Shown here piece after piece: positions 1 to 64,000 of a stretch of 64,000 bases of DNA. The translations under genes were made by a program, and so were the position numbers. The number at the start of each line of letters is the position of its first letter. Positions within the stretch are counted from its first letter, which is position 1. Below the pieces are notes generated by a model. That model did no database searches and was not told the origin of the DNA. It saw only the letters and a program-made list of their open reading frames with translations. This DNA comes from Polaribacter sp. Q13 (GTDB lineage: Bacteria; Bacteroidota; Bacteroidia; Flavobacteriales; Flavobacteriaceae): the NCBI RefSeq assembly GCF_016858305.2, contig NZ_CP074436.1, forward strand, positions 3,244,001-3,308,000. The letters run 5' to 3'.

Positions 1-645
1 TCTGTAGTTGTTTTATATTGGAAAAGATTCTTTCAAAGTATCGATTTTTACTTTAAATTATTAGTAGCTTTTATTCCTGCAGTTGTTTTAGGTTTGTTAT
101 TAAATGATGTAATTGATAGTTTGTTAGAAAGCCCGGTAACGGTTGCAGTTTCATTAATTATAGGTGGTTTTATTCTTTTAAAAGTAGATGATTGGTTTAA
201 ATCGAATGAAGTCTATGATGCAGAAAACCCAACAGAACATACAGAAATTGGTTATATGACTGCGTTAAAAATTGGTTTCTTTCAATGTTTAGCAATGATT
301 CCTGGTACCTCTAGAAGTGGTGCAAGTATTGTGGGTGGTATGACGCAAAAAATCAATAGAAAAGCTGCTGCAGAATTTTCGTTTTTTTTAGCAGTACCAA
401 CAATGTTAGGGGCAACTGCTTATAAAATGTATAAGTATTATAAAGCAGGTTTTGAGTTGTCTACAGACCAGGTTAATTATTTAATTATTGGTAATGTTAT
501 TGCTTTTGTAGTAGCGTTAATTGCTATTAAATCTTTTATAGATTATTTAAGTAAAAAAGGGTTTAAAATATTTGGGTACTATAGAATAGTATTAGGGATT
601 TCTCTGTTAATTATTCACTTTTTCATTTATAGATTAACTATATAA
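1..645 (+). CDS. uppP: Undecaprenyl-diphosphatase UppP/BacA, 5' end outside window
   Basis: The reading frame is open from base 1, so the N-terminus lies upstream; a TTG at 94 is internal and not the start. UppP dephosphorylates undecaprenyl diphosphate to recycle the lipid carrier for peptidoglycan and O-antigen synthesis. The conserved PGTSRSG catalytic motif is visible at about bases 301-321, followed by several hydrophobic membrane segments through the C-terminus. truB begins 9 bases downstream on the same strand, so the two are probably co-transcribed. The family assignment is firm; only the missing N-terminus limits the call. Confidence 0.95.
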
Positions 646-654
646 TTTTTGTTG

Positions 655-1359
655 ATGACAGAAGAAGACTATAAAAACGGTCAAGTTTTATTAATAGATA
701 AACCTTTAAACTGGACTTCATTTCAAGTTGTTAATAAACTTCGTTGGGAAATAAGACAACGTTTTAATATTAAAAAGATTAAAGTTGGTCATGCGGGTAC
801 TTTAGACCCTCTTGCTACTGGTTTGTTAATTATTTGTACCGGTAAGCAAACTAAAGAAATACATGTCTATCAAGGGCAAGAAAAAGAATATACAGGTACA
901 TTTACAATTGGGGCAACTACACCTAGTTATGATTTAGAAACAGAGGTTGATAAAACATATCCTACAGAACATATTACAGAAGAATTATTACGTGAAACTA
1001 CCAAACAATTTTTTGGTGATATTCAACAAAAACCACCTATTTTCTCTGCAATAAAAAAAGATGGTAAACGCTTGTACGAGTTAGCAAGAAAAGGTGAAAC
1101 TACAGAAATTCTGTCTAGAACTGTAAGTATTACAGAATTTGAAATCACAAAAATAAATTTACCGGAAGTAGAATTTAGAGTGGTTTGTAGTAAAGGGACA
1201 TATATTCGTTCTTTAGCATACGACTTTGGGTTAGCTTTAAACTCAGGTGCACATTTATCAGCATTAAGAAGAACTAAAATTGGTAATTTTACTGTAGAAA
1301 ATGGAGTCTCTGTAGAAGGTTTTATTGAAAATTTAAAAGAAAATTCTATAGAATCTTAA
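655..1359 (+). CDS. truB: tRNA pseudouridine(55) synthase TruB
   Basis: TruB makes pseudouridine 55 in the T-loop of tRNAs. The catalytic motif GHAGTLDPLATG is present with the nucleophile Asp51 (numbered from the ATG at 655), preceded by the typical DKPLNWTSF segment; KGTYIRSLAYDFG near residue 185 is the second conserved block. I chose the ATG at 655 over two tandem TTG codons at 649 and 652 because it is a standard start and the protein then begins at the usual point for the family. Length is 234 aa. It follows uppP closely and ends before a bidirectional terminator. Confidence 0.96.
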   Translation: MTEEDYKNGQVLLIDKPLNWTSFQVVNKLRWEIRQRFNIKKIKVGHAGTLDPLATGLLIICTGKQTKEIHVYQGQEKEYTGTFTIGATTPSYDLETEVDKTYPTEHITEELLRETTKQFFGDIQQKPPIFSAIKKDGKRLYELARKGETTEILSRTVSITEFEITKINLPEVEFRVVCSKGTYIRSLAYDFGLALNSGAHLSALRRTKIGNFTVENGVSVEGFIENLKENSIES

Positions 1360-1387
1360 CAAAAAAATATTTATTTAAGCATAAAAA

Positions 1388-1409
1388 AACCCAAGCAATT
1401 GCTTGGGTT
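1388..1409. terminator. Bidirectional terminator between truB and mscL
   Basis: An 11-bp perfect palindrome (AACCCAAGCAA / TTGCTTGGGTT) is flanked by an A-run on the left and a T-run on the right, so it can end both the truB transcript and the convergent mscL transcript. Confidence 0.85.
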
Positions 1410-1435
1410 TTTGTTTTATAAAGAAAAGTAAAAAT

Positions 1436-1846
1436 TTATTTTTTAGCTAATAAATCTCTAATTTCTCCTAATAAATCTTCTTGACTTGGTCCTTTTGGAG
1501 CTTCTGGAGCAACTTCTTCTTTTTTCTTCATTTTGTTGTATTGTCTAATCATCATAAACATTACAAAACCAACAATAATTAAATTGATAATAGAATCAAT
1601 CCAAGCACCATAAGTAATTGCATTTTCTGGACTAGTAACTTTTCCTGCTGCATCTAATACAGCTTCAGTTAAAACATATTTTTGATCAGCAAAACTAACA
1701 CCTCCTGTAAATAAACCTACAACTGGCATCACAATATTACTCACAAATCCTTTTACAACTAGGCCAATTGCACCTGCCATAATTACTGCTACTGCAAATT
1801 CAATTACATTACCACCGGTAATAAACTTTTTAAATTCTTTTAACAT
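1436..1846 (-). CDS. mscL: Large-conductance mechanosensitive channel MscL
   Basis: MscL opens under membrane tension to release solutes during hypo-osmotic shock; it is a homopentamer in the inner membrane. The 136-aa length is normal. The N-terminal KKFITGGNVIEFAVAVIMAG segment is the conserved first helix and TM1, a second TM lies near residues 80-100 (INLIIVGFVMFMMIR), and the C-terminal helix ends with an acidic/basic bundle. It is the last gene of the minus-strand run tdk-alr-mscL, separated from alr by 52 bases, and may have its own promoter. Confidence 0.96.
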   Translation of the reverse strand: MLKEFKKFITGGNVIEFAVAVIMAGAIGLVVKGFVSNIVMPVVGLFTGGVSFADQKYVLTEAVLDAAGKVTSPENAITYGAWIDSIINLIIVGFVMFMMIRQYNKMKKKEEVAPEAPKGPSQEDLLGEIRDLLAKK

Positions 1847-1898
1847 CTTATTTTAATTTTAATTAAATATTAGATTGCAAAAGTAATAAAAATAACTA

Positions 1899-2996
1899 TC
1901 ACTTTAACACTTTATTAACACGTTGAGAGATTGCTGTTAATGTTTCGTACGGAATGGTCTCAGAAACATCAGCAATATGCTGTATCATAGCTTGATTATT
2001 AAAGATAATTACTTCATCACCTTCTCTACAATCAATTTTTGTAATATCGACCATAATCATATCCATACAAACATTACCAATTATATAAGCTTTTTGATTA
2101 TTAATAAGTACATATCCTTTCTTATTACCTAATCTTCTAGATAAACCATCTGCATGACCAATTGGTATTGTTGCGGTTTTACTTTTTTTAGTAGCTGTAT
2201 ATGCTCTATTGTAACCCACTGTTTCTCCGGGTTCTATAATATGAATTTGAGAAATAATAGATTTTAAATTATGTGTATTTTTAAGTTGAGCTGTTTCTTT
2301 TTCTTCATTACCAAAACCGTATAATCCTATACCAATTCTAACCATATTAAATTGTGCTTTTGGATAGTTTATTAGTCCGGAAGTATTTAAAATGTGTAGC
2401 ATAGGTTCATAACCTAAATGTTTGTAGAATTGCTGAGCAATATAAGCGAAGTTATTTATTTGATTGATCGTAAAATCTTGTTCTTCTAAATCTTCACTTG
2501 CTGCTAAATGAGAAAGCAAAGAAGCTACTTTTACGTGGGTTGTTTCTTTTAAACTAGCTATTATATTAGGAATATCGGTATGCCAAAACCCTAATCTATT
2601 TAGGCCTGTATTAAATTTTAGATGTACAGGGTAATTCATTAACGGAATTTCATCTGCCAGTTGCAAAAAGGCGTTAAAAATTCTAAAATTATACAAACAA
2701 GGTTCCAGCCTATATTCTACAACAGAGGCAATGTTTTGAATATGAGGATGCAGCACTAAAATGGGGGCTTCTACACCAGCTTCTCGTAAAGCTATCCCTT
2801 CTATAGCATATGCTACAGCAAAATAATCTACCTTGTCTTCTAAAAATTCAGCAATTTGTACGGCATCACTACCATAACCAAAAGCTTTAACAACTGCCAA
2901 AACTTTTGTTTCTGGTTGTAATTTTCCTTTAAAATAATTTAGGTTATGCAACAATGCATCACCATCAATTTCTAAAACTGTAACATGGTTATTCAT
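1899..2996 (-). CDS. alr: Alanine racemase
   Basis: This PLP enzyme interconverts L- and D-alanine for peptidoglycan. The PLP lysine lies in the AVVKAFGYG motif (Lys37), which in many bacteria reads AVVKADAYG. The second-base tyrosine region (GETVGYNRAY) and the C-terminal DMIMVDIT segment are present. The 365-aa length matches single-domain Alr. It abuts tdk with no intergenic base, which indicates co-transcription and probably coupled translation. Confidence 0.95.
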   Translation of the reverse strand: MNNHVTVLEIDGDALLHNLNYFKGKLQPETKVLAVVKAFGYGSDAVQIAEFLEDKVDYFAVAYAIEGIALREAGVEAPILVLHPHIQNIASVVEYRLEPCLYNFRIFNAFLQLADEIPLMNYPVHLKFNTGLNRLGFWHTDIPNIIASLKETTHVKVASLLSHLAASEDLEEQDFTINQINNFAYIAQQFYKHLGYEPMLHILNTSGLINYPKAQFNMVRIGIGLYGFGNEEKETAQLKNTHNLKSIISQIHIIEPGETVGYNRAYTATKKSKTATIPIGHADGLSRRLGNKKGYVLINNQKAYIIGNVCMDMIMVDITKIDCREGDEVIIFNNQAMIQHIADVSETIPYETLTAISQRVNKVLK

Positions 2997-3617
2997 TTAT
3001 TCTGAAGTTGAATCAGAATCTTTTTGGGTTAAGATTCTTTGTTTTTGTATTGCTTTGTAATATGCAGCTCTACTTAAAGGCTCATATTCTTGAGTTTCCC
3101 CTAACATTACCAAATCATCATTTTTCGCTTTTCTAAAACTGTAATGCGCCAAGTTTCCGGTGTGTGTGCAAACGGCATGTACTTTTGTAACGTATTCTGC
3201 AGTTGCCATTAAAGCAGGCATTGGCCCAAAAGGATTTCCTTTAAAATCCATATCTAAACCGGCAACAATTACCCGAACACCTCGGTTTGCTAGATCGTTA
3301 CAAACGGCAACAATTTCATCGTCAAAAAACTGAGCTTCATCAATACCAACAACATCAACATCAGTAGCTAATAGGCGAATGTTAGATGCAATAGGCACAG
3401 GTGTAGAGCGAATTCTATTATCGTTATGAGAAACCACTTCTTCTTCATCGTAACGAGTATCAACCGCAGGTTTAAAGATCTCTACACGTTGTTTTGCAAA
3501 TTGAGCACGTTTTAATCTTCTAATTAATTCTTCTGTTTTACCAGAAAACATAGAGCCGCAAACTACTTCAATCCAACCAAATTGTTCTGAATGATTTACT
3601 GTATTTTCGAGAAACAT
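2997..3617 (-). CDS. tdk: Thymidine kinase
   Basis: Type II thymidine kinase phosphorylates thymidine in the salvage pathway. The Walker A GSMFSGKT spans residues 21-28 and the Walker B-like DEAQFF motif is present. The C-terminal lasso region reads [15 protein letters not shown], so the usual second zinc cysteine pair is degenerate. At 206 aa it is a typical length. It is the first gene of a tdk-alr operon; a TAAATTTG -7 box lies on the minus strand at 3670-3677. Confidence 0.95.
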
Positions 3618-3642
3618 TTTGTAATTTTAGGCATTAGAATGT

Positions 3643-3650
3643 TAAATTTG
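3643..3650 (+). promoter_or_regulatory. Candidate -7 box for the acidic protein at 3718
   Basis: TAAATTTG matches the Bacteroidota -7 consensus TAnnTTTG exactly, 67 bases before the start codon. A minus-strand TAAATTTG at 3670-3677 faces tdk, so the divergent promoters overlap. I saw no convincing -33 TTG at the right spacing for either. Confidence 0.4.
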
Positions 3651-3717
3651 ATGTTACTTTGAATTTCAACAAATTTAGGAATATTTACGAGTAAAAAATA
3701 ACTTCAAGAAACAACTT

Positions 3718-4680
3718 ATGCACAAAAAATTAGAAGCTGATTTAATCAGTTTAGCACACAGTATTTTACAATTAAAAAATAAAGAAGATGTGTTTGCTTT
3801 AAAAGAAAAATCGAAAGAAATTTATGAAAAATTATCTTTATTGGCTTTTGTAGAAGAATATGTAAATACAACTCCAGGTTTAGAAGAAACAAAAGAAGAA
3901 TTAATTATTAAGGTAGAAAAAGGATTAGAGTTAAAAGAAGAGCAAAAAGTTGTTTCTGCTGATGTTGAGTCGGTTAATGAAGTTGAATCTATTGAGGAAG
4001 AAATCGTAGAGCTTTACGAAATCGAAGAAGAGGAAGAGATTGCTTCTGTTGATGATGAGGAGATTGAAGAATTTGAATCAGTTAATGACTCTATTGAAGA
4101 AGAAATAGTAGAACTTTATGAAATTGAAGAAGAGGAAAACGTTTTACCTGTAGAAGAACTAATTGAGGAAGCATTAGTTGAAGAAGTTGTATTGGAGGAA
4201 GCAGTAGAGGTAAAGAAAGAAGAGGAGAAAGTAGCCGTTGTAGTAGAAGAAATTATAGAACAACCTTTTGCGGAGTTAGAAGAAATTATGTTTGCGGAAC
4301 CTAAATCTGTAGAAATAAAGGAAGAGGTTAAAGTAACAGAAAATAAAGTATTGTCTTTAGAAGAAGAGTTAGAAGACACTATTTCTGTGGATGAAATGGC
4401 TACTTTATTTGATATCCCTGTTACTGCACCAAAATCTTTAAACGATAGGTTAAATACAAACATTCAGATTGGTTTAAATGATAGAATTGCGTTTGTTAAG
4501 AATTTGTTTGAAGGCAGTCAAGAAGATTTTAACAGAGTAGTTTCTCAATTAAATACCTACGGAACAGAAAAAGAAGCTAAAAAGTTTCTTAATAAGATGG
4601 TAAAACCAGATTACGATTGGTCTAAACAAGAAGAACTAGAAGCTCGTTTTATAGAAATTGTAGAGCGTAAATTTGCTTAA
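3718..4680 (+). CDS. Conserved flavobacterial protein with long acidic linker
   Basis: I do not know the function. Three parts are visible: a predicted helical N-terminal domain (residues 1-75), a very Glu-rich low-complexity linker (about 80-230) and a compact C-terminal domain (about 240-320) with the segment LNDRIAFVKNLFEGSQEDFN. Within the linker a 16-residue block SIEEEIVELYEIEEEE occurs twice, at residues 91-106 and 125-140. The combination of conserved ends and a variable acidic middle suggests a cytoplasmic adaptor. There is no signal peptide. Its stop overlaps by 4 bases the 3' end of the convergent glycosyltransferase gene. Confidence 0.75.
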   Translation: MHKKLEADLISLAHSILQLKNKEDVFALKEKSKEIYEKLSLLAFVEEYVNTTPGLEETKEELIIKVEKGLELKEEQKVVSADVESVNEVESIEEEIVELYEIEEEEEIASVDDEEIEEFESVNDSIEEEIVELYEIEEEENVLPVEELIEEALVEEVVLEEAVEVKKEEEKVAVVVEEIIEQPFAELEEIMFAEPKSVEIKEEVKVTENKVLSLEEELEDTISVDEMATLFDIPVTAPKSLNDRLNTNIQIGLNDRIAFVKNLFEGSQEDFNRVVSQLNTYGTEKEAKKFLNKMVKPDYDWSKQEELEARFIEIVERKFA

Positions 4681-5687
4681 AGAATACTGTTTACTTTATT
4701 GATTATTTGCTCGGTAGTAATACTGTCTGCACAATTAATATATTCTTGCGGGTACTTATTACCATAAATAGAAGTTGGCACTAAAGGATATTCTTTAGTG
4801 TCAGCTAATAAAGCATTTTCTTTTGGTTGATTAAAAGGCGCAAACCCAGCAAACGGATGCGTAACTCCCCAAATAGTAATTACTTTTACGCCATACATTG
4901 CTGCTAAATGAGCGTTTCCAGAATCCATAGACAACATACAGTCTAGGTTAGAAATGGTATCTAATTCTTCTGTAAAACTTAGTTTTCCTGCGGCTAAATA
5001 AATATTTTGGTTTGTTTTAAGCGTTTCTAATTGTGCAACATCACTTTTACCACCAAATAATAATAGGGTATAATTTTTAGAAAGTTGTGCTACAACAATT
5101 TTCATCTTTTCTAAAGAATACATTTTGCTTTTATGAGCAGCAAAAGGGGCAATTCCTATTGTTTTACGCTCGCTATTAATAACGTTTTTAAAAATATTAG
5201 GAATTGGTTTTTTTTCTGGAAAAACAGGATTTGATAAATCAATAGTAAAACCTAATTTTCTAAAAACATCAGCATAACGTTCACTAGAGGTTTTTAATTG
5301 CTTAAAGTTTTCTTTAGAAATTAACTCTTTTTTCTCTTTTCTTCCTTTATCAATCTGAATACATTTTTTATTGAAGAACAACAGTTTTAAAACATTACTT
5401 CTTAAAACATTATGTATATCTGCAATTGCAGTAAAATTAAAAGGTTTTAATTCTTTGTATAGTCTAAATAATCCTAAAAAACCTTTGTGCTTTCCTTTTT
5501 TATCAACCGGATAAACAGTAACGTTTTTAAAGTCTTTAAATATAGGAGTAAAAAATTTCTGAGTTAAAATAGTAACGTTAACCTCTTTATTTTGTTTAAA
5601 TAAAGCATTTAAAACAGGTACTAAAATAGCTACGTCTCCCATTGCTGAAAGACGTATTATTAAAATATTATTTTTAGAATTAGACAA
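4677..5687 (-). CDS. Glycosyltransferase family 9 (heptosyltransferase-like)
   Basis: This is a GT-B fold transferase of the ADP-heptose:LPS heptosyltransferase family, acting at the cytoplasmic face of the inner membrane in LPS or other glycan assembly. Visible features are the N-terminal ILIIRLSAMGDVAILVPVL motif, IGIAPFAAHKSKMYS, and the C-terminal MDSGNAHLAAMYGVKVITIWG donor-binding region. Length is 336 aa. It lies 8 bases downstream of a DUF4254 gene on the same strand, a pairing common in Bacteroidota. The exact sugar donor cannot be told from sequence. Confidence 0.9.
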   Translation of the reverse strand: MSNSKNNILIIRLSAMGDVAILVPVLNALFKQNKEVNVTILTQKFFTPIFKDFKNVTVYPVDKKGKHKGFLGLFRLYKELKPFNFTAIADIHNVLRSNVLKLLFFNKKCIQIDKGRKEKKELISKENFKQLKTSSERYADVFRKLGFTIDLSNPVFPEKKPIPNIFKNVINSERKTIGIAPFAAHKSKMYSLEKMKIVVAQLSKNYTLLLFGGKSDVAQLETLKTNQNIYLAAGKLSFTEELDTISNLDCMLSMDSGNAHLAAMYGVKVITIWGVTHPFAGFAPFNQPKENALLADTKEYPLVPTSIYGNKYPQEYINCADSITTEQIINKVNSIL

Positions 5688-5695
5688 GAGTGGTG

Positions 5696-6304
5696 TTATT
5701 TAGAGGCTCTTAAAACAGGGTTTAATTCAGCGTCATTATACATTTTCATTTGCTTGTACACTTTCATATATTTTTTACCGTTTTCAATATCTTCTAGTAA
5801 ATCATCAATAGCAGTAGATAAATCTGTACGTTGTTCTAAAAGAATAGCTAATTTTTTAGAACAACTAGCTTTGTGTGCTTCAGAAGCGTCTTCTCTAACT
5901 GTTTCTAAATGCATGTGATAAATTTTTAAAGCTAAAATAGACAATCTATCAATTGCCCAAGCCGGACTTTCAGAATTTATTTTTGCGTCTTTAGAAACGT
6001 TGATGTCTTTATATTTATCTAAAAAATAACTATCGATAAATTCAACATTATCAGTTCTAACTTGGTTAGAAGCATCAATTTTTCTTTTTAAAACAAGTGC
6101 ATCTTCTGCATTTATATTTGGGTCTCTAATAATATCTTCATAAGCCCATTGTGTAGCATCTACCCAACATTTTTCAAACAAAAGAAAATCGATTAAATCA
6201 CTTTTTTTATCAAAAGGATTTATGCAAACTTGCTCTACTTCTGTGTTTTTTTTATAAGTTTTTATACAATTATCAAAAATCTCGTTGGCTTTTTTAGAAA
6301 ACAT
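5696..6304 (-). CDS. DUF4254 domain protein
   Basis: This 202-aa protein has no signal peptide and is predicted mostly helical. The blocks ATQWAYEDIIRDPNI and SRxAIDRLSIL-like AWAIDRLSILALKIYHM are those I associate with DUF4254, which in Bacteroidota sits beside GT9 glycosyltransferases. That context and the 8-base gap suggest it supports the glycosyltransferase, but the biochemical role is unknown. Confidence 0.8.
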   Translation of the reverse strand: MFSKKANEIFDNCIKTYKKNTEVEQVCINPFDKKSDLIDFLLFEKCWVDATQWAYEDIIRDPNINAEDALVLKRKIDASNQVRTDNVEFIDSYFLDKYKDINVSKDAKINSESPAWAIDRLSILALKIYHMHLETVREDASEAHKASCSKKLAILLEQRTDLSTAIDDLLEDIENGKKYMKVYKQMKMYNDAELNPVLRASK

Positions 6305-6432
6305 ATACTTTAAATTTTAGAATACAAAATTACAAAATTAATGTTAGGTTTTAGGTGATATAATTTCTTAAAATAAAACGTGTATTGTAACATATGTAGT
6401 TCGTAGTCGTCTTCAATTTAAAACCCACTAAC

Positions 6433-6909
6433 ATGAAACATTTAACAACCATTTTATTCGCATTTTTTATAACTTCTATTTCTGCACAAGATGCGGCATT
6501 CGAAAATTTTTATAGCGTAAATAAAGAGAAATCTACTTTTTCTATCAATTTATCAGCTTCTTTGGCTGGTTCATTTTTAGATAATGAAGACGATGATGAT
6601 TTAATGAATATTATTAGAAAATCGAGCGATTTTAAATTAATGATTTTCAATAATGAAGATAGCAATCTTTCAAAAGACTTTAGAAAATTCAGCAGAAAAA
6701 ACAACCTAAAAACATTGGCAAGAGTAAAAGAAAACGGAAGTAAAGCCGAATTGTTTTTTATAGAAGAAGGGAAATATATTAGAGAAATAATTATTAGAGC
6801 AAACAGTGATTCAGATAAAATGGTGCTTTTTGGGGTAAAAACTAAAATTACACACGATGAACTAGCAGCTATGATTTCTTCTTCGGATGTAAAGTATTCA
6901 TCAAATTAA
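6433..6909 (+). CDS. DUF4252 secreted protein
   Basis: A 158-aa protein with a clear signal peptide (KHLTTILFAFFITSISAQ). The mature part starts with an Asp-rich stretch (NEDDDDL) and contains the segments FKLMIFNNED and ELAAMIS that are typical of DUF4252, a flavobacterial envelope family of unknown function. It stands alone: the upstream DUF4254 gene is divergent and a terminator hairpin follows it at 6926. Confidence 0.8.
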   Translation: MKHLTTILFAFFITSISAQDAAFENFYSVNKEKSTFSINLSASLAGSFLDNEDDDDLMNIIRKSSDFKLMIFNNEDSNLSKDFRKFSRKNNLKTLARVKENGSKAELFFIEEGKYIREIIIRANSDSDKMVLFGVKTKITHDELAAMISSSDVKYSSN

Positions 6910-6925
6910 AATTTTTAAATTGATT

Positions 6926-6961
6926 AAAAAATGTCTATATTTACTAAATATGGACATTTTT
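6926..6961 (+). terminator. Terminator after the DUF4252 gene
   Basis: The stem AAAAATGTC...GACATTTTT, with further AT pairing toward the loop, is followed by a T-rich tract. It separates the DUF4252 gene from the ParDE module that starts at 6975. Confidence 0.7.
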
Positions 6962-6974
6962 ATTTTTATATCAA

Positions 6975-7199
6975 ATGAATATTAGTTTTACAAAAAAGCA
7001 AGAAGAATATATTTCGGAACAAGTGGAGACTGGCGAATATCAAAATAACAGCGAGGTTATTAGAGATGCTTTGAGATTACATAGTATTTATAGAGATAAA
7101 GTTATTAAAGATTTAAGAAATGAAATAGAAATAGGTTGGTCTGGGGAACCAAGTAAAAGGTCTGTTTCAGATATAATTAACTTTAGGAAAAAAAGATAA
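6975..7199 (+). CDS. parD: ParD-type antitoxin
   Basis: A 74-aa ribbon-helix-helix DNA-binding protein of the ParD/CopG family. The N-terminus MNISFTKKQEEYISEQVETG forms the RHH strand and first helix, and SEVIRDALRLH is the second helix. The charged C-terminus (after residue 45) is the likely toxin-binding tail. It precedes parE by 15 bases, the standard antitoxin-first order; ParD normally represses the operon, probably here too. Confidence 0.9.
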   Translation: MNISFTKKQEEYISEQVETGEYQNNSEVIRDALRLHSIYRDKVIKDLRNEIEIGWSGEPSKRSVSDIINFRKKR

Positions 7200-7214
7200 A
7201 GCAGTATTGGTCTA

Positions 7215-7514
7215 ATGAAATTACTTCACTACAACTTATCCCAAGAAGCAGATTTTGACATAGAAAAAATATTTGATTATACAGAAAAAGAATATGGTTT
7301 TAACCAAGCTGTAAGTTATCTAACAGATTTAGAAGCTGTTTTTAATAATTTAGTAATTCACCCAGAAATTGGGCGTCAAAGAAATGAAATAAAACAAGAT
7401 TTGTTCTCAATTACAGAGCAACAACACATTGTTTTTTACAGGCTATTAAATAACCATATAAGGATTGTTAGAGTTTTACATGGTAGTAAAGATATTCCTA
7501 GAAACTTTAAATAA
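7215..7514 (+). CDS. parE: ParE-type toxin (RelE/ParE superfamily)
   Basis: A 99-aa protein with the ParE signature: LSQEADFDIEKIFDYTEKEYG at the N-terminus, HPEIGRQRNEI in the middle and the terminal strands HIVFYRLLNNHIRIVRVLHGSKD. ParE family toxins usually inhibit DNA gyrase, whereas RelE relatives cleave mRNA; sequence alone cannot decide. Its partner parD is immediately upstream, and both genes appear intact. Confidence 0.9.
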   Translation: MKLLHYNLSQEADFDIEKIFDYTEKEYGFNQAVSYLTDLEAVFNNLVIHPEIGRQRNEIKQDLFSITEQQHIVFYRLLNNHIRIVRVLHGSKDIPRNFK

Positions 7515-7538
7515 TTTCGATATTTTCACAAAAAAATA

Positions 7539-7569
7539 AAAAGAGAAGGTTTAACCAATCTTCTCTTTT
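7539..7569. terminator. Convergent terminator between parE and the ArsC-like gene
   Basis: AAAAGAGAAG pairs with CTTCTCTTTT around an 11-base loop. It overlaps the last codons of the minus-strand gene and can act in both directions. Confidence 0.7.
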
Positions 7570-7898
7570 AAAGCTTCAATTACTTTCTTACTATTTCCAA
7601 TAAAAATTTCTTCATCAACTATAAAAACCGGACGTTTTAAAAATGTGTATTCATCCAAAATAAATTGTCTATAATCCGCCTCAGACAAAGTTTGGTTTTT
7701 CAAGTCCATAGATTTATACAACTTTGCACGTTTATTAAAAAGTGCTTCGTAACTACCAGAAAGTGCATACATTTCTTCTAATTGAGCTGCAGTTATATTG
7801 TTTGCTTTAATTTCTTGTCGTTCAAAACCATCGGTATTTACCTCTTTTAAAATTCTTCGGCAAGTATCACAAGTTTGTAAAAAATAGACTTTCTTCAT
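7551..7898 (-). CDS. ArsC/Spx-family glutaredoxin-like protein
   Basis: A 115-aa thioredoxin-fold protein of the arsenate reductase/Spx family. A CxxC pair is visible at Cys10-Cys13 (QTCDTCRR), and the C-terminal FLKRPVFIVDEEIFIGNSKKV contains the cis-proline and the RP motif of the family. There are no ars genes nearby, so a role in arsenate reduction is uncertain; redox regulation is equally possible. A minus-strand TAATTTTG -7 box lies at 7923-7930. Confidence 0.8.
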   Translation of the reverse strand: MKKVYFLQTCDTCRRILKEVNTDGFERQEIKANNITAAQLEEMYALSGSYEALFNKRAKLYKSMDLKNQTLSEADYRQFILDEYTFLKRPVFIVDEEIFIGNSKKVIEALKEKIG

Positions 7899-7922
7899 TT
7901 TTATAGATTATATTTACATCTC

Positions 7923-7930
7923 CAAAATTA
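7923..7930 (-). promoter_or_regulatory. Candidate -7 box for the ArsC-like gene
   Basis: TAATTTTG on the minus strand matches TAnnTTTG exactly, 24 bases upstream of the start codon. It lies in the 41-base divergent gap shared with the DinB gene. Confidence 0.45.
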
Positions 7931-7939
7931 CACAAAAAA

Positions 7940-8395
7940 ATGAACATACAATTCGATCTTTTAAGAACATCTCGCACACTAGTTTTAAAAGAATTAGAGG
8001 GCTTAACTTTAGAGCAAATCCATACAATTCCTGCAGGTTTTAAAAATAATATTGCTTGGAATGTTGCGCATTTAGTGGTTACACAACAGCTTTTAAACTA
8101 CAAATTAGCAGGGTTAAACTGTTTGTGTCCAGATGAGTTAATCGAAGACTTTAAAAAAGGAACAGTACCAACAAAAACTTTTACAGAAGAGGAGTTTGAA
8201 GAAGTTAAAGAGTTGCTTTTAGGTTTACCAGACACTTTGCAAGAAGATTACGAAGCAGGTATTTTTGAAAATTTTGCAGAATATCCAACCAGTACCGGTT
8301 TTGTGCTTAATTCTATAGAAGCAGCCATTTCTTTCAACAATTTTCACGAAGGAATTCATTATGGAATTATAAGATCTATCAAGAAATTTTTATAG
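7940..8395 (+). CDS. DinB-family putative metal-dependent protein
   Basis: A 151-aa four-helix DinB/YfiT-like protein. The metal-ligand histidines are visible as NVAHLVVTQ in helix 2 and as the HEGIH segment near residue 140. The family includes thiol-dependent transferases, but most members such as this have no known substrate. It is divergent from the ArsC-like gene with only 41 bases between them, which may hint at shared control. Confidence 0.8.
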   Translation: MNIQFDLLRTSRTLVLKELEGLTLEQIHTIPAGFKNNIAWNVAHLVVTQQLLNYKLAGLNCLCPDELIEDFKKGTVPTKTFTEEEFEEVKELLLGLPDTLQEDYEAGIFENFAEYPTSTGFVLNSIEAAISFNNFHEGIHYGIIRSIKKFL

Positions 8396-8409
8396 GTTTA
8401 TTAGAAGCT

Positions 8410-8502
8410 GTTTCCAGCTTTCACTACTCGCTTTTTTTGAGATGCTAAAAAACAGCATCTCAAAAAAGAGCTCAAACAGACCGTTCAATCTGGGCTAAAC
8501 TA
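8410..8502. repeat. Dispersed hairpin repeat, copy 1
   Basis: The element carries a perfect 14-bp stem (TTTTTTGAGATGCT / AGCATCTCAAAAAA, 8433-8467) inside the frame ACTCGCTTTTTTTGAG ... AAAAAAGAGCTCAAACA. A second copy lies at 37553-37637 with the same flanks but a shortened loop. It sits just after the DinB gene and could terminate that transcript. Confidence 0.75.
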
Positions 8503-8549
8503 GTTTGCCAACTTATAGCAATAATAAAATCATCAATACATTTTTAACG

Positions 8550-9698
8550 ATGAAATTCAATACCAAAACAATTCACGGAGGTCAAAAACCAGAAGAAACT
8601 ACCGGAGCAGTAATGCCACCAGTTTTTTTAACATCTACTTTTGCAAAAACGAGTCCTACAGAACACAAAGGATTTGAATATTCTAGAGGAGGAAACCCAA
8701 CAAGGGCAGCCTTAGAAAACAGTTTAGCATCTTTAGAAAATGGAACACATGCATTTGCATTTGCATCTGGTTTGGCAGCAATAGATGCTGTTTTACGTTT
8801 ATTAAACCCAGGTGATGAAATTATAGCCGGAGATGATTTATATGGAGGTAGTTATAGAATGTTTACCAAGTTGTTTCAAAAATACGGATTAGAGTTTTCT
8901 TTTGTAAACATGGACGATGTTAAAAACATTACAAATGCCATTACAGAAAATACAAAGTTAGTTTGGATAGAAACACCAACAAATCCGTTAATGAAAATTG
9001 CCGATATAAAAGCAATTTCATCAGCCGTAAAAGATATTGATGCTGCTATTTTAATAGGAGTAGATAATACATTTGCTACGCCTTATTTACAGCAACCTTT
9101 AGATTTAGGAACCGATATTGTAATGCATTCTGCAACAAAATATTTAGGTGGTCATAGCGATTTAATTATGGGAGCCTTAATTGTAAAGGATAAAAAGCTA
9201 GCAGAAGACATTCATTTTATTCAATACGCCGCAGGAGCAATTTCTGGACCAATGGACTCTTTTTTAGCATTAAGAGGCATAAAAACGTTACATATAAGAA
9301 TGCAACGACATTGTGAAAACGGAATTATAGTAGCTAAATTTTTAGAAAAACATCCAAAAGTAAGCGTGGTGTATTATCCTGGTTTAGAAAAGCATCCAAA
9401 TCATAAATTGGCTAAAAGTCAAATGAAAGACTTTGGCGGAATGGTTTCTTTTAGACTAAAAGAGGAGACTCAAGAAGCAGCATATGCATTTTTAGAAAAC
9501 ACTAAAATATTTACGTTAGCAGAATCTTTAGGCGGCGTAGAAAGTTTATCTAATCACCCAATAAGTATGTCTCATGGTTCTATTCCTGCACCAGAAAAAG
9601 AACGAATGGGTATTACAAATTCCTTAATTCGTTTAAGTGTTGGTATTGAAGATATAGAAGATATACTTGCAGACTTAGAACAAGCATTAAAAGTATAA
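8550..9698 (+). CDS. Cystathionine gamma-synthase/lyase-type PLP enzyme
   Basis: A member of the Cys/Met metabolism PLP enzyme family (trans-sulfuration). The PLP lysine sits in SATKYLGGHSDLIMG, and YSRGGNPTR, ETPTNPLM and SLGGVESL are family hallmarks. I chose the ATG at 8550 (382 aa) over an upstream in-frame TTG at 8505 because the conserved protein begins MKFNTKTIHGG. Synthase, beta-lyase and gamma-lyase activities cannot be separated by eye. It is monocistronic, bounded by the hairpin repeat and a strong terminator. Confidence 0.9.
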   Translation: MKFNTKTIHGGQKPEETTGAVMPPVFLTSTFAKTSPTEHKGFEYSRGGNPTRAALENSLASLENGTHAFAFASGLAAIDAVLRLLNPGDEIIAGDDLYGGSYRMFTKLFQKYGLEFSFVNMDDVKNITNAITENTKLVWIETPTNPLMKIADIKAISSAVKDIDAAILIGVDNTFATPYLQQPLDLGTDIVMHSATKYLGGHSDLIMGALIVKDKKLAEDIHFIQYAAGAISGPMDSFLALRGIKTLHIRMQRHCENGIIVAKFLEKHPKVSVVYYPGLEKHPNHKLAKSQMKDFGGMVSFRLKEETQEAAYAFLENTKIFTLAESLGGVESLSNHPISMSHGSIPAPEKERMGITNSLIRLSVGIEDIEDILADLEQALKV

Positions 9699-9699
9699 A

Positions 9700-9726
9700 A
9701 AAAAGAGCCAATTGGCTCTTTTTTTT
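9700..9726 (+). terminator. Terminator of the PLP enzyme gene
   Basis: AAAAGAGCCAATTGGCTCTTTT is a perfect palindrome starting 2 bases after the stop codon and followed by more T residues. Confidence 0.85.
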
Positions 9727-9873
9727 GTCAATCTAAATTTATTTTAGATTCTTATGGTTTTTAAATTTTAGTTATTTTAGATACTGAAACAAGTTACGTT
9801 TGACGATTTCAGTAATAAGCTATATATCAGTTAATTATTACATTTTTTCAAATTATAAAAAAAACTCCACATA

Positions 9874-9975
9874 CCTGTCACTTCGACCTTTTGGGAGAAG
9901 TCTCATAAAGAAGAGAACGCAAAATTGAGCAATATTATGTGATTTCTCCCTTGGGGTCGAAATGATAAAGCTGTA
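9874..9975. repeat. Imperfect inverted-repeat element (flavobacterial type)
   Basis: The left arm CTGTCACTTCGACC...GGGAGAAGTCTCAT (9875-9905) and the right arm ATGTGATTTCTCCC...GGTCGAAATGAT (9937-9975) are imperfect reverse complements. The arms resemble those of the elements around the GIY-YIG gene at 21.7-22.4 kb. The rest of the 310-base gap from 9727 to 10037 is AT-rich and shows no gene. Confidence 0.65.
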
Positions 9976-10037
9976 CGTCATCATTAATGCTTGAGAATTT
10001 TTTTTGTCTTGTGCCTCAGCATGACAAGTTTTTAAAC

Positions 10038-11660
10038 TTATTCTGGGATTTTAACAGTAAACACATTTCCATCTAAATAATAATTTGCTCTTACTTCTAA
10101 TTCTTCAGAATAATAGATAATTTTTTCTGGTTGTTGTTTTAGTAAGTAGTTACCAGTATCCCATTTATTATTTTTGTTTTCATCAACAATAGCTCTTATA
10201 TAGTACTTTTTAGGTTCTAAAAGATTGTATTGTATTTGCCCGGAACCAGAAATAAACTTTGTTTCTATAAGCTTGTCTTTGTCTTTTCCTTCTAAAAGTT
10301 CAATAATTAAATGATTAGAAGTTTCATTTACAATATCCATTGTTATTCTTCCGTAATCTTCAATTTCTTTTGTTGTAAATTTATAATTTAAGGTATCATT
10401 TTTTTGTTCAAATATGTCGGAAATAGCTTCCGGCATCATTTTTAAGGCATATTTTTGTTGTGGTTTTTTATTAAAAACCAAAGCTATTTTATTTTCTTTA
10501 TCAGAAATAAAACTAACAAAAGGAATCGTTAACGTGTCTTTATCTACAAGGGTAATTTTACTCGTATCAATTTTCACAAGCGGGTTATTTCCTTTCATAA
10601 AAAAAGTATCTCTAAGATGAAGCGTCCCTTCAGTAGAAGCGCTTAGAATTAAGGAGTCAATCTTTTTCTTACGAAGTTTTACGGTAACGGTATCTATAAA
10701 ATTGTCGTTGGTAACTATAAAGTTTAAAGAATCTGCTTCAAAAGGTTTGTACCAATAGTTTAGGGTGTCTTTGTCTATTTCAAATTTAGAAACACTCTTA
10801 AAGTCATCAGGAGTATCAGAAATAATTTTAACTTTTAGATCTTTTATTTCGCCCTCATAGCCAAATTCAATTTTACCTCTCGTAATTTCTTTACCACGTT
10901 TAAATTGATAAGGTTGCGTTTCTTTAAATAATACAATTGGTTTTTTAATAATACTATCTCTAGGTAAAGTTATGGTGTCTGTAAAAAAACCTATTTTATC
11001 TTCCTTTGGATTAAAAAGGTAATCGTTGGTAGTTTCTTTTAGGGCAATCATTAGATACTTACCTTCTTTTAAATTAGTAAGATTATATAGTGAGGTATCT
11101 AAACTGTTTGTTACATAATTTGGTTTGTTTTTAAAAACGATAGAATCTGTAAAAGAACTATCTATTTTATATAACAGCACATTAATATTTTTCTGACTTT
11201 CATCTGAATATGCATCTTTAATTTTACCAGAAGTAGACAGTGAATCGATATATTTCCCTGTAGAAAAAACATATTTAAAACTTTCTAATTTATTTCCTTC
11301 ATTATTATCTTCAATAGCATTACCAAAGTTTATAATATAGGTGGTGTTTTTAATTAAAGTATCAAGAATTTGTATGTTTAAAAATTTGCTTGCGGTACTT
11401 TGTGGGGTTACCAATAAAGGTGTTTTTAAAGGAGGAGAAACAATAAGCTGTTTGTTTAAATCCTTTAATTTTATATACTCATTAAAATTTAACTCTATTT
11501 CTTTTGCGTCAAAATTAATAGTTTCATAAGCCGGTTTAGAGGTTACAAACAAAGGTGCATCCTCATCTTTAGGCCCACCTTCTGGGTTTCCTGTTCTTGC
11601 GCAGTTGGTTAAAATTACAATTGAAATGCTAAAAAAAATAAATCTAAAAATGGGTTTCAC
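10038..11660 (-). CDS. Big_5 Ig-like domain lipoprotein
   Basis: A 540-aa envelope protein. The lipobox VILTNC places the lipidated Cys at position 20, followed by the RTGNPEGGPKDEDAP segment that I associate with a conserved Bacteroidota lipoprotein family. A bacterial Ig-like (Big_5) domain covers roughly residues 30-135 (FNEYIKLKDLN...FSTGKYID), and the remaining part is beta-rich with a C-terminal carboxypeptidase-regulatory-like stretch (YYIRAIVDENKNNKWDTGNY). Function is unknown. comF lies 57 bases downstream on the same strand, so an operon is possible. Confidence 0.8.
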   Translation of the reverse strand: MKPIFRFIFFSISIVILTNCARTGNPEGGPKDEDAPLFVTSKPAYETINFDAKEIELNFNEYIKLKDLNKQLIVSPPLKTPLLVTPQSTASKFLNIQILDTLIKNTTYIINFGNAIEDNNEGNKLESFKYVFSTGKYIDSLSTSGKIKDAYSDESQKNINVLLYKIDSSFTDSIVFKNKPNYVTNSLDTSLYNLTNLKEGKYLMIALKETTNDYLFNPKEDKIGFFTDTITLPRDSIIKKPIVLFKETQPYQFKRGKEITRGKIEFGYEGEIKDLKVKIISDTPDDFKSVSKFEIDKDTLNYWYKPFEADSLNFIVTNDNFIDTVTVKLRKKKIDSLILSASTEGTLHLRDTFFMKGNNPLVKIDTSKITLVDKDTLTIPFVSFISDKENKIALVFNKKPQQKYALKMMPEAISDIFEQKNDTLNYKFTTKEIEDYGRITMDIVNETSNHLIIELLEGKDKDKLIETKFISGSGQIQYNLLEPKKYYIRAIVDENKNNKWDTGNYLLKQQPEKIIYYSEELEVRANYYLDGNVFTVKIPE

Positions 11661-11716
11661 AAAAAGTAAATTTGATACAAATTAACAATATATTTTTGAC
11701 TTAAAAAGCATAAATT

Positions 11717-12403
11717 TTATTCGGTATATGCCATTGTTAAAATACTGATTTTTACACCTTCGGTTTTTTGCAACTCTTTTGCACAAGCTTCTAAGGTTGC
11801 ACCCGTTGTAATTACATCATCAATTAATAAAATGTGTTTGTTTTTTAAGGCAGTTAAGTTAGATAACTGAAATTTTGTATCGTTATTATTAAAACGCTCA
11901 AAACGAGCTTTAAAAGTTTGGGTTTTTGATGTAGATGTTCTCAATAAAACTGTTTCTTTAAACGGTTTTTCTAAGTGATTGCTTAACATGTTTCCAAATT
12001 TCGAAACCTGATTATACCCTCTTTGCCTACGTTTTTTAGGATGCAACGGAACTGGAATAATAATATTGATGTCTGAAAATTCATTATTTTCTTTTAAAAT
12101 TTCTCCTAACCAATTACCAAAAAAGATGCCTATTTCTTCATTTCCTTTGTATTTTAATTCGTGTATTAACTTTTTTGTGATGCCTTCTTTTCTATAAAAC
12201 AATAAAGAATATGCTTTTTCTATGGCAACTCGTCCATAGAAAGTTTTAGATATTTTGTTCTCTGTGTAGTTTGTAAAATTGGTTAAAGGCAAGTCGTGCC
12301 TACAGAATGTACAGATTACATTTTCGTTCTGTGTTAGTTGGTCGTCGCAATTAGCACATAATTTAGGATAAAAAAGATTGAATAAGTCTTTTAAAATTCG
12401 CAT
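11717..12403 (-). CDS. comFC: ComF family phosphoribosyltransferase-like protein
   Basis: A 228-aa ComFC-type protein. The N-terminal zinc ribbon has Cys16, Cys19, Cys31 and Cys34. The phosphoribosyltransferase-like domain shows the ComF block IPVPLHPKKRRQRGYNQ and the PRPP loop LLIDDVITTGATLEA. In transformable bacteria ComFC is needed for uptake of single-stranded DNA; in others the role is unclear. No other competence gene is in the window. Confidence 0.9.
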   Translation of the reverse strand: MRILKDLFNLFYPKLCANCDDQLTQNENVICTFCRHDLPLTNFTNYTENKISKTFYGRVAIEKAYSLLFYRKEGITKKLIHELKYKGNEEIGIFFGNWLGEILKENNEFSDINIIIPVPLHPKKRRQRGYNQVSKFGNMLSNHLEKPFKETVLLRTSTSKTQTFKARFERFNNNDTKFQLSNLTALKNKHILLIDDVITTGATLEACAKELQKTEGVKISILTMAYTE

Positions 12404-12454
12404 TTTTACAAAGTCTTTTTTTGGAAAGATAATAATATAATTTAAGAACGAGAT

Positions 12455-13018
12455 TTGATTAGCAGGTTAAATTTTTTGAAAGAGTCAATTAAAAATCTAA
12501 AAACATTAGGAACCGTTACGCCTAGTTCTCGGTTTTTAGCAGAAAGAATGCTAAAAAAAATAGATTTTTCTAAAGTGGAGGTTTTAGTTGAATTTGGACC
12601 AGGAGATGGAGTTATAACGAAACTGATCTTAGAAAAATTACCTAAAAATGCTACTTTAATTTGTTTTGAGATCAATGATAATTTTTACGATCAACTATCA
12701 GACATAAAAAATAAACAGCTTGTTGTGGTGAAGTCTTCTGCAGAAAAAATTGGAGAAGAGTTAAAAAAATTAAACTTTCATAAAACCTGTCATATTATTT
12801 CTAGCTTGCCGTTAACCATCATTCCAGAAGAAGTTACAAATGAAATTTTAGAGAAATCTTTTGATGTTCTAGAAGATAATGGAACATTTATTCAGTTTCA
12901 GTATAGTTTAACATATTTCAAAAAACTTAAAAGTATGTTTAATCAATCTATATCTTTAGGTTTTGAGCCCTTAAATTTTCCTCCAGCCTTTGTTTATCAT
13001 TGTAAAAAAGTAGGTTAA
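12455..13018 (+). CDS. SAM-dependent methyltransferase, PmtA/KsgA-like
   Basis: A 187-aa Rossmann-fold methyltransferase. The SAM motif I reads VEFGPGDGVITK and the later SSLPLTIIPEEV segment resembles bacterial phospholipid N-methyltransferases and the KsgA superfamily. No ATG exists near the N-terminus; the start is TTG at 12455 or TTG at 12476, since a stop codon lies in frame at 12443 and the first ATG would remove the conserved GTVTPSSRFLA helix. The substrate is unknown. It is divergent from comF. Confidence 0.75.
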   Translation: MISRLNFLKESIKNLKTLGTVTPSSRFLAERMLKKIDFSKVEVLVEFGPGDGVITKLILEKLPKNATLICFEINDNFYDQLSDIKNKQLVVVKSSAEKIGEELKKLNFHKTCHIISSLPLTIIPEEVTNEILEKSFDVLEDNGTFIQFQYSLTYFKKLKSMFNQSISLGFEPLNFPPAFVYHCKKVG

Positions 13019-13025
13019 ATTTTTA

Positions 13026-13055
13026 TTGATAAATTTTTAGATTGATGTATATTTG
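13026..13055 (+). promoter_or_regulatory. glyS promoter (TTG / TATATTTG)
   Basis: A TTG at 13026-13028 and an exact TAnnTTTG box (TATATTTG) at 13048-13055 are separated by 19 bases, the spacing described for Bacteroidota sigma-ABfr promoters. The box ends 8 bases before the glyS ATG, so the leader would be only a few bases long. Confidence 0.7.
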
Positions 13056-13063
13056 TCGCCATT

Positions 13064-14605
13064 ATGGCAAAACAAGAAGATCAATTTAAAAAAGTATTAT
13101 CGCACGCTAAAGAATATGGTTATGTATTTCAGTCTTCTGAAATTTATGACGGTTTAAGTGCGGTTTACGACTATGCTCAAAACGGAGTTGAGCTAAAGAA
13201 AAATATTAGAGATTATTGGTGGAAAGCAATGGTGCAAATGCACGAAAACATTGTGGGTATAGATGCTTCTATTTTAATGCATCCTACAACTTGGAAAGCT
13301 TCTGGGCATGTAGACGCTTTTAATGATCCATTAATTGATAACAAAGATTCTAAAAAACGTTATAGAGCTGATGTTTTAATTGAAGAATATTGCGCTAAAA
13401 TTGAAGGAAAAATAAATAAAGAAGTTGCTAAAGCGGCAAAACGTTTTGGTGATGCTTTTAATAAAGAAGAATTTTTGGCTACCAACGGAAGAGTAGTTGG
13501 GTATCAAGAAAAAATAAATACCATTTTAGCAAGAATGGGTGCTTCTTTAGAAAAAGAAGATTTAGCCGATGTAAAGTTGTTAATTGAAGAATTAGAAATT
13601 GCAGATCCTTTAACAGGTTCTAGAAATTGGACAGATGTAAAACAGTTCAATTTAATGTTTGGTACCAAATTAGGTGCTTCTGCAGAAACTGCAATGGATT
13701 TATATTTACGTCCGGAAACGGCACAAGGAATTTTTGTAAATTTCTTAAACGTGCAAAAAACAGGAAGAATGAAAATTCCTTTTGGTATTGCGCAAACTGG
13801 TAAAGCGTTTAGAAATGAGATTGTTGCAAGACAGTTTATTTTTAGAATGCGTGAGTTTGAACAAATGGAAATGCAATTTTTTGTAAAACCAGGAACTCAA
13901 AAAGAATGGTATGATCAATGGAAAGAAACGCGTTTAAAATGGCATTTATCTTTAGGGATGGGCGCAGAGAACTACCGTTTTCATGATCATGATAAATTAG
14001 CACATTACGCAGATGCTGCTGCAGATATTGAGTTTAATTTTCCTTTCGGATTTAAAGAATTAGAAGGAATTCATTCTCGTACAGATTTCGATTTAAAAGC
14101 ACATGAAAAATTTTCTGGTAAGAAATTACAGTATTTCGATCATGAAGAAAATAAAAGTTACACACCTTATGTGGTGGAAACATCTATTGGTTTAGATAGA
14201 ATGTTCTTAGCTGTTTTTTCTCACTCTCTAGTAGAAGAAGAGCTAGAAAACGGAACTACAAGAACGGTTTTAAAATTACCATCGGTTTTAGCACCGTTTA
14301 AAGCAGCTATTTTTCCTTTAGTTAAAAAGGATGGTTTGCCAGAAGTAGCGCGTGAAATTATGGATGAATTAAAATGGGATTTCAACGTTTTTTACGATGA
14401 AAAAGATGCTGTTGGTAAACGTTACAGACGTCAGGATGCTGCAGGAACACCATTTTGTATTACCGTAGATCATGATACTTTAAACGATAAATGTGTTACT
14501 ATTAGACATAGAGATACGATGGAGCAGAAAAGAGTTGCTATTGCAGATTTAAAAGAAATTATAAAAGCAGAAGTAGCTGTAAAAACTTGGTTACAGAAAA
14601 TGTAA
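13064..14605 (+). CDS. glyS: Glycyl-tRNA synthetase (single-chain alpha2 type)
   Basis: Class II aminoacyl-tRNA synthetase charging tRNA-Gly. Motif 2 (FRNEIVARQFIFRMREFEQMEM) and motif 3 (YVVETSIGLDRMF) are visible, as is RPETAQGIFVNF. The C-terminal anticodon-binding domain (APFKAAIFPLVKK onward) completes the 513-aa protein. The N-terminal HPTTWKASGHVDAFNDP segment is typical of the eukaryote/archaeal-like homodimeric form rather than the two-subunit GlyQS. It has its own promoter and terminator. Confidence 0.96.
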   Translation: MAKQEDQFKKVLSHAKEYGYVFQSSEIYDGLSAVYDYAQNGVELKKNIRDYWWKAMVQMHENIVGIDASILMHPTTWKASGHVDAFNDPLIDNKDSKKRYRADVLIEEYCAKIEGKINKEVAKAAKRFGDAFNKEEFLATNGRVVGYQEKINTILARMGASLEKEDLADVKLLIEELEIADPLTGSRNWTDVKQFNLMFGTKLGASAETAMDLYLRPETAQGIFVNFLNVQKTGRMKIPFGIAQTGKAFRNEIVARQFIFRMREFEQMEMQFFVKPGTQKEWYDQWKETRLKWHLSLGMGAENYRFHDHDKLAHYADAAADIEFNFPFGFKELEGIHSRTDFDLKAHEKFSGKKLQYFDHEENKSYTPYVVETSIGLDRMFLAVFSHSLVEEELENGTTRTVLKLPSVLAPFKAAIFPLVKKDGLPEVAREIMDELKWDFNVFYDEKDAVGKRYRRQDAAGTPFCITVDHDTLNDKCVTIRHRDTMEQKRVAIADLKEIIKAEVAVKTWLQKM

Positions 14606-14623
14606 TTAAAGTTAAGGCGTAAA

Positions 14624-14657
14624 AAAAAGCTGAATCTCAATTGAGATTCAGCTTTTT
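14624..14657 (+). terminator. Terminator of glyS
   Basis: AAAAAGCTGAATCTCAA pairs perfectly with TTGAGATTCAGCTTTTT and is followed by more T residues. The A-run on the left lets it also serve the convergent HMA lipoprotein gene. Confidence 0.85.
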
Positions 14658-14695
14658 TTTTGATATATGATTTTGTTGTTAACTTTTTAAAAAAG

Positions 14696-15028
14696 TTATT
14701 CTTTTGATGAGATAGAGGCTTTGTAAAGTTCTCCACCAGCAATTCCGCTAACAAAAGAAGCTAAATCTTCTTTAGAAGTGGTGTTTGCATCAAACTGAAT
14801 ATTGGCAATACTATCTGTAAAAATTACTTTAGCATCTATAACACCTTCTTTTTTAGATAATTTAGATTGAATAGTTTTTGCACAACCAATTTCGCAGGTC
14901 ATTCCAGAAATTGCTAAAGAAACACTTTGTTTGTTAACAGGAAGTACTTCTTTTTTTGCTTCACTTTTACAGCCAATTAAAACGAAACAAGCAAGTAGAA
15001 AAGAAAATAATATTTTTTTAATTTTCAT
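14696..15028 (-). CDS. Heavy-metal-associated (HMA) domain lipoprotein
   Basis: A 110-aa envelope protein with lipobox VLIGC (Cys20). The mature part is a single HMA ferredoxin-like domain with the metal site SGMTCEIGCAKTI: Cys45 and Cys49 are spaced C-x3-C instead of the canonical C-x2-C. A copper or other soft-metal chaperone role in the periplasm is inferred from the family. It stands alone, with a 160-base upstream gap that contains no other gene. Confidence 0.8.
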   Translation of the reverse strand: MKIKKILFSFLLACFVLIGCKSEAKKEVLPVNKQSVSLAISGMTCEIGCAKTIQSKLSKKEGVIDAKVIFTDSIANIQFDANTTSKEDLASFVSGIAGGELYKASISSKE

Positions 15029-15189
15029 AAAAATAGATTTAGAATATAAATATTTGAGTTAAAAAATAATTTGAATAACCCCTTAACGAATTGCATAAGG
15101 TTAAATTGTAAAATTATTATGCAAATTTATCAATAAAAGTACTGAAATTTAAACTTTTGTCGGATTTTTACAGAATACTTTTTTAGTCA

Positions 15190-16065
15190 ATGAATAATCA
15201 GCAACAAAAATGGTTTTACCTTATTATTTTATCAATAGTTTGGGGTAGTTCATTTATCTTAATGAAGAAAGCTCTTTTAGGGGTAACTCCTATTCAATTA
15301 GGAGCGTTAAGAATGATTTTTACGGCTATATTTTTACTTTCTTTCGCTTTTCCATCCATAAAAAAAATAAAGAAAAGACATTGGAAATATATTGCATACA
15401 CAGCACTTGTAGGTACATTTATACCCGGTTTTCTATTTGCTTTTGCAATTACCAGTATAGATAGTGCTATTGTGTCTATTCTAAATTCTTTTACACCTTT
15501 TAATACTTTAATTTTTGGAGCAATTGTTTTTGGTTTTGCTTTTAGAAAAGCTCAGTTGTATGGAATTTTGATTGGTTTAATAGGTACTCTAATTTTAATA
15601 TTAGAAGGAGCAGATGTAAACCCAAATCAAAATTATTGGTATGCTTTCTTAATTATAATTGCTTCTGTTGGGTATGCTTTTAATGCCAATATGGTTAAAA
15701 AATATTTGTATGACTTGGATGCATTGGCAATAACAACCGGTAATTTTTTATTATTGATTATTCCTGCAACCTTTGTTTTAAGTTTTACAGATTTTTTTAA
15801 TACGTTTGATACAGATAATGAGGTTCTCATGCATTCATTGGGTTATTTAGCTGTTTTATCTGTTGTTGGTACGGCTATTGCAAAAACAATTTATAATAAG
15901 TTAGTTCATATTTCTTCTCCAGTTTTTTCATCATCAGTAACTTATTTAATTCCTATTGTGGCTATTTTATGGGGAATGTTAGATGGTGAAAAGTTAAGTT
16001 TCATTCAGCTTATTGGAGGTGTAATTATACTTTTAGGTGTATACTTTGTAAATAAGACAAAGTAG
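15190..16065 (+). CDS. EamA/DMT-family transporter
   Basis: A 291-aa inner-membrane protein with about ten hydrophobic helices in two EamA repeats. The N-terminal WFYLIILSIVWGSSFILMKK and the second-half TYLIPIVAILWGMLDGEKLS segments are typical of drug/metabolite transporters. The substrate cannot be predicted. No partner gene is linked. Confidence 0.88.
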   Translation: MNNQQQKWFYLIILSIVWGSSFILMKKALLGVTPIQLGALRMIFTAIFLLSFAFPSIKKIKKRHWKYIAYTALVGTFIPGFLFAFAITSIDSAIVSILNSFTPFNTLIFGAIVFGFAFRKAQLYGILIGLIGTLILILEGADVNPNQNYWYAFLIIIASVGYAFNANMVKKYLYDLDALAITTGNFLLLIIPATFVLSFTDFFNTFDTDNEVLMHSLGYLAVLSVVGTAIAKTIYNKLVHISSPVFSSSVTYLIPIVAILWGMLDGEKLSFIQLIGGVIILLGVYFVNKTK

Positions 16066-16124
16066 TTTTTTATAAAGAAAAGGTATTCTCTTGATTTTGA
16101 TAGAAGTATTTATAAAAACTATAT

Positions 16125-16153
16125 TGGTTAGTTCTAAAAAAGATGTATATTTG
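16125..16153 (+). promoter_or_regulatory. rplU-rpmA promoter (TTG / TATATTTG)
   Basis: TTG at 16125-16127 and TATATTTG at 16146-16153 are 18 bases apart and match the Bacteroidota promoter. A leader of roughly 55 bases follows before the rplU ATG, where L21-based autoregulation could act. Confidence 0.7.
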
Positions 16154-16212
16154 CACCCGCATTTTCATTAGGAAACTGCAAAATAATTAGTAATAAACGC
16201 AAAACAAATAGT

Positions 16213-16851
16213 ATGTACGCAATCGTAGAGATGGCAGGGCAGCAGTTTAAAGTTGCAAAAGACCAAAAAGTTTACGTTCACCGTTTACAAGGAGAAGTAG
16301 GATCAAAAGTTACTTTTGATAATGTACTTTTACTTGATGAAAAAGGTAATGTAACTATTGGCGCCCCAGCTATAGAAGGAGCTTCAGTAACAGCTCAAAT
16401 TTTAAGTCACTTAAAAGGTGATAAAGTAATCGTTTTCAAGAAGAAAAGAAGAAAAGGTTACATTAAGAAAAACGGACACAGACAATTTTTAAGCGAGATT
16501 CTTATTGAATCTATTGCTGCTTCTGGTTCTAAAAAAGCTGCTCCTAAAAAAGAAGCTGCTCCAAAAGCAAAAGCTGCTCCAAAGAAATCTGCTAAAGCAG
16601 ACGACTTAAAGAAAATTGAAGGTGCAGGACCTAAAGCTGCAGAAGCTTTAGTAAATGCAGGTTTAGATACTTTTGCAAAAGTAGCAAAAGCAGATCCAGC
16701 AAAATTGAGTGAAATCTTAACTGAAGCAAGTTCTAGATTATCTCATTTAGTAACAACTACTTGGCCTAAACAAGCTGGTTTAGCTGCAGAAGGTAAGTGG
16801 GATGAATTAAAAGAATTACAAGATAGATTAGACGGAGGTATTGAAAAATAA
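16213..16851 (+). CDS. rplU: Ribosomal protein bL21 with C-terminal helix-hairpin-helix extension
   Basis: Residues 1-102 are a complete bL21 ([14 protein letters not shown]...[16 protein letters not shown]). An Ala/Lys/Pro linker (about 103-129) then leads to an extra domain of about 80 residues beginning [20 protein letters not shown], which resembles helix-hairpin-helix modules. Typical bL21 is only about 100 aa, so this is a fusion, one I believe recurs in flavobacteria. It is the first gene of rplU-rpmA. Confidence 0.95.
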
Positions 16852-16891
16852 TTCCTAAAAATTTAACTTTAACCTATAAAAACTCAATAAG

Positions 16892-17152
16892 ATGGCACAT
16901 AAAAAAGGTGTAGGTAGTTCGAAGAATGGTAGAGAATCAGAATCGAAACGACTAGGAGTAAAAATATTTGGAGGACAAGCTGCAATTGCAGGTAACATTA
17001 TTGTTCGTCAAAGAGGAACAACTCACAATCCAGGAGAAAACGTTTACATGGGTAAAGATCATACTTTACATGCAAAGGTTGACGGTGTTGTAGAATTCCG
17101 TAAGAAAAAAGATAATAGATCATATGTATCTATTACTCCATTTGAAGCTTAA
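16892..17152 (+). CDS. rpmA: Ribosomal protein bL27
   Basis: An 86-aa bL27 with the standard N-terminus [19 protein letters not shown], which in the ribosome reaches the peptidyl transferase centre, and the [19 protein letters not shown] block. There is no N-terminal extension of the kind that needs Prp cleavage in Firmicutes. It follows rplU by 40 bases. Confidence 0.97.
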
Positions 17153-17173
17153 GAAATTTAGCTTTTAAAATTT

Positions 17174-17209
17174 AAAAACGCTCAAACATGTAAATGTTTG
17201 GGCGTTTTT
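17174..17209 (+). terminator. Terminator after rpmA
   Basis: AAAAACGCTCAAACAT pairs with ATGTTTGGGCGTTTTT (one G-T pair) around a short loop and is followed by T residues. Confidence 0.8.
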
Positions 17210-17246
17210 TTGTTTTAGGAAAAATCCGTTTTGTATTTTTACATTT

Positions 17247-18479
17247 ATGAAATTTTTATATGATCTTGTTGTTTTTAAAGCAATTTTTCTTTTACCAATT
17301 GTAGCTCTTTTTAATAAAAAAATAAAACTTTTTATTGATGGAAGAAAAGAAACGTTTTCTAAAATAGCTTCCTTAAAAAACGAAAATACAATTTGGTTTC
17401 ATGCTGCTTCTTTAGGGGAGTTTGAGCAGGCAAGACCAATTATCGAAGAAATTAAAAAAGAGTACCCAACTTATAAAATTTTAGTCACTTTTTTTTCCCC
17501 TTCTGGGTATGAAATTAGAAAAGACTATAATTTAGCAGATGTTATTTGTTATTTGCCTTTAGATTCTAAATCGAATGCAAGAAAATTTGTAGAAATTGTA
17601 AACCCAAAGCTAGCAGTTTTTATTAAATATGAATTTTGGCCAAATCTTTTAGGTGAATTAAAATCAAAAGAAATTCCTACTATTTTAGTTTCTGGTATTT
17701 TAAGAGAGAAGCAACTTTTCTTTAAAAGTTATGGCGGTTTTATGAGAGATTCATTACAGGCCTTTCATTACTTTTTTGTGCAAGATGAAAATTCTAAAAA
17801 ATTATTGAATTCAATTAATTTTAAGAACGTTACCATTGCAGGAGATACTCGTTTTGATAGAGTTTCTAAAATACTAGAACAAGATAATTCGTTAGATTTT
17901 ATCAATCAATTTAAAAACAATAAATATACAGTTGTAGCGGGAAGTACTTGGCAAGAAGATGAAACGTTATTGGTAAATTACATTAATAATAAAGCATCTG
18001 AAGATGAAAAATTTATTATTGCGCCTCATAATATTAAGAATGATGCAATTTTAGAATTACAGAAATCGATAAACAAAAAAACTGTTTTATTTTCCGCAAA
18101 AGCGGATAAAAACCTAGCTGAATACCAGGTTTTTATTATTGATACGATTGGTATTTTAACCAAAATTTATGCTGGGGCAGATTTGGCGTATGTTGGTGGA
18201 GGTTTAAAAACAGGTTTACATAATATTTTAGAACCTGCAACTTTCGGAATTCCTGTTATTATTGGTGATAAGTTCGACAAATTTAAAGAAGCTGTAGATT
18301 TAGTGAAAATTGGAGGTTGTATTTCAATCAAAAATCAAGAAGAATTTACATCAAATTTTATCAGTTTAAAAAATGATGAAAACTTTAGGAAATTAACAGG
18401 AGTCATTAATAAAAGATATATTCAAGATCATCTTGGAGCTACAAAATTAATTATGAATTATTTAAAAGATAAAATTTAA
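17247..18479 (+). CDS. waaA: 3-deoxy-D-manno-octulosonic acid (Kdo) transferase WaaA
   Basis: A GT30 enzyme that transfers Kdo to lipid IVA in LPS synthesis. The N-terminus has a membrane anchor (about residues 3-22), the acceptor-binding FHAASLGEFEQARPII motif follows, and the C-terminal donor half shows YVGGGLKTGLHNILEP and FGIPVIIG. Length is 410 aa, normal. The next gene begins 2 bases after its stop, so it appears to lead a waaA-yeeE-yedE-moaA transcript. Confidence 0.93.
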   Translation: MKFLYDLVVFKAIFLLPIVALFNKKIKLFIDGRKETFSKIASLKNENTIWFHAASLGEFEQARPIIEEIKKEYPTYKILVTFFSPSGYEIRKDYNLADVICYLPLDSKSNARKFVEIVNPKLAVFIKYEFWPNLLGELKSKEIPTILVSGILREKQLFFKSYGGFMRDSLQAFHYFFVQDENSKKLLNSINFKNVTIAGDTRFDRVSKILEQDNSLDFINQFKNNKYTVVAGSTWQEDETLLVNYINNKASEDEKFIIAPHNIKNDAILELQKSINKKTVLFSAKADKNLAEYQVFIIDTIGILTKIYAGADLAYVGGGLKTGLHNILEPATFGIPVIIGDKFDKFKEAVDLVKIGGCISIKNQEEFTSNFISLKNDENFRKLTGVINKRYIQDHLGATKLIMNYLKDKI

Positions 18480-18480
18480 A

Positions 18481-19038
18481 ATGAATTTTATATTACAACC
18501 TTGGGCTTGGTATGTGGGAGGCCCACTTATAGCTATTTCGCTATTATTATATTTTTATTTTGGTAAAAACTTTGGCGCTTCAAAAAATTTTGAAACGCTT
18601 TGTACTTTGGCAGGTGCCGATAAGTTTTCCGATTATTTTAAGAAAGATTGGAAAGATAGAGATTTTGCATTGATGTTTGTAGTTGGGTTAATTATTGGAG
18701 GTTTTATTTCTGCAAAGTATTTAATTCCCAATCAAGATATAGATTTGAACCCGAAAACGGTTAAAGAATTAACAGATTTAGGGTTTGCCAATATTGGAAA
18801 TCAATATTTTCCAGATGAGATTTTTGGAGCCGAATCCTTTTTATCCATTAAAGGTTTTTTAATTTTACTAGTTTCAGGAATTCTAGTTGGTTTTGGAACT
18901 CGTTATGCTGGTGGTTGTACTTCTGGACATGCAATTACAGGTTTAAGTAGTTTGCAATTACCGTCTTTATTGTCTGTAATAGGCTTTTTTATTGGTGGTA
19001 TTATTGCTACTTGGGTTATAATTCCAATTTTATTTTAG
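18481..19038 (+). CDS. YeeE/YedE-family sulfur transporter, first half
   Basis: A 185-aa membrane protein with about four to five helices and the conserved cysteine motif GFGTRYAGGCTSGHAI near residue 140. In the YeeE/YedE family such cysteines relay thiosulfate or related sulfur compounds across the inner membrane. It is paired with the next gene, which supplies the second half; many bacteria split the transporter in this way. Spacing is 2 bases to waaA and 2 bases to the partner. Confidence 0.85.
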   Translation: MNFILQPWAWYVGGPLIAISLLLYFYFGKNFGASKNFETLCTLAGADKFSDYFKKDWKDRDFALMFVVGLIIGGFISAKYLIPNQDIDLNPKTVKELTDLGFANIGNQYFPDEIFGAESFLSIKGFLILLVSGILVGFGTRYAGGCTSGHAITGLSSLQLPSLLSVIGFFIGGIIATWVIIPILF

Positions 19039-19040
19039 GT

Positions 19041-19454
19041 ATGAAAAATATTAAATTTTTAGTATTAGGAATCTTTTTTGCTATTGTTCTTAGTAAATCA
19101 CAGGCCATTTCTTGGTATCGTTTTTACGAAATGTTTAAGTTTCAATCTTTTCATATGTATGGAATTATTGGGGGCGCAGTTGTTATCTCTGCAATATTTA
19201 TGCAATTGTTTAAAAAAGGAGTTATAAAAGATATTGATGGTAATAAAATTGTTCCAGAGAAAAAGAAAAAAGGGGTTATAAGTACTCTTTTAGGAGGAAC
19301 ATTTTTTGGTTTAGGTTGGGGGATTTCTGGGGCTTGTGCAGCACCAATTTTTGTGATTCTTGGGTTTAAATTAGTACCGGCAATTATTTTATTAGTTGGT
19401 GCACTTTTAGGAACATTTATCTACGGAATTTTAAGTAAAAAATTACCTAATTAA
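19041..19454 (+). CDS. YeeE/YedE-family sulfur transporter, second half (DUF6691-like)
   Basis: A 137-aa membrane protein with about four helices. The motif GTFFGLGWGISGACAAPIFV carries the conserved Gly-Ala-Cys of the family. I chose the ATG at 19041, directly after the upstream stop, over an overlapping in-frame start at 19011. It likely forms one transporter with the preceding gene. moaA begins at the next base, so sulfur uptake and molybdopterin synthesis may be co-expressed. Confidence 0.82.
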   Translation: MKNIKFLVLGIFFAIVLSKSQAISWYRFYEMFKFQSFHMYGIIGGAVVISAIFMQLFKKGVIKDIDGNKIVPEKKKKGVISTLLGGTFFGLGWGISGACAAPIFVILGFKLVPAIILLVGALLGTFIYGILSKKLPN

Positions 19455-20447
19455 ATGAGCAAACTCGTAGACAATTTTGGACGTCAAATGGAATACGTAA
19501 GATTGGCAGTAACTGATCGTTGTAATTTGCGTTGCCAATATTGTATGCCCGCTCATGGAATAGATATTGTTCCTAGGCAAGAACTACTTACTTTTAAAGA
19601 AATGTATCGCTTAATTAGGGTGTTAACAGAATTGGGTGTTAATAAAGTCCGTTTAACTGGTGGAGAACCTTTTGTTCGTAAAGATTTTGTTGGTTTTTTA
19701 GAAATGTTGTCTTATAACGATTTGTTAGAAGCAATTAATATTACTACAAATGGAGCTTTAATTTCTCATCATATTGATAAAATTGAAAAGCTAAAAAAAG
19801 TAAAAAACATCAATTTAAGTATTGATAGTTTAGATAGAGAAAAGTTTGCCAAAATTACAAGAAGAGATGTATATCCGGAGGTTTATAAAACCTTTAAGTT
19901 ACTTGAAAAAAGTAGTTTGAATTTAAAACTGAATGTAGTAGTGCAATCTGGTTTTAATACGGATGAAATTGTAGATTTTGTAAGATTGACAAAAGACAAA
20001 AATGTTGCGGTTCGTTTTATTGAAGAAATGCCTTTTAACGGAAAAGGACAACGCGATATGAAAGAAAATTGGACTTTCAATAAGATTTTAAATGAAGTAA
20101 AAACGGAGTTTGATGTAAAGGAAATCCAATCAGAAAAATCATCAACTTCTAGAAATTATAAAGTAGACAACCATTTAGGAACTTTTGGGATTATTCCTGC
20201 ATTTACCAGAACTATTTGTAATGATTGTAATAGAATAAGAATAACATCAACAGGAACATTTAAAAATTGTTTGTTTGATGATGGTGTTTTTAATTTAAGA
20301 GATTTTATAAGGAAAGGAGCTTCTAATGACGATTTAAAAGAACTGTTTTTAGGTTTGGTAAAACAGAAGCCTGAAAATGGTTTTATAGCAGAAGCGAATA
20401 GAAAGGATGGTGGTGCTTCAGAAAGTATGAGTACCATTGGAGGATAG
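19455..20447 (+). CDS. moaA: GTP 3',8-cyclase MoaA
   Basis: Radical SAM enzyme that, with MoaC, converts GTP to cyclic pyranopterin monophosphate. The radical SAM cluster is Cys23, Cys27 and Cys30 (DRCNLRCQYC). The C-terminal cluster is in TICNDCNRIRITSTGTFKNC, and the protein ends with the functionally important Gly-Gly (STIGG). At 330 aa it is a normal length. It abuts the YedE-like gene and precedes moeA by 88 bases. Confidence 0.96.
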   Translation: MSKLVDNFGRQMEYVRLAVTDRCNLRCQYCMPAHGIDIVPRQELLTFKEMYRLIRVLTELGVNKVRLTGGEPFVRKDFVGFLEMLSYNDLLEAINITTNGALISHHIDKIEKLKKVKNINLSIDSLDREKFAKITRRDVYPEVYKTFKLLEKSSLNLKLNVVVQSGFNTDEIVDFVRLTKDKNVAVRFIEEMPFNGKGQRDMKENWTFNKILNEVKTEFDVKEIQSEKSSTSRNYKVDNHLGTFGIIPAFTRTICNDCNRIRITSTGTFKNCLFDDGVFNLRDFIRKGASNDDLKELFLGLVKQKPENGFIAEANRKDGGASESMSTIGG

Positions 20448-20455
20448 CAAAAGTG

Positions 20456-20507
20456 TAATCGTGTAAGTGTTTAATTGTGTATACTAGGTTTAACAATTAC
20501 ACGATTA
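20456..20507. repeat. 11-bp inverted repeat between moaA and moeA
   Basis: TAATCGTGTAA (20456-20466) and TTACACGATTA (20497-20507) are perfect reverse complements with a 30-base spacer. There is no T-run, so it is either an RNA fold in the moaA-moeA transcript or an operator; I cannot tell which. Confidence 0.5.
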
Positions 20508-20535
20508 AGCATAAGAAAAATACAGATTTAAAATA

Positions 20536-21723
20536 ATGATTTCAGTAAAAGAAGCTTTACAAACCATTTTAAATTCAACGCAAAATTTTGAATTGGAAGA
20601 AATTCCGTTTATAAAATCTGTAGGTAGAATTTTAAAAGAAACTATTGTTGCAGACAGAGATTTTCCACCATTTAATAGAGTTTCTATGGATGGAATTGCA
20701 ATTGATTTTTTACAATTTAAAAACGGACAACGAGATTTTAAAATAGAAGGAATTCAAGCTGCAGGGAGTAAACAAATTACACTTCAAAATTCTGAAAATT
20801 GCATTGAAGTAATGACAGGAGCGGTTTTACCTAATAATGTAAATACGGTTATTAGATATGAAGATGTAGAAATTAAAAATGGAAAAGCAAGAGTGAATAT
20901 AGAAACGGTCTGCGACCGTCAAAATGTGCATGCAAAAGGAAAAGATGGAAAAGTTGGAGATGTGTTGATTACAAAAAATACAATAATTTCTGCTGCAGAA
21001 ATTGGTGTATTAGCAACGGTTGGTAAATCGACAGTAAAAGTTGCAAAACAACCCAAAGTAATGATTGTTTCTACAGGTGATGAATTGGTAGGTGTTGATG
21101 AGATTCCGCTCGAACATCAAATTAGAAGAAGCAACGTGTTTACATTAGTGTCTTTGTTAGAAAGATTGAATATTCCTTCAGAAACAGCTCATATTGCAGA
21201 TGATAAACCTATTTTAAAGTCGAAAATAGAAAGTTACTTACAAGAATATGATGTATTGCTTTTTAGTGGAGCCGTCAGTAAAGGGAAATATGATTTTTTA
21301 CCTGAAGTTTTTGATGAATTAGGCGTAGAAAAACTGTTTCATAAAGTTGCTCAAAGACCAGGGAAACCTTTCTTTTATGGTAAAACGGATATCTGTAATG
21401 TCTTCGGGTTTCCTGGGAATCCAATTTCTACTTTTGTAAATTGTTTGGCGTATTTTTATCCTTGGTATTATAAATCTATAGGAATAAAGATGGAAGCTGA
21501 AACAGCAATATTAAATGCTGATGTTTCTTTTAAACCTAATTTAACGTACTTTTTACAAGTAAAATTAAGTTCGAAGTTTGGGCATTTAATTGCCACTCCA
21601 ATTAATGGAAATGGTTCTGGAGACTTAGCAAGTTTGGTAAAAACAGATGCTTTTATTCAATTACCAAATGATAAAATAGCGTTTAAAAAAGGGGAAGTTT
21701 TTCCGGTTTTAAAGTATAGGTAA
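20536..21723 (+). CDS. moeA: Molybdopterin molybdotransferase MoeA
   Basis: MoeA inserts molybdate into adenylated molybdopterin. The N-terminal FNRVSMDGIAIDF block, the central MIVSTGDELVG motif of the MoCF-binding domain, GAVSKGKYDFLPEVF and QRPGKPFFYGK are all present. Length is 395 aa, full size. It belongs to the Moco group moaA-moeA-moaC-mobA, all on the plus strand but separated by repeat elements. Confidence 0.95.
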   Translation: MISVKEALQTILNSTQNFELEEIPFIKSVGRILKETIVADRDFPPFNRVSMDGIAIDFLQFKNGQRDFKIEGIQAAGSKQITLQNSENCIEVMTGAVLPNNVNTVIRYEDVEIKNGKARVNIETVCDRQNVHAKGKDGKVGDVLITKNTIISAAEIGVLATVGKSTVKVAKQPKVMIVSTGDELVGVDEIPLEHQIRRSNVFTLVSLLERLNIPSETAHIADDKPILKSKIESYLQEYDVLLFSGAVSKGKYDFLPEVFDELGVEKLFHKVAQRPGKPFFYGKTDICNVFGFPGNPISTFVNCLAYFYPWYYKSIGIKMEAETAILNADVSFKPNLTYFLQVKLSSKFGHLIATPINGNGSGDLASLVKTDAFIQLPNDKIAFKKGEVFPVLKYR

Positions 21724-21740
21724 TTATAGCTTTTTATACA

Positions 21741-21873
21741 CTGTCAGTTCGAGGGGATTTTGAGGTACGAAAAATTTGAATCGAGAACCTTTTTAGAAGG
21801 TGGAGATTATAAATAATTAACAAAACTTCTCGATACAAAATTCTTGAAAAAAGAATTTCACTCGAAGTGACAT
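21741..21873. repeat. Palindromic repeat element without a gene
   Basis: The left arm starts CTGTCAGTTCGAGG and the right arm reads TTCTCGATACAA...CACTCGAAGTGACA. The arms are imperfect inverted repeats and match those flanking the GIY-YIG gene just downstream. The 40-base centre shows no coding sequence. Confidence 0.75.
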
Positions 21874-21900
21874 TGTGTTTATCTGTTTGTAATTGAAATA

Positions 21901-22309
21901 CTGTCAGTTCGAGTGATTTCGATTTTTTATCGGAATTGTATCGAGAACATTTTAATCTAAAACCATGAAAATCTATTATGTTTATATTTTGAAATGCTCG
22001 GATAACACCTATTATACAGGTTTTACTTCAAATCTAGAGAAACGTTTTTTTGAACATCAACAAGGAAAGCATATAGAAAGTTACACATACAAAAGACAAC
22101 CTTTAGAATTAGTCTTTTATTGCGAATTTACAGTTGCTGGATTTGCAATTGACACCGAAAAGCAAATAAAAAATGGTCTAAGGCTAAAAAGGAGGCATTA
22201 ATTAATGATGAGTATGAAAAACTTCCTAATTTAGCAAAGAAGAAATTTAAATAATAAAAAGCTTCTCGATACAAAATTCTTGAAAAAATAATTTCATTCG
22301 AAGTGACTG
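21901..22309. mobile_element. Palindromic-repeat element carrying a GIY-YIG gene
   Basis: Left arm 21901-21949 (CTGTCAGTTCGAGTG...TTGTATCGAGAACA) and right arm 22262-22308 (CTTCTCGATACAA...TCATTCGAAGTGAC) are imperfect inverted repeats that bracket the nuclease gene. Each arm also has its own small hairpin (for example CGATTTTTTATCG). A further left arm follows at 22337-22385, so the stretch 21824-21951 and the stretch 22260-22385 form direct repeats on both sides of the gene. Calling it mobile is inference from this layout. Confidence 0.6.
21965..22254 (+). pseudogene. GIY-YIG nuclease-family gene with a frameshift in a poly-A run
   Basis: The open frame from 21965 stops at 22201 after 78 aa. 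Its N-terminus YYVYILKCSDNTYYTGFTSNL is a clear GIY-YIG domain. The last residues (KNGLRLKRRH) do not fit the family, but from the A6 run at 22168-22173 the +1-shifted frame reads KKWSKAKKEALINDEYEKL and ends at 22254, the usual C-terminus. One added A restores a full-length protein of about 96 aa. This could be a real inactivating deletion, a sequencing error, or transcriptional slippage. Confidence 0.8.
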
Positions 22310-22336
22310 TGTGTTTATCAATTTGTAATTTACATA

Positions 22337-22385
22337 CTGTCAGTTTGAGTGATTCCGATTTTTCATCGGAATTGTATCGAGAACA
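22337..22385. repeat. Solitary left arm of the palindromic element
   Basis: CTGTCAGTTTGAGTG followed by the hairpin TCCGATTTTTCATCGGA and TTGTATCGAGAACA closely copies the arm at 21901-21949. It ends 14 bases before the moaC start codon and therefore forms most of the moaC leader. Confidence 0.75.
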
Positions 22386-22399
22386 TATAGATATAAATA

Positions 22400-22879
22400 A
22401 TGAGTGATTTTACCCACATAAACAAAAAAGGAAATCCTAAAATGGTAAATGTTTCTGATAAGAAAATTACCAAAAGAACGGCAATTGCAAAAGCAACGAT
22501 GTTTTTAGGAAAAGAAGTCATTGCTCATTTTACAAATGATGAGTTATTTACTAAAAAAGGACCTGTTTTTCAAACGGCAATTATTGCCGGAATTCAAGGA
22601 GTAAAAAAAACATCAGAATTAATACCAATGTGCCATCCGCTATTGATTAATGGGGTAAATATTGATATCAATATTATAGATTCAGAAAGTGTTGAAGTTC
22701 TTTGTGAAGTTACAATTACAGGTAAAACCGGTGTAGAAATGGAAGCTTTAACAGGTGCAAATATTACGTGTTTAACCATTTATGATATGTGTAAAAGCAT
22801 CAGTCAGAAAATGGTAATTAAAGAAGTAAAGTTATTAGAAAAAACAGGTGGTAAGTCTGATATTAAAAGCCCTTCTTAA
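22400..22879 (+). CDS. moaC: Cyclic pyranopterin monophosphate synthase MoaC
   Basis: MoaC acts after MoaA to form cPMP. The conserved MCHPLLINGVNIDI segment and the EMEALTGANITCLTIYDMCK block with its active-site lysine are present. Length is 159 aa, typical for the single-domain protein. Its upstream region is occupied by a palindromic repeat arm, so its promoter has to lie within or before that repeat unless it is read from moeA. Confidence 0.95.
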   Translation: MSDFTHINKKGNPKMVNVSDKKITKRTAIAKATMFLGKEVIAHFTNDELFTKKGPVFQTAIIAGIQGVKKTSELIPMCHPLLINGVNIDINIIDSESVEVLCEVTITGKTGVEMEALTGANITCLTIYDMCKSISQKMVIKEVKLLEKTGGKSDIKSPS

Positions 22880-22931
22880 TCTTCCCGAAGGGAAGAAACA
22901 CTCTTATGTTATTTTTGATATAAAAGTGAAC

Positions 22932-23125
22932 CTGTCATTCCGAAATGAGACTTTTTAGTCGATTGAGGAATCTAATTTTTAAAGTATATATTGTAACGGT
23001 TAACTAATTCGGCACAGTTTTGTTGTTTCTTCTTAAGGGGAGACCGCATAAGATTACAAATTTTTGGAGTTCTAAATGATGAGATTTCTAGATCGCTTAA
23101 AAAAAAGCTCATTTCTAAATGACAA
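22932..23125. repeat. Imperfect inverted-repeat element between moaC and mobA
   Basis: The left arm CTGTCATTCCGAAATGAGAC (22932-22972 region) and the right arm GAGATTTCT...CATTTCTAAATGACA (23081-23125) are imperfect reverse complements with internal hairpins. The 281-base gap between the two genes contains nothing else I recognise. Confidence 0.65.
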
Positions 23126-23160
23126 TTGTTTTAGAAACAATAAAACAATAAAAGAATAAA

Positions 23161-24282
23161 ATGAAAAAACATAGCAAACATACCAATTTAGAAAGAAGAG
23201 ATAATGATAATTTTGCGCCCAATGAAATTGCAATTTTAGGAACAAATTGTGGAAATATTTCTGATTTAGTTCATAAGGTTTCTCAAAATTTATCGAATTA
23301 TAAATTAGCTTATTTTGATGCTTCTCACGCAAAAGATGTTGCAAAAAATAAGTTGTCTGAATATGTTTTTCATCACGAAGGAAATTTACAAATAACCACT
23401 TCTGGAAATATAAATAAGTTTCAGCAACGTTTAGATTTTGCACCATTCGATTATGTTTTTATCAACGGAAATCATTATCAAGGAGCAAAGCAAATCCTAA
23501 TTTTAGACGAAGCTAAAGAAGCTTCTGTATTAAAAAGATTAGAACAATTAGATCGTATTCAGTTTGTAATAAAACTAAATTCGGAATCTAAATATTTTGA
23601 TTTTTTAGAGGACAAATATCCCCAGATAAAAAATATTACGTGTTACACTATTGATGAAGTTGATGCAATCTCAAATCATATTAAGAACCTAATTCAGGAA
23701 AAAATTGCTCCCGTTAAAGGATTGGTTCTCGTTGGTGGTAAAAGTACACGTATGGGGCAAGATAAATCTAAATTGGATTATTTTGGAAAGCCTCAGAAAG
23801 AAATAGTAAAAGAATTGTTAGAAAGTAACAATTTAGAAACGTTTTATTCCGTTAAACCTTTAAACGAGTCTCGAGGTGATACCGAAAAAGAAGGTGAAAT
23901 CTCTGATAAGTTTATAAATTTAGGTCCGTTTGGCGGAATTTGTTCTGCTTTTCAAAAAGATCCAAATACAGCCTGGTTTGTATTGGCAACCGATGTTCCT
24001 TTTATAAATGCAACGCTTATTCAATTGCTTCTAAAACATAGAGACCCCAGTAAAGTTGCGACAGCAATTAAGGGGAAGGATAAAGATTTTCCAGAGCCTT
24101 TAATTACAATTTATGAGCCAAAAGCGTATTCTGTTTTATTACAATATTTAGCACAAGGTTATTCTTGTCCTAGAAAAGTGCTAATTAATTCGGATGTTGA
24201 AATTTTAGAAATTGATGATGATTTTATCAGAAACATAAATACTCCAGAAGAGTTTAAGGAAGCTAAAAAAGAGCTAAATTAG
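23161..24282 (+). CDS. mobA: Molybdenum cofactor guanylyltransferase MobA with N-terminal MobB-like domain
   Basis: The C-terminal half, from about residue 185, is a MobA nucleotidyltransferase: GLVLVGGKSTRMGQDKSKLD binds GTP and WFVLATDVPF is the metal site. It attaches GMP to molybdopterin. The N-terminal half (AILGTNCGNISDLVHKVSQN and AYFDASHAKD) resembles MobB in layout but has no Walker A lysine, so GTPase activity is unlikely there. Length is 373 aa, roughly twice plain MobA. It closes the Moco group. Confidence 0.85.
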   Translation: MKKHSKHTNLERRDNDNFAPNEIAILGTNCGNISDLVHKVSQNLSNYKLAYFDASHAKDVAKNKLSEYVFHHEGNLQITTSGNINKFQQRLDFAPFDYVFINGNHYQGAKQILILDEAKEASVLKRLEQLDRIQFVIKLNSESKYFDFLEDKYPQIKNITCYTIDEVDAISNHIKNLIQEKIAPVKGLVLVGGKSTRMGQDKSKLDYFGKPQKEIVKELLESNNLETFYSVKPLNESRGDTEKEGEISDKFINLGPFGGICSAFQKDPNTAWFVLATDVPFINATLIQLLLKHRDPSKVATAIKGKDKDFPEPLITIYEPKAYSVLLQYLAQGYSCPRKVLINSDVEILEIDDDFIRNINTPEEFKEAKKELN

Positions 24283-24339
24283 TTGTAAATTAGATTCTTT
24301 AAATTTTTTAGTTTACAGAACCTTAATTTTGAATTAAAA

Positions 24340-24804
24340 ATGAAAACAAAAACTTTATTTTTCTGCACTCTTTTTGGAATTCTTTTTATGAGTTGTGAGC
24401 CTGAACTTTCTACGAAAGATTTTATGGTAGATAGTTGGGAAACTACCTATTTAAAAATAGAAATGTATACTGTTAATAAAACAGACTCTTTGCAGGTTTA
24501 TGAAGATAAATTTGATGATAATCCGGAATTAGTAGCCCAATCTAAATATAATAAAGATGGTACTTTTTCGGCTTGGTTTAAAAATAAAAAAGGAGTGCAA
24601 GTTTCTAGAGCTGATGGAAAGTGGGATGTTATAGGAGATTCTTTAAAAGTAGCTTTTACTTATGGAGGTAGAGATATGAAAGTGAGTTATCATATAACAA
24701 AAACGAATGAAGGTTTTATAGGGAAAAGTAAGTATGATTGGGATGAGGATGGGGATTATGATGATTTGTTAACAATGAAAACCAAGAGAATAAAAATAGA
24801 CTAG
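24340..24804 (+). CDS. Small lipoprotein of unknown function
   Basis: A 154-aa protein with lipobox FMSC (Cys19). The mature part is predicted beta-rich, with GKWDVIGDSLKVAFTYGG resembling lipocalin-like strands seen in Bacteroidota lipoproteins; this is only an impression. The next gene, a histidine kinase, starts 2 bases after its stop, so it may act with or upstream of that sensor. Confidence 0.7.
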   Translation: MKTKTLFFCTLFGILFMSCEPELSTKDFMVDSWETTYLKIEMYTVNKTDSLQVYEDKFDDNPELVAQSKYNKDGTFSAWFKNKKGVQVSRADGKWDVIGDSLKVAFTYGGRDMKVSYHITKTNEGFIGKSKYDWDEDGDYDDLLTMKTKRIKID

Positions 24805-24806
24805 AT

Positions 24807-26264
24807 TTGGCAATTTTAAAAAAGATATCTTTAAGAATACGTATTTTTTTATCAATGATTTTATTGGTGTTGTTGGCATCCGTATTAATTTTGGTAGTCA
24901 CTATTTATCAATATGATGAACAGACAAAAGACTATAATATTCAACGTTTTGAACGTAAGGAAGCAACCACAAAAGAAACGATTGAATTAGAACTTAAAAA
25001 TAAAACAACCTATCCTGTAAATACAGAAAATTTATCTAAAATATTTCAGGAGCGTATTTTTGAAATTTCGTCTATAAACAAATTGAATATTTCTTTTTAC
25101 GATTTACAAGGTAATTTATTAAAATCATCCACTGCAAGTGCCTTTGAAAAAGTGGATTCAAATCCTATTCCGGTGAATGTTTTAAAGGAATTGGCAAATA
25201 ATTCTAATCATAAAATATTAAAAACAAGCGAAGAAAATGGGATTAGTTTTCAATCGTCATTTTCTTTTATTCATGATCCGAAATTTAAAAGAATAGGAAT
25301 ATTAGAACTCCAGTTTACACAAGATAACTCAGAGATAGAACACGAATTAAGAGAATTTATGTTGAGATTAGGGGTGGTTTATATACTTATGTTCTTGATA
25401 GCTATTGCAATAGCTTATTTTTTATCAAGTTATATTACAAGGTCTATAAAAACCATTTCAGAAAAAATGCAGCAAACCCGTTTAAATAAACGGAATGAAA
25501 AAATTATTCTAGACAAGGCGAGCTCAGAAATAGAAATTTTGGTAGAGGCATACAATCACATGATTGATGAATTAGGAGAAAGTGCTGCTAAATTAGCAAA
25601 AAGTGAGCGAGAACAAGCTTGGAGAGAAATGGCAAAACAAGTAGCTCATGAAATAAAGAATCCGCTTACCCCAATGCGTTTAACCGTTCAGAGTTTTGAG
25701 CGAAGATTTGATCCTTTAGATGAAAAGGCAAAAGAGAAGTTAAAAGAATTTTCCCAAACCTTAATACAGCAAATAGATGTAATGAGTTCTATAGCTTCTG
25801 CTTTTTCTGATTTTGCAAAAATGCCAACTCAAAAGAAAGAACAAATAGAATTAATTAGTGTTGTAAAGTTTGCGCTAGATATTTTTACAGAGCGGTATAT
25901 AAAATATTATCCACAAGAAGAAGAGTTATATGCTAATTTAGATAAAACTCAATTGATAAGAGTGGTAACTAATTTAGTTAAAAATGCTATTCAGGCTGTA
26001 GATAAGGAAGAAAACCCTTTAATTGAAGTTAAAATTTTCTCGGAAAATTTAAATATAGTAATTACAGTTTCAGATAATGGAAAAGGAATATCGGAAGATT
26101 TAAAAGATTTAATTTTTGAGCCTAAATTTACAACTAAATCAAGCGGAATGGGATTAGGTTTAGGTATGATAAGGAATATTATAGAGGCTTATGATGGATC
26201 TATCTCTTTTACATCTAAAGAAGGATTAGGAACTGTTTTTACTGTAGTCTTACCAAAAAGTTAA
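24807..26264 (+). CDS. Sensor histidine kinase with HAMP domain
   Basis: A 485-aa membrane kinase: TM1 at about residues 14-33, a periplasmic sensor to about 185, TM2 at about 188-208, HAMP, the phosphoacceptor AHEIKNPLTPMRLTVQSF, and an ATPase domain with NLVKNAIQAV, DNGKGIS and GMGLGLGM. The layout resembles NtrY-type kinases. The start is TTG at 24807, two bases after the lipoprotein stop; a later ATG would cut TM1. No response regulator gene is adjacent. Confidence 0.88.
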   Translation: MAILKKISLRIRIFLSMILLVLLASVLILVVTIYQYDEQTKDYNIQRFERKEATTKETIELELKNKTTYPVNTENLSKIFQERIFEISSINKLNISFYDLQGNLLKSSTASAFEKVDSNPIPVNVLKELANNSNHKILKTSEENGISFQSSFSFIHDPKFKRIGILELQFTQDNSEIEHELREFMLRLGVVYILMFLIAIAIAYFLSSYITRSIKTISEKMQQTRLNKRNEKIILDKASSEIEILVEAYNHMIDELGESAAKLAKSEREQAWREMAKQVAHEIKNPLTPMRLTVQSFERRFDPLDEKAKEKLKEFSQTLIQQIDVMSSIASAFSDFAKMPTQKKEQIELISVVKFALDIFTERYIKYYPQEEELYANLDKTQLIRVVTNLVKNAIQAVDKEENPLIEVKIFSENLNIVITVSDNGKGISEDLKDLIFEPKFTTKSSGMGLGLGMIRNIIEAYDGSISFTSKEGLGTVFTVVLPKS

Positions 26265-26314
26265 TGTTAATCATCACCTAGAAATGAATAGATAGGTAAC
26301 TAAATTTATAAGTA

Positions 26315-27088
26315 ATGAAATTTGAAAATATTTTAGTTGAGAAAAAAGATAGTTTAGCTCAAATAACTATCAACAGACCAAAAAAATTAAATGCTCTAAA
26401 TAAAGCTACAATTGTTGAATTAAATGCAGCTTTTGAAGATTTAGAAGATGACGAAAATATAAGAGCAATTATTTTAACGGGTAGTGGAGAAAAAGCCTTT
26501 GTTGCAGGTGCGGATATTTCTGAATTTGCAGATTTTTCTGTAGATGAAGGAGCTAGATTATCTAAACTAGGGCATCATACTTTATTTGATTATGTAGATA
26601 ACTTATCTACTCCAGTAATTGCAGCTATTAATGGTTTTGCATTAGGAGGAGGTTTAGAGTTGGCAATGTCTTGTCATTTTAGAATAGCATCAGAGAATGC
26701 AAAAATGGGGCTTCCAGAAGTTTCTTTAGGTGTGATACCTGGTTATGGTGGTACGCAACGTTTGCCTCAATTAGTTGGTAAGGGTAAAGCAATGGAAATG
26801 ATTATGACTGCTGGTATGATTTCTGCTGAAGATGCATATAGATGTGGGTTGGTAAATCATGTTACTGCACAAGAAGAATTAATACCGTTAGCAGAAAAAA
26901 TTGCAAGTAAAATTACAAGAAATTCTTCTGTGGCAATTTCTGCAGCAATTAGAGCAATTAATGCTGGTTTTGAGGATGGAATAAATGGTTTTGATGTAGA
27001 AATAGATGAGTTTGGAGAATGTTTTGGTACTGATGATTTTGTTGAGGGTACTTCAGCTTTTTTGGATAAGAGAAAGCCAAATTTTTAA
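26315..27088 (+). CDS. Enoyl-CoA hydratase/crotonase family protein
   Basis: A 257-aa crotonase-fold enzyme. The oxyanion-hole segments AFVAGADISEFA and NGFALGGGLELAMSC are present, as are the catalytic-glutamate regions GLPEVSLGVIPGYGGTQRL. It probably hydrates 2-enoyl-CoA in fatty acid breakdown or short-chain acyl-CoA metabolism. No other beta-oxidation gene lies in the window, so the exact substrate is open. Confidence 0.9.
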   Translation: MKFENILVEKKDSLAQITINRPKKLNALNKATIVELNAAFEDLEDDENIRAIILTGSGEKAFVAGADISEFADFSVDEGARLSKLGHHTLFDYVDNLSTPVIAAINGFALGGGLELAMSCHFRIASENAKMGLPEVSLGVIPGYGGTQRLPQLVGKGKAMEMIMTAGMISAEDAYRCGLVNHVTAQEELIPLAEKIASKITRNSSVAISAAIRAINAGFEDGINGFDVEIDEFGECFGTDDFVEGTSAFLDKRKPNF

Positions 27089-27103
27089 ATTGGTTATAAA
27101 TAA

Positions 27104-27131
27104 AAAAGCGAGTCTAAATTAGACTCGCTTT
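27104..27131. terminator. Bidirectional terminator between crotonase and paralog 1
   Basis: AAAAGCGAGTCTAA / TTAGACTCGCTTT forms a strong stem. The AGCGAGTC core is the same one that follows every gene in the paralog array to the right. Confidence 0.8.
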
Positions 27132-27178
27132 AAACATCAAAGTATGGCAGTAGTTTGATGAAGAAATTTATGATTATT

Positions 27179-27763
27179 TTATATTCTAAAGTTTTTTACA
27201 TAAGACCTGTTATCAGTAAAAATTACAACTTTATACGCTCCTTTTTCAGCGTTAGATAATTTGTAAACTCTGTTTATAAGTTTATTACCTTCAACTTTTT
27301 CAGAAAGAATAACATGGTTGTCATAATATAAAGTTACTTTTAATGGTTCTTTGTTAAAAGCAATTTTAGAAATTAATACCAGATCTCCTTCTGTTCTAAT
27401 TACAGGTTTAAAAATTGTTTTGTTTTCTTCTTTTAAAAAGGTAACAAAGCCCTCTTTTACCTCAATTTTCTTAACAATAATTTCAAAGTCTTTGTCTAGT
27501 TCTGTAGTGTAAATTCCATCTTCTAAGTTTGTTAAATCGAATGTTTTAGAATAGGTTCCAGAACTTTGTATGACTTGTTTATATATTGTTAATCCATATT
27601 CATTTTTAATAGTTAAAGCATGGCCTTTTTTTACAGCTTTGTATTCAAATTTAACTCTTTTTACAGCTACTTCGTTAGTAGATTTTGTGTCGTTGTTTGC
27701 GTAACTAATCAATGTTCCAAACATTAATGTTACTAATAAGATTGTTTTAATTGTGGTTCTCAT
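27179..27763 (-). CDS. Secreted array paralog 1
   Basis: A 194-aa protein with a signal peptide (MRTTIKTILLVTLMFGTLISYA). The mature part has two beta-rich halves. The first (LTIKNEYGLTIYKQVI...FDLTNLEDGIYTTEL) and the second (LKVTLYYDNHVILSE...YKLSNAEKGAYKVVI) each recall the strand pattern of type A T9SS sorting domains, without cargo. I chose the ATG at 27763 because the -7 box at 27793-27800 lies downstream of the alternative start at 27826. Function is unknown. About half identical to paralogs 3-6 by eye. Confidence 0.8.
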   Translation of the reverse strand: MRTTIKTILLVTLMFGTLISYANNDTKSTNEVAVKRVKFEYKAVKKGHALTIKNEYGLTIYKQVIQSSGTYSKTFDLTNLEDGIYTTELDKDFEIIVKKIEVKEGFVTFLKEENKTIFKPVIRTEGDLVLISKIAFNKEPLKVTLYYDNHVILSEKVEGNKLINRVYKLSNAEKGAYKVVIFTDNRSYVKNFRI

Positions 27764-27792
27764 TTCTTTTGATTTAAAGATTAATAACACTA

Positions 27793-27837
27793 CAAAGATA
27801 TGTTGGAAGTTCAGTTCTAAAAACATCAGAATTGGTA
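27793..27837 (-). promoter_or_regulatory. Promoter and conserved upstream box of paralog 1
   Basis: On the minus strand TATCTTTG (27793-27800) is an exact -7 box. Just upstream lies a box that reads on the plus strand TAAAAACATCAGAATTGGTA (27818-27837), present with few changes in front of all six paralogs. Confidence 0.6.
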
Positions 27838-27963
27838 GGTTTGTGTCCTATTTTATCTATTATTAAAACATTAATTAAATGTTAAGGTAATTATGTATAT
27901 ATTTTGGTTAATTCCTTAAAATCTGTATGTTGAATGAAATAGAAAATGATTCTTTCATTAACA

Positions 27964-27993
27964 AAAAAACGAGTCCCAGGGGACTCGCTTTTA
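27964..27993 (-). terminator. Terminator of paralog 2
   Basis: The stem built on ACGAGTCCC / GGGACTCGCTT lies about 40 bases after the gene's stop. A second short palindrome (AAACTACTGC... on the minus strand) sits between them. Confidence 0.7.
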
Positions 27994-28032
27994 TCATCAA
28001 AATGGCAGTAGTTTGATGAGTTCAATAGTTTT

Positions 28033-28617
28033 TTAGATTGTAAATTCTTTTTCATACATTTTATTGTCTGAGTAAATAACAACCTTGTATGCTCCTTTTT
28101 CTGTGTTGGTTAATTTGTAAACTCTGTTTATAAGTTTATTCCCTTCAACTTTTTCAGAAAGAATAACGTGGTTGTCATAATATAAAATTACTTTTAATGG
28201 TTCTTTGTTAAAAGCAATTTTAGAAATTAAAACCAAATCTCCTTCCGTTCTAATTACTGGTTTAAAAATTGTTTCACTTTTTTCATTTAAGAAAGTAACA
28301 AAACCATCTTTAACTTCAATTTTGTCTACAATAATTTCAAAGTCTTTTTCAAGTTCCGTGGTGTATAAACCATCTTCTAAGTTTGTTAAATCGAATGTTT
28401 TAGAATAGGTTCCAGAACTTTGTATGACTTGTTTATATATTGTTAATCCATTTTCATTTTTAATAGTTAGAGCATGTCCTCTTTTTACAGACTTGTATTC
28501 AACTTTAACTCTTTTTGCAGCTACTGCATTAGTAGATTTCTTGTTGTCGTTTGCGTAACTAATTAATGTTCCAAACATTAATGTTACTACTAAAATTGTT
28601 TTCATTATTGTTCTCAT
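28033..28617 (-). CDS. Secreted array paralog 2
   Basis: A 194-aa protein with signal peptide MRTIMKTILVVTLMFGTLIS. It is close to paralog 1 throughout (for example LTIKNENGLTIYKQVIQSSG) and ends YKVVIYSDNKMYEKEFTI. The start at 28617 follows the -7 box at 28647-28654; the longer frame to 28683 begins upstream of that box and is not credible. Function is unknown; same two-part beta-rich layout. Confidence 0.8.
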   Translation of the reverse strand: MRTIMKTILVVTLMFGTLISYANDNKKSTNAVAAKRVKVEYKSVKRGHALTIKNENGLTIYKQVIQSSGTYSKTFDLTNLEDGLYTTELEKDFEIIVDKIEVKDGFVTFLNEKSETIFKPVIRTEGDLVLISKIAFNKEPLKVILYYDNHVILSEKVEGNKLINRVYKLTNTEKGAYKVVIYSDNKMYEKEFTI

Positions 28618-28646
28618 CTTTTCTTTTTTAAAGGTTAGTAACACCA

Positions 28647-28691
28647 CAAAGGTATGGTAGTAATTAAGTTCTAAAAACATCAAAATTGGTA
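28647..28691 (-). promoter_or_regulatory. Promoter and conserved box of paralog 2
   Basis: TACCTTTG on the minus strand (28647-28654) is an exact -7 box. The conserved upstream box lies at 28670-28691 (plus strand AAAAACATCAAAATTGGTA). Confidence 0.6.
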
Positions 28692-28799
28692 CAATTATAT
28701 GTTATATTATCACTATTGATTAGTGTTGGTTTATTATTTAGTTAAAATAGAATATAATAGTGGTAATTTTATTTATTTTAAAAAAAAGTGTTTTCAAAT

Positions 28800-28828
28800 A
28801 AAAAGCGAGTCCTTTTGGACTCGCTTTT
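28800..28828 (-). terminator. Terminator of paralog 3
   Basis: AAAAGCGAGTCC TTTT GGACTCGCTTTT, a 12-bp perfect stem, about 45 bases after the stop codon. Confidence 0.8.
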
Positions 28829-28874
28829 ACGATCAAACTATAGCAGTAGTTTAATCTAACAATTAACTAAATTT

Positions 28875-29465
28875 TTATATTGTAAAGTTGTTGGTATAAG
28901 TTCTGTCATCAGAATTAATAACTACAGTATAATTACCAACTTTTTTTTCTGATAATTTGTACACTCTTTTTAAAAGATCGTTACCAGATATGGTTTCAGA
29001 TAAAATCGTATTCCCTTTATAATAAATAACAACTTTTAAAGGCTCTTTGTTAAAAGCGATTTTAGAAACATATAATAAATGTCCTTCATTTCTGATGATT
29101 GGTTTAAATATTTTTTCATTCTTATTGTTTAAGAAAGTAACCAAACCGTTTTCAACATAAAATTGTTTAATTACAATTTCGAAGTCTTTATTTAACTCAG
29201 CAGAATAAATTCCGTTTTCTAAAGCAGAAAAATCAAATGTTCTAGAATAGTCTCCAGAATTTTGAATGTCATTATTATATACAGTTAAACCGTTGGCATT
29301 TTTAATGGTTAAAGTCTGACCTTTTTTTACATTAGCAAATTCAACCTTAACAGTTCTCTTAGCTTCTTTAGAGTTGGTATTATCTTTGTCCTTTGCGTTA
29401 GTTATTAATGTTCCGAACATTAAAGCAACTAATATTATTTTTTTAATTTTCATTTTATTTGTCAT
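28875..29465 (-). CDS. Secreted array paralog 3
   Basis: A 196-aa protein with signal peptide ending in LITNA, then a Lys-rich linker and two beta-rich halves. It is identical in protein sequence to paralog 5, which lies exactly 1,677 bases away. Two starts are possible (29465 and the internal ATG at 29453, giving MKIKKIILVALMFG); the -7 box at 29486-29493 allows both. No catalytic motif is seen; function is unknown. Confidence 0.8.
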   Translation of the reverse strand: MTNKMKIKKIILVALMFGTLITNAKDKDNTNSKEAKRTVKVEFANVKKGQTLTIKNANGLTVYNNDIQNSGDYSRTFDFSALENGIYSAELNKDFEIVIKQFYVENGLVTFLNNKNEKIFKPIIRNEGHLLYVSKIAFNKEPLKVVIYYKGNTILSETISGNDLLKRVYKLSEKKVGNYTVVINSDDRTYTNNFTI

Positions 29466-29485
29466 TTATATGATTAATAACACTA

Positions 29486-29530
29486 CAAAGGTATGGTGGT
29501 AATTAAGTTTTAAAAACATCAAAATTGGTA
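29486..29530 (-). promoter_or_regulatory. Promoter and conserved box of paralog 3
   Basis: TACCTTTG on the minus strand at 29486-29493; conserved box at 29509-29530, reading AAAAACATCAAAATTGGTA on the plus strand. Confidence 0.6.
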
Positions 29531-29637
29531 CAATTATGTGTTATATTATCACTATTGATTGATGTTAATTTATTGTTAAGTTAAAATAGCATATAATAGT
29601 GGTAATTTTATTTATTTTAAAAAAAAGTGTTTCAAAT

Positions 29638-29666
29638 AAAAAGCGAGTCCTTTTGGACTCGCTTTT
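29638..29666 (-). terminator. Terminator of paralog 4
   Basis: AAAGCGAGTCC TTTT GGACTCGCTTT stem, the same as the one after paralog 3. Confidence 0.8.
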
Positions 29667-29712
29667 ACCATTAAACTATAGCAGTAGTTTAACGAAACAA
29701 TTAACTAAATTT

Positions 29713-30303
29713 TTATATTGTAAATTCTTTAACGTAAGTTCTGTCATCAGAATTAATAACAACTTTATAGTTTCCAGATTTTTTTTCTGATAACTTATAA
29801 ATTCTTTTTAAGATATTTTCTCCTTGTATTGTGTTAGATAGAACTACTTCATTATTAAAATATATAACAACTTTTAAAGGTTCTTTGTTAAAAGCAATTT
29901 TAGAAACATATAACAAATTATTTTCAGTTCTAATTACTGGTTTAAATATTTTTTCATTCTTGTTATTTAAAAAAGTAACCAATCCGTTTTCAACGTAAAA
30001 TTGTTTAATAATAATTTCGAAGTCTTTATTTAACTCAGCAGAATAAATTCCGTTTTCTAAAGCAGAAAAATCAAATGTTCTAGAATAGTCTCCAGAATTT
30101 TGAATGTCATTATTATATACAGTTAAACCGTTGGCATTTTTAATGGTTAAAGTCTGACCTTTTTTTACATTATTAAATTCAACTTTAACAGTTCTCTTAG
30201 CTTCTTTAGAGTTGGTATTATCTTTGTCGTTTGCGTTAGTTATTAATGTTCCGAACATTAAAGCAACTAATATTATTTTCTTAATTTTCATTTTATTTGT
30301 CAT
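29713..30303 (-). CDS. Secreted array paralog 4
   Basis: A 196-aa paralog. The N-terminal two thirds match paralog 3 almost exactly, while the C-terminal third differs (VVLSNTIQGENILKRIYKL against TILSETISGNDLLKRVYKL). That uneven similarity suggests gene conversion between neighbours. It is identical to paralog 6 except for one residue near the N-terminus. Own promoter and terminator; function unknown. Confidence 0.8.
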   Translation of the reverse strand: MTNKMKIKKIILVALMFGTLITNANDKDNTNSKEAKRTVKVEFNNVKKGQTLTIKNANGLTVYNNDIQNSGDYSRTFDFSALENGIYSAELNKDFEIIIKQFYVENGLVTFLNNKNEKIFKPVIRTENNLLYVSKIAFNKEPLKVVIYFNNEVVLSNTIQGENILKRIYKLSEKKSGNYKVVINSDDRTYVKEFTI

Positions 30304-30323
30304 TTATATGATTAATAACACTA

Positions 30324-30368
30324 CAAAGGTATGGTGGTAATTAAGTTTTAAAAACATCAAAATTGGTA
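30324..30368 (-). promoter_or_regulatory. Promoter and conserved box of paralog 4
   Basis: TACCTTTG on the minus strand at 30324-30331; conserved box at 30347-30368. Confidence 0.6.
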
Positions 30369-30476
30369 TAATTATGTGTTATATTATCACTATTGATTTA
30401 TGTTAATTTATTGTTAAGTTAAAATAGTATATAATAGTGGTAATTTTATTTATTTTAAAAAAAAGTGTTTTCAAAT

Positions 30477-30505
30477 AAAAAGCGAGTCCTTTTGGACTCG
30501 CTTTT
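30477..30505 (-). terminator. Terminator of paralog 5
   Basis: Copy of the AAAAGCGAGTCC / GGACTCGCTTTT stem, offset by 1,677 from the one at 28800. Confidence 0.8.
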
Positions 30506-30551
30506 ACGATCAAACTATAGCAGTAGTTTAACCTAACAATTAACTAAATTT

Positions 30552-31142
30552 TTATATTGTAAAGTTGTTGGTATAAGTTCTGTCATCAGAATTAATAACT
30601 ACAGTATAATTACCAACTTTTTTTTCTGATAATTTGTACACTCTTTTTAAAAGATCGTTACCAGATATGGTTTCAGATAAAATCGTATTCCCTTTATAAT
30701 AAATAACAACTTTTAAAGGCTCTTTGTTAAAAGCGATTTTAGAAACATATAATAAATGTCCTTCATTTCTGATGATTGGTTTAAATATTTTTTCATTCTT
30801 ATTGTTTAAGAAAGTAACCAAACCGTTTTCAACATAAAATTGTTTAATTACAATTTCGAAGTCTTTATTTAACTCAGCAGAATAAATTCCGTTTTCTAAA
30901 GCAGAAAAATCAAATGTTCTAGAATAGTCTCCAGAATTTTGAATGTCATTATTATATACAGTTAAACCGTTGGCATTTTTAATGGTTAAAGTCTGACCTT
31001 TTTTTACATTAGCAAATTCAACCTTAACAGTTCTCTTAGCTTCTTTAGAGTTGGTATTATCTTTGTCCTTTGCGTTAGTTATTAATGTTCCGAACATTAA
31101 AGCAACTAATATTATTTTTTTAATTTTCATTTTATTTGTCAT
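30552..31142 (-). CDS. Secreted array paralog 5 (identical to paralog 3)
   Basis: The 196-aa protein is identical to paralog 3. Signal peptide, linker and two beta-rich halves are as described there. Because the DNA is also nearly identical, read mapping and expression studies cannot separate the two copies, and the copy number in the genome could be mis-assembled. Confidence 0.8.
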   Translation of the reverse strand: MTNKMKIKKIILVALMFGTLITNAKDKDNTNSKEAKRTVKVEFANVKKGQTLTIKNANGLTVYNNDIQNSGDYSRTFDFSALENGIYSAELNKDFEIVIKQFYVENGLVTFLNNKNEKIFKPIIRNEGHLLYVSKIAFNKEPLKVVIYYKGNTILSETISGNDLLKRVYKLSEKKVGNYTVVINSDDRTYTNNFTI

Positions 31143-31162
31143 TTATATGATTAATAACACTA

Positions 31163-31207
31163 CAAAGGTATGGTGGTAATTAAGTTTTAAAAACATCAAA
31201 ATTGGTA
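31163..31207 (-). promoter_or_regulatory. Promoter and conserved box of paralog 5
   Basis: TACCTTTG on the minus strand at 31163-31170; conserved box at 31186-31207. Confidence 0.6.
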
Positions 31208-31315
31208 CAATTATGTGTTATATTATCACTATTGATTGATGTTAATTTATTGTTAAGTTAAAATAGCATATAATAGTGGTAATTTTATTTATTTTAAAAA
31301 AAAGTGTTTCAAATA

Positions 31316-31343
31316 AAAAGCGAGTCCTTTTGGACTCGCTTTT
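31316..31343 (-). terminator. Terminator of paralog 6
   Basis: AAGCGAGTCC TTTT GGACTCGCTT stem, offset by 1,677 from the one at 29638. Confidence 0.8.
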
Positions 31344-31389
31344 ACCATTAAACTATAGCAGTAGTTTAACGAAACAATTAACTAAATTT

Positions 31390-31980
31390 TTATATTGTAA
31401 ATTCTTTAACGTAAGTTCTGTCATCAGAATTAATAACAACTTTATAGTTTCCAGATTTTTTTTCTGATAACTTATAAATTCTTTTTAAGATATTTTCTCC
31501 TTGTATTGTGTTAGATAGAACTACTTCATTATTAAAATATATAACAACTTTTAAAGGTTCTTTGTTAAAAGCAATTTTAGAAACATATAACAAATTATTT
31601 TCAGTTCTAATTACTGGTTTAAATATTTTTTCATTCTTGTTATTTAAAAAAGTAACCAATCCGTTTTCAACGTAAAATTGTTTAATAATAATTTCGAAGT
31701 CTTTATTTAACTCAGCAGAATAAATTCCGTTTTCTAAAGCAGAAAAATCAAATGTTCTAGAATAGTCTCCAGAATTTTGAATGTCATTATTATATACAGT
31801 TAAACCGTTGGCATTTTTAATGGTTAAAGTCTGACCTTTTTTTACATTATTAAATTCAACTTTAACAGTTCTCTTAGCTTCTTTAGAGTTGGTATTATCT
31901 TTGTCGTTTGCGTTAGTTATTAATGTTCCGAACATTAAAGCAACTAATATTATTTTCTTAATTTCCATTTTATTTGTCAT
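31390..31980 (-). CDS. Secreted array paralog 6 (one residue from paralog 4)
   Basis: The 196-aa protein differs from paralog 4 only at residue 6 (MTNKMEIKK against MTNKMKIKK). The Lys-to-Glu change lies in the positive n-region of the signal peptide. Its promoter differs too: the -7 box is TAATTTTG (minus strand, 32001-32008) rather than TACCTTTG. This is the promoter-proximal end of the array next to the AraC regulator. Confidence 0.8.
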   Translation of the reverse strand: MTNKMEIKKIILVALMFGTLITNANDKDNTNSKEAKRTVKVEFNNVKKGQTLTIKNANGLTVYNNDIQNSGDYSRTFDFSALENGIYSAELNKDFEIIIKQFYVENGLVTFLNNKNEKIFKPVIRTENNLLYVSKIAFNKEPLKVVIYFNNEVVLSNTIQGENILKRIYKLSEKKSGNYKVVINSDDRTYVKEFTI

Positions 31981-32000
31981 TTATATGATTAATAACACTG

Positions 32001-32045
32001 CAAAATTATGGCAGAAGTTTTAGTCTAAAAACATCAAAATTGGTA
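32001..32045 (-). promoter_or_regulatory. Promoter and conserved box of paralog 6
   Basis: TAATTTTG on the minus strand at 32001-32008; conserved box at 32024-32045 reading TAAAAACATCAAAATTGGTA on the plus strand. Confidence 0.6.
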
Positions 32046-32149
32046 AGTTTATATGCTAAATTATCTGTTATTTATATGTAAAAACAAAGTAAAGTTAATA
32101 TAGCGTATAATTTTGTTAATTTTATACACGTTTTTAGGGTTTAGTGTCG

Positions 32150-32157
32150 TAAATTTG
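32150..32157 (+). promoter_or_regulatory. -7 box of the AraC-family gene
   Basis: TAAATTTG is an exact TAnnTTTG match, 20 bases before the start codon. No clear -33 TTG was found. Confidence 0.5.
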
Positions 32158-32177
32158 CAGCTCAATAATACTATATT

Positions 32178-33047
32178 ATGAATGTGAAACCCACTTTAGA
32201 GAAAATTAGTCCAGATTTTGGAAGCTCAATACTTGTAAAAAAACATACAGAGTTTTTAAAGCAAATAAAGGCATTCTGGCATTTTCATCCAGAAATCGAA
32301 TTAGTTTATGTGAATAAAGGAAAGGGGAAAAGACATATTGGTAATCATTTATCTTACTTTAATAATAGTCAGTTATTATTAATAGGTTCTAATTTGCCAC
32401 ATAATGGTTTTACAGATAGGCTAACCACTAACGGATCTGAAACATTAGTACAGTTTAAACCAGATTTTTTAGGAGAAGATTTTTTTGAAGTACCAGAAAT
32501 GAAACCGATTAGTATTTTGTTTGAAAAAGCAAAAAAAGGAATTCTTTTTGGTGTAAAAACAAAACAAAAACTAGGTCCAAGGATAGAGAGGTTATCAGAA
32601 AAAAAAGGATTCAAACAAATTTTAATTTTGTTAGAAATATTACATACTCTTTCTAAGTCTGAAGATTATGTTCTATTAAATGCAGATGGTTTTGCATTTG
32701 AAACACAACCACAAGACAGTAGTAAAATAGATGTTATCTTTAAACATATAAACGAGAATTTTAATCAACACATTAGTTTAGATGAAATTTCTGACCTAGT
32801 TAGTATGACGGTTCCTGCGTTTTGTAGATTTTTTAAGAAAACAACCGGTAAAACGTTTACAAAATTGGTAAATGAATACCGAGTTGTACATGCAACTAAA
32901 TTACTATCAGAAAGTCAGACAAGTATAACAGATATTTGTTTTGAATGTGGTTTTAATAACTTTTCTCACTTTAATAAATTGTTTAAAGAATTTACAGGTA
33001 AATCAGCATCAAAATATAGAAGTGAAATGATTAGTTTGGTGCAATAA
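32178..33047 (+). CDS. AraC-family transcriptional regulator with cupin N-terminus
   Basis: A 289-aa regulator. The N-terminal cupin-like sensor domain includes FWHFHPEIELVYVNKGKGKRHIG; the C-terminal AraC domain has two helix-turn-helix motifs (ISLDEISDLVSMTVPAFCRF and ITDICFECGFNNFSHFNKLF). Such proteins often bind a sugar or small ligand. It is divergent from the paralog array with about 200 bases between, so it is a candidate regulator of the array. Confidence 0.9.
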   Translation: MNVKPTLEKISPDFGSSILVKKHTEFLKQIKAFWHFHPEIELVYVNKGKGKRHIGNHLSYFNNSQLLLIGSNLPHNGFTDRLTTNGSETLVQFKPDFLGEDFFEVPEMKPISILFEKAKKGILFGVKTKQKLGPRIERLSEKKGFKQILILLEILHTLSKSEDYVLLNADGFAFETQPQDSSKIDVIFKHINENFNQHISLDEISDLVSMTVPAFCRFFKKTTGKTFTKLVNEYRVVHATKLLSESQTSITDICFECGFNNFSHFNKLFKEFTGKSASKYRSEMISLVQ

Positions 33048-33054
33048 GAAAAAT

Positions 33055-33714
33055 TTATTTACTACCGTTCCATTCATCATCAAATTGCTTTAAAAACGTT
33101 TCCATAAAAGAATGTCTATCTGCAGCGATTCGTTGGCCAGAAGAAGTGTTCATTTTATCTTTCAATAAAAGTAATTTTTCATAGAAATGATTAATGGTTG
33201 GTGCAGAAGAATTTTTATACTCTTCTTTTGTCATGTTTAAATTAGGTGCAATTTCCGGATCATAAAGTGGTCTGTTTTTAAAGCCACCATAATTAAAACA
33301 ACGTGCAATACCTATTGCTCCAATAGCGTCTAATCTATCTGCGTCTTGCACAACTTCTAACTCCTTAGAAGTAAATTTCTTACCCGTTTTATCAAAAGAA
33401 TTCTTAAAAGAAATATGTTTTATAATATTAATAACATGGTTAATAATTTCTTTATCTACCTGTTGTTGTTCTAGAAATTCAGTGGCTATTTTTGGTCCAA
33501 CAGTTTCATCACCATTATAAAACTTAGGATCGGAAATATCGTGTAATAAAGCACCTAAAGAAACCACAAAAGCATCTACATTTTCATCTTTAGAAATTAA
33601 AACAGCATTTTTATATACGCGTTCTATATGAAACCAATCGTGTCCGCCTTCGGCATTTTTTAATTCCTTTTTTGCAAATTGAATGGTATTCTTAATAATA
33701 TTGTGTTTATCCAT
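33055..33714 (-). CDS. HD-domain phosphohydrolase
   Basis: A 219-aa metal-dependent hydrolase of the HD superfamily (YedJ-like). The metal ligands are visible as GHDWFHIERV, LGALLHDISD (the HD pair) and VQDADRLDAIGAIG. Related proteins hydrolyse nucleotides or other phosphomonoesters; the substrate here is not known. It is convergent with the AraC gene, 7 bases apart, with no obvious terminator. Confidence 0.88.
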   Translation of the reverse strand: MDKHNIIKNTIQFAKKELKNAEGGHDWFHIERVYKNAVLISKDENVDAFVVSLGALLHDISDPKFYNGDETVGPKIATEFLEQQQVDKEIINHVINIIKHISFKNSFDKTGKKFTSKELEVVQDADRLDAIGAIGIARCFNYGGFKNRPLYDPEIAPNLNMTKEEYKNSSAPTINHFYEKLLLLKDKMNTSSGQRIAADRHSFMETFLKQFDDEWNGSK

Positions 33715-33769
33715 TCATCAAAAATATTAAAAATGATTTAGTTGGTGGTTTAGTTAGTCATTAAAAATG

Positions 33770-34612
33770 TTATTTTATGTAAATTGCCATTACCGGTATG
33801 TCTATATGATTTATTAAATCTTCTGCCAAACTAAAGGTAAATAAGCGTTGGTATAAATTACGTTCTTGATTTATTAGGCAAACAATATCTATTTTATTGT
33901 CTTTGCAATACGTTGTAAGTGATTTTTTTAAATTTATAGAATCTATAGAAATAAATTGTGTTTTGTTATAATTTACATTTATGTTTCCTTTAAATTTATC
34001 CATTAGCGGAGTAATTGATTCTCCATGGGCTAAATCAAAATGAACAACATGTAAATTGGCTTTAAATTCTTTTGCAATTTTGGTGAGTTTTTCTAATGGA
34101 ATAATTTCTTCGTCTCTATAGTCTACTAAAAACATAATATCATTCAATTCTCCGTCAAATTTTGCTCTAGAAGGAACGGCAATAACGGGTTTGTCTAGTT
34201 CTTCTAAGATTTTAATGGTATCTGTTTCCATAAAAATGTTAAACAGACTGCTATTTCCGGTATTTTGTGTTCCCATTATAATAATCTCTATTTTATCATC
34301 TCTTTTGGCAACATATTTAAACAAAGAGTTTACAAAGACACCTTGGTCTACAATGTATTTTACTTTTAAATTACCTTTTTTACTTGCTTTAATTAGTTTT
34401 TCAAAAGGCGGAAATTTATCTTTCTTGTTTCTAAAGTTATCAATATCAATTTTATCATAAATGGTTTGTGTTTTTTCATCAACTAAAACATCTTCATGGT
34501 AAGAGTGATATACGATTAAAGTAGCTTCTAATTTTTGGGCATATGCCATTGCGTATGCAAATGCGTTTAAAGAATTTTCTGAAAAGTCTGTAGGAAATAA
34601 AATATTTTTCAT
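33770..34612 (-). CDS. Universal stress protein (tandem Usp)
   Basis: A 280-aa cytoplasmic protein with two Usp modules. The N-terminal MKNILFPTDFSENSLNAFAYA is the classic Usp start; MGTQNTGNSS near residue 118 replaces the G-x2-G-x9-GS nucleotide loop only partly. The second module (residues about 155-280) lacks the ATP loop. It is the last gene of an operon with the porin and permease upstream (12-base gap). Confidence 0.88.
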   Translation of the reverse strand: MKNILFPTDFSENSLNAFAYAMAYAQKLEATLIVYHSYHEDVLVDEKTQTIYDKIDIDNFRNKKDKFPPFEKLIKASKKGNLKVKYIVDQGVFVNSLFKYVAKRDDKIEIIIMGTQNTGNSSLFNIFMETDTIKILEELDKPVIAVPSRAKFDGELNDIMFLVDYRDEEIIPLEKLTKIAKEFKANLHVVHFDLAHGESITPLMDKFKGNINVNYNKTQFISIDSINLKKSLTTYCKDNKIDIVCLINQERNLYQRLFTFSLAEDLINHIDIPVMAIYIK

Positions 34613-34624
34613 GCTAGTAGGTGT

Positions 34625-35767
34625 TTAAAATGATACTTCAAGATTTAATTCATAAATATTATTTTCGTTTAATGCCTTGTCATTGTGTTCTGCGTTTGCA
34701 ATTAAACGTAAATATTTATTAACAGTGTAAGACACGCCGCCTATGTAACGTTTGGTACCTCTAACATCATCCGTTTTTAAGTAAAAAGAATCATATCTTC
34801 CCCAAATAGCGAATGGTGTTTTTTTTATTTTATATTCACCAAAATAACTATATCCATTGTTTTTAATAGGTTTGTTTGTGCCTTCATATAAATAGGCTGC
34901 TCTAAAATCTCCTATACCACGGTGTGCTTGTGCGGTTAGTGTTAGTTGTTTACTTGTGTAAGTAACAAAACCTAATAGTTGATTAAATTTGGGGGCTTGT
35001 TCACTATTTCCTTTACCAACATTAAAATAACCACTTATATGAAATTCTGGTAACGTATTAGCAAAAGGCCTAAGAGATAATCGGCCAGATATTATTTTAT
35101 TATTATTTTTTTCTTCACCAGAATATCCAGCTCCATTATAAATACCAATTACATAGGTTGCGTATTTACCAGGCATAGCTCCGTTAACTTCTTTTAAAAA
35201 TTTCTTATTCATTACAGGGCCAATATTACCACCAAAAGTTACACCAAAATCGGCAGAGTTAAAAATTTTATTTCTTTCAATAAACATATTGTCTTGCACT
35301 CTGTAAGTGTTTATTTTTTGCTCATAATCTAACCAAGGAGTGTGTACCATACCTACTTCTATCCAGTTTCCTGTAAATACATTACTATTAAAATTAGGTT
35401 TAGCTTTTACATAAAGGTATTTTAATCTGGTTTCTATGTTACCAGCATCTGGTCCATCTCTATCTACCGTTAAATCCATAGTATATCTTACAGAAAAGGT
35501 TTTGTCTAAGTCTTTTTTTAAAGTAAAATAACTTCGTTTTAAAACAAATGCACTTTTGTGTTCATTTATAATACCTATTTCATCATCGGCTTGGGTTTGG
35601 GCAATACCATCTCTATAAGCAATAAACCAATTACCAGACATTTTTAAAAAGTTTGCTATTGTAATTCCTTTTTCTTCAGAATCTATGCCGTTTTTTTGTT
35701 CTTGTGCAATGGTTGTATTTAAAGAATAGAATAGTAATATAAATAGAATAATGTTTTTTAATTTCAT
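34625..35767 (-). CDS. Outer-membrane porin (phosphate-selective porin-like)
   Basis: A 380-aa beta-barrel with signal peptide (KLKNIILFILLFYSLNTTIAQ). Alternating aromatic/polar strands run throughout (for example FVLKRSYFTLKKDLDKTFSV) and the protein ends with the barrel signature YELNLEVSF. It resembles OprO/OprP-type anion porins of Bacteroidota. The permease gene lies 9 bases upstream and usp 12 bases downstream, so it likely feeds the permease's substrate across the outer membrane. Confidence 0.82.
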   Translation of the reverse strand: MKLKNIILFILLFYSLNTTIAQEQKNGIDSEEKGITIANFLKMSGNWFIAYRDGIAQTQADDEIGIINEHKSAFVLKRSYFTLKKDLDKTFSVRYTMDLTVDRDGPDAGNIETRLKYLYVKAKPNFNSNVFTGNWIEVGMVHTPWLDYEQKINTYRVQDNMFIERNKIFNSADFGVTFGGNIGPVMNKKFLKEVNGAMPGKYATYVIGIYNGAGYSGEEKNNNKIISGRLSLRPFANTLPEFHISGYFNVGKGNSEQAPKFNQLLGFVTYTSKQLTLTAQAHRGIGDFRAAYLYEGTNKPIKNNGYSYFGEYKIKKTPFAIWGRYDSFYLKTDDVRGTKRYIGGVSYTVNKYLRLIANAEHNDKALNENNIYELNLEVSF

Positions 35768-35776
35768 GGTTATTTC

Positions 35777-36733
35777 TTAAAGTGAAGTAGCTAAAAATTT
35801 AACACCATATACCAGCGCAATACTTACAACAAGTCCTATAAAAACTTTAAATAAATCTTTACCTAAACTTTTAAACATGTCTTTGCGGGCTTCATTTTTA
35901 CGTAATACAAAATTTAAAGCAATTTCTCTACCGGCAAGAACACCAATAAACACCCAAGTAGTGCTCATAGGTACATTGTTTAGTTCTTTAAAATAAAAGA
36001 GAACAATACCATACGTAAAATCAATTAAAGTAGCAGAACGTATATCTACAGTATTGGTTTTAGAACGAATAATACTTTGTATCGCTCCACCTTTAGAAGC
36101 TATAATGTAGGCCAATAAGCCTAAAATTATAATTAGTGATCCTATTAATTCCCAATAACTGATTGATCGAGGCAAGTACACGTAAATGTTTGCAAAATCT
36201 TGTATTAACCATTGCGACCATAAAAAACCTGTAGAGATCCATTGTAGAGTTGTCCACAATTTTTTTTGTTTATGGGTTATCGGGTTTTTAATAAATTTTT
36301 TCTCAACACTTTTAGATATTATAAAGTACAGTATAATAGAAGCCCCAAAAGCTACTAAATAACCAGACATAGATTTTACAACCATACCAGTTAAGTTCTT
36401 TTCATTAAAAAAGGTAAGTATTAAAAAAGAAGTACTTACAGGAATCCCTGTGCGGGTTAAAAGCATTAAAACAATAGGAGGTAAAATATAGTACCAAGCA
36501 AAAGGTTCTGGTAACGGATATTTTGCCAACCTACCATAAGAAACGTCGCCATTATGTGTAAAGTAACCATAAATTAAGGTTACAGCTAAGATTCCGCCAG
36601 CAAAGAACCATAAAACCCACCATTTTTTTCGTTCATTAGAACTTAAAAAAGTACCTAATGTTTGTATTGTGTCGTTTCCTACAACCGAGTAAGCTGCTAA
36701 GATAAAACCTAGATACATTACTGTTATTTCCAT
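35777..36733 (-). CDS. PiT-like inorganic anion permease
   Basis: A 318-aa inner-membrane protein with about nine helices. Two internal halves carry PiT-like signatures: VVGNDTIQTLGTFLSS with TGIPVSTSFLI in the first, and NVPMSTTWVFIGVLAGREIA in the second. PiT proteins import phosphate (some import sulfate) with a cation. It is shorter than usual PiT proteins and lacks the second GND motif, so the substrate is uncertain. It leads the permease-porin-usp operon. Confidence 0.75.
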   Translation of the reverse strand: MEITVMYLGFILAAYSVVGNDTIQTLGTFLSSNERKKWWVLWFFAGGILAVTLIYGYFTHNGDVSYGRLAKYPLPEPFAWYYILPPIVLMLLTRTGIPVSTSFLILTFFNEKNLTGMVVKSMSGYLVAFGASIILYFIISKSVEKKFIKNPITHKQKKLWTTLQWISTGFLWSQWLIQDFANIYVYLPRSISYWELIGSLIIILGLLAYIIASKGGAIQSIIRSKTNTVDIRSATLIDFTYGIVLFYFKELNNVPMSTTWVFIGVLAGREIALNFVLRKNEARKDMFKSLGKDLFKVFIGLVVSIALVYGVKFLATSL

Positions 36734-36895
36734 AAAATAAAAAAAAGTTAGTTAAAAGTATAAGTACTAAACAAAGGAACTTTATTATTAAAGGGAGTAT
36801 GTTATTTAAAATTTAAATAAAGGTAAAGTTAGGTGCCTTAGGTTATTAAATGGTTAGTAAGTTTAAAATATAACAGTAATTATAAGGCATAAAAA

Positions 36896-36921
36896 AAATC
36901 CACGTTAATAAACGTGGATTT
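36896..36921 (-). terminator. Terminator of the bacilliredoxin gene
   Basis: AAATCCACGTT / AACGTGGATTT is a perfect 11-bp stem with a 4-base loop and a T-run on the minus strand. The 231-base gap from 36734 to 36964 otherwise holds the permease leader and no gene. Confidence 0.8.
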
Positions 36922-36964
36922 AAAATTTGATTCTTCAATCAAAAAAAGTATTCTTTTTATTAGC

Positions 36965-37375
36965 TTAACAAAACTCTTCGTAAGCCTGTGCTAAATTTTG
37001 TGCAATCATTTGTGCAGATCTACCTTCAATATGATGACGTTCTAACATGTGTACTAAATTCCCGTCTTTAAACAATGCAATTGCTGGCGATGATGGAGGA
37101 AAAGGAACCATAAACTCACGTGCTTTTTGCGTAGATTCTTTTTCTACACCTGCAAAAACAGTAGTTAAGTTTGTTGGTACTTTATCTGCACCTAAAGAGG
37201 CAATTGCTCCTGGTCTTGCAGTACCTGCTGCACAACCACAAACTGAGTTTACCACAACTAAAGTTGTTCCTTCTTTAGCCATTGCGTTTACAACGTCTTC
37301 ACTGGTATATAATGCTTCAAAACCTGCGTTAATTAACTCATCGCGCATTGGTTTTACTAATTCTTCTGGATACAT
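36965..37375 (-). CDS. Bacilliredoxin (BrxA/BrxB, YphP/YqiW family)
   Basis: A 136-aa thioredoxin-like protein whose active site reads VVNSVCGCAAGTARPG, with Cys46 and Cys48 in the CGC arrangement of the family. Bacilliredoxins remove bacillithiol from mixed disulfides; bacillithiol is made by many Bacteroidota. The whole 136-aa length matches. It has its own terminator and is not in an operon. Confidence 0.92.
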   Translation of the reverse strand: MYPEELVKPMRDELINAGFEALYTSEDVVNAMAKEGTTLVVVNSVCGCAAGTARPGAIASLGADKVPTNLTTVFAGVEKESTQKAREFMVPFPPSSPAIALFKDGNLVHMLERHHIEGRSAQMIAQNLAQAYEEFC

Positions 37376-37552
37376 ATTTTCTAAATTTAAAATGCAAAGA
37401 TAAGTATTTGTTTAACAAAATTCAATATCCTAAAAATGCTAGTTTCAATAGAAATATCAATAAAATTGATACTCTATAAATAGTACTTCTTTTTGGGCAT
37501 GCCCATTTTTAAATAAAAGTTCCGTTTACACTACACTTTTATTTAAAAATTG

Positions 37553-37637
37553 TCAGGCTTTCCGCACTCGCTTTTTTTGAGAAAAACAAAAAAGAGCTCA
37601 AACAAATGCTTCAATCCTTCACGCAAATGTGGTCTAA
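37553..37637. repeat. Dispersed hairpin repeat, copy 2
   Basis: ACTCGCTTTTTTTGAGA ... AAAAGAGCTCAAACA matches the frame of the copy at 8410-8502; the inner stem is replaced by a short A-rich loop. The region 37640-37720 that follows holds degenerate direct repeats of about ten bases (variants of CAATCTAAGAATC). The 377-base gap has no gene. Confidence 0.7.
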
Positions 37638-37724
37638 TTATTTTTAAAGCTTCAAAAGATTCAACAATCCAATAATTCAGTAATCTAAAAATCGAGCAAT
37701 CTAAGAATCCAACAATCTATTTTA

Positions 37725-37732
37725 TATCTTTG
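37725..37732 (+). promoter_or_regulatory. -7 box of the TerB-DnaJ gene
   Basis: TATCTTTG is an exact TAnnTTTG match 20 bases before the start codon. Confidence 0.5.
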
Positions 37733-37752
37733 CCACTTCAAAAAAATAAAAA

Positions 37753-38517
37753 ATGGGAAGTTTTACAAAATGGTTAGGAGCAGGTTTAGGATTTACTTTT
37801 GGGGGTCCAATAGGTGCAGCCATTGGTTTTGCAGTAGGTAGTTTTGTAGATGGTTTTTCAGAAAAAGATTTAAATCAAGAACAAATAGATTACGAAAGAA
37901 ACAGACAATCTGGTACTAGTAGAAGTTCTGCAAACACACAATCTGGAGATTTTGAAATGAGTTTACTCGTTTTAGCATCTATCGTTATAAAATCTGACGG
38001 AAAAGTAGATCAACGAGAATTAGACTTTGTAAGATCTCAATTTGTTGGAATGTACGGTAAAGAAAGAGCCAATAATGCTTTTAAACTTTTTAGCGGAATT
38101 ATAAAAAAGGAAGTTTCTGCACGCCAAGTTTGTATACAAATTAGACAAAACATGTCTCATGCATCTCGTTTACAATTGTTGCACTTTTTGTTTGGTATTG
38201 CAAAAGCAGATGGAAATGTATCGGAGCCAGAGGTAGAAGAAATACGTAAAATGGCAGGTTATCTATACATTAACCAAGGCGATTTTGAATCTATAAAAGC
38301 TATGTTTTATGATGCTTCAGAGAATGCTTATAAAATTTTAGATCTAGAAAAAACAGCTACAGATGCAGAGGTGAAAAGCGGTTATAGAAAAATGGTAAAA
38401 AAATACCATCCAGATAAATTACAAGGTTTAGGAGAAGAGCATTTAAAAGGTGCTAATGAAAAATTTCAAAGCATACAAGCAGCGTATGAAAAGATAAAAA
38501 ATGAACGTGGTCTGTAA
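37753..38517 (+). CDS. TerB/J-domain protein (DjlA-like)
   Basis: A 254-aa co-chaperone-like protein. A Gly-rich hydrophobic N-terminus (GAGLGFTFGGPIGAAIGFAVG) can insert in the membrane, a TerB-like helical domain covers about residues 68-190, and the C-terminal J-domain has the DnaK-activating HPD in KKYHPDKLQG. This order equals that of DjlA. The substrate of the partnership is not evident from context. Confidence 0.88.
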   Translation: MGSFTKWLGAGLGFTFGGPIGAAIGFAVGSFVDGFSEKDLNQEQIDYERNRQSGTSRSSANTQSGDFEMSLLVLASIVIKSDGKVDQRELDFVRSQFVGMYGKERANNAFKLFSGIIKKEVSARQVCIQIRQNMSHASRLQLLHFLFGIAKADGNVSEPEVEEIRKMAGYLYINQGDFESIKAMFYDASENAYKILDLEKTATDAEVKSGYRKMVKKYHPDKLQGLGEEHLKGANEKFQSIQAAYEKIKNERGL

Positions 38518-38552
38518 TAAGAGTAACAGATTAAAAGTAACATAGTCGCAGA

Positions 38553-38609
38553 GTTACAAAGTTACAGAGTTTCTAAGTTTAGTCTTTTGTTTCTTTGCAA
38601 CTTTGTAAC
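38553..38609. repeat. Inverted repeat upstream of ileS
   Basis: GTTACAAAGTTACAGAG (38553-38569) and CTTTGCAACTTTGTAAC (38593-38609) pair with two mismatches, in a stretch with further AAGTTAC/GTAACTT copies. It fills most of the 181-base gap before ileS. Confidence 0.6.
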
Positions 38610-38698
38610 TTTTTTTATGCTTTGTAACTTCTTCACAAACAAACTCAAAAATTAGAAGAAAATCCTTAATTTCGCAATCTTATTAGAAAAGACAGAAA

Positions 38699-41600
38699 AT
38701 GAAAGCGAAATTTCCTGAGTATAAAGGACTTGACTTACCAAAAGTAGCAGAAGAAATCTTAAGCTATTGGCAAGAAAATAACATCTTCGAAAAGAGTGTA
38801 TCTTCTAGAGAAAATGCAAAACCTTTTGTATTTTTTGAAGGACCTCCTTCTGCAAACGGACTTCCAGGAGTTCACCACGTTTTAGCAAGAGCTATTAAAG
38901 ATATTTTTCCACGATATAAAACTATGAAAGGTTACCAAGTAAAGCGTAAAGCTGGTTGGGATACTCATGGTTTACCTATAGAATTGGGCGTAGAAAAAGA
39001 ATTAGGAATTACCAAAGAAGATATTGGAAAAACCATTTCTGTAGAAGATTATAACGCAGCTTGTAGAAAAGCAGTAATGCGTTACACTGGTATTTGGAAT
39101 GACTTAACCAATAAAATGGGCTATTGGGTAGATATGGAAGATCCATATATTACGTATGAACCTAAATATATGGAGTCTGTTTGGTGGTTGCTAAAACAGA
39201 TTTACAACAAAGAATTAATTTACAAGGGGTATACAATTCAGCCTTATTCGCCAAAAGCGGGTACAGGTTTAAGTTCTCACGAATTAAATCAACCTGGTAC
39301 GTATCAAGATGTAACAGATACTACAGTTGTTGCACAGTTTAAAGCTGTAGAAAATACATTACCAGACTTTTTGCAAAACGAAGGAACGGTTTATTTTATC
39401 GCTTGGACAACTACTCCTTGGACATTGCCATCTAATACTGCATTAACAGTTGGACCTAAAATTGAATATGTTTTAGTAGAAACTTTTAATCAATATACAT
39501 TTGAACCTATCAAAGTAATTTTAGCTAAAAAATTAGTTGGAAAACAATTTGCAGGTAAAAATAATGTTGAGGTTGAAACTACTGAGGAATTATCAACATA
39601 TAATTCTGGTGATAAAAAAATACCTTATCACGTTATAAAAGAATTTATTGGTAAAGATTTAGTTGATATTAAATACGAACCCGTTTTAGATTATTGTAGA
39701 CCAAACGACAATCCGCAAGATGCTTTTAGAGTAATTGCAGGAGATTTTGTGACAACAGAAGACGGAACAGGAATTGTACATACAGCACCAACTTTTGGTC
39801 AAGATGATGCAATGGTTGCCAAACAAGCAGTACCACCAATTCCACCAATGTTGGTAAAAGATGAAAATGATAATTTAGTTCCTTTAGTAAATTTACAAGG
39901 TAAATTTAGACCAGAAATGGGCGAGTTTGCAGGTAAATATGTAAAGAACGAATATTATAATGATGGTGAAGCGCCAGAAAGATCTATTGATGTTGAACTA
40001 GCTATTAAGTTAAAAACAGAAAATAAAGCCTTTAAGGTTGAAAAATATAAACACAGTTACCCAAATTGTTGGCGTACAGATAAACCAATCTTATATTATC
40101 CATTAGATTCTTGGTTTATTAAAGTAACTGATGTAAAAGATAGAATGCACGAGCTAAATAAAACCATTAACTGGAAACCAGAATCAACAGGAACTGGACG
40201 TTTTGGTAATTGGTTGGCAAATGCAAACGATTGGAATTTATCTCGTTCTCGTTATTGGGGAATTCCATTACCAATCTGGAGAACAGAAGATGGTAAAGAA
40301 GAAATTTGTGTGGGTTCTGTAAAGGAATTAAAAGAAGAAATGGCAAAGGCTGTAGAAGCTGGTGTTTTAGCAAAAGATATTTTTGAAGATTTTGAAGTTG
40401 ATAATAATTCCGAAGAAAACTACGCTAAAATAGATTTGCATAAAAATATTGTAGATGAAATTGTTTTAGTTTCAGCATCGGGACAACCAATGAAACGTGA
40501 AAGCGATTTAATTGATGTGTGGTTCGATTCTGGTTCTATGCCTTATGCACAATGGCATTATCCGTTCGAAAACAAACAAAAAATTGATGGAAACGAATCT
40601 TTTCCTGCAGATTTTATAGCAGAAGGAGTAGATCAAACCAGAGGTTGGTTTTATACATTGCATGCAATTGCAACGATGGTTTTTGATTCTGTAGCGTATA
40701 AAAACGTAGTTTCTAACGGGTTGGTTTTAGATAAAAACGGACATAAAATGTCTAAACGTTTAGGAAACGCAACAGATCCTTTTACAACATTATCTACGTA
40801 TGGTGCAGATGCAACGCGTTGGTATATGATTGCAAACGCAAATCCTTGGGATAATTTAAAGTTTGATTTAGACGGAATAGAAGAGGTAAAACGTAAATTC
40901 TTCGGAACTTTATACAACACCTATTCGTTCTTTACTTTATATTCTAACCTTGATAACTTTTCTTATGAAGAAGCAGATATTCCTTTAGAAGAAAGACCAG
41001 AAATAGATCGTTGGGTTTTATCAGAATTACATACTTTAATTAATAAGGTTGATAAATTCTATGAACAATATGAGCCAACAAGAGCTGCAAGAGCAATATC
41101 AGATTTTACGCAAGATTACTTAAGTAACTGGTATGTGCGTTTAAGTAGAAGACGTTTTTGGAAAGGAACTTACGAAACAGATAAAATTTCTGCATATCAA
41201 ACTTTATACACTTGTATGAATACGATTGCAAAATTAGCATCGCCAATTGCACCATTTTTTATGGACAGATTGTATCAAGATTTAAACTCTGTAACTGGTA
41301 AAGAAACATCAGAAAGTATTCACTTATCAGATTTCCCAGTGTACGATGCTAGTTTTGTAGATAAGAGCTTAGAGCGTAAAATGGAAAATGCACAAATTAT
41401 ATCTTCTTTAGTTTTATCACTAAGAGCAAAAGAAAAGATAAAAGTGCGTCAGCCATTACAAAAAATTATGATTCCTGTTGATAATGCACAACAGAAAGAA
41501 GAAATTTTAGCGGTTGCAGACCTTATTAAAAATGAAGTAAACATTAAAGAGATTCAAATTTTAGATGATGCTTCAGATATTTTAATCAAACAAATTAAAC

Positions 41601-42106
41601 CTAATTTTAAAACATTAGGTCCAAAGTTTGGAAAAGACATGCGTTTTATTGCTGCTGAGGTGCAGAAATTTAACCAAGAAGATATTAACAAAATAGAGAA
41701 AGATAAAAACATTTCTCTAAACATTAATGGAAAAAGCATTATTTTAGAACTCTCAGATGTAGAGATATCATCTAAAGATATAGAAGGGTGGTTAGTTGCA
41801 AATGAAGGAGCGTTAACAGTAGCTTTAGATGTTACCATAACAGAAGAATTGCGTAAAGAAGGAGTTGCCAGAGAATTGGTAAACAGAATCCAAAATGCAC
41901 GTAAAGACACAGGTTTAGAAGTAACAGATAGAATAAAATTAACGGTTTTAAATTTCGAGAACTTACAAAAATCTATCACGGATAATAAAGACTACATAAT
42001 GAGTGAAACATTAACTAAGGAATTGGTTTTTGTTGATGAATTAAAAGATGGTACAGAAATTGAGTTTGATACCATAAAAAGTAGAATATTAATCGAAAAA
42101 ATGTAG
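38699..42106 (+). CDS. ileS: Isoleucyl-tRNA synthetase, IleRS2 type with GVHH motif
   Basis: A 1,135-aa class I synthetase charging tRNA-Ile. The CP1 editing domain (WTTTPWTLPSNTAL), the KMSKR loop (GHKMSKRLGN, near base 40745) and a long C-terminal domain without a zinc-finger cysteine set mark it as the eukaryote-like IleRS2. The HIGH signature is unusual: residues 57-60 are Gly-Val-His-His, so the first and third positions are exchanged relative to H-x-G-H. The DksA-like gene follows 5 bases after the stop. Confidence 0.95.
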   Translation: MKAKFPEYKGLDLPKVAEEILSYWQENNIFEKSVSSRENAKPFVFFEGPPSANGLPGVHHVLARAIKDIFPRYKTMKGYQVKRKAGWDTHGLPIELGVEKELGITKEDIGKTISVEDYNAACRKAVMRYTGIWNDLTNKMGYWVDMEDPYITYEPKYMESVWWLLKQIYNKELIYKGYTIQPYSPKAGTGLSSHELNQPGTYQDVTDTTVVAQFKAVENTLPDFLQNEGTVYFIAWTTTPWTLPSNTALTVGPKIEYVLVETFNQYTFEPIKVILAKKLVGKQFAGKNNVEVETTEELSTYNSGDKKIPYHVIKEFIGKDLVDIKYEPVLDYCRPNDNPQDAFRVIAGDFVTTEDGTGIVHTAPTFGQDDAMVAKQAVPPIPPMLVKDENDNLVPLVNLQGKFRPEMGEFAGKYVKNEYYNDGEAPERSIDVELAIKLKTENKAFKVEKYKHSYPNCWRTDKPILYYPLDSWFIKVTDVKDRMHELNKTINWKPESTGTGRFGNWLANANDWNLSRSRYWGIPLPIWRTEDGKEEICVGSVKELKEEMAKAVEAGVLAKDIFEDFEVDNNSEENYAKIDLHKNIVDEIVLVSASGQPMKRESDLIDVWFDSGSMPYAQWHYPFENKQKIDGNESFPADFIAEGVDQTRGWFYTLHAIATMVFDSVAYKNVVSNGLVLDKNGHKMSKRLGNATDPFTTLSTYGADATRWYMIANANPWDNLKFDLDGIEEVKRKFFGTLYNTYSFFTLYSNLDNFSYEEADIPLEERPEIDRWVLSELHTLINKVDKFYEQYEPTRAARAISDFTQDYLSNWYVRLSRRRFWKGTYETDKISAYQTLYTCMNTIAKLASPIAPFFMDRLYQDLNSVTGKETSESIHLSDFPVYDASFVDKSLERKMENAQIISSLVLSLRAKEKIKVRQPLQKIMIPVDNAQQKEEILAVADLIKNEVNIKEIQILDDASDILIKQIKPNFKTLGPKFGKDMRFIAAEVQKFNQEDINKIEKDKNISLNINGKSIILELSDVEISSKDIEGWLVANEGALTVALDVTITEELRKEGVARELVNRIQNARKDTGLEVTDRIKLTVLNFENLQKSITDNKDYIMSETLTKELVFVDELKDGTEIEFDTIKSRILIEKM

Positions 42107-42111
42107 GATTT

Positions 42112-42489
42112 ATGTCAGAAGTAAAACTAAAATATTCAGCTGAAGACTTACAAGAGTTTAAAGCAATTATAGAAAAAAAAATAGCGAGAGCACAAGAAGA
42201 TTTAGCTTTGTTAAAAGCTGCTTATAAAAATGATTCAGATAACGGTACAAACGATACTTCTCATTCATTTAAGTCTTTTGATGAAGGTTCTGAAGTAATG
42301 AACAAAGAAGCAAATGTTCAGTTAGCTATAAGACAAGAAAAATTTATTAGAGACTTAAAAAACGCCTTATTACGTATAGAAAATAAAACGTACGGTGTTT
42401 GTAGAGTAACAGGTAAATTAATACAGAAAGAACGTTTAAGAATAGTGCCTCATGCAACGTTAAGTATAGAAGCGAAACGTAAACAATAA
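42112..42489 (+). CDS. TraR/DksA-family protein with degenerate zinc finger
   Basis: A 125-aa protein with the coiled-coil N-terminus and the C-terminal finger region TYGVCRVTGKLIQKERL...RIVPHATLSIEAKRKQ. Only one cysteine of the C4 finger remains, so it probably does not bind zinc in the usual way. DksA relatives bind the RNA polymerase secondary channel; lspA biogenesis genes nearby are the usual flavobacterial neighbours. It is likely co-transcribed with ileS. Confidence 0.85.
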   Translation: MSEVKLKYSAEDLQEFKAIIEKKIARAQEDLALLKAAYKNDSDNGTNDTSHSFKSFDEGSEVMNKEANVQLAIRQEKFIRDLKNALLRIENKTYGVCRVTGKLIQKERLRIVPHATLSIEAKRKQ

Positions 42490-42511
42490 TACTTAATTTA
42501 TAGAATAATTT

Positions 42512-42540
42512 AAAAGCTTCTTTTTTAAGAAGCTTTTTTT
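42512..42540 (+). terminator. Terminator after the DksA-like gene
   Basis: AAAAGCTTCTT pairs with AAGAAGCTTTT around a 4-base T loop, followed by a T-run. Confidence 0.85.
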
Positions 42541-42555
42541 TTAATTTTTTACGTA

Positions 42556-43212
42556 ATGTTGGTTAGAGCGCAGTCGAAAATTTGTTTTTTCTTTTTATTG
42601 ATTTCTACTGTGATTTTATCGCAGAAAAAAGTCATGAAAAATTTTGAAACCCAGTTAAAAGAAATAGAAATTTCTACACTAGGGTTAGATAATTTAGTGA
42701 TAGAAAATTCGGATTCTAATTTTGTGGAAATTTATTTGATAGCAGAAAACGTAGCAGAACAACATATTCTGTATAAGGAAGAATATAATATGGTAAAGAT
42801 TCAGTTTAACATACCCGAAATTATATTAGAAGAGAAAATTTTTAGAAAGTTTATTACAGAAAGATTGCATAGAGCAAGTGCCATTATAAAAATTCCAAAT
42901 AATAAAGACCTTACTATTTTTGGTGATGAAATAAATATTGAAGCTAAAAGTTATAAAGGAGATTTAAAAATATTTATTGAAAAAGGGATTTTAAATTTAC
43001 ATAAAGTAAAGGCAAATTTACTTGTAAAAATGTATTCAGGAAACCTATACGCATCCATAAATAGTACAAATATTGATGTTGTTTCTAAAAAAGGTAAAAT
43101 TAAAATTAACGATGTTTTTTTTGAAAAAAGCTATCAAAAATTAGTAGAAAAATCTGATAAAAAAATTAGTATAAATTCTATAAAAGCTAATATTTTCTTA
43201 ACAGCCCAATAA
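42556..43212 (+). CDS. Secreted DUF4097-like protein
   Basis: A 218-aa protein with a signal peptide (about residues 9-22). The middle and C-terminal parts (IEAKSYKGDLKIFIEKGILNL, VKMYSGNLYASINST, DVVSKKGKIKINDV) form short repeating beta segments, as in DUF4097/putative auto-adhesin beta-helix proteins; this is a tentative match. It sits just before lspA (43 bases). Confidence 0.65.
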   Translation: MLVRAQSKICFFFLLISTVILSQKKVMKNFETQLKEIEISTLGLDNLVIENSDSNFVEIYLIAENVAEQHILYKEEYNMVKIQFNIPEIILEEKIFRKFITERLHRASAIIKIPNNKDLTIFGDEINIEAKSYKGDLKIFIEKGILNLHKVKANLLVKMYSGNLYASINSTNIDVVSKKGKIKINDVFFEKSYQKLVEKSDKKISINSIKANIFLTAQ

Positions 43213-43227
43213 ACACAATAATATTGT

Positions 43228-43235
43228 TATTTTTG
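43228..43235 (+). promoter_or_regulatory. -7 box of lspA
   Basis: TATTTTTG matches TAnnTTTG exactly, 20 bases before the ATG. No clear -33 element was seen. Confidence 0.45.
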
Positions 43236-43255
43236 TGCGTACAAATTAAATAAAA

Positions 43256-43861
43256 ATGTCAAAAAAGAGTCTTGCTATTCTAACTATTTTAATTGCTATT
43301 ATTTTAGATCAAGTTATAAAAATATATGTAAAAACACACTTTATCTTAGGTGAGGAAGTAGTGGTTTTCGATTGGTTTAAAATCCATTTTACAGAAAATA
43401 ACGGAATGGCAATGGGTTTTGAGTTTGGCGGTAGAGCAGGTAAACTTTTTTTAACCTTGTTTAGACTGGTTGCTGTAACTGGAATTATCTATTGGTTATG
43501 GCAAAATATAAAAAGAAAAGTACACAATGCCGTAATTATTGCGATTGCTTTAATTTTTTCTGGTGCAGTGGGTAATATCATTGATTCTGTTTTTTATGGA
43601 GTTATTTTTGATGGATCTAATAATAAAGTAGCAACACTTTTTGCAGACCAACCTTATGGAGAATTATTTCATGGTAGAGTAGTAGATATGTTTTATTTTC
43701 CTTTATGGGAAGGTGTTTTACCAGATTGGATTCCTTTTATTGGAGGAGAAATGTATACCTTTTTTCAATATATTTTTAATCCTGCAGATGCTTTTATAAG
43801 TATTGGCGTTGTTTTATTGTTTCTTTTTAGCAAACAAGCTTTTCCAAAGGAAGTGGAGTAG
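43256..43861 (+). CDS. lspA: Lipoprotein signal peptidase (signal peptidase II)
   Basis: LspA removes signal peptides from prolipoproteins. Four membrane helices are visible, with ILDQVIKIYV, TENNGMAMGFEF, GAVGNIIDSVFYG, and the two catalytic aspartates in GRVVDMFYF and NPADAFISIG. At 201 aa it is slightly long because of an insert after the third motif, common in Bacteroidota. It serves the many lipoproteins in this window. Confidence 0.95.
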   Translation: MSKKSLAILTILIAIILDQVIKIYVKTHFILGEEVVVFDWFKIHFTENNGMAMGFEFGGRAGKLFLTLFRLVAVTGIIYWLWQNIKRKVHNAVIIAIALIFSGAVGNIIDSVFYGVIFDGSNNKVATLFADQPYGELFHGRVVDMFYFPLWEGVLPDWIPFIGGEMYTFFQYIFNPADAFISIGVVLLFLFSKQAFPKEVE

Positions 43862-43966
43862 TTGTTTCATGAAGATTACAGAGTTTTCGCAAAGATTTAT
43901 TTGTATTTAAGGTTTTAAAGTTGTCTGTTGATGATGTTTTTTTAATTTTTCAAAAAGTCTAAAATT

Positions 43967-44563
43967 ATGCGTTATCTTAAATATCTTACTATTTTTCTTT
44001 TGGGATTTATATTTGCTAAATTTTTGTGCAATAAAAAGGAGGCAACACACGAAAAAGAGGAAATACAAGTTGTGGTAACCTCCATTAAGAATTTGAGTAA
44101 ACTAGTTGTTTCTAAAGGTACTTTCTCTGAAGTTTATAATTATTCAGATTCTAAAAAATATTTTTACGACTATCTTTCTTTTGATAAAAAAGCTATTATT
44201 ACGGTAAATGCCAATGTTGAGGTTGGATATGATTTATCTAAATTAGAAATTCAAATAGATTCTATTGGTAAAAGAATTATCATCAATAAGATACCAAAAG
44301 AAGAAGTTGTAATTTCTCCTGATGTAAAATATTTCGATTTACAACAAAGTCAGTTTAATACTTTTTCTAAGTATGATTTAAATAAAATCAACCAAAAAAG
44401 TATTGAGAAAATCAAACAAACAATTGAAGTAACTGATTTAAAAAAGAAAGCTAAAGAAAGGCTTTTTGAAGAATTATCTAAAATTTATCAACTCTCTGTA
44501 ATTTACGATTGGCAAGTTGTAGATAATACGGGTTCTGGTTTTTCGAAACAATTTAAAGATTAA
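43967..44563 (+). CDS. DUF4230 domain protein
   Basis: A 198-aa protein with one N-terminal membrane helix (YLKYLTIFLLGFIFAKFL) and a large soluble domain. The block VNANVEVGYDLSKLEIQI is what I recognise as DUF4230, a family of unknown function. It converges with the dioxygenase gene, and the two genes overlap by 4 bases. Confidence 0.75.
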   Translation: MRYLKYLTIFLLGFIFAKFLCNKKEATHEKEEIQVVVTSIKNLSKLVVSKGTFSEVYNYSDSKKYFYDYLSFDKKAIITVNANVEVGYDLSKLEIQIDSIGKRIIINKIPKEEVVISPDVKYFDLQQSQFNTFSKYDLNKINQKSIEKIKQTIEVTDLKKKAKERLFEELSKIYQLSVIYDWQVVDNTGSGFSKQFKD

Positions 44564-45321
44564 ATTGACCAATCTCCCCACATAGATTTAAAAGTTTCTC
44601 TAGTTTCATTTTCTTTTAAATGTTTTCCAAACCGTCCAAATATTCCTATTCTAGGTGTTGCATTTGTATTCATAGAACCATTGTGTAGAAGCATAGAATG
44701 CCATAATAAAACAGTACCTGGTTTTGCTGTAAATTGTATTGGTTTTCCAGATACAATTTCTTGGTATTTTTCTTGAATTTTATCTGCAGTTAGGTTTGAA
44801 ATATCAAAATAATAATTTGGATTCTCTTTTATAAACTTCCATATTTTTTTATGACTTTTTGGCCAAAAAATAAAACAGCCTCCATTTTCTTTGGTTTCAA
44901 TCGCGTAGGCAGTGTACCCAATCATAAAACGCCAATTAAAATTTTTAGGCGTTAAATCTATATGTGCTAAATTAGGTAACGCCCATTTTTTTGTAGGGTT
45001 AGGAGCATGAATAATAAATTGCTCCATACCACCATCTATAGTTTTACCTGCTAATTGTTGTACAGCTTTTTTAATTTTAGAATGATTGTTAATTGTATTT
45101 TTTTTATTAGAAAATTTTAAAAAATTAACACTTTTTCCATTTCCTTTCTCTTTTAATGGATAAGAAGTCGGTTTTGAAATATCAAGTCCGAAATAGTTTT
45201 CAAAATCAGAAAGCCATGTATCAGTAATATTTTTTTCAATAATATTTTCTAAAATTAAATATCCGTTTTCTTTAAAAAATACTATTTGATCTTTTGATAA
45301 AGGTAAATTTGGTTTGTTCAT
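44560..45321 (-). CDS. PhyH-type Fe(II)/2-oxoglutarate dioxygenase
   Basis: A 253-aa phytanoyl-CoA dioxygenase-fold protein. The iron triad is His120-x-Asp122 (LAHIDLTPKNF) with His213 in WHSMLLHNGSMN, and Arg224 (ATPRIGIF) fits the 2-oxoglutarate salt bridge. PhyH enzymes hydroxylate small molecules, lipids or, in some natural-product clusters, peptides. It is the last gene of the four-gene operon after the 56-aa peptide, 1 base after the kinase-like gene, so a role on that peptide is inferred. Confidence 0.85.
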   Translation of the reverse strand: MNKPNLPLSKDQIVFFKENGYLILENIIEKNITDTWLSDFENYFGLDISKPTSYPLKEKGNGKSVNFLKFSNKKNTINNHSKIKKAVQQLAGKTIDGGMEQFIIHAPNPTKKWALPNLAHIDLTPKNFNWRFMIGYTAYAIETKENGGCFIFWPKSHKKIWKFIKENPNYYFDISNLTADKIQEKYQEIVSGKPIQFTAKPGTVLLWHSMLLHNGSMNTNATPRIGIFGRFGKHLKENETRETFKSMWGDWSI

Positions 45322-45322
45322 T

Positions 45323-45937
45323 TTAATAAATTTTTAGAAGTTCTTCTTCTTTAGGAAAATCATTAAAAGTTGCTTTTAATTCTTGAAGTAGATTAGGGTG
45401 AATTCTTTTTAAAAAATGACACATACTAATCCATTCATAAAAAACTCCTTTTTCACTTCTTTGTTTAGCCCATTTAAAATCGAAAGCAATAAGTTGATTA
45501 TTTTTAATTGCTAAATTTCTAGGATCTCCATTCCCTTTAAATAATCCATTTTTTTGATACTCATTATACATTTCAACAACTTGTTGTACTATGTTTTTTG
45601 GCATTTTTTCTTTGTTTGCTAGAATGGTATATAAATCATTATTAACAAACTCTTGAACAATACTCATTTCATTCTCATTATAATCAATTAATGTAGGAAC
45701 ATATTTACTGTCTTTAAGAATAGATAGCCAATGCAGTTCATTCGCAAATAATTTTCGCATTTCTAAAACAGAATTTATCACTGGTTTTTTTCCAGAAACA
45801 GTTGTTCCATTTATATCATAAACACGTTTAAGTGTTTTCTTATCATTACTAATATAGATACTTAATAGCGTGCCAACTGTAGCTCCATTTTTAATATTAG
45901 TATTAGCTAATGGATGTTTGTATAAGTTCCATTTCAT
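45323..45937 (-). CDS. Miniature kinase-fold protein
   Basis: A 204-aa protein that keeps the protein-kinase-like core in reduced form: Lys37 (beta-3), Glu67 (helix C), hinge VQEFV, catalytic loop GNGDPRNLAIKNN with Asp138 and Asn141, and metal-binding Asp153 in FDFKW replacing DFG. All key residues are present, so catalysis is plausible. It is about 70 residues shorter than typical kinases and resembles lipopolysaccharide/Kdo kinase-like or APH-like proteins. It overlaps the preceding gene by 35 bases. Confidence 0.75.
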   Translation of the reverse strand: MKWNLYKHPLANTNIKNGATVGTLLSIYISNDKKTLKRVYDINGTTVSGKKPVINSVLEMRKLFANELHWLSILKDSKYVPTLIDYNENEMSIVQEFVNNDLYTILANKEKMPKNIVQQVVEMYNEYQKNGLFKGNGDPRNLAIKNNQLIAFDFKWAKQRSEKGVFYEWISMCHFLKRIHPNLLQELKATFNDFPKEEELLKIY

Positions 45938-46778
45938 GTTTTTTTTGTTTATCGTTTTTTCCTAAGGAAGTATAAAATCGAAACCCAGTTTTATAAGTTA
46001 GCATTGCAGAAATTGTTTGTAGAGTAGAAGACAATTGTATCCCTATTTCATTTACTTTTTGATTTTTTTCTAAGGAAGAAAACTCTTTTTCATAGTATCC
46101 AATAAACCCAATTGTACTTTGGTTGTGTGTTAAAAAAGTTAAGGCAGTATTTATTGCTAATGAGTTTGGAGCATTAACGTAGGATAAAGCATTTAATATT
46201 CTACTCACTTGTTGTAAATTATAATCGCTACAAGCTATTATTAAAAAAGCTTCTAAAATTGTAATTAATTTAAGAGGACGGTTTGTAATAGAAATTAAAC
46301 CATGATATGTTTTTTGTTCAATTTCATTTAAAAGAAAACCAATTTCTTTTTTTGTCATAGTAGTAAAATTAGATGCTATTTTTAAAGAGAATGGTACGTG
46401 TTTACTACTAATATGTTGTTTGTTTGCAGTTGTTAAAAGTAAAAAAGAGGGAAGTAACTCTTTTGTGATTTTTTCAGAAGAAAGAACCTTATAATAGTCA
46501 ATTATTAAATTTTTTAATCCTTTAGGATATTCTTCATTAACTTCAAAATAGACAATTGCATATTGTAATAATAATTGTAGGTTTTTTAGATTAACTTTTT
46601 CAGTTCTTTTTTTTTCAAACTCTTTTATTAAATGTTTAAATTCTTTTTGAATTTTTGTGTCTTTATAACTACAAATTGAAGCTAAAATAATTGCTGTTAA
46701 AGCGGTTTCTTTATCCGTATTATTTGTGTTTTTTATTGCAAAATAGAATCCTTTTTTAAGTACTTTTTGAAACGCCAT
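45903..46778 (-). CDS. Alpha-helical protein of unknown function (operon gene B)
   Basis: A 291-aa protein without signal peptide, predicted almost wholly helical. Near the C-terminus FLTHNQSTIGFIGYY resembles the Q-x3-G-F/W repeats of alpha/alpha-toroid enzymes, and the same pattern occurs in gene A. I chose the ATG at 46778, 2 bases after the gene A stop, over a longer frame to 46814 that overlaps gene A by 34 bases. I do not recognise the family. Context suggests it works with gene A. Confidence 0.65.
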   Translation of the reverse strand: MAFQKVLKKGFYFAIKNTNNTDKETALTAIILASICSYKDTKIQKEFKHLIKEFEKKRTEKVNLKNLQLLLQYAIVYFEVNEEYPKGLKNLIIDYYKVLSSEKITKELLPSFLLLTTANKQHISSKHVPFSLKIASNFTTMTKKEIGFLLNEIEQKTYHGLISITNRPLKLITILEAFLIIACSDYNLQQVSRILNALSYVNAPNSLAINTALTFLTHNQSTIGFIGYYEKEFSSLEKNQKVNEIGIQLSSTLQTISAMLTYKTGFRFYTSLGKNDKQKKHEMELIQTSIS

Positions 46779-46780
46779 AA

Positions 46781-47698
46781 TTAATTTATTAAATATTCGT
46801 GTTCTAATAAACATGCAAATAAGCCAACTAGAGTTGGATGGTAGTTTACGTCAAAGACATCTTTATCATTTACCATTTCTCCTTTTTTCAATTTTTCTTG
46901 TATATACCTACTTGTAAAATCACCTTTCTTATTTTGTGCATTTAATAATTTTTGCCAACATTCTATAAACAAAGGATGGTTTCTGTAATTAAGATTATGA
47001 CAGCAGATTAAAAGTTCTGCTAGTAAATCCCAATCTTCCTTTAATGCATATTTTATCATTAAATTACCAATATGTTCGGCTGTTTTATCTTTTTTATCTT
47101 CTAAAAGATGATCTATATTTTTATTTCCAAAATCAGTTAAATGAAATAAAATATGCGTTAAAGCATATACATCAATATCTCTTATGTGAATTAAATTTGG
47201 AAGGTGATACAAACTAGAAGTTTTGTACATCTGATCATAAGAAGCCATATTATGTTTAAAACCTCCAAAGTCTAATTGATATTTAAAATCTATTTGGTTC
47301 CAAGCAGTTCGTTCAATGCAATCCATAAAGTTTGCATCTATAATGTTTTGTAATAATTGTTTATAGTCTTTAAATTCTATTTTCATACTATACAAACCAT
47401 TGTATAACATTAAATAGAAAGGGAAAAGATTAAGATCTCTTGTAATACCTCTGTAAAAATCTTTAGAATTACAAATTTCTTTTATAAAGGAGATGATTTT
47501 TTTTGCTCGATAGTCTTCTTTATAAGAAGTATTTCTGCTAAGAATTAACAATGTTATTGCAAGTTCTCCTAAACGTTTTCTTTGCATATCTAAATTCGGA
47601 TTTTTTTCTACATCATTACTATTTATATTAAAGTAATGCAGATTATTATTTATCCAAGTAAGACTTTTATCAATCGATATTTCTAATTGTTGTTTCAT
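46781..47698 (-). CDS. Alpha-helical protein, DUF6895-like (operon gene A)
   Basis: A 305-aa helical protein. The blocks DVYALTHILFHLTDFG, LLAELLICCHNL, LLNAQNKKGDF and NYHPTLVGLFACLLEHEYLI recall DUF6895, and LNAQNKKGDF is like the QW motifs of alpha/alpha-toroid cyclases. This family recall is from memory and should be tested. It is the first gene after the 56-aa peptide, behind a hairpin, and is followed by gene B with a 2-base gap. Confidence 0.65.
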   Translation of the reverse strand: MKQQLEISIDKSLTWINNNLHYFNINSNDVEKNPNLDMQRKRLGELAITLLILSRNTSYKEDYRAKKIISFIKEICNSKDFYRGITRDLNLFPFYLMLYNGLYSMKIEFKDYKQLLQNIIDANFMDCIERTAWNQIDFKYQLDFGGFKHNMASYDQMYKTSSLYHLPNLIHIRDIDVYALTHILFHLTDFGNKNIDHLLEDKKDKTAEHIGNLMIKYALKEDWDLLAELLICCHNLNYRNHPLFIECWQKLLNAQNKKGDFTSRYIQEKLKKGEMVNDKDVFDVNYHPTLVGLFACLLEHEYLIN

Positions 47699-47709
47699 GT
47701 TTTATAATA

Positions 47710-47740
47710 AAGAAGAGTATTCTTATTGAATACTCTTCTT
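47710..47740 (-). terminator. Hairpin between the 56-aa peptide gene and gene A
   Basis: A perfect 13-bp stem (AAGAAGAGTATTC / GAATACTCTTCTT) with a 5-base loop lies 8 bases after the peptide stop and 11 bases before the gene A start, inside the operon. It could act as a partial terminator or a 3'-end stabiliser so that the peptide is made in excess over the downstream enzymes. Confidence 0.75.
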
Positions 47741-47748
47741 TATAAGAA

Positions 47749-47919
47749 TTAGTGAGATACAAAAAATCCTGGAGAAATAATTGCTGTCATAACAATTGGA
47801 TTTCCTTTTTGGTCTCCTTTACTAGCTAGGTTAGAAGCAAAATCTGCAAATTGCTCTAAGTTTGTTACTCCTTCTTTTTTTAATGCATCTAAAACTGCTT
47901 GTTTTGAATTTGTGCTCAT
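47749..47919 (-). CDS. 56-aa peptide, candidate precursor of a modified peptide
   Basis: The frame runs from an ATG at 47919 to a TAA at 47749. The product has a helical charged N-terminal part (SKQAVLDALKKEGVTNLEQF) and a hydrophobic tail (GNPIVMTAIISPGFFVSH) after a Lys/Gly-rich hinge, the leader-core design of ribosomal natural products. It contains no cysteine. A hairpin and then the four-gene operon follow. Its function is inferred only from layout and neighbours. Confidence 0.7.
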   Translation of the reverse strand: MSTNSKQAVLDALKKEGVTNLEQFADFASNLASKGDQKGNPIVMTAIISPGFFVSH

Positions 47920-47969
47920 AATATATAATTTAAAATATTTCCTACTCTATATAGCTTTTCGGATTCGGC

Positions 47970-48020
47970 TATTCTTAAAAGGTATTAAGAATACTGTAAA
48001 ATTACCGAGAAAGTATTCTT
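47970..48020. promoter_or_regulatory. Iterated TATTCTT/AAGAATA boxes upstream of the 56-aa peptide
   Basis: TATTCTTAA (47970-47978) and TTAAGAATA (47985-47993) form a 9-bp palindrome; AAGAATACT (47987-47995) and AGTATTCTT (48012-48020) form a second, overlapping one. They lie about 50-100 bases before the peptide start and could bind a dimeric regulator such as the response regulator at 52.9 kb; that link is a guess. Confidence 0.4.
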
Positions 48021-48075
48021 TATTTAAGAGCATAAATACTGATTTATCTAAAAGGGTGAAAGTACCCATATAAAA

Positions 48076-48157
48076 AAAGGCTATCAAAAATTAATTTGAC
48101 AGCCTTTATAAAAAGTAGTTTAAAATAAAAAAGGTTGCCAAATTTGACAACCTTTTT
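48076..48157 (-). terminator. Two tandem terminators after the 53-aa peptide
   Basis: On the minus strand the stem at 48128-48157 (AAAAAGGTTG / CAACCTTTTT) is followed by a second stem at 48076-48107 (AAAGGCT / AGCCTTT with TCAAA/TTTGA). Each has a T-run on that strand. A further 9-bp hairpin lies at 48164-48191. Together they insulate the peptide operon at 47.9 kb from the T9SS gene's transcript. Confidence 0.75.
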
Positions 48158-48197
48158 AGAATTAGTATTACAATTCCTCAACTGTAATACTTTATTT

Positions 48198-48359
48198 TTA
48201 GAACCCAGCACCTGGAGCCTCAGGACTAGAAGCTTGCGCTTTCTGTGGGTTTAAAATTAGATAAGTACCTAATGCTGTTAAAGCAGCGTATTTACCGTAA
48301 TTCCCAATTTTTTTAATTGCTTGCTTACGAGTAATTTCATTTTTATTATTTGTTTTCAT
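48198..48359 (-). CDS. 53-aa peptide with Tat-like leader
   Basis: The frame runs from an ATG at 48359 to a TAA at 48198. The product has a charged start with TRKQAIKKIGNYGKYAAL, a hydrophobic stretch (LTALGTYLIL), the Ala-x-Ala site QKAQA and then only ten more residues (SSPEAPGAGF). The layout recalls a Tat signal with Arg-Lys instead of Arg-Arg, or a small exported peptide. It starts 24 bases after the T9SS gene stop, so it is co-transcribed with that gene. Confidence 0.7.
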   Translation of the reverse strand: MKTNNKNEITRKQAIKKIGNYGKYAALTALGTYLILNPQKAQASSPEAPGAGF

Positions 48360-48383
48360 AATATATTGTTTTAAAAGTAAGTG

Positions 48384-51300
48384 TTAGTTTAAAGTTATTT
48401 TTTTAGTAATTTCTCCGTTTACAGAGTTTACTTTAACAATATAAACACCAGTACTTAAACTTGGTAAACTTACTTTGTTAACAGTACTAGCTTTAATAGA
48501 AGATTTCAGTACTTGTTTACCTAATAAAGAGAATATACTAACGGTAGCTTCTGAATTTAAACCTGAAATTGTAACTTGGTTACTAGAAGATTTATAAATA
48601 TTTACATTAGCTATCGTTGCATTTATATTGTCTGTACTTAAACTTTTAGCACTTGTTTGTATGTAAAATTGACCAATACCATTTGCATCCGTTTTTAAAG
48701 TAGTTTTATAATCTCCTTCAGATAAATTAACAAACGCACCACTAACTTTATCTTCTAAATATAATTCTGTTCCTTCTGGTAAGTTTAGGCTTTCAGCAGA
48801 AAACGTAATTTCTTCACCAGCATTTGCTATTAAACCTACAGAAATTGCAGCAGTATTATCAATTGGTAAAGTTTGTATTGCTAATTTATTACCTACACTT
48901 TCTGTAACTAAGTCTGTATAAATAGCAAATTCTGTTGTTGCTTCTCCAAACATTTTAGAGTCATACCCATTATCAAAACCAGTAGTTTTTCCTTCTATAT
49001 AAAATACTTTAGTAGAAGCAGTAGCATCATTATTTGCTATAGATAATTCAAAATTACTCTTAGGAGTCTGTCTCATAAAAGTATCACTATTTTGGTGGCT
49101 TCTATTACTTGTTTGATATAAAACATTATTATTAGTACTCGCTTCTACAAAGAAACCTTGTGCAGGTGCAATTTCTATAGGACTAACTGCATTATAAGTT
49201 ACGTAACTAGTTCCGTTCCATAACCAAACTGTTTCTTCTGTAAGTAATGCTGTATTTGTAGTAGCAAATGTAGCTGAATTCATATATGCAGTATATGGAT
49301 TACCTAATAAATTAAAATTAGTTCTAGTTCCTTGTGAAATAGGATATGCAATATTATTTGGAATCACATCACCAGTAAAAGATACATCGCCAGGAGCAGC
49401 TAATTTCATAGATATACCAACACCAATAGGTATAAAACCAGTTGATGCAGCAGTAGAATAATTCCAGGCTGGTCCAGTAGTATTCGAATACCCTCCAAGA
49501 CCAATATTAGAAACAGAACCTGTAGCAAAGGTATGATTTGCAATTACATCTTGTTGTGTTTCTCCATTTACAGGTGAAGCTACTAAATACCAATTGGTTG
49601 TCGGTAAGTTTCTCTTATAAGTTACAGATCCTGAAACGGTACTATTAGGTATAAAAGTAGCTCCAGAATTAATAACCATACTGTTAAATACCAGAGAAAC
49701 ATTAGCTGTAGGATAATTTGTTAAACCATTTGGAATTGTAATATCTGCATTTGTAGAAGGTACAGTAGTAGGGCTCCAGTTTCCAGGAGTGTTCCAATCG
49801 TTGTCGGTACTTCCTGTCCAAGTATATGTTGGAGGTGTGTTGTCTACAACAAATGTATTGTTATTCGTTCCTGTTGGAGTTAAATTAGATAAGACATTAC
49901 CTGAAGCATCTTGAATATCCTGTCCACCGGCGAACCCTAAAGTTACAGTAGCATTCAATGCTGCTAAATTTCCGCCAGATACCGTTACTCTATATACGTT
50001 TCCACTAGGATTTGTTACACTCGTTGTAGTTGCTGTAGTTGCTGTTGCTGTAAAATCTGCTATGCTCACATTGCTTACTACGCCATCAAAAGTCACATCC
50101 CATACCAATGCATCTGCATCTGTTGGGCTTGTTGTTGGACTTTGACGAACGATACTACTGATACGTGGTGCAAGGTTGTCTAAAGTATATGTTTCATCAA
50201 TAGCTGGTTCTGTACTCGGTAAAGAATTACCTGCAAGGTCTGTAATCGAAACTCCACCACTAAAATTTAAACCTACATTACTATTTAATGTTGATAAGTT
50301 TCCACCAGATACAGTTACATCATAAGTAGAAGCTGTTACTTGAATTACACCAATACTAGATCCAGAAGGACCTGAAACCGCAAAATCCGCTGCTCCAACT
50401 CCTGTAACATCTGAATCAAAAGTTACTAAAAATGTTAAGACATCTGCATTAGTAGTTTGAGTAGTTGGTGTTTTTCTTGTGAAGCTTGTTGTAGAAGGTG
50501 CATTACCATCAATAACAATTGCTTTGTTTGCACCTAAAGAATTTGCTGCTCCTGGTGTAGGTAATGTTAATGTAGCATTACTACCACCAGCATCTTGAAT
50601 ACTTGTTCCTGCAGTAAGTGAGTTTGTTGCTAGATAATCTAAATCTGCACTTATATCTCCTGCTTGTAGAGTATATGTAAATTGTAAAGTTGAAGTTCCA
50701 CTACCTGTACCATTATAGTTTATGGTTCTATTTGTTGTACCAGTTTCTAATGTAATTTGTGGTGTACCAGTTACAGTAACATTTTCATTAAAAGTTACGG
50801 TTACAATAACATTGTCGCCTGCTTTATAAGTTCCGTTTGCAGTTGTTGCACTTACGCTAGTTACTGTTGGTGCTACTGCACTTGAAATAACAGTAGTTCC
50901 ATTGTTTGTATCTGTGTCTGTGCCATCATTAATAACAACTGTAAAAGTTGTAGTTTCTGATGTTGAACTTCTATTATCTGTAGGGTTAAAACTTAACGCT
51001 CTTAATTTTGCTTGTAAGTCTGCAGTTGTAGTACTTGCAAGAGCATAAGGTCCTGTACCTGTTAAACCTGTACCAGATAAAACACCTTTAGCATTGTTGT
51101 CTAAAGTAATAGTTGCAGAAACATTATCTCCATCTGCATCTGATGTTGTTATTGAAGAAAAAGGATTTAATGTAGCAGTATCATTTACATTTTGTCCTGC
51201 AGATGTGGCACCAATTACTGGGGCTGTATTATTTACAAAAGCACTTCCAGTAAGATCTCCTATTACTTGAGTTGAAAATGTAAAAGGTCCAAAAGTCCAG

Positions 51301-51938
51301 TTAGAAAGATTGGTTAATGTTGCAGAAACTGCAGCAATAGATACTCCACCAAAATTAGTTGGACCTGTATACCTACCTATATAATTACTATCATCTATAG
51401 CAAGTGCGTTAGTACCATTGGTTAACCCTGTTCCAGAAAGTGTTGGCATACCAAATGTTGTTAAAGCTAAAGCTCCTGCAAAAGTTAAAAAAGTTCCAGG
51501 ATTAGAACGTAGTGTACCTGTGTAAGCATATACCTGGTCATTCTTGGTTCCTAATAAAAACCCACTCTCAACTTCAGCAATACTTCCTATGTTTACAGAA
51601 ATACCATCACCATCTGCATTCGTTATTTTTATAAATTTACCCGCAGCAATGGTAGAACCGGTGTTATTTTCCCATCTTAATTGTCCTTCACCATTTGGAG
51701 TATTAAAAACAGTAGTATTCCACTCATCATCATCAAATGTAATGGTTGTTCCAGCTGGAGCATCATCTAGTAAAACAAAAGCCAAACCATCATCATTTGT
51801 ACTATCTAAAGCAACAATAATAATGTCTCCCTTAGCATCTATAGCTCCGTTTTGGTTTTGTGAAAAGGTAAAATTATAAGTAAGTAAGAAAAATAAAAAG
51901 TAAATAGTTTTCTGTTTAAAAAAGGTCGTTTTTTTCAT
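48384..51938 (-). CDS. Multidomain T9SS-exported surface protein
   Basis: A 1,184-aa protein with signal peptide (about residues 9-27, [15 protein letters not shown]). An N-terminal domain with ITFDDDEWN may be lamin-tail-like. It is followed by a cadherin-like segment, an Ig-like domain ([20 protein letters not shown]) and two related repeats ([19 protein letters not shown] and [19 protein letters not shown]). A G8-like stretch ([15 protein letters not shown]) and a C-terminal type A sorting domain ([15 protein letters not shown]...[20 protein letters not shown]) complete it. It is exported through the type IX system and probably anchored on the cell surface; the target is unknown. Confidence 0.85.
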
Positions 51939-52036
51939 AATAGTTGGTTTTAGCGGTTAGTACAAATATATTTTTAATGATTAAATAATTTATAGGTGTT
52001 TATACGTGTTTTTTGATGAATTTGTATTGAACAAAG

Positions 52037-52066
52037 AAAAACCCTGATGATTTCATCAGAGTTTTT
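52037..52066 (-). terminator. Terminator after the tail-collar gene
   Basis: The stem CTGATGA / TCATCAG, extended with an A-T arm after one mismatch, is followed by a T-run on the minus strand. It separates the collar gene from the T9SS gene. Confidence 0.7.
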
Positions 52067-52090
52067 AAGATAATTTGTGTTTTTTATTAT

Positions 52091-52699
52091 TTAACTTCTT
52101 GAAGGAAAAATACCTTCTAAAGCAATAATATAATTAATACCTAGAAAAGGCTGCATATTATTAACTGGTTGTTGACCTCCAGTATTTCCTACTGTTATAT
52201 TTCCACCTGTAATAGCAACATCTCCAGTAACAGCAACATTTGCTCCATAAACAGCATTTGCAGCTTCTGAAGTATATATATCAGCTTCTGCATTATTTAA
52301 AACACCTCCAGCAGGATTTTTTTCATCTGCCAAACCCTCTTCACTATTTACAGGAATAGTACCTACTCCATTAGAAAAAGCAGCAGTCATTCCAGTTACA
52401 GAAGCAGTATGATTATGGTTAGGCAATGTAGTAATGGTTAAAGTATTTGTTTCTGTTCCTCCTCTTTCCCCTAATTTTACAGGACTTAAACCAGGACCAT
52501 GTCTTGGGCCTATTGGAACTCTACCTCTTAAATCTGGTAAAGCAAAAGAAGTTCTTCCATCTCCACCATAAGTGGTTCCTAATAAAGAAAATAAAGCTGT
52601 GTTTTGGCTAATAGGTAATAATTGTCCGTCGCAAAAAGCCCATCCTCTTGGTGCAAAGTTTCCGCCAAACATTATAATTTGTGCAATAAAAGGTTCCAT
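52091..52699 (-). CDS. Phage tail-collar-domain protein (microcystin-dependent-like)
   Basis: A 202-aa protein whose N-terminal 60 residues are the collar domain (MEPFIAQIIMFGGNFAPRGW, FCDGQLLPISQNTALFSLLG, FALPDLRGRVPIG). The rest is a Gly/Thr/Asn-rich tail ending LGINYIIALEGIFPSR, as in MdpB-like proteins. There are no phage genes around it; it neighbours the T9SS surface gene and the two-component system instead. No signal peptide is seen. Function is unknown in bacteria of this kind. Confidence 0.85.
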   Translation of the reverse strand: MEPFIAQIIMFGGNFAPRGWAFCDGQLLPISQNTALFSLLGTTYGGDGRTSFALPDLRGRVPIGPRHGPGLSPVKLGERGGTETNTLTITTLPNHNHTASVTGMTAAFSNGVGTIPVNSEEGLADEKNPAGGVLNNAEADIYTSEAANAVYGANVAVTGDVAITGGNITVGNTGGQQPVNNMQPFLGINYIIALEGIFPSRS

Positions 52700-52733
52700 A
52701 ATAATAATAAATTTTTAAGTTAATAAGTTTAGT

Positions 52734-52750
52734 TTGTACGCTTTGTACAA
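52734..52750. promoter_or_regulatory. Palindrome upstream of the tail-collar gene
   Basis: TTGTACGCTTTGTACAA has 6-bp inverted arms with a 5-base spacer, 35 bases before the collar start codon. It is a plausible operator; the regulator is not known. Confidence 0.35.
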
Positions 52751-52807
52751 TTCAAAATTACTCGTAAGATTTCATTGATTTTAGAGAACAACTTTCTGAA
52801 AAACAAA

Positions 52808-52846
52808 AAGGGTATAAATACTTATTTTATAAGTATTTATACCCTT
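52808..52846 (-). terminator. Terminator after the response regulator gene
   Basis: An 18-bp perfect stem (AAGGGTATAAATACTTAT and its complement) with a 3-base loop and a T-run on the minus strand, 19 bases after the stop. Confidence 0.85.
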
Positions 52847-52865
52847 AAAGTAAAAATGAAGATTG

Positions 52866-53546
52866 TTATAAGTTGAAATCTGGTGTAATTTCTATTAACT
52901 TTTTTTGAATACCGTAAATAACCAAACCTGCAACATTTTTAGACTGTGTCTTTAAAAGTAGGTTGTTTCTATGACCTTCTACAGTTCTTGGGCTTATAAA
53001 AAGTTTTTCGGCAATTTCTGTAGTGGTCTTTTGAGCGCAAATCAACTCTAAAACATCAATTTCTCTTTTAGAAAGTAATTTTTTGTCTAAATCGCTTTTT
53101 ATACGTTTTCCACTAGATGAAATAATGTTTTCATGAATAATAGTCAATACTTTTTCATCATAATAAAAACCTTTTTCATACACCTCATTAATTGTATGAA
53201 CTACCATTTTTGGACTTGTATTTTTAAGTAGGTAAGAAGAGGCGCCAACATCGATCATGTTGGTAATAAAAGATTTACCATCAAAACTGGTTAATGCAAT
53301 TATTTTTATGTCTGGGTGTGTTTTATGAATAACTTTAGTAGCTTCAACACCATTCATTTCTGGCATTTTTAAATCCATCAAAATAATATCTGGAAATCCT
53401 TCTGTAGTTCTTATAAAATCTACTAATTTTTTACCATTTTCTGCTTCAAAAGAAATATTAAAGTTAGGTTCTCTTTCTAATAAAAAACGAATTCCTTTTC
53501 TAAAAAGCTCTTCATCATCGGCAATTATAATATTAATTTTTTGCAT
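52866..53546 (-). CDS. NarL/LuxR-family response regulator
   Basis: A 226-aa regulator. The receiver domain has Asp10-Asp11, the phosphoacceptor Asp58 (IILMDLKMPEMNG) and the conserved Thr/Lys positions (ALTSFDG, LLKNT). The C-terminal LuxR helix-turn-helix reads LSKREIDVLELICAQKTTTE and SPRTVEGHRNN. It overlaps the kinase gene by 14 bases, so the pair is translationally coupled. Likely targets are the neighbouring collar and surface protein genes. Confidence 0.92.
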   Translation of the reverse strand: MQKINIIIADDEELFRKGIRFLLEREPNFNISFEAENGKKLVDFIRTTEGFPDIILMDLKMPEMNGVEATKVIHKTHPDIKIIALTSFDGKSFITNMIDVGASSYLLKNTSPKMVVHTINEVYEKGFYYDEKVLTIIHENIISSSGKRIKSDLDKKLLSKREIDVLELICAQKTTTEIAEKLFISPRTVEGHRNNLLLKTQSKNVAGLVIYGIQKKLIEITPDFNL

Positions 53547-54348
53547 ATTCTGGGGGTTGTATTACAATTAAAATGTTAAATCCTTTACCTACTTCACTTC
53601 CAATATTATATTTTCCGTTTAATAAAGAAACCCTACTTTCTATATTTTTCATTCCAAGACCTTTTTTATTATTTTTATCATCAGAATTAAAACCGATGCC
53701 ATTATCTGTATAGCTAAAAATTAGTCGATTGTCTTTTTGAGAAATATTTATAGTACTATTATTAGCTTTACCATGTCTTACAGAGTTATTAATTAATTCT
53801 TGAGTAATTCTAAATAAATGTAATTCGTTTTGTGGGTTTAAAAGTTTGTTGGTGTAATTTATATTGTATTTAATACTAATTTTTTTACTGTTATTAAAGG
53901 AGTCTGCTAGTTCTTCTACTGCGTCTTTAAAGCCAAATTCTTCTAGTATTGGTGGTAAAAGATTGTGTGCAATTTTACGAGCACTTTCTAAGGTTTTATC
54001 TGTAGCTTCTAAAATACCGTTGTTAACAGTTATGTACTCTTCTGGCGTTAAACCTCCATCTTTTAAAAGGTTTGCATTTAAGTTAATTACATTTAGTTTA
54101 GAGCTAATATCATCATGTAAATCTTGTGCAATGCGTTTGCGTTCCTCTTCTTGAGTTATAATAATAGACTGTATAATTTCTTTTTGATGGTTTACTTCTA
54201 GGTTTCTTTTCTCTAGTTCTTTATCCACTATTTTTTTTCTAGAGAAGAAGAAAAATAACAGGAATGCAACTCCCATTAGAAGAAGTAATAAAACACCTAT
54301 TAAAACGATAACTATCACTTGGTTTTCTTTAGTAAGCAATTCTTCCAT
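53533..54348 (-). CDS. Sensor histidine kinase (HisKA_3 type)
   Basis: A 271-aa kinase with one N-terminal membrane helix (about residues 11-36) and almost no periplasmic part. A coiled coil leads into the HisKA_3 box ERKRIAQDLHDDISSKLN with the phosphorylated His, then an ATPase domain (ELINNSVRHGKAN, DNGIGF, GLGMKNIESRV). With no obvious sensor domain of its own, it may read a signal through the membrane protein encoded 103 bases upstream. Confidence 0.9.
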   Translation of the reverse strand: MEELLTKENQVIVIVLIGVLLLLLMGVAFLLFFFFSRKKIVDKELEKRNLEVNHQKEIIQSIIITQEEERKRIAQDLHDDISSKLNVINLNANLLKDGGLTPEEYITVNNGILEATDKTLESARKIAHNLLPPILEEFGFKDAVEELADSFNNSKKISIKYNINYTNKLLNPQNELHLFRITQELINNSVRHGKANNSTINISQKDNRLIFSYTDNGIGFNSDDKNNKKGLGMKNIESRVSLLNGKYNIGSEVGKGFNILIVIQPPEYAKN

Positions 54349-54451
54349 AAAGGGGTTTTGAAAAGTAAAACCAAAATTACGGAAAAATAAGTTTACGGTA
54401 AAAATAGTAGTTTATCTTAAGTTTTTAAGATGTTTATGGAAAAACAGGGGT

Positions 54452-55105
54452 TTATACTTGTTTTTTAAAATGGATAAAACTTGGTTTTTTTATCGGTTTT
54501 CTAAAGTTTTTGTACCATTCCACAAAAACCATAATCTGAAAAATAAGGTATAAAAAAGCATTAAACTGCCAGACATAAAATTTTAATTCTCTAGACCCTA
54601 TGTTTCCTAACGTAAAAATAAGTGTGCTGCATAGGGTGTATACAAAGAAACCAGAGTTAAAGTAAATATATTTTTTATCTATATTGTTGTCTATTTTTTT
54701 TACAAAAAAGAAAAAACTATAAACTAATAAAGGTATGGATGTAATTGCAATTTCTAAAACATTCCATTTTTTTAGTGTTTCTGGAAAGTTGTATAAATAT
54801 GTAATAAAAGAGAATGCTATTAAGAAGGTTAAAAGCCTAATTAACTTTTTAAAGTTATATAAAGTAGAAAAGAAGAAACTTAAAAAAATAAACTGACCAA
54901 TAAAGAAATAATGACTTAGAAAGAGGTTGTTTATTCTTAAGGAACTTAAAAAACTAGAATAAATTTGAACAAAAACGCATAGCATTAAATACATAATAAA
55001 GTATTTTAATGCTTTGTGTTTTTTATTATAACTTATAATAAATGCTAGGGTATTTATTATTAAAAAAAAGTACCCAGCATTTACAATAAAATCATCTAAA
55101 CTCAT
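54452..55105 (-). CDS. Seven-helix-like membrane protein of unknown function
   Basis: A 217-aa integral membrane protein with about seven hydrophobic segments (for example YFFLIINTLAFIISY and FIFLSFFFSTLYNF). It ends with a positively charged tail. I do not recognise the family. It lies between the 120-aa protein (10 bases upstream) and the two-component genes, so it may be the sensor or a membrane partner for the kinase. This is inference from order alone. Confidence 0.65.
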   Translation of the reverse strand: MSLDDFIVNAGYFFLIINTLAFIISYNKKHKALKYFIMYLMLCVFVQIYSSFLSSLRINNLFLSHYFFIGQFIFLSFFFSTLYNFKKLIRLLTFLIAFSFITYLYNFPETLKKWNVLEIAITSIPLLVYSFFFFVKKIDNNIDKKYIYFNSGFFVYTLCSTLIFTLGNIGSRELKFYVWQFNAFLYLIFQIMVFVEWYKNFRKPIKKPSFIHFKKQV

Positions 55106-55115
55106 AATAATCAGT

Positions 55116-55478
55116 TTAGTTTAAAGGGCTCTCATTATCGCATTTGTCTGGACAAGGAGATGTTAAATCATAAATATCACCACTATCTTTATCTAAATTT
55201 TTGCCATCTTTAGAAGAAATCATATCTTTTCCGTTAGCATCTACACCAACAATAATTAATTTTTCTTCAAAAACAATTTCTCCTTCTATTTTCTGTTTAT
55301 GAACGCCTAAATAAGCCCTTACTGTTACGGCTCCTTCTGCAATAGCTTCTTTTAAATCTTCTAATGGAATGTTAAAAGCTCTACAGTCTTGGTGGGCATT
55401 ATAAGTACCTTCCATTTTGCGCCATCTATTAGTCCATCTTTTAGCGGTTTGTAAAGAAATTGTATTTTTTTTAGTCAT
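55116..55478 (-). CDS. Conserved 120-aa protein of unknown function
   Basis: A 120-aa protein without signal peptide. Segments RRWTNRWR-like AKRWTNRWRKMEGTYNAH, AFNIPLEDLKEAIAEGAVTV and LIIVGVDANGKDMI are followed by a C-terminal CxxxC-containing tail (DLTSPCPDKCDNESPLN). I believe relatives occur next to similar membrane proteins and kinases in Bacteroidota, but I cannot name the family. It starts the minus-strand run that leads through the membrane protein to the two-component pair. Confidence 0.6.
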   Translation of the reverse strand: MTKKNTISLQTAKRWTNRWRKMEGTYNAHQDCRAFNIPLEDLKEAIAEGAVTVRAYLGVHKQKIEGEIVFEEKLIIVGVDANGKDMISSKDGKNLDKDSGDIYDLTSPCPDKCDNESPLN

Positions 55479-55639
55479 GTAATAGGTATTAGTTATTTAT
55501 AAATAATGTTAGTTAGGCTTTAAAAGTATAGAAAAATATAGAAAGAGCAATCTTATTATATCATTTTAAATATAAAATACCTTTTTAGATTTTGTTTTTA
55601 GAAGTGATTTCTCATCACTATATCTTTAAAAAAAATACG

Positions 55640-55647
55640 TAATTTTG
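55640..55647 (+). promoter_or_regulatory. -7 box of uvrC, nearly leaderless
   Basis: TAATTTTG matches TAnnTTTG exactly and ends only 4 bases before the ATG at 55652, so transcription probably starts at or within one or two bases of the start codon. Confidence 0.55.
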
Positions 55648-55651
55648 CGCG

Positions 55652-57448
55652 ATGTCTACACCTTTAGAACTTCAAGTAAAAACCTTACCAAATGAACCCG
55701 GAGTTTATCAATATTTTGATAAGGAAGATGTAATTATCTATGTTGGTAAAGCCAAAAATCTAAAGAAAAGAGTTGCTTCTTATTTCAATAAAAACCATGA
55801 AAATGGTAAAACACGGGTATTAGTAAAAAAGATTGTTCGTATAAAACATATTGTAGTTAATACAGAAACGGATGCTTTATTATTAGAGAATAATTTAATT
55901 AAAAAATACAAGCCTCGTTACAATGTTTTATTGAAGGATGATAAATCTTACCCTTGGCTTTGTATAAAAAAAGAACGTTTTCCAAGAGTTTTTATGACGC
56001 GTAGAGTTATAAAAGATGGGTCGGAATATTTTGGTCCTTATACGTCTATTAAGACGGTGCGAGTTTTATTAGATCTTATTAAAGAATTGTATCCGTTAAG
56101 AACGTGTAAATACGATTTAAGTCCGCAGAATGTAAATGAAGGTAAATATAAAGTCTGTTTAGAATATCACCTAAAAAACTGTAAAGGTGCTTGTGAAGGT
56201 TTAGAAACAGAGAGCCATTACAATAATTCTATTGCAGAAATTAGAAATATTATTAAAGGGAATTTTAAAGAAAGCTTAGATAAGTTTCAAGAAATGATGT
56301 TGGGCTTTGCAGAAAAAATGGAGTTTGAAGAAGCACAGAAAATTAAAGAGAAGCTTAATTTGTTGGGCAATTATCAATCTAAAAGTACTATTATAAATCC
56401 ATCTATAAATAATGTAGATGTTTTTTCTATTATTTCTGATGAAACACACGGGTATGCAAATTTTTTAAAGATTTCTAACGGATCTATTATTCAATCTCAT
56501 ACCACCGAAATTAAGAAAAAGTTAGACGAAACAGATAAAGAATTATTAGAGTTATTTATTGTAGAAATTAGACAACGTTTCGATTCTCAATCACCAGAAA
56601 TCTATGTGCCATTTAAAGTGAATTTGGGAGAAAATATAAAAGTAACTATCCCTAAATTAGGTGATAAAAAACGTATTGTAGAACTCTCTGAAAGAAACGC
56701 AAAATATTATAGAATGGAGCAATTTAAGCAGGTACAAATTGTGGATCCGGATAGACATGTAAAAAGAATTATGGCGCAAATGAAAAAAGATTTACGTTTG
56801 CATGTAGAGCCACGTCATATAGAATGTTTCGATAACTCTAATATTCAAGGAACCAACCCAGTTGCAGCTTGTGTGGTTTTTAAAGATGGAAAACCAAGTA
56901 AAAAAGATTACAGACATTACAATATAAAAACAGTGGAAGGTCCAGATGATTTTGCTTCTATGGAAGAGGTTGTTTATAGAAGGTACAAACGTTTGTTAGA
57001 AGAAGAGCAACCTTTGCCACAATTAATTATTGTGGATGGTGGTAAAGGACAACTATCATCTGGTTTAAAAGCTTTAGAAAATTTAGGTTTAAGAGGTAAA
57101 ATAGCCATTATAGGAATTGCAAAACGTTTAGAAGAAATTTATTATCCAGGAGATCCAATACCTTTATATCTAGATAAAAAATCTGAAACGTTAAAGATAA
57201 CACAGTACTTAAGAAATGAAGCCCATAGATTCGGAATTACATTTCACAGAAATAAACGGAGTAAAAGTGCTATAAAATCTGAATTGGAACAAATACCGGA
57301 TGTAGGTGAACAGACCATTACAACTTTATTACGTAAATTTAAGTCGGCAAAGCGCGTTAAAGAAGCTTCTTTAGAAGAGTTAAAAGAAGTTATAGGAAAT
57401 GCAAGAGCCATAAAGGTATACGAATATTTTCAACCGAATAAAGAATGA
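55652..57448 (+). CDS. uvrC: Excinuclease ABC subunit C (UvrC)
   Basis: The nuclease of nucleotide excision repair. The N-terminal GIY-YIG domain reads PGVYQYFDKEDVIIYVGKA; a UVR motif (KMEFEEAQKIKEKLN) near residue 225 binds UvrB. The RNase H-like 5' nuclease half has ECFDNSNIQGTNPVAACVVF and IIVDGGKGQL, and helix-hairpin-helix motifs end the 598-aa chain. It overlaps the next gene by 4 bases. Confidence 0.96.
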   Translation: MSTPLELQVKTLPNEPGVYQYFDKEDVIIYVGKAKNLKKRVASYFNKNHENGKTRVLVKKIVRIKHIVVNTETDALLLENNLIKKYKPRYNVLLKDDKSYPWLCIKKERFPRVFMTRRVIKDGSEYFGPYTSIKTVRVLLDLIKELYPLRTCKYDLSPQNVNEGKYKVCLEYHLKNCKGACEGLETESHYNNSIAEIRNIIKGNFKESLDKFQEMMLGFAEKMEFEEAQKIKEKLNLLGNYQSKSTIINPSINNVDVFSIISDETHGYANFLKISNGSIIQSHTTEIKKKLDETDKELLELFIVEIRQRFDSQSPEIYVPFKVNLGENIKVTIPKLGDKKRIVELSERNAKYYRMEQFKQVQIVDPDRHVKRIMAQMKKDLRLHVEPRHIECFDNSNIQGTNPVAACVVFKDGKPSKKDYRHYNIKTVEGPDDFASMEEVVYRRYKRLLEEEQPLPQLIIVDGGKGQLSSGLKALENLGLRGKIAIIGIAKRLEEIYYPGDPIPLYLDKKSETLKITQYLRNEAHRFGITFHRNKRSKSAIKSELEQIPDVGEQTITTLLRKFKSAKRVKEASLEELKEVIGNARAIKVYEYFQPNKE

Positions 57449-59646
57449 AAAAGTTATTAGTAGTATTTTATTTAGTTTTTTCTGTTACTTTTTATAGCCA
57501 AGAAAAGCAACCAAAAGTTGGTTTGGTTTTAAGTGGAGGTGGTGCAAAAGGGTTTGCTCATATTGGCGTTCTAAAAGAAATAGACAAAGCAGGTTTACAG
57601 ATAGATTATGTGGGTGGTACTAGTATGGGTGCAATTGTTGGTGGTTTGTATGCTATTGGTTATTCTGGAGAACAAATAGAACAAATTGTTTTAAAAACCG
57701 ATTTTGTTTCTCTGTTACAAGATAAATTGCCTAGAAATTCTGAACCATTTTTTGAAAAAGAATTTGGCGAAAAGACCTTTATTACTTTACCTGTTCATAA
57801 AGGTGCTGTAGGATTTCCTAAAGCAGTTTCTAAAGGTCAGAATGTCTTAAATTTTTTAATGGAATTATTAGCTTCAGTAGAAGGTATTTCTGATTTTAAA
57901 AAATTGCCTATTCCCTTTTTTTGTATTGCTACAGATGTAGAAGACGGAAACGCTGTATTGTTAGAAAAAGGTTCTTTGCCCTTGGCTTTAAGGGCTAGTG
58001 GCTCATTTCCTACTTTGTTAAACCCAGTTGTTTTAGATAATAAATTGTTGGTTGATGGAGGTATTGCAAATAATTTTCCTATAAGTGTTATGAAATCTAA
58101 AGGAATGGATATTGTAATTGGGGTAGATGTTGAGGGGAGTTTAAATCAAAAAGAAAAACTAAATACTGTTGTAGATCTAATGAACCAGATTGTTAGTTAC
58201 CAGATGTATCGTAAAACAGATAAAGAAAAAGAAATATTGGATGTTTATATTCATCCAGAAATTAAGGGATATAATGTTGTTAGTTTTGATAAAAAAGTAG
58301 AAATTTTACAAAAAGGAATTGAAGAAGGACAAAAGTTTAATAAAGTTTTTAAGGAATTAGCATTAAAACAAACCCATAAAACTGCCCGTAAAAAGTTACA
58401 TTTTAATAAAGAGAAGTTCTTAATTTCTGATATTGATATATCTGGCTCTAAGTTATATACAAGAGCGTTTGTTTTGGGTAAAGTAAAAGTAAAGGTAGGA
58501 GATCGTTTGTCTAGAAAAGAAATTACAAAAAGAATTCACCTTTTATCATCAACAAAAAATTACGAAAGAATAGCGTATCACCTAACTAAAAAGAAAGACA
58601 ATACGTATAGTTTAAAATTGCAGTTAAATGAAACAAATGAAAATGCAAATCTTAAATTAGGCGTTCATTACGATTTTTTATATAAATCTGGGTTTTTAGT
58701 AAACTATAATCAAAAACACTTATTATTAGATAATGATTTGTTTTCTTTAGATATGGTTTTAGGAGACAATTTAAGATATAGCTTAGATTATTTTGTAGAT
58801 AACGGTTTCTATATAAGTTATGGTTTTAGATCTAGATATAATCATTTTAGAACAAATTCTAAGTTTAATTCAATAATCTCTCAATATCCTTCCATTAGTA
58901 GTATTAATTTAAAATACACAGATATTACTAGTCAGTTTTTTCTTCAAACAGCGTTTAATAGAAGATTTACTTTAGGGGTAGGTCTAGAGCATAAATATGT
59001 AAAGGCAACTACAGAGACTATTGCTTCTGCTAGCAATGGAGTAACCATTTTTGATAATAGTAATTATTTAAATAGTTTTGGTTATTTAAAGTTAGATACT
59101 TATGATAAAAAGTATTTTCCTACAAAAGGATATTTTGGAGATTTAAACTTTAAGTGGTACATGGTTTCATCTGATCATAATAATGATTTTTCACCTTTTG
59201 CTCAAACAAAAGGAACCTTAGGCTTTGCCACTACTTTTTGGGATAAACTTACTTTTCAAATGACAAATGAAGCAGGTTTTACTTTAAATGATGTAAATTC
59301 TGATGTTTTTGATTTTTATCTTGGTGGCTATAACAAAAATTATATTAACACGTTTGTTTCTTTTTATGGCTATGATTTTGCAGAGCTTTCTGATAATACT
59401 TTTTTAAAGTCAGAGTTTAATTTTAGATATGCTATTGCAGACAAACATTATCTGTCTCTAATAGCTAATTACGGAAGATTAGAAGACAATGTTTTTAAGA
59501 ACATAGACCTGTTTGAAAATATTAAAACAGGTTATGCTATTGGTTACAGTTATAATTCTCTTATAGGTCCCTTAGAAATAAAATATAGTTGGTCTCCAGA
59601 TAATAAAGAAAATTATTGGTTGTTTAATTTGGGTTTTTGGTTTTAA
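57445..59646 (+). CDS. Patatin-like phospholipase with BamA-like barrel
   Basis: A 733-aa outer-membrane protein with signal peptide. The patatin domain has the oxyanion GGGAKG (residues 31-36), nucleophile Ser60 in GTSMG and catalytic Asp in VDGGIANNFP. A POTRA-like segment (about 325-395) links to a C-terminal barrel (ALGFATTFWDKLTFQ... ending NLGFWF). This fits the fused patatin/Omp85 type found in Bacteroidota, like PlpD. It may secrete or expose a lipase. Confidence 0.9.
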   Translation: MKKLLVVFYLVFSVTFYSQEKQPKVGLVLSGGGAKGFAHIGVLKEIDKAGLQIDYVGGTSMGAIVGGLYAIGYSGEQIEQIVLKTDFVSLLQDKLPRNSEPFFEKEFGEKTFITLPVHKGAVGFPKAVSKGQNVLNFLMELLASVEGISDFKKLPIPFFCIATDVEDGNAVLLEKGSLPLALRASGSFPTLLNPVVLDNKLLVDGGIANNFPISVMKSKGMDIVIGVDVEGSLNQKEKLNTVVDLMNQIVSYQMYRKTDKEKEILDVYIHPEIKGYNVVSFDKKVEILQKGIEEGQKFNKVFKELALKQTHKTARKKLHFNKEKFLISDIDISGSKLYTRAFVLGKVKVKVGDRLSRKEITKRIHLLSSTKNYERIAYHLTKKKDNTYSLKLQLNETNENANLKLGVHYDFLYKSGFLVNYNQKHLLLDNDLFSLDMVLGDNLRYSLDYFVDNGFYISYGFRSRYNHFRTNSKFNSIISQYPSISSINLKYTDITSQFFLQTAFNRRFTLGVGLEHKYVKATTETIASASNGVTIFDNSNYLNSFGYLKLDTYDKKYFPTKGYFGDLNFKWYMVSSDHNNDFSPFAQTKGTLGFATTFWDKLTFQMTNEAGFTLNDVNSDVFDFYLGGYNKNYINTFVSFYGYDFAELSDNTFLKSEFNFRYAIADKHYLSLIANYGRLEDNVFKNIDLFENIKTGYAIGYSYNSLIGPLEIKYSWSPDNKENYWLFNLGFWF

Positions 59647-59807
59647 TACTAATTTAACTGAATTATGTCGCTATTAATAATTTCTTTTCTACTTAATATT
59701 TTAATGTAAAAGAGCCTTATAACTACGGCTACGATAAGATTTTTTATTTCATATTAAGAAACCTTTATGACAAAAGATAGTAACTAGTTAAAATTTATTG
59801 TAACATA

Positions 59808-59842
59808 AAAAAAGCCATGAAGTTTATTTCATGGCTTTTTTA
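59808..59842. terminator. Bidirectional terminator between the patatin gene and PiT
   Basis: AAAAAAGCCATGAA / TTCATGGCTTTTTT stem with a short loop, A-run left and T-run right. Confidence 0.85.
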
Positions 59843-59858
59843 TATGTATAGAAAACTG

Positions 59859-62114
59859 TTATAATTTTACTTGTTTTGTACTTACGTGAAACTCTTCATA
59901 AGTTTCTAATAAACTCATTAAAGCTTTAATTAAATCTTTTGTTTCTAACAGTACGCTAAAGTATAAAGTGGTGTTTTTAGGGCTTGTTTCATCAGTTCTA
60001 ATTCTAGCAACTTGTTTTTCAATAGAAGATCTTACACTTTGTAACAATTCTGTCTTTTCTATTAATAGGCTGTTTAAATTGTCTAATTCTCTGTTTTCAA
60101 AAATAGCCGCTTCTTTAGTTAACAAAATAGATAAAGCAACATCAATTGTTTTTAAATCTTTTATTTGCCCTTTCTTTAAGTTTTTATGATTGTTATTTAC
60201 GTGTTTGTAACTAGCTCTAGAAATATAACTAATAGATTGTGCTATGTCTTGTAAATACCCTAAAACCATAATGTAAAATCTACTTGCTTCTACAGAGGTT
60301 TCGTCTAAAGATTTAATAAAATAGAAAACACCATCTTTTAAACCATCTATTTCTTCATTAAGTTTTGCAACGTGTTTATCTGTTTTACGTAATTTATTTA
60401 AATCATGATTGGCTAAATCATTTACAACATTGGTATACAATTTATTTACACGATGTATTACTTCAGAAATATGGTCTGCACTTTCTTCAATTACACCATT
60501 AATAGTAATTAATTCTGATCTTTCTATATATACTTGTTTTTTTATTTCTTTAGATCTTCTTCTGTGAATTAAGGTGTTTCTTCCAATTAAAAAAGCAACT
60601 AGTGCTAATAAAATAGGAATCATAACCATATCCCAACTAATTAAATAAGCAACAAGAGCGGCTGCTAAAAAAGCAGTAATTGCGGTTAAAAACCATCCAC
60701 CAACAACGTTTATTACTCCTGCAACTCTGTAAACAGCACTTTCACGTCCCCAAGCTCTATCTGCTAAAGAAGTACCCATTGCTACCATAAAAGTTACATA
60801 TGTGGTAGATAAAGGTAATTTCATAGAAGTTGCTACAGATATTAAAATACCAGCAACAATTAAGTTTACAGATGCTCTTACTAAATCGAAAGCAGGTAAT
60901 TCATAGGTTTTATCTTTTGGCAATTCTATAACTGGTTTTTGAAACTTAGTATCTACATAAGACAACATTTTTTTAGGAAAAATTTTACTAATTCCAAAAT
61001 TAAGACCCATTGCAAATCTTACCACAACTCTAGATAAAGGGTTTGGTTGAAATTTTTCATGACCTTCTCCTTGTCTAGATAAATCGATACCTGTTTTTAT
61101 TACATTTTGTGCTTTACTAGAAGTCCATAAAGTAACTACCATAATAGCACCTGCTAATAATAATAACCAAATATTAGAAGGTACTTTCTTCGCTAAAATA
61201 CCCATAGAAAAGGCATCTGGAGCAACACCAGAAAGGTTCCAAGATTGGTAAGAGTTCCAGGCAGCAATTGGTACCCCTACAAAGTTTACCAAATCATTTC
61301 CAGAAAAAGCCATGGCTAAAGAAAAAGTACCAACTCCAATAATTAATTTTAGAATATTAATTTTAAAGAAATGGATTAAAATTTGAGAAATGATAGACCA
61401 AACAACAAAACTTCCAACGATAATTAGAAATGTATTTCCTTCTATTATATGTGCTATATCTTTATACCAAGGTGTTCCTTTCATCCCTTTTATAATAATA
61501 AAGTACGTAATTGCTGTAATAGCAAATCCTCCAAAAAGAGCGCTAATATAGGTAGGTCTCTTTTCGAAATTGAAAGAAAAAATCATCCTTGAAAAAAATT
61601 GGACAATAGCCCCTACAGAAAAAGCAACTACTACCGAGAGTAGAATACCAAAAATAATGGTAGTGGCTGTTTCATGGTTAATGTAACTCCAAATATCATT
61701 AAAAGACTGTGCGTCATTAGCAGATATTTTTATCAAAGAAATACAAACAGCAGCTCCCAAAAGTTCAAAAACTATAGAAACAGTAGTAGATGTAGGCATT
61801 CCAAGGGTATTAAAGATGTCTAGTAATAAGATATCTGTAATCATTACTGCCATAAAAATGAACATAATGTCTTGGAACATAAACATATTAGGATTAAAAA
61901 TTCCTTTACGAGCAACTTCCATCATTCCGCTAGAGGTAACTGCTCCAAAAAACACACCTAAGCTTGCAATAATCATAATATTTTTTACAGATATTGCTTT
62001 TGAGCCGATGGCTGAATTTAAAAAGTTAACGGCATCATTACTAACACCTATAACTAAATCTACTATAGCTAATACAGCTAGAGCTACTAACATTAAAATA
62101 TATGGATCTCCCAT
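59859..62114 (-). CDS. pit: PiT-family phosphate transporter with PhoU-like C-terminus
   Basis: A 751-aa inner-membrane protein. The N-terminal PiT half carries GVSNDAVNFLNSAIGSKA and GMPTSTTVSIVFELLGAA, the second half has SGNDLVNFVGVPIAAW and KLPLSTTYVTFMVAMG. About residues 530-750 form a soluble PhoU-like helical domain (for example ITINGVIEESADHISEVIHR). It is in an operon with a phosphate-selective porin gene (74-base gap). Confidence 0.9.
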   Translation of the reverse strand: MGDPYILMLVALAVLAIVDLVIGVSNDAVNFLNSAIGSKAISVKNIMIIASLGVFFGAVTSSGMMEVARKGIFNPNMFMFQDIMFIFMAVMITDILLLDIFNTLGMPTSTTVSIVFELLGAAVCISLIKISANDAQSFNDIWSYINHETATTIIFGILLSVVVAFSVGAIVQFFSRMIFSFNFEKRPTYISALFGGFAITAITYFIIIKGMKGTPWYKDIAHIIEGNTFLIIVGSFVVWSIISQILIHFFKINILKLIIGVGTFSLAMAFSGNDLVNFVGVPIAAWNSYQSWNLSGVAPDAFSMGILAKKVPSNIWLLLLAGAIMVVTLWTSSKAQNVIKTGIDLSRQGEGHEKFQPNPLSRVVVRFAMGLNFGISKIFPKKMLSYVDTKFQKPVIELPKDKTYELPAFDLVRASVNLIVAGILISVATSMKLPLSTTYVTFMVAMGTSLADRAWGRESAVYRVAGVINVVGGWFLTAITAFLAAALVAYLISWDMVMIPILLALVAFLIGRNTLIHRRRSKEIKKQVYIERSELITINGVIEESADHISEVIHRVNKLYTNVVNDLANHDLNKLRKTDKHVAKLNEEIDGLKDGVFYFIKSLDETSVEASRFYIMVLGYLQDIAQSISYISRASYKHVNNNHKNLKKGQIKDLKTIDVALSILLTKEAAIFENRELDNLNSLLIEKTELLQSVRSSIEKQVARIRTDETSPKNTTLYFSVLLETKDLIKALMSLLETYEEFHVSTKQVKL

Positions 62115-62188
62115 TTTGTTTGATTAATTTTTTTGCAAATTTATAGACTTAAAAGAATGCCTATGTTAGGTTTATGTTATCTTTTTTA

Positions 62189-63418
62189 TTAAAAATGAAT
62201 ATCTACTTGTAGTCTAAATAATAGTTGGTTTGTATTAAAACCAATGTCTGTGTAACTTAAATCTGTTTGTACTTTTAATTTATGTTCAGCAATATATTTA
62301 GAGACACCTAAAGTATATTGATTTTCGGCACCTTTACCTGTTATATCCTTATCTAAAGAAATGTTTGTGTATCGACCAGAAACTTCTATCGTTTTAGAAA
62401 GCATATAACCAGATTGTAAATTTAATCCGTTACCTACTTGTACTTTATCTCCTGTTAAAGTACCATCAGAATTTTTTGCTAAAGGATCTTTTGCATCTCT
62501 ATTTGCATATTCTGCCATAAAAGAAAATCCATTATGCTTATACATGGCATCTAAATAAAGTGTAGATATGTTAGTTTGATAAAACTCTGCACTAGAACCT
62601 TCTAAAGTACCATCTATATACATATAAGAACCTTGATTACTTTTTGTTTTAGAAGCATTGTTATTAAAATCATAGGCAACACCAAGAGATAATTTCGGTT
62701 TTTGTTCAAATTTTAAATCACTTCCTTTATAATCTCCTTTGCTTGCAAATTCTCCAAAAGGAAATAATTCTACTCTTGTAGTGTATTGGTGACCGCCCTG
62801 GTTGCCTCTGGTTATATTTCTCCCTTCACCTTGGGCAATAGAGAAAATTTCTTTTACTACAAATTTATCCGTTAGATTAAAATGATGTCTTAATTGAATT
62901 CCGATATCTCTATCAATAGTAAATCTACTATTTAATAAAGAACGATCTACCATTTGCAAATTTGCAGAAGAAATTACACGTTCTCTGTTTCCTGGTAGTT
63001 TCGTTTGTCCAAACCATAAAACAAAGTTTCCAGAGAAATTCCATTTTAAAACAGCATCTAAAATATATCTAGGAGACTCATGTGTATAATATGAAGCACC
63101 AGATTGATCTCTATTAGATAAACCTAATTCTACTTTGTATTTTAATTTAGGTGAAAAGGCAAAACCATCAAATTTTAATCGAGACCTTCTAATTAACATA
63201 GAACTTTCTGGGTTAGAAAGCCCATTACTTACATCCCATTGAGAAGTCGCAAGGGTTTGAAATCTCAATCCAACCTTCATTGTAAAAGTACTGTCTTTAC
63301 CAACGAGGTTAAAAAGTCCTTTTCCAAATTTTGGCGCATTCGTTTCTTGTGCATGTACACTTAAAAAGGTACATACAATAATGAAGGTTACTACTTTACG
63401 TAGTATGGAGAATTGCAT
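62189..63418 (-). CDS. Phosphate-selective porin O/P family protein
   Basis: A 409-aa outer-membrane barrel with signal peptide (about residues 8-23). Segments LIRRSRLKFDGFAFSPKLKYK, YILDAVLKWNFSGNFVLWFGQ and RDIGIQLRHHF match the OprO/OprP family, and the chain ends QLLFRLQVDIHF. It would let phosphate through the outer membrane to the PiT transporter encoded downstream. The two genes form the second porin/permease pair of the window. Confidence 0.9.
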   Translation of the reverse strand: MQFSILRKVVTFIIVCTFLSVHAQETNAPKFGKGLFNLVGKDSTFTMKVGLRFQTLATSQWDVSNGLSNPESSMLIRRSRLKFDGFAFSPKLKYKVELGLSNRDQSGASYYTHESPRYILDAVLKWNFSGNFVLWFGQTKLPGNRERVISSANLQMVDRSLLNSRFTIDRDIGIQLRHHFNLTDKFVVKEIFSIAQGEGRNITRGNQGGHQYTTRVELFPFGEFASKGDYKGSDLKFEQKPKLSLGVAYDFNNNASKTKSNQGSYMYIDGTLEGSSAEFYQTNISTLYLDAMYKHNGFSFMAEYANRDAKDPLAKNSDGTLTGDKVQVGNGLNLQSGYMLSKTIEVSGRYTNISLDKDITGKGAENQYTLGVSKYIAEHKLKVQTDLSYTDIGFNTNQLLFRLQVDIHF

Positions 63419-63490
63419 AATTATTAGTTTTTGTCACTGCAAAGAACCGTTAATTATGTTAAATTAATGTTAATAAAGTGTTATTAAAAC

Positions 63491-63627
63491 AAAAAAACTG
63501 CCTTGGCCAAAGGCAGTCGTTCATAAATTGTAGTCGACAAAAACTAATTAAATTTATGCGAATCTTTATCTCTAAAGAATGGTCAAATATCTAATCAAAA
63601 ATTAAAATGAATGTTATATCAAAATTA
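63491..63627 (-). ncRNA. Candidate minus-strand small RNA or attenuator upstream of the porin
   Basis: On the minus strand a TAATTTTG -7 box (63620-63627) is followed after about 100 bases by a stem ACTGCCTT / AAGGCAGT (63497-63517) and a T7 run at its end, 73 bases before the porin ATG. A terminator placed here with no upstream minus-strand gene suggests a short RNA or a leader attenuator. The rest of the 336-base gap shows no gene. Confidence 0.4.
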
Positions 63628-63754
63628 ATAAAAGGTTAACTATTTTTATTTATTTAACATTTAGTTAATGTTTTTGTGATGCAAGCATAATTTACAACTA
63701 ACATAGAGTTTACAAATGCAGTAGACTTTTGCGGCAGTAAATTATACGAAAAAA

Positions 63755-64000
63755 ATGAAAAAATTTTTATTTATTACCTTATTAGCTTTTAGTCAATTAA
63801 TAGTTGCGCAAAGCAAAGGAACGTTAAAGGGTGTGTTAACGGACAAAGAAACAAATAATGAGCCGTTACCGTTCGCAAACGTCATTATTAAAGGTACCGC
63901 AATTGGTACAACTACAGATTTTGACGGAAATTACATTTTAAATGTATCCGCAGGAAAGCATACTGTAGAATTTAGTTTCTTAGGATATAAGACCGTTGAG
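63755..64000 (+). CDS. TonB-dependent receptor (SusC/CarboxypepD_reg type), 3' end outside window
   Basis: The ATG at 63755 opens an 82-residue fragment that runs past the window edge. It begins with a signal peptide (KKFLFITLLAFSQLIVAQ) followed by a carboxypeptidase-regulatory-like domain (LPFANVIIKGTAIGTTTDFD, GNYILNVSAGKHTVEFSFLG). This domain heads most Bacteroidota TonB-dependent receptors. The barrel and any substrate clue lie beyond the window; a plain carboxypeptidase-like surface protein is a less likely alternative. Confidence 0.85.
   Translation, partial: MKKFLFITLLAFSQLIVAQSKGTLKGVLTDKETNNEPLPFANVIIKGTAIGTTTDFDGNYILNVSAGKHTVEFSFLGYKTVE

Follow-up and report, generated by a model that had tools for sequence, protein, structure and literature searches.

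The window, as we call the whole 64,000-nucleotide stretch analysed here, lies in a single-contig genome of 4.42 Mb and contains a compact cassette of five minus-strand ORFs, namely a precursor peptide gene followed by genes A, B, K and PhyH (Table 1). An initial annotation had described a small peptide gene, a hairpin and four tightly packed genes, with gaps of 2 and 1 bases and one overlap of 35 bases. The coordinates and spacing of all five ORFs were verified. The longest ORF of gene B runs from 45903 to 46814, but a start at 46778 is common to relatives and is most likely the one used. With this start, A and B lie 2 bases apart, the overlap of B with K measures 35 bases, and K and PhyH are separated by 1 base. 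The cassette encodes no transporter or protease. A Pfam search of the five genes showed no prenyl donor gene, and no radical-SAM protein was found among them with Pfam and NCBIfam profiles.

Table 1. Features of the cassette, with positions in the window
Feature	Coordinates	Strand	Remarks
Precursor peptide gene, 56 aa	47749..47919	-	Residues 1-38 probable leader, 39-56 probable core
Hairpin in the precursor/enzyme gap	47699..47748	-	Probable attenuator; -19.9 kcal/mol, z -7.34
Gene A, DUF6895 (PF21836), proposed peptide epimerase	46781..47698	-	194.3 bits (Pfam cut-off 23.8)
Gene B, 291-aa helical partner of A	45903..46778	-	7 homologues and profile match to A-B fusions
Gene K, small kinase-like protein, accessory	45323..45937	-	Weak Bud32 matches
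PhyH-type Fe(II)/2-oxoglutarate oxygenase, accessory	44560..45321	-	PF05721, 50.1 bits (Pfam cut-off 22)
DUF805b cis-regulatory RNA motif (RF02914)	47939..47972	-	38.9 bits (gathering score 35.6), E 1.6e-8
Whole cassette	44565..48194	.	In two relatives, 38 and 63 bases stand in its place

The 56-aa peptide contains no Cys, as the initial annotation had stated. Its database homologues are P0001 to P0004, where P0001 is the window's own peptide and P0003 consists of the 56 residues of P0002 plus an extension. Residues 39-56, the last 18, are identical in all four, and every difference precedes residue 39. Relative to the window peptide, P0002 has 5 differences and P0004 has 10, of which one is a gap. 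A peptide frame that was not conserved in related genomes would have spoken against a precursor, and P0002-P0004 keep residues 39-56 unchanged. The leader probably ends, and the core probably begins, at this border. The C-terminal 18 residues of the peptide stay constant, whereas identity in A drops to 77 percent (P0006, whose pairing with the P0004 peptide is putative). Divergent peptides occupy the same slot in three other Flavobacteriaceae genomes, with 52 aa in G700 (locus L016), 51 aa in G195 (L007) and 90 aa in G033 (L012). The peptides of G700 and G195 contain no Pro, and both loci lack PhyH. Likeness between leaders across phyla was not significant.

Two RNA features flank the precursor gene. 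The hairpin that follows it had also been reported in the initial annotation and was confirmed by folding, as none of 200 shuffled sequences folded as well. It is a probable attenuator, which would leave more precursor transcript than enzyme transcript. Hairpins of unrelated sequence occupy the peptide-A gap in L016 of G700 (z -4.90), L007 of G195 (z -2.51) and L051 (z -2.74), and no hairpin was found in this gap in L052 and L058. On the other side, the DUF805b motif ends 19 bases 5′ of the ATG. A pattern derived from it occurs once in the window and in 0/100 shuffles. The motif also exceeds the gathering score 5′ of the peptide gene of G700 (35.7 bits), but does not in L007 (G195), nor at the peptide region of L012 (G033). 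An open-access search returned no literature on DUF805b RNA or on candidate structured RNAs with DUF805.

Gene A, its partner and the accessory genes

Gene A is a full-length DUF6895 protein. The match covers positions 2-288 of the 289 in the PF21836 profile, and no other Pfam family was found in it. It is the most informative gene of the cassette, since its family includes a reported peptide epimerase. A DUF6895 lasso-peptide epimerase is reported in a title (Shi et al., ACS Catal. 2026, 16, 1757) that is cited in the reference list of a 2026 JACS review (PMC13352647), the one paper naming DUF6895 in an open-access search, and epimerisation is the sole DUF6895 activity reported there. Because of this title, epimerisation is our leading hypothesis for gene A, and formation of a D-residue is the leading reading; the function of gene A may have diverged from that of the reported enzyme. 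The predicted structure is a toroid fold (pLDDT 91.6), and ten residues are invariant across 31/31 A sequences. In a fold search with the model, epimerases tied with terpene cyclases and GH105 hydrolases, and Foldseek alone gave nothing under E 0.001. Toroid folds would allow A and B to make some other modification of the core of a RiPP, e.g., of the prenyl type, hydrolytic or in the backbone. We think this improbable, as epimerisation is the only family activity in the cited title (PMC13352647 reference list) and the cassette showed no prenyl donor gene.

Gene B lacks a credible Pfam match up to E 10, and NCBIfam profiles gave none. It has seven homologues. In Flavobacteriaceae and on a Bacillota plasmid it follows A, and A and B are fused in two actinobacterial plasmids (L052 and L053). 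We compared flavobacterial B with a C-terminal-half profile made from the two fusions, L060 and the next gene of L051, and obtained an hhalign probability of 92.5 (pairwise E 4.7e-7, 86 columns). The next gene of L051 alone gave a probability of 69.0 (E 4.4e-5). L060 is a B-like piece only and was left out of the locus counts, and the next gene of L058 (161 aa) is not detectably B. Its place after A and the fusions show gene B to be a real partner of A, and the fusion in two records suggests that A and B act as one complex. In five loci (G033, L054, L055, L056 and L059) a further gene, X, separates the small ORF from A. An approximate maximum-likelihood tree (FastTree), built from 31 A sequences, groups these five in one clade with a support of 1.00 and places the A-B loci outside it; no B at all was detected in the X-A branch. 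The core is peptide-A-B, and K and PhyH are seen with one core type only.

K and PhyH are accessories. Neither is found in the stretches of G700, G195 and G033. K occurs in 2/166 genomes of the genus, G000 and G705, both of which carry the cassette, and it is absent from the annotated plasmid loci read, where A is constant. The initial annotation had called PhyH an Fe(II)/2OG dioxygenase with an HxD...H motif, and its score above the PF05721 cut-off agrees with this, as do the residues H120-x-D122 and H213; we read H120, D122, H213 and R224, which is also present, as the metal and cosubstrate residues. K had been described as a kinase-fold protein with all catalytic residues. K37, E67, D138, N141 and D153 lie in kinase-like contexts, and we read them as kinase-type residues, but the kinase profile matches are weak. 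Bud32 models match far below their cut-offs (E 3e-4 to 9e-4), no Pfam kinase model matches, and the closest sequence in the PDB is that of a kinase (E 0.4).

The initial annotation had also drawn a comparison with class V lanthipeptides, in which kinase-fold proteins dehydrate and cyclise the peptide (LanK, LanY and LanX; PMC12291118). Both have a stand-alone kinase-like protein encoded in a RiPP operon. The comparison was not supported at the level of families, as neither the LanK kinase (PF01636) nor the LanY lyase (PF17914) matched any of the five cassette genes up to E 10. With no Cys for thioether rings either, we rejected a class V lanthipeptide. In a looser version of this chemistry, A and B of a RiPP cassette would be lyase- or cyclase-like. 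K would phosphorylate Ser/Thr, A or B would eliminate the phosphate to leave a dehydro residue or a ring, and PhyH would hydroxylate. The kinase-like gene in the operon, the dehydration and cyclisation by kinase-fold proteins in class V (PMC12291118) and a gene A fold common to cyclases are consistent with such a route, but K is missing at G700, G195, G033 and the annotated plasmid loci while A is constant. The peptide lacks Cys, and DUF6895 is reported as an epimerase family (PMC13352647 reference list), which also argue against it. We consider this route unlikely, if the most credible of the alternatives to epimerisation.

Small ORFs beside DUF6895 genes

Full-length gene A is rare. It was found in 3/166 genomes of the genus (profile A1 search). 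PF21836 was found in 6/397 genomes of the family, with three full-length and three partial matches (an earlier draw of 249 genomes gave 5), and in 1/395 genomes of the phylum, the window's own. Alignments of two relatives, G737 (L065) and G669 (L064), to the window end at 44563/44564 and restart at 48195/48198, with 38 and 63 bases, respectively, in place of the cassette. Since the flanks align around these 38 and 63 bases, the 3.6-kb cassette is missing at that site in both relatives. Seven loci of relatives, on the downstream side of the DUF4230 gene (L064-L070), were read for ORFs of at least 70 aa within about 1.5 kb; the cassette was seen in 0/7, and among these only L064 and L065 keep the same downstream neighbours.

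A small ORF lies upstream of the full-length DUF6895 gene in 5/5 Flavobacteriaceae genomes (G000, G705, G700, G195 and G033) and in 8/8 plasmid loci from three other phyla. G000 and G705 were counted as one independent case because their DNA has recently been exchanged. G705 matches the window base for base over the 171 bases of the peptide gene and the 918 bases of A. B has 22 differences, K has 24 and PhyH has 36, and the flanking stretches are 89 and 90 percent identical. The G705 cassette thus reflects a recent exchange and adds no independent support.

The plasmid loci were found by tblastn against plasmids, which gave eight records with a full-length DUF6895. In all eight the small ORF lies on the same strand as A, and in six of them it is annotated. 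It is 86 aa long in a Pseudalkalibacillus plasmid (L051), 65 aa and 68 aa in two Kitasatospora plasmids (L052 and L056), and 118 aa (or about 72 from a later start), 62 aa and 68 aa in three Streptomyces plasmids (L053, L054 and L058). The two unannotated cases are a 106-aa ORF in the Streptomyces plasmid L055, identified by its C-terminal likeness to that of L054, and a 125-aa ORF in the Cupriavidus plasmid L059, the weakest case. In the six annotated plasmid stretches we took the other genes of at least 200 aa as controls; the gene tables are incomplete and the comparison is a rough one. A same-strand ORF of at most 130 aa was present within two upstream genes for 6/6 A genes vs 8/36 control genes, and directly upstream for 4/6 A genes vs 4/36 controls. 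Several of the loci are near polyketide synthase genes.

A conserved small precursor gene adjoining modifying enzymes is the mark of a RiPP locus, and it was present in all five Flavobacteriaceae genomes and all eight plasmids. DUF6895 homologues that regularly stood without a peptide gene would have refuted the initial annotation, and none of these thirteen loci does. Its proposal of a peptide-modification locus is thereby supported as far as a RiPP-like locus is concerned; the chemistry it offered was incomplete. We see the locus as real, little described and of RiPP type, and its interest as the core of DUF6895 plus partner, which recurs in other phyla outside lasso clusters. The substrate of the encoded enzymes could instead be a small molecule or another protein, with the small ORF unrelated or regulatory. 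Small molecules are frequent substrates of PhyH and of type II cyclase-like folds, and the polyketide synthase genes near several loci would fit. Such a substrate would leave unexplained a small ORF that is upstream in every full-length locus read and commoner there than at the 36 control genes, a peptide whose last 18 residues are unchanged with A down to 77 percent identity (P0006), and the DNA identity of peptide and A in G705. We regard this explanation as very improbable.

A proposed route and its nearest counterparts

The closest known system is the DUF6895 lasso-peptide epimerase (PMC13352647 reference list). Gene A belongs to the same Pfam family and has a small peptide gene alongside, a likeness at the level of the family. 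The cassette differs by its partner B and its kinase-like and PhyH genes, and the lasso leader peptidase (PF13471) had no match in 5/5 genomes (G000, G705, G700, G195 and G033). Seven of the plasmid records (L051-L054, L056, L058 and L059) gave one weak PF13471 match, under the cut-off (W06). No lasso cyclase (asparagine-synthetase-like) is present among the five cassette genes, to which that search was limited. A lasso cluster was rejected as the identity of the cassette because the leader peptidase had no match in the five genomes.

RiPP epimerases that dispense with radical SAM are MslH, of the lasso peptide MS-271, and GrmL, of a linaridin (PMC10373908). As in our proposal, they invert a residue of a ribosomal peptide and need no radical-SAM enzyme to do so (PMC10373908). 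In contrast, gene A matches DUF6895 only. MslH has a metallophosphatase-like fold, unlike the predicted toroid of gene A. Epipeptides (YydF/YydG) are described as RiPPs modified by epimerisation only (PMC10373908), and a small precursor and the proposed D-residues are common to both. They differ from the cassette in that none of its five genes encodes a radical-SAM protein, and a radical-SAM epimerised RiPP was rejected for this reason. We found no literature on a RiPP epimerase or D-amino acid in Bacteroidota or Bacteroidetes in an open-access search.

We lean, if only just, towards a RiPP cassette outside lasso clusters in which A and B epimerise the precursor core and steps by PhyH and K follow. 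The 56-aa precursor, behind the DUF805b leader RNA and ahead of the attenuating hairpin, would be made in excess over the enzymes. A and its partner B would recognise the leader and act on the hydrophobic C-terminal core, inverting one or more of its residues at the alpha-carbon. The inversion would take place inside the alpha/alpha-toroid pocket without a radical-SAM centre, and the invariant H182 and H287 are candidate acid/base residues, beside E45, Y178, D224 and E228. PhyH would then hydroxylate one residue in this core type. Pro50 and Pro41 are candidates because one core type has both Pro and PhyH and two have neither. K may phosphorylate a Ser/Thr (T45, S49 or S55) or act as a kinase-fold helper, and proteins encoded outside the cassette would carry out release and export.

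A broader reading is tentative. The small precursor plus DUF6895 toroid may constitute a RiPP class of its own, spread over Bacteroidota, Bacillota, Actinomycetota and, weakly, Pseudomonadota. The branch with B, separate or fused, would be a radical-SAM-free two-protein epimerase using a histidine pair, DUF805b would exert control in some Flavobacteria, and the lasso-type DUF6895 epimerases would be an offshoot. If the proposal is true, a family of unknown function would be tied to ribosomal peptides outside lasso clusters, and epimerases without a radical-SAM cofactor would include it. A DUF6895 gene with an adjoining small ORF would also be a search handle for D-residue peptides that current mining rules may miss. 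Finally, DUF805b, a common flavobacterial RNA motif, would be linked to RiPP expression. Its Rfam name refers to DUF805 genes, whereas here the RNA lies ahead of a RiPP-like precursor and, across the genus, the motif is found before many kinds of gene.

A cis-regulatory RNA motif and the probably exchanged peptide DNA

The DUF805b motif (RF02914), a cis-regulatory RNA preceding the peptide gene, occurs in 134 of 166 genomes of the genus at an E-value of 0.001 or better, with 102 above the cut-off. In 29 of the 33 hits read, the motif ends 16–26 bases 5′ of the ATG of an ORF of at least 40 aa; of the others, three lack such an ATG within 300 bases and one lies at 7 bases. The genes behind these hits include those for lipoprotein-like and secreted proteins and, in our reading of two loci (L023 and L029), bacteriocin-like peptides with Gly-Gly leaders. 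The motif may thus mark a regulon for exported products.

The peptide and the DUF6895 gene A (46781–47919) show no base differences from their counterparts in the relative G705, despite flanks that are 89–90% identical, pointing to a recent exchange of this DNA between the two genomes. In another Flavobacteriaceae genome, G033, a Flavo-1 RNA lies upstream of the peptide gene's region, on the opposite strand.

Features of the window and of compared loci (L-numbers)
Feature	Location	Strand	Remarks
DUF805b RNA motif	window 47939–47972	-	genus loci compared: L018–L050
Flavo-1 RNA (G033)	L012 8917–9062	+	44 bits vs. gathering 42
53-aa protein, signal-like stretch ..KKIGNYGKYAALTALGTYLILNPQKAQA..	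window 48198–48359	-	
Four tandem 196-aa ORFs	window 28875–31980	-	spacing ~838 bases
Streptomyces NBC_01243 DUF6895 locus	L058 4526–10796		
Lipoprotein-like flavobacterial proteins, partial DUF6895 profile match	L013 6568–7590; L014 5440–6624		

DUF6895 in other settings

On two Streptomyces plasmids and one of Kitasatospora (L054, L055, L056), a small ORF is followed by another gene, X, one or two DUF6895 paralogues and a serine-hydrolase gene. The precursors end in SPPAPRPKKG, SPPTPRPKKG or SPKPPKEKPTR and are a second peptide family for DUF6895. The NBC_01243 locus adjoins a TnsA-like transposase subunit gene, and an aminoglycoside-phosphotransferase-family gene lies ~3 kb downstream. No peptide gene was found directly upstream of the two partial-DUF6895 genes read; in these lipoprotein-like proteins the fold has possibly been put to a different use.

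Other genes in the window

The gene for the 53-aa protein precedes that for a type IX-secreted protein of 1184 aa, and is retained in both G705 and another relative, G737. Each of the four 196-aa ORFs matches DUF3244 and a type IX sorting-tail profile.
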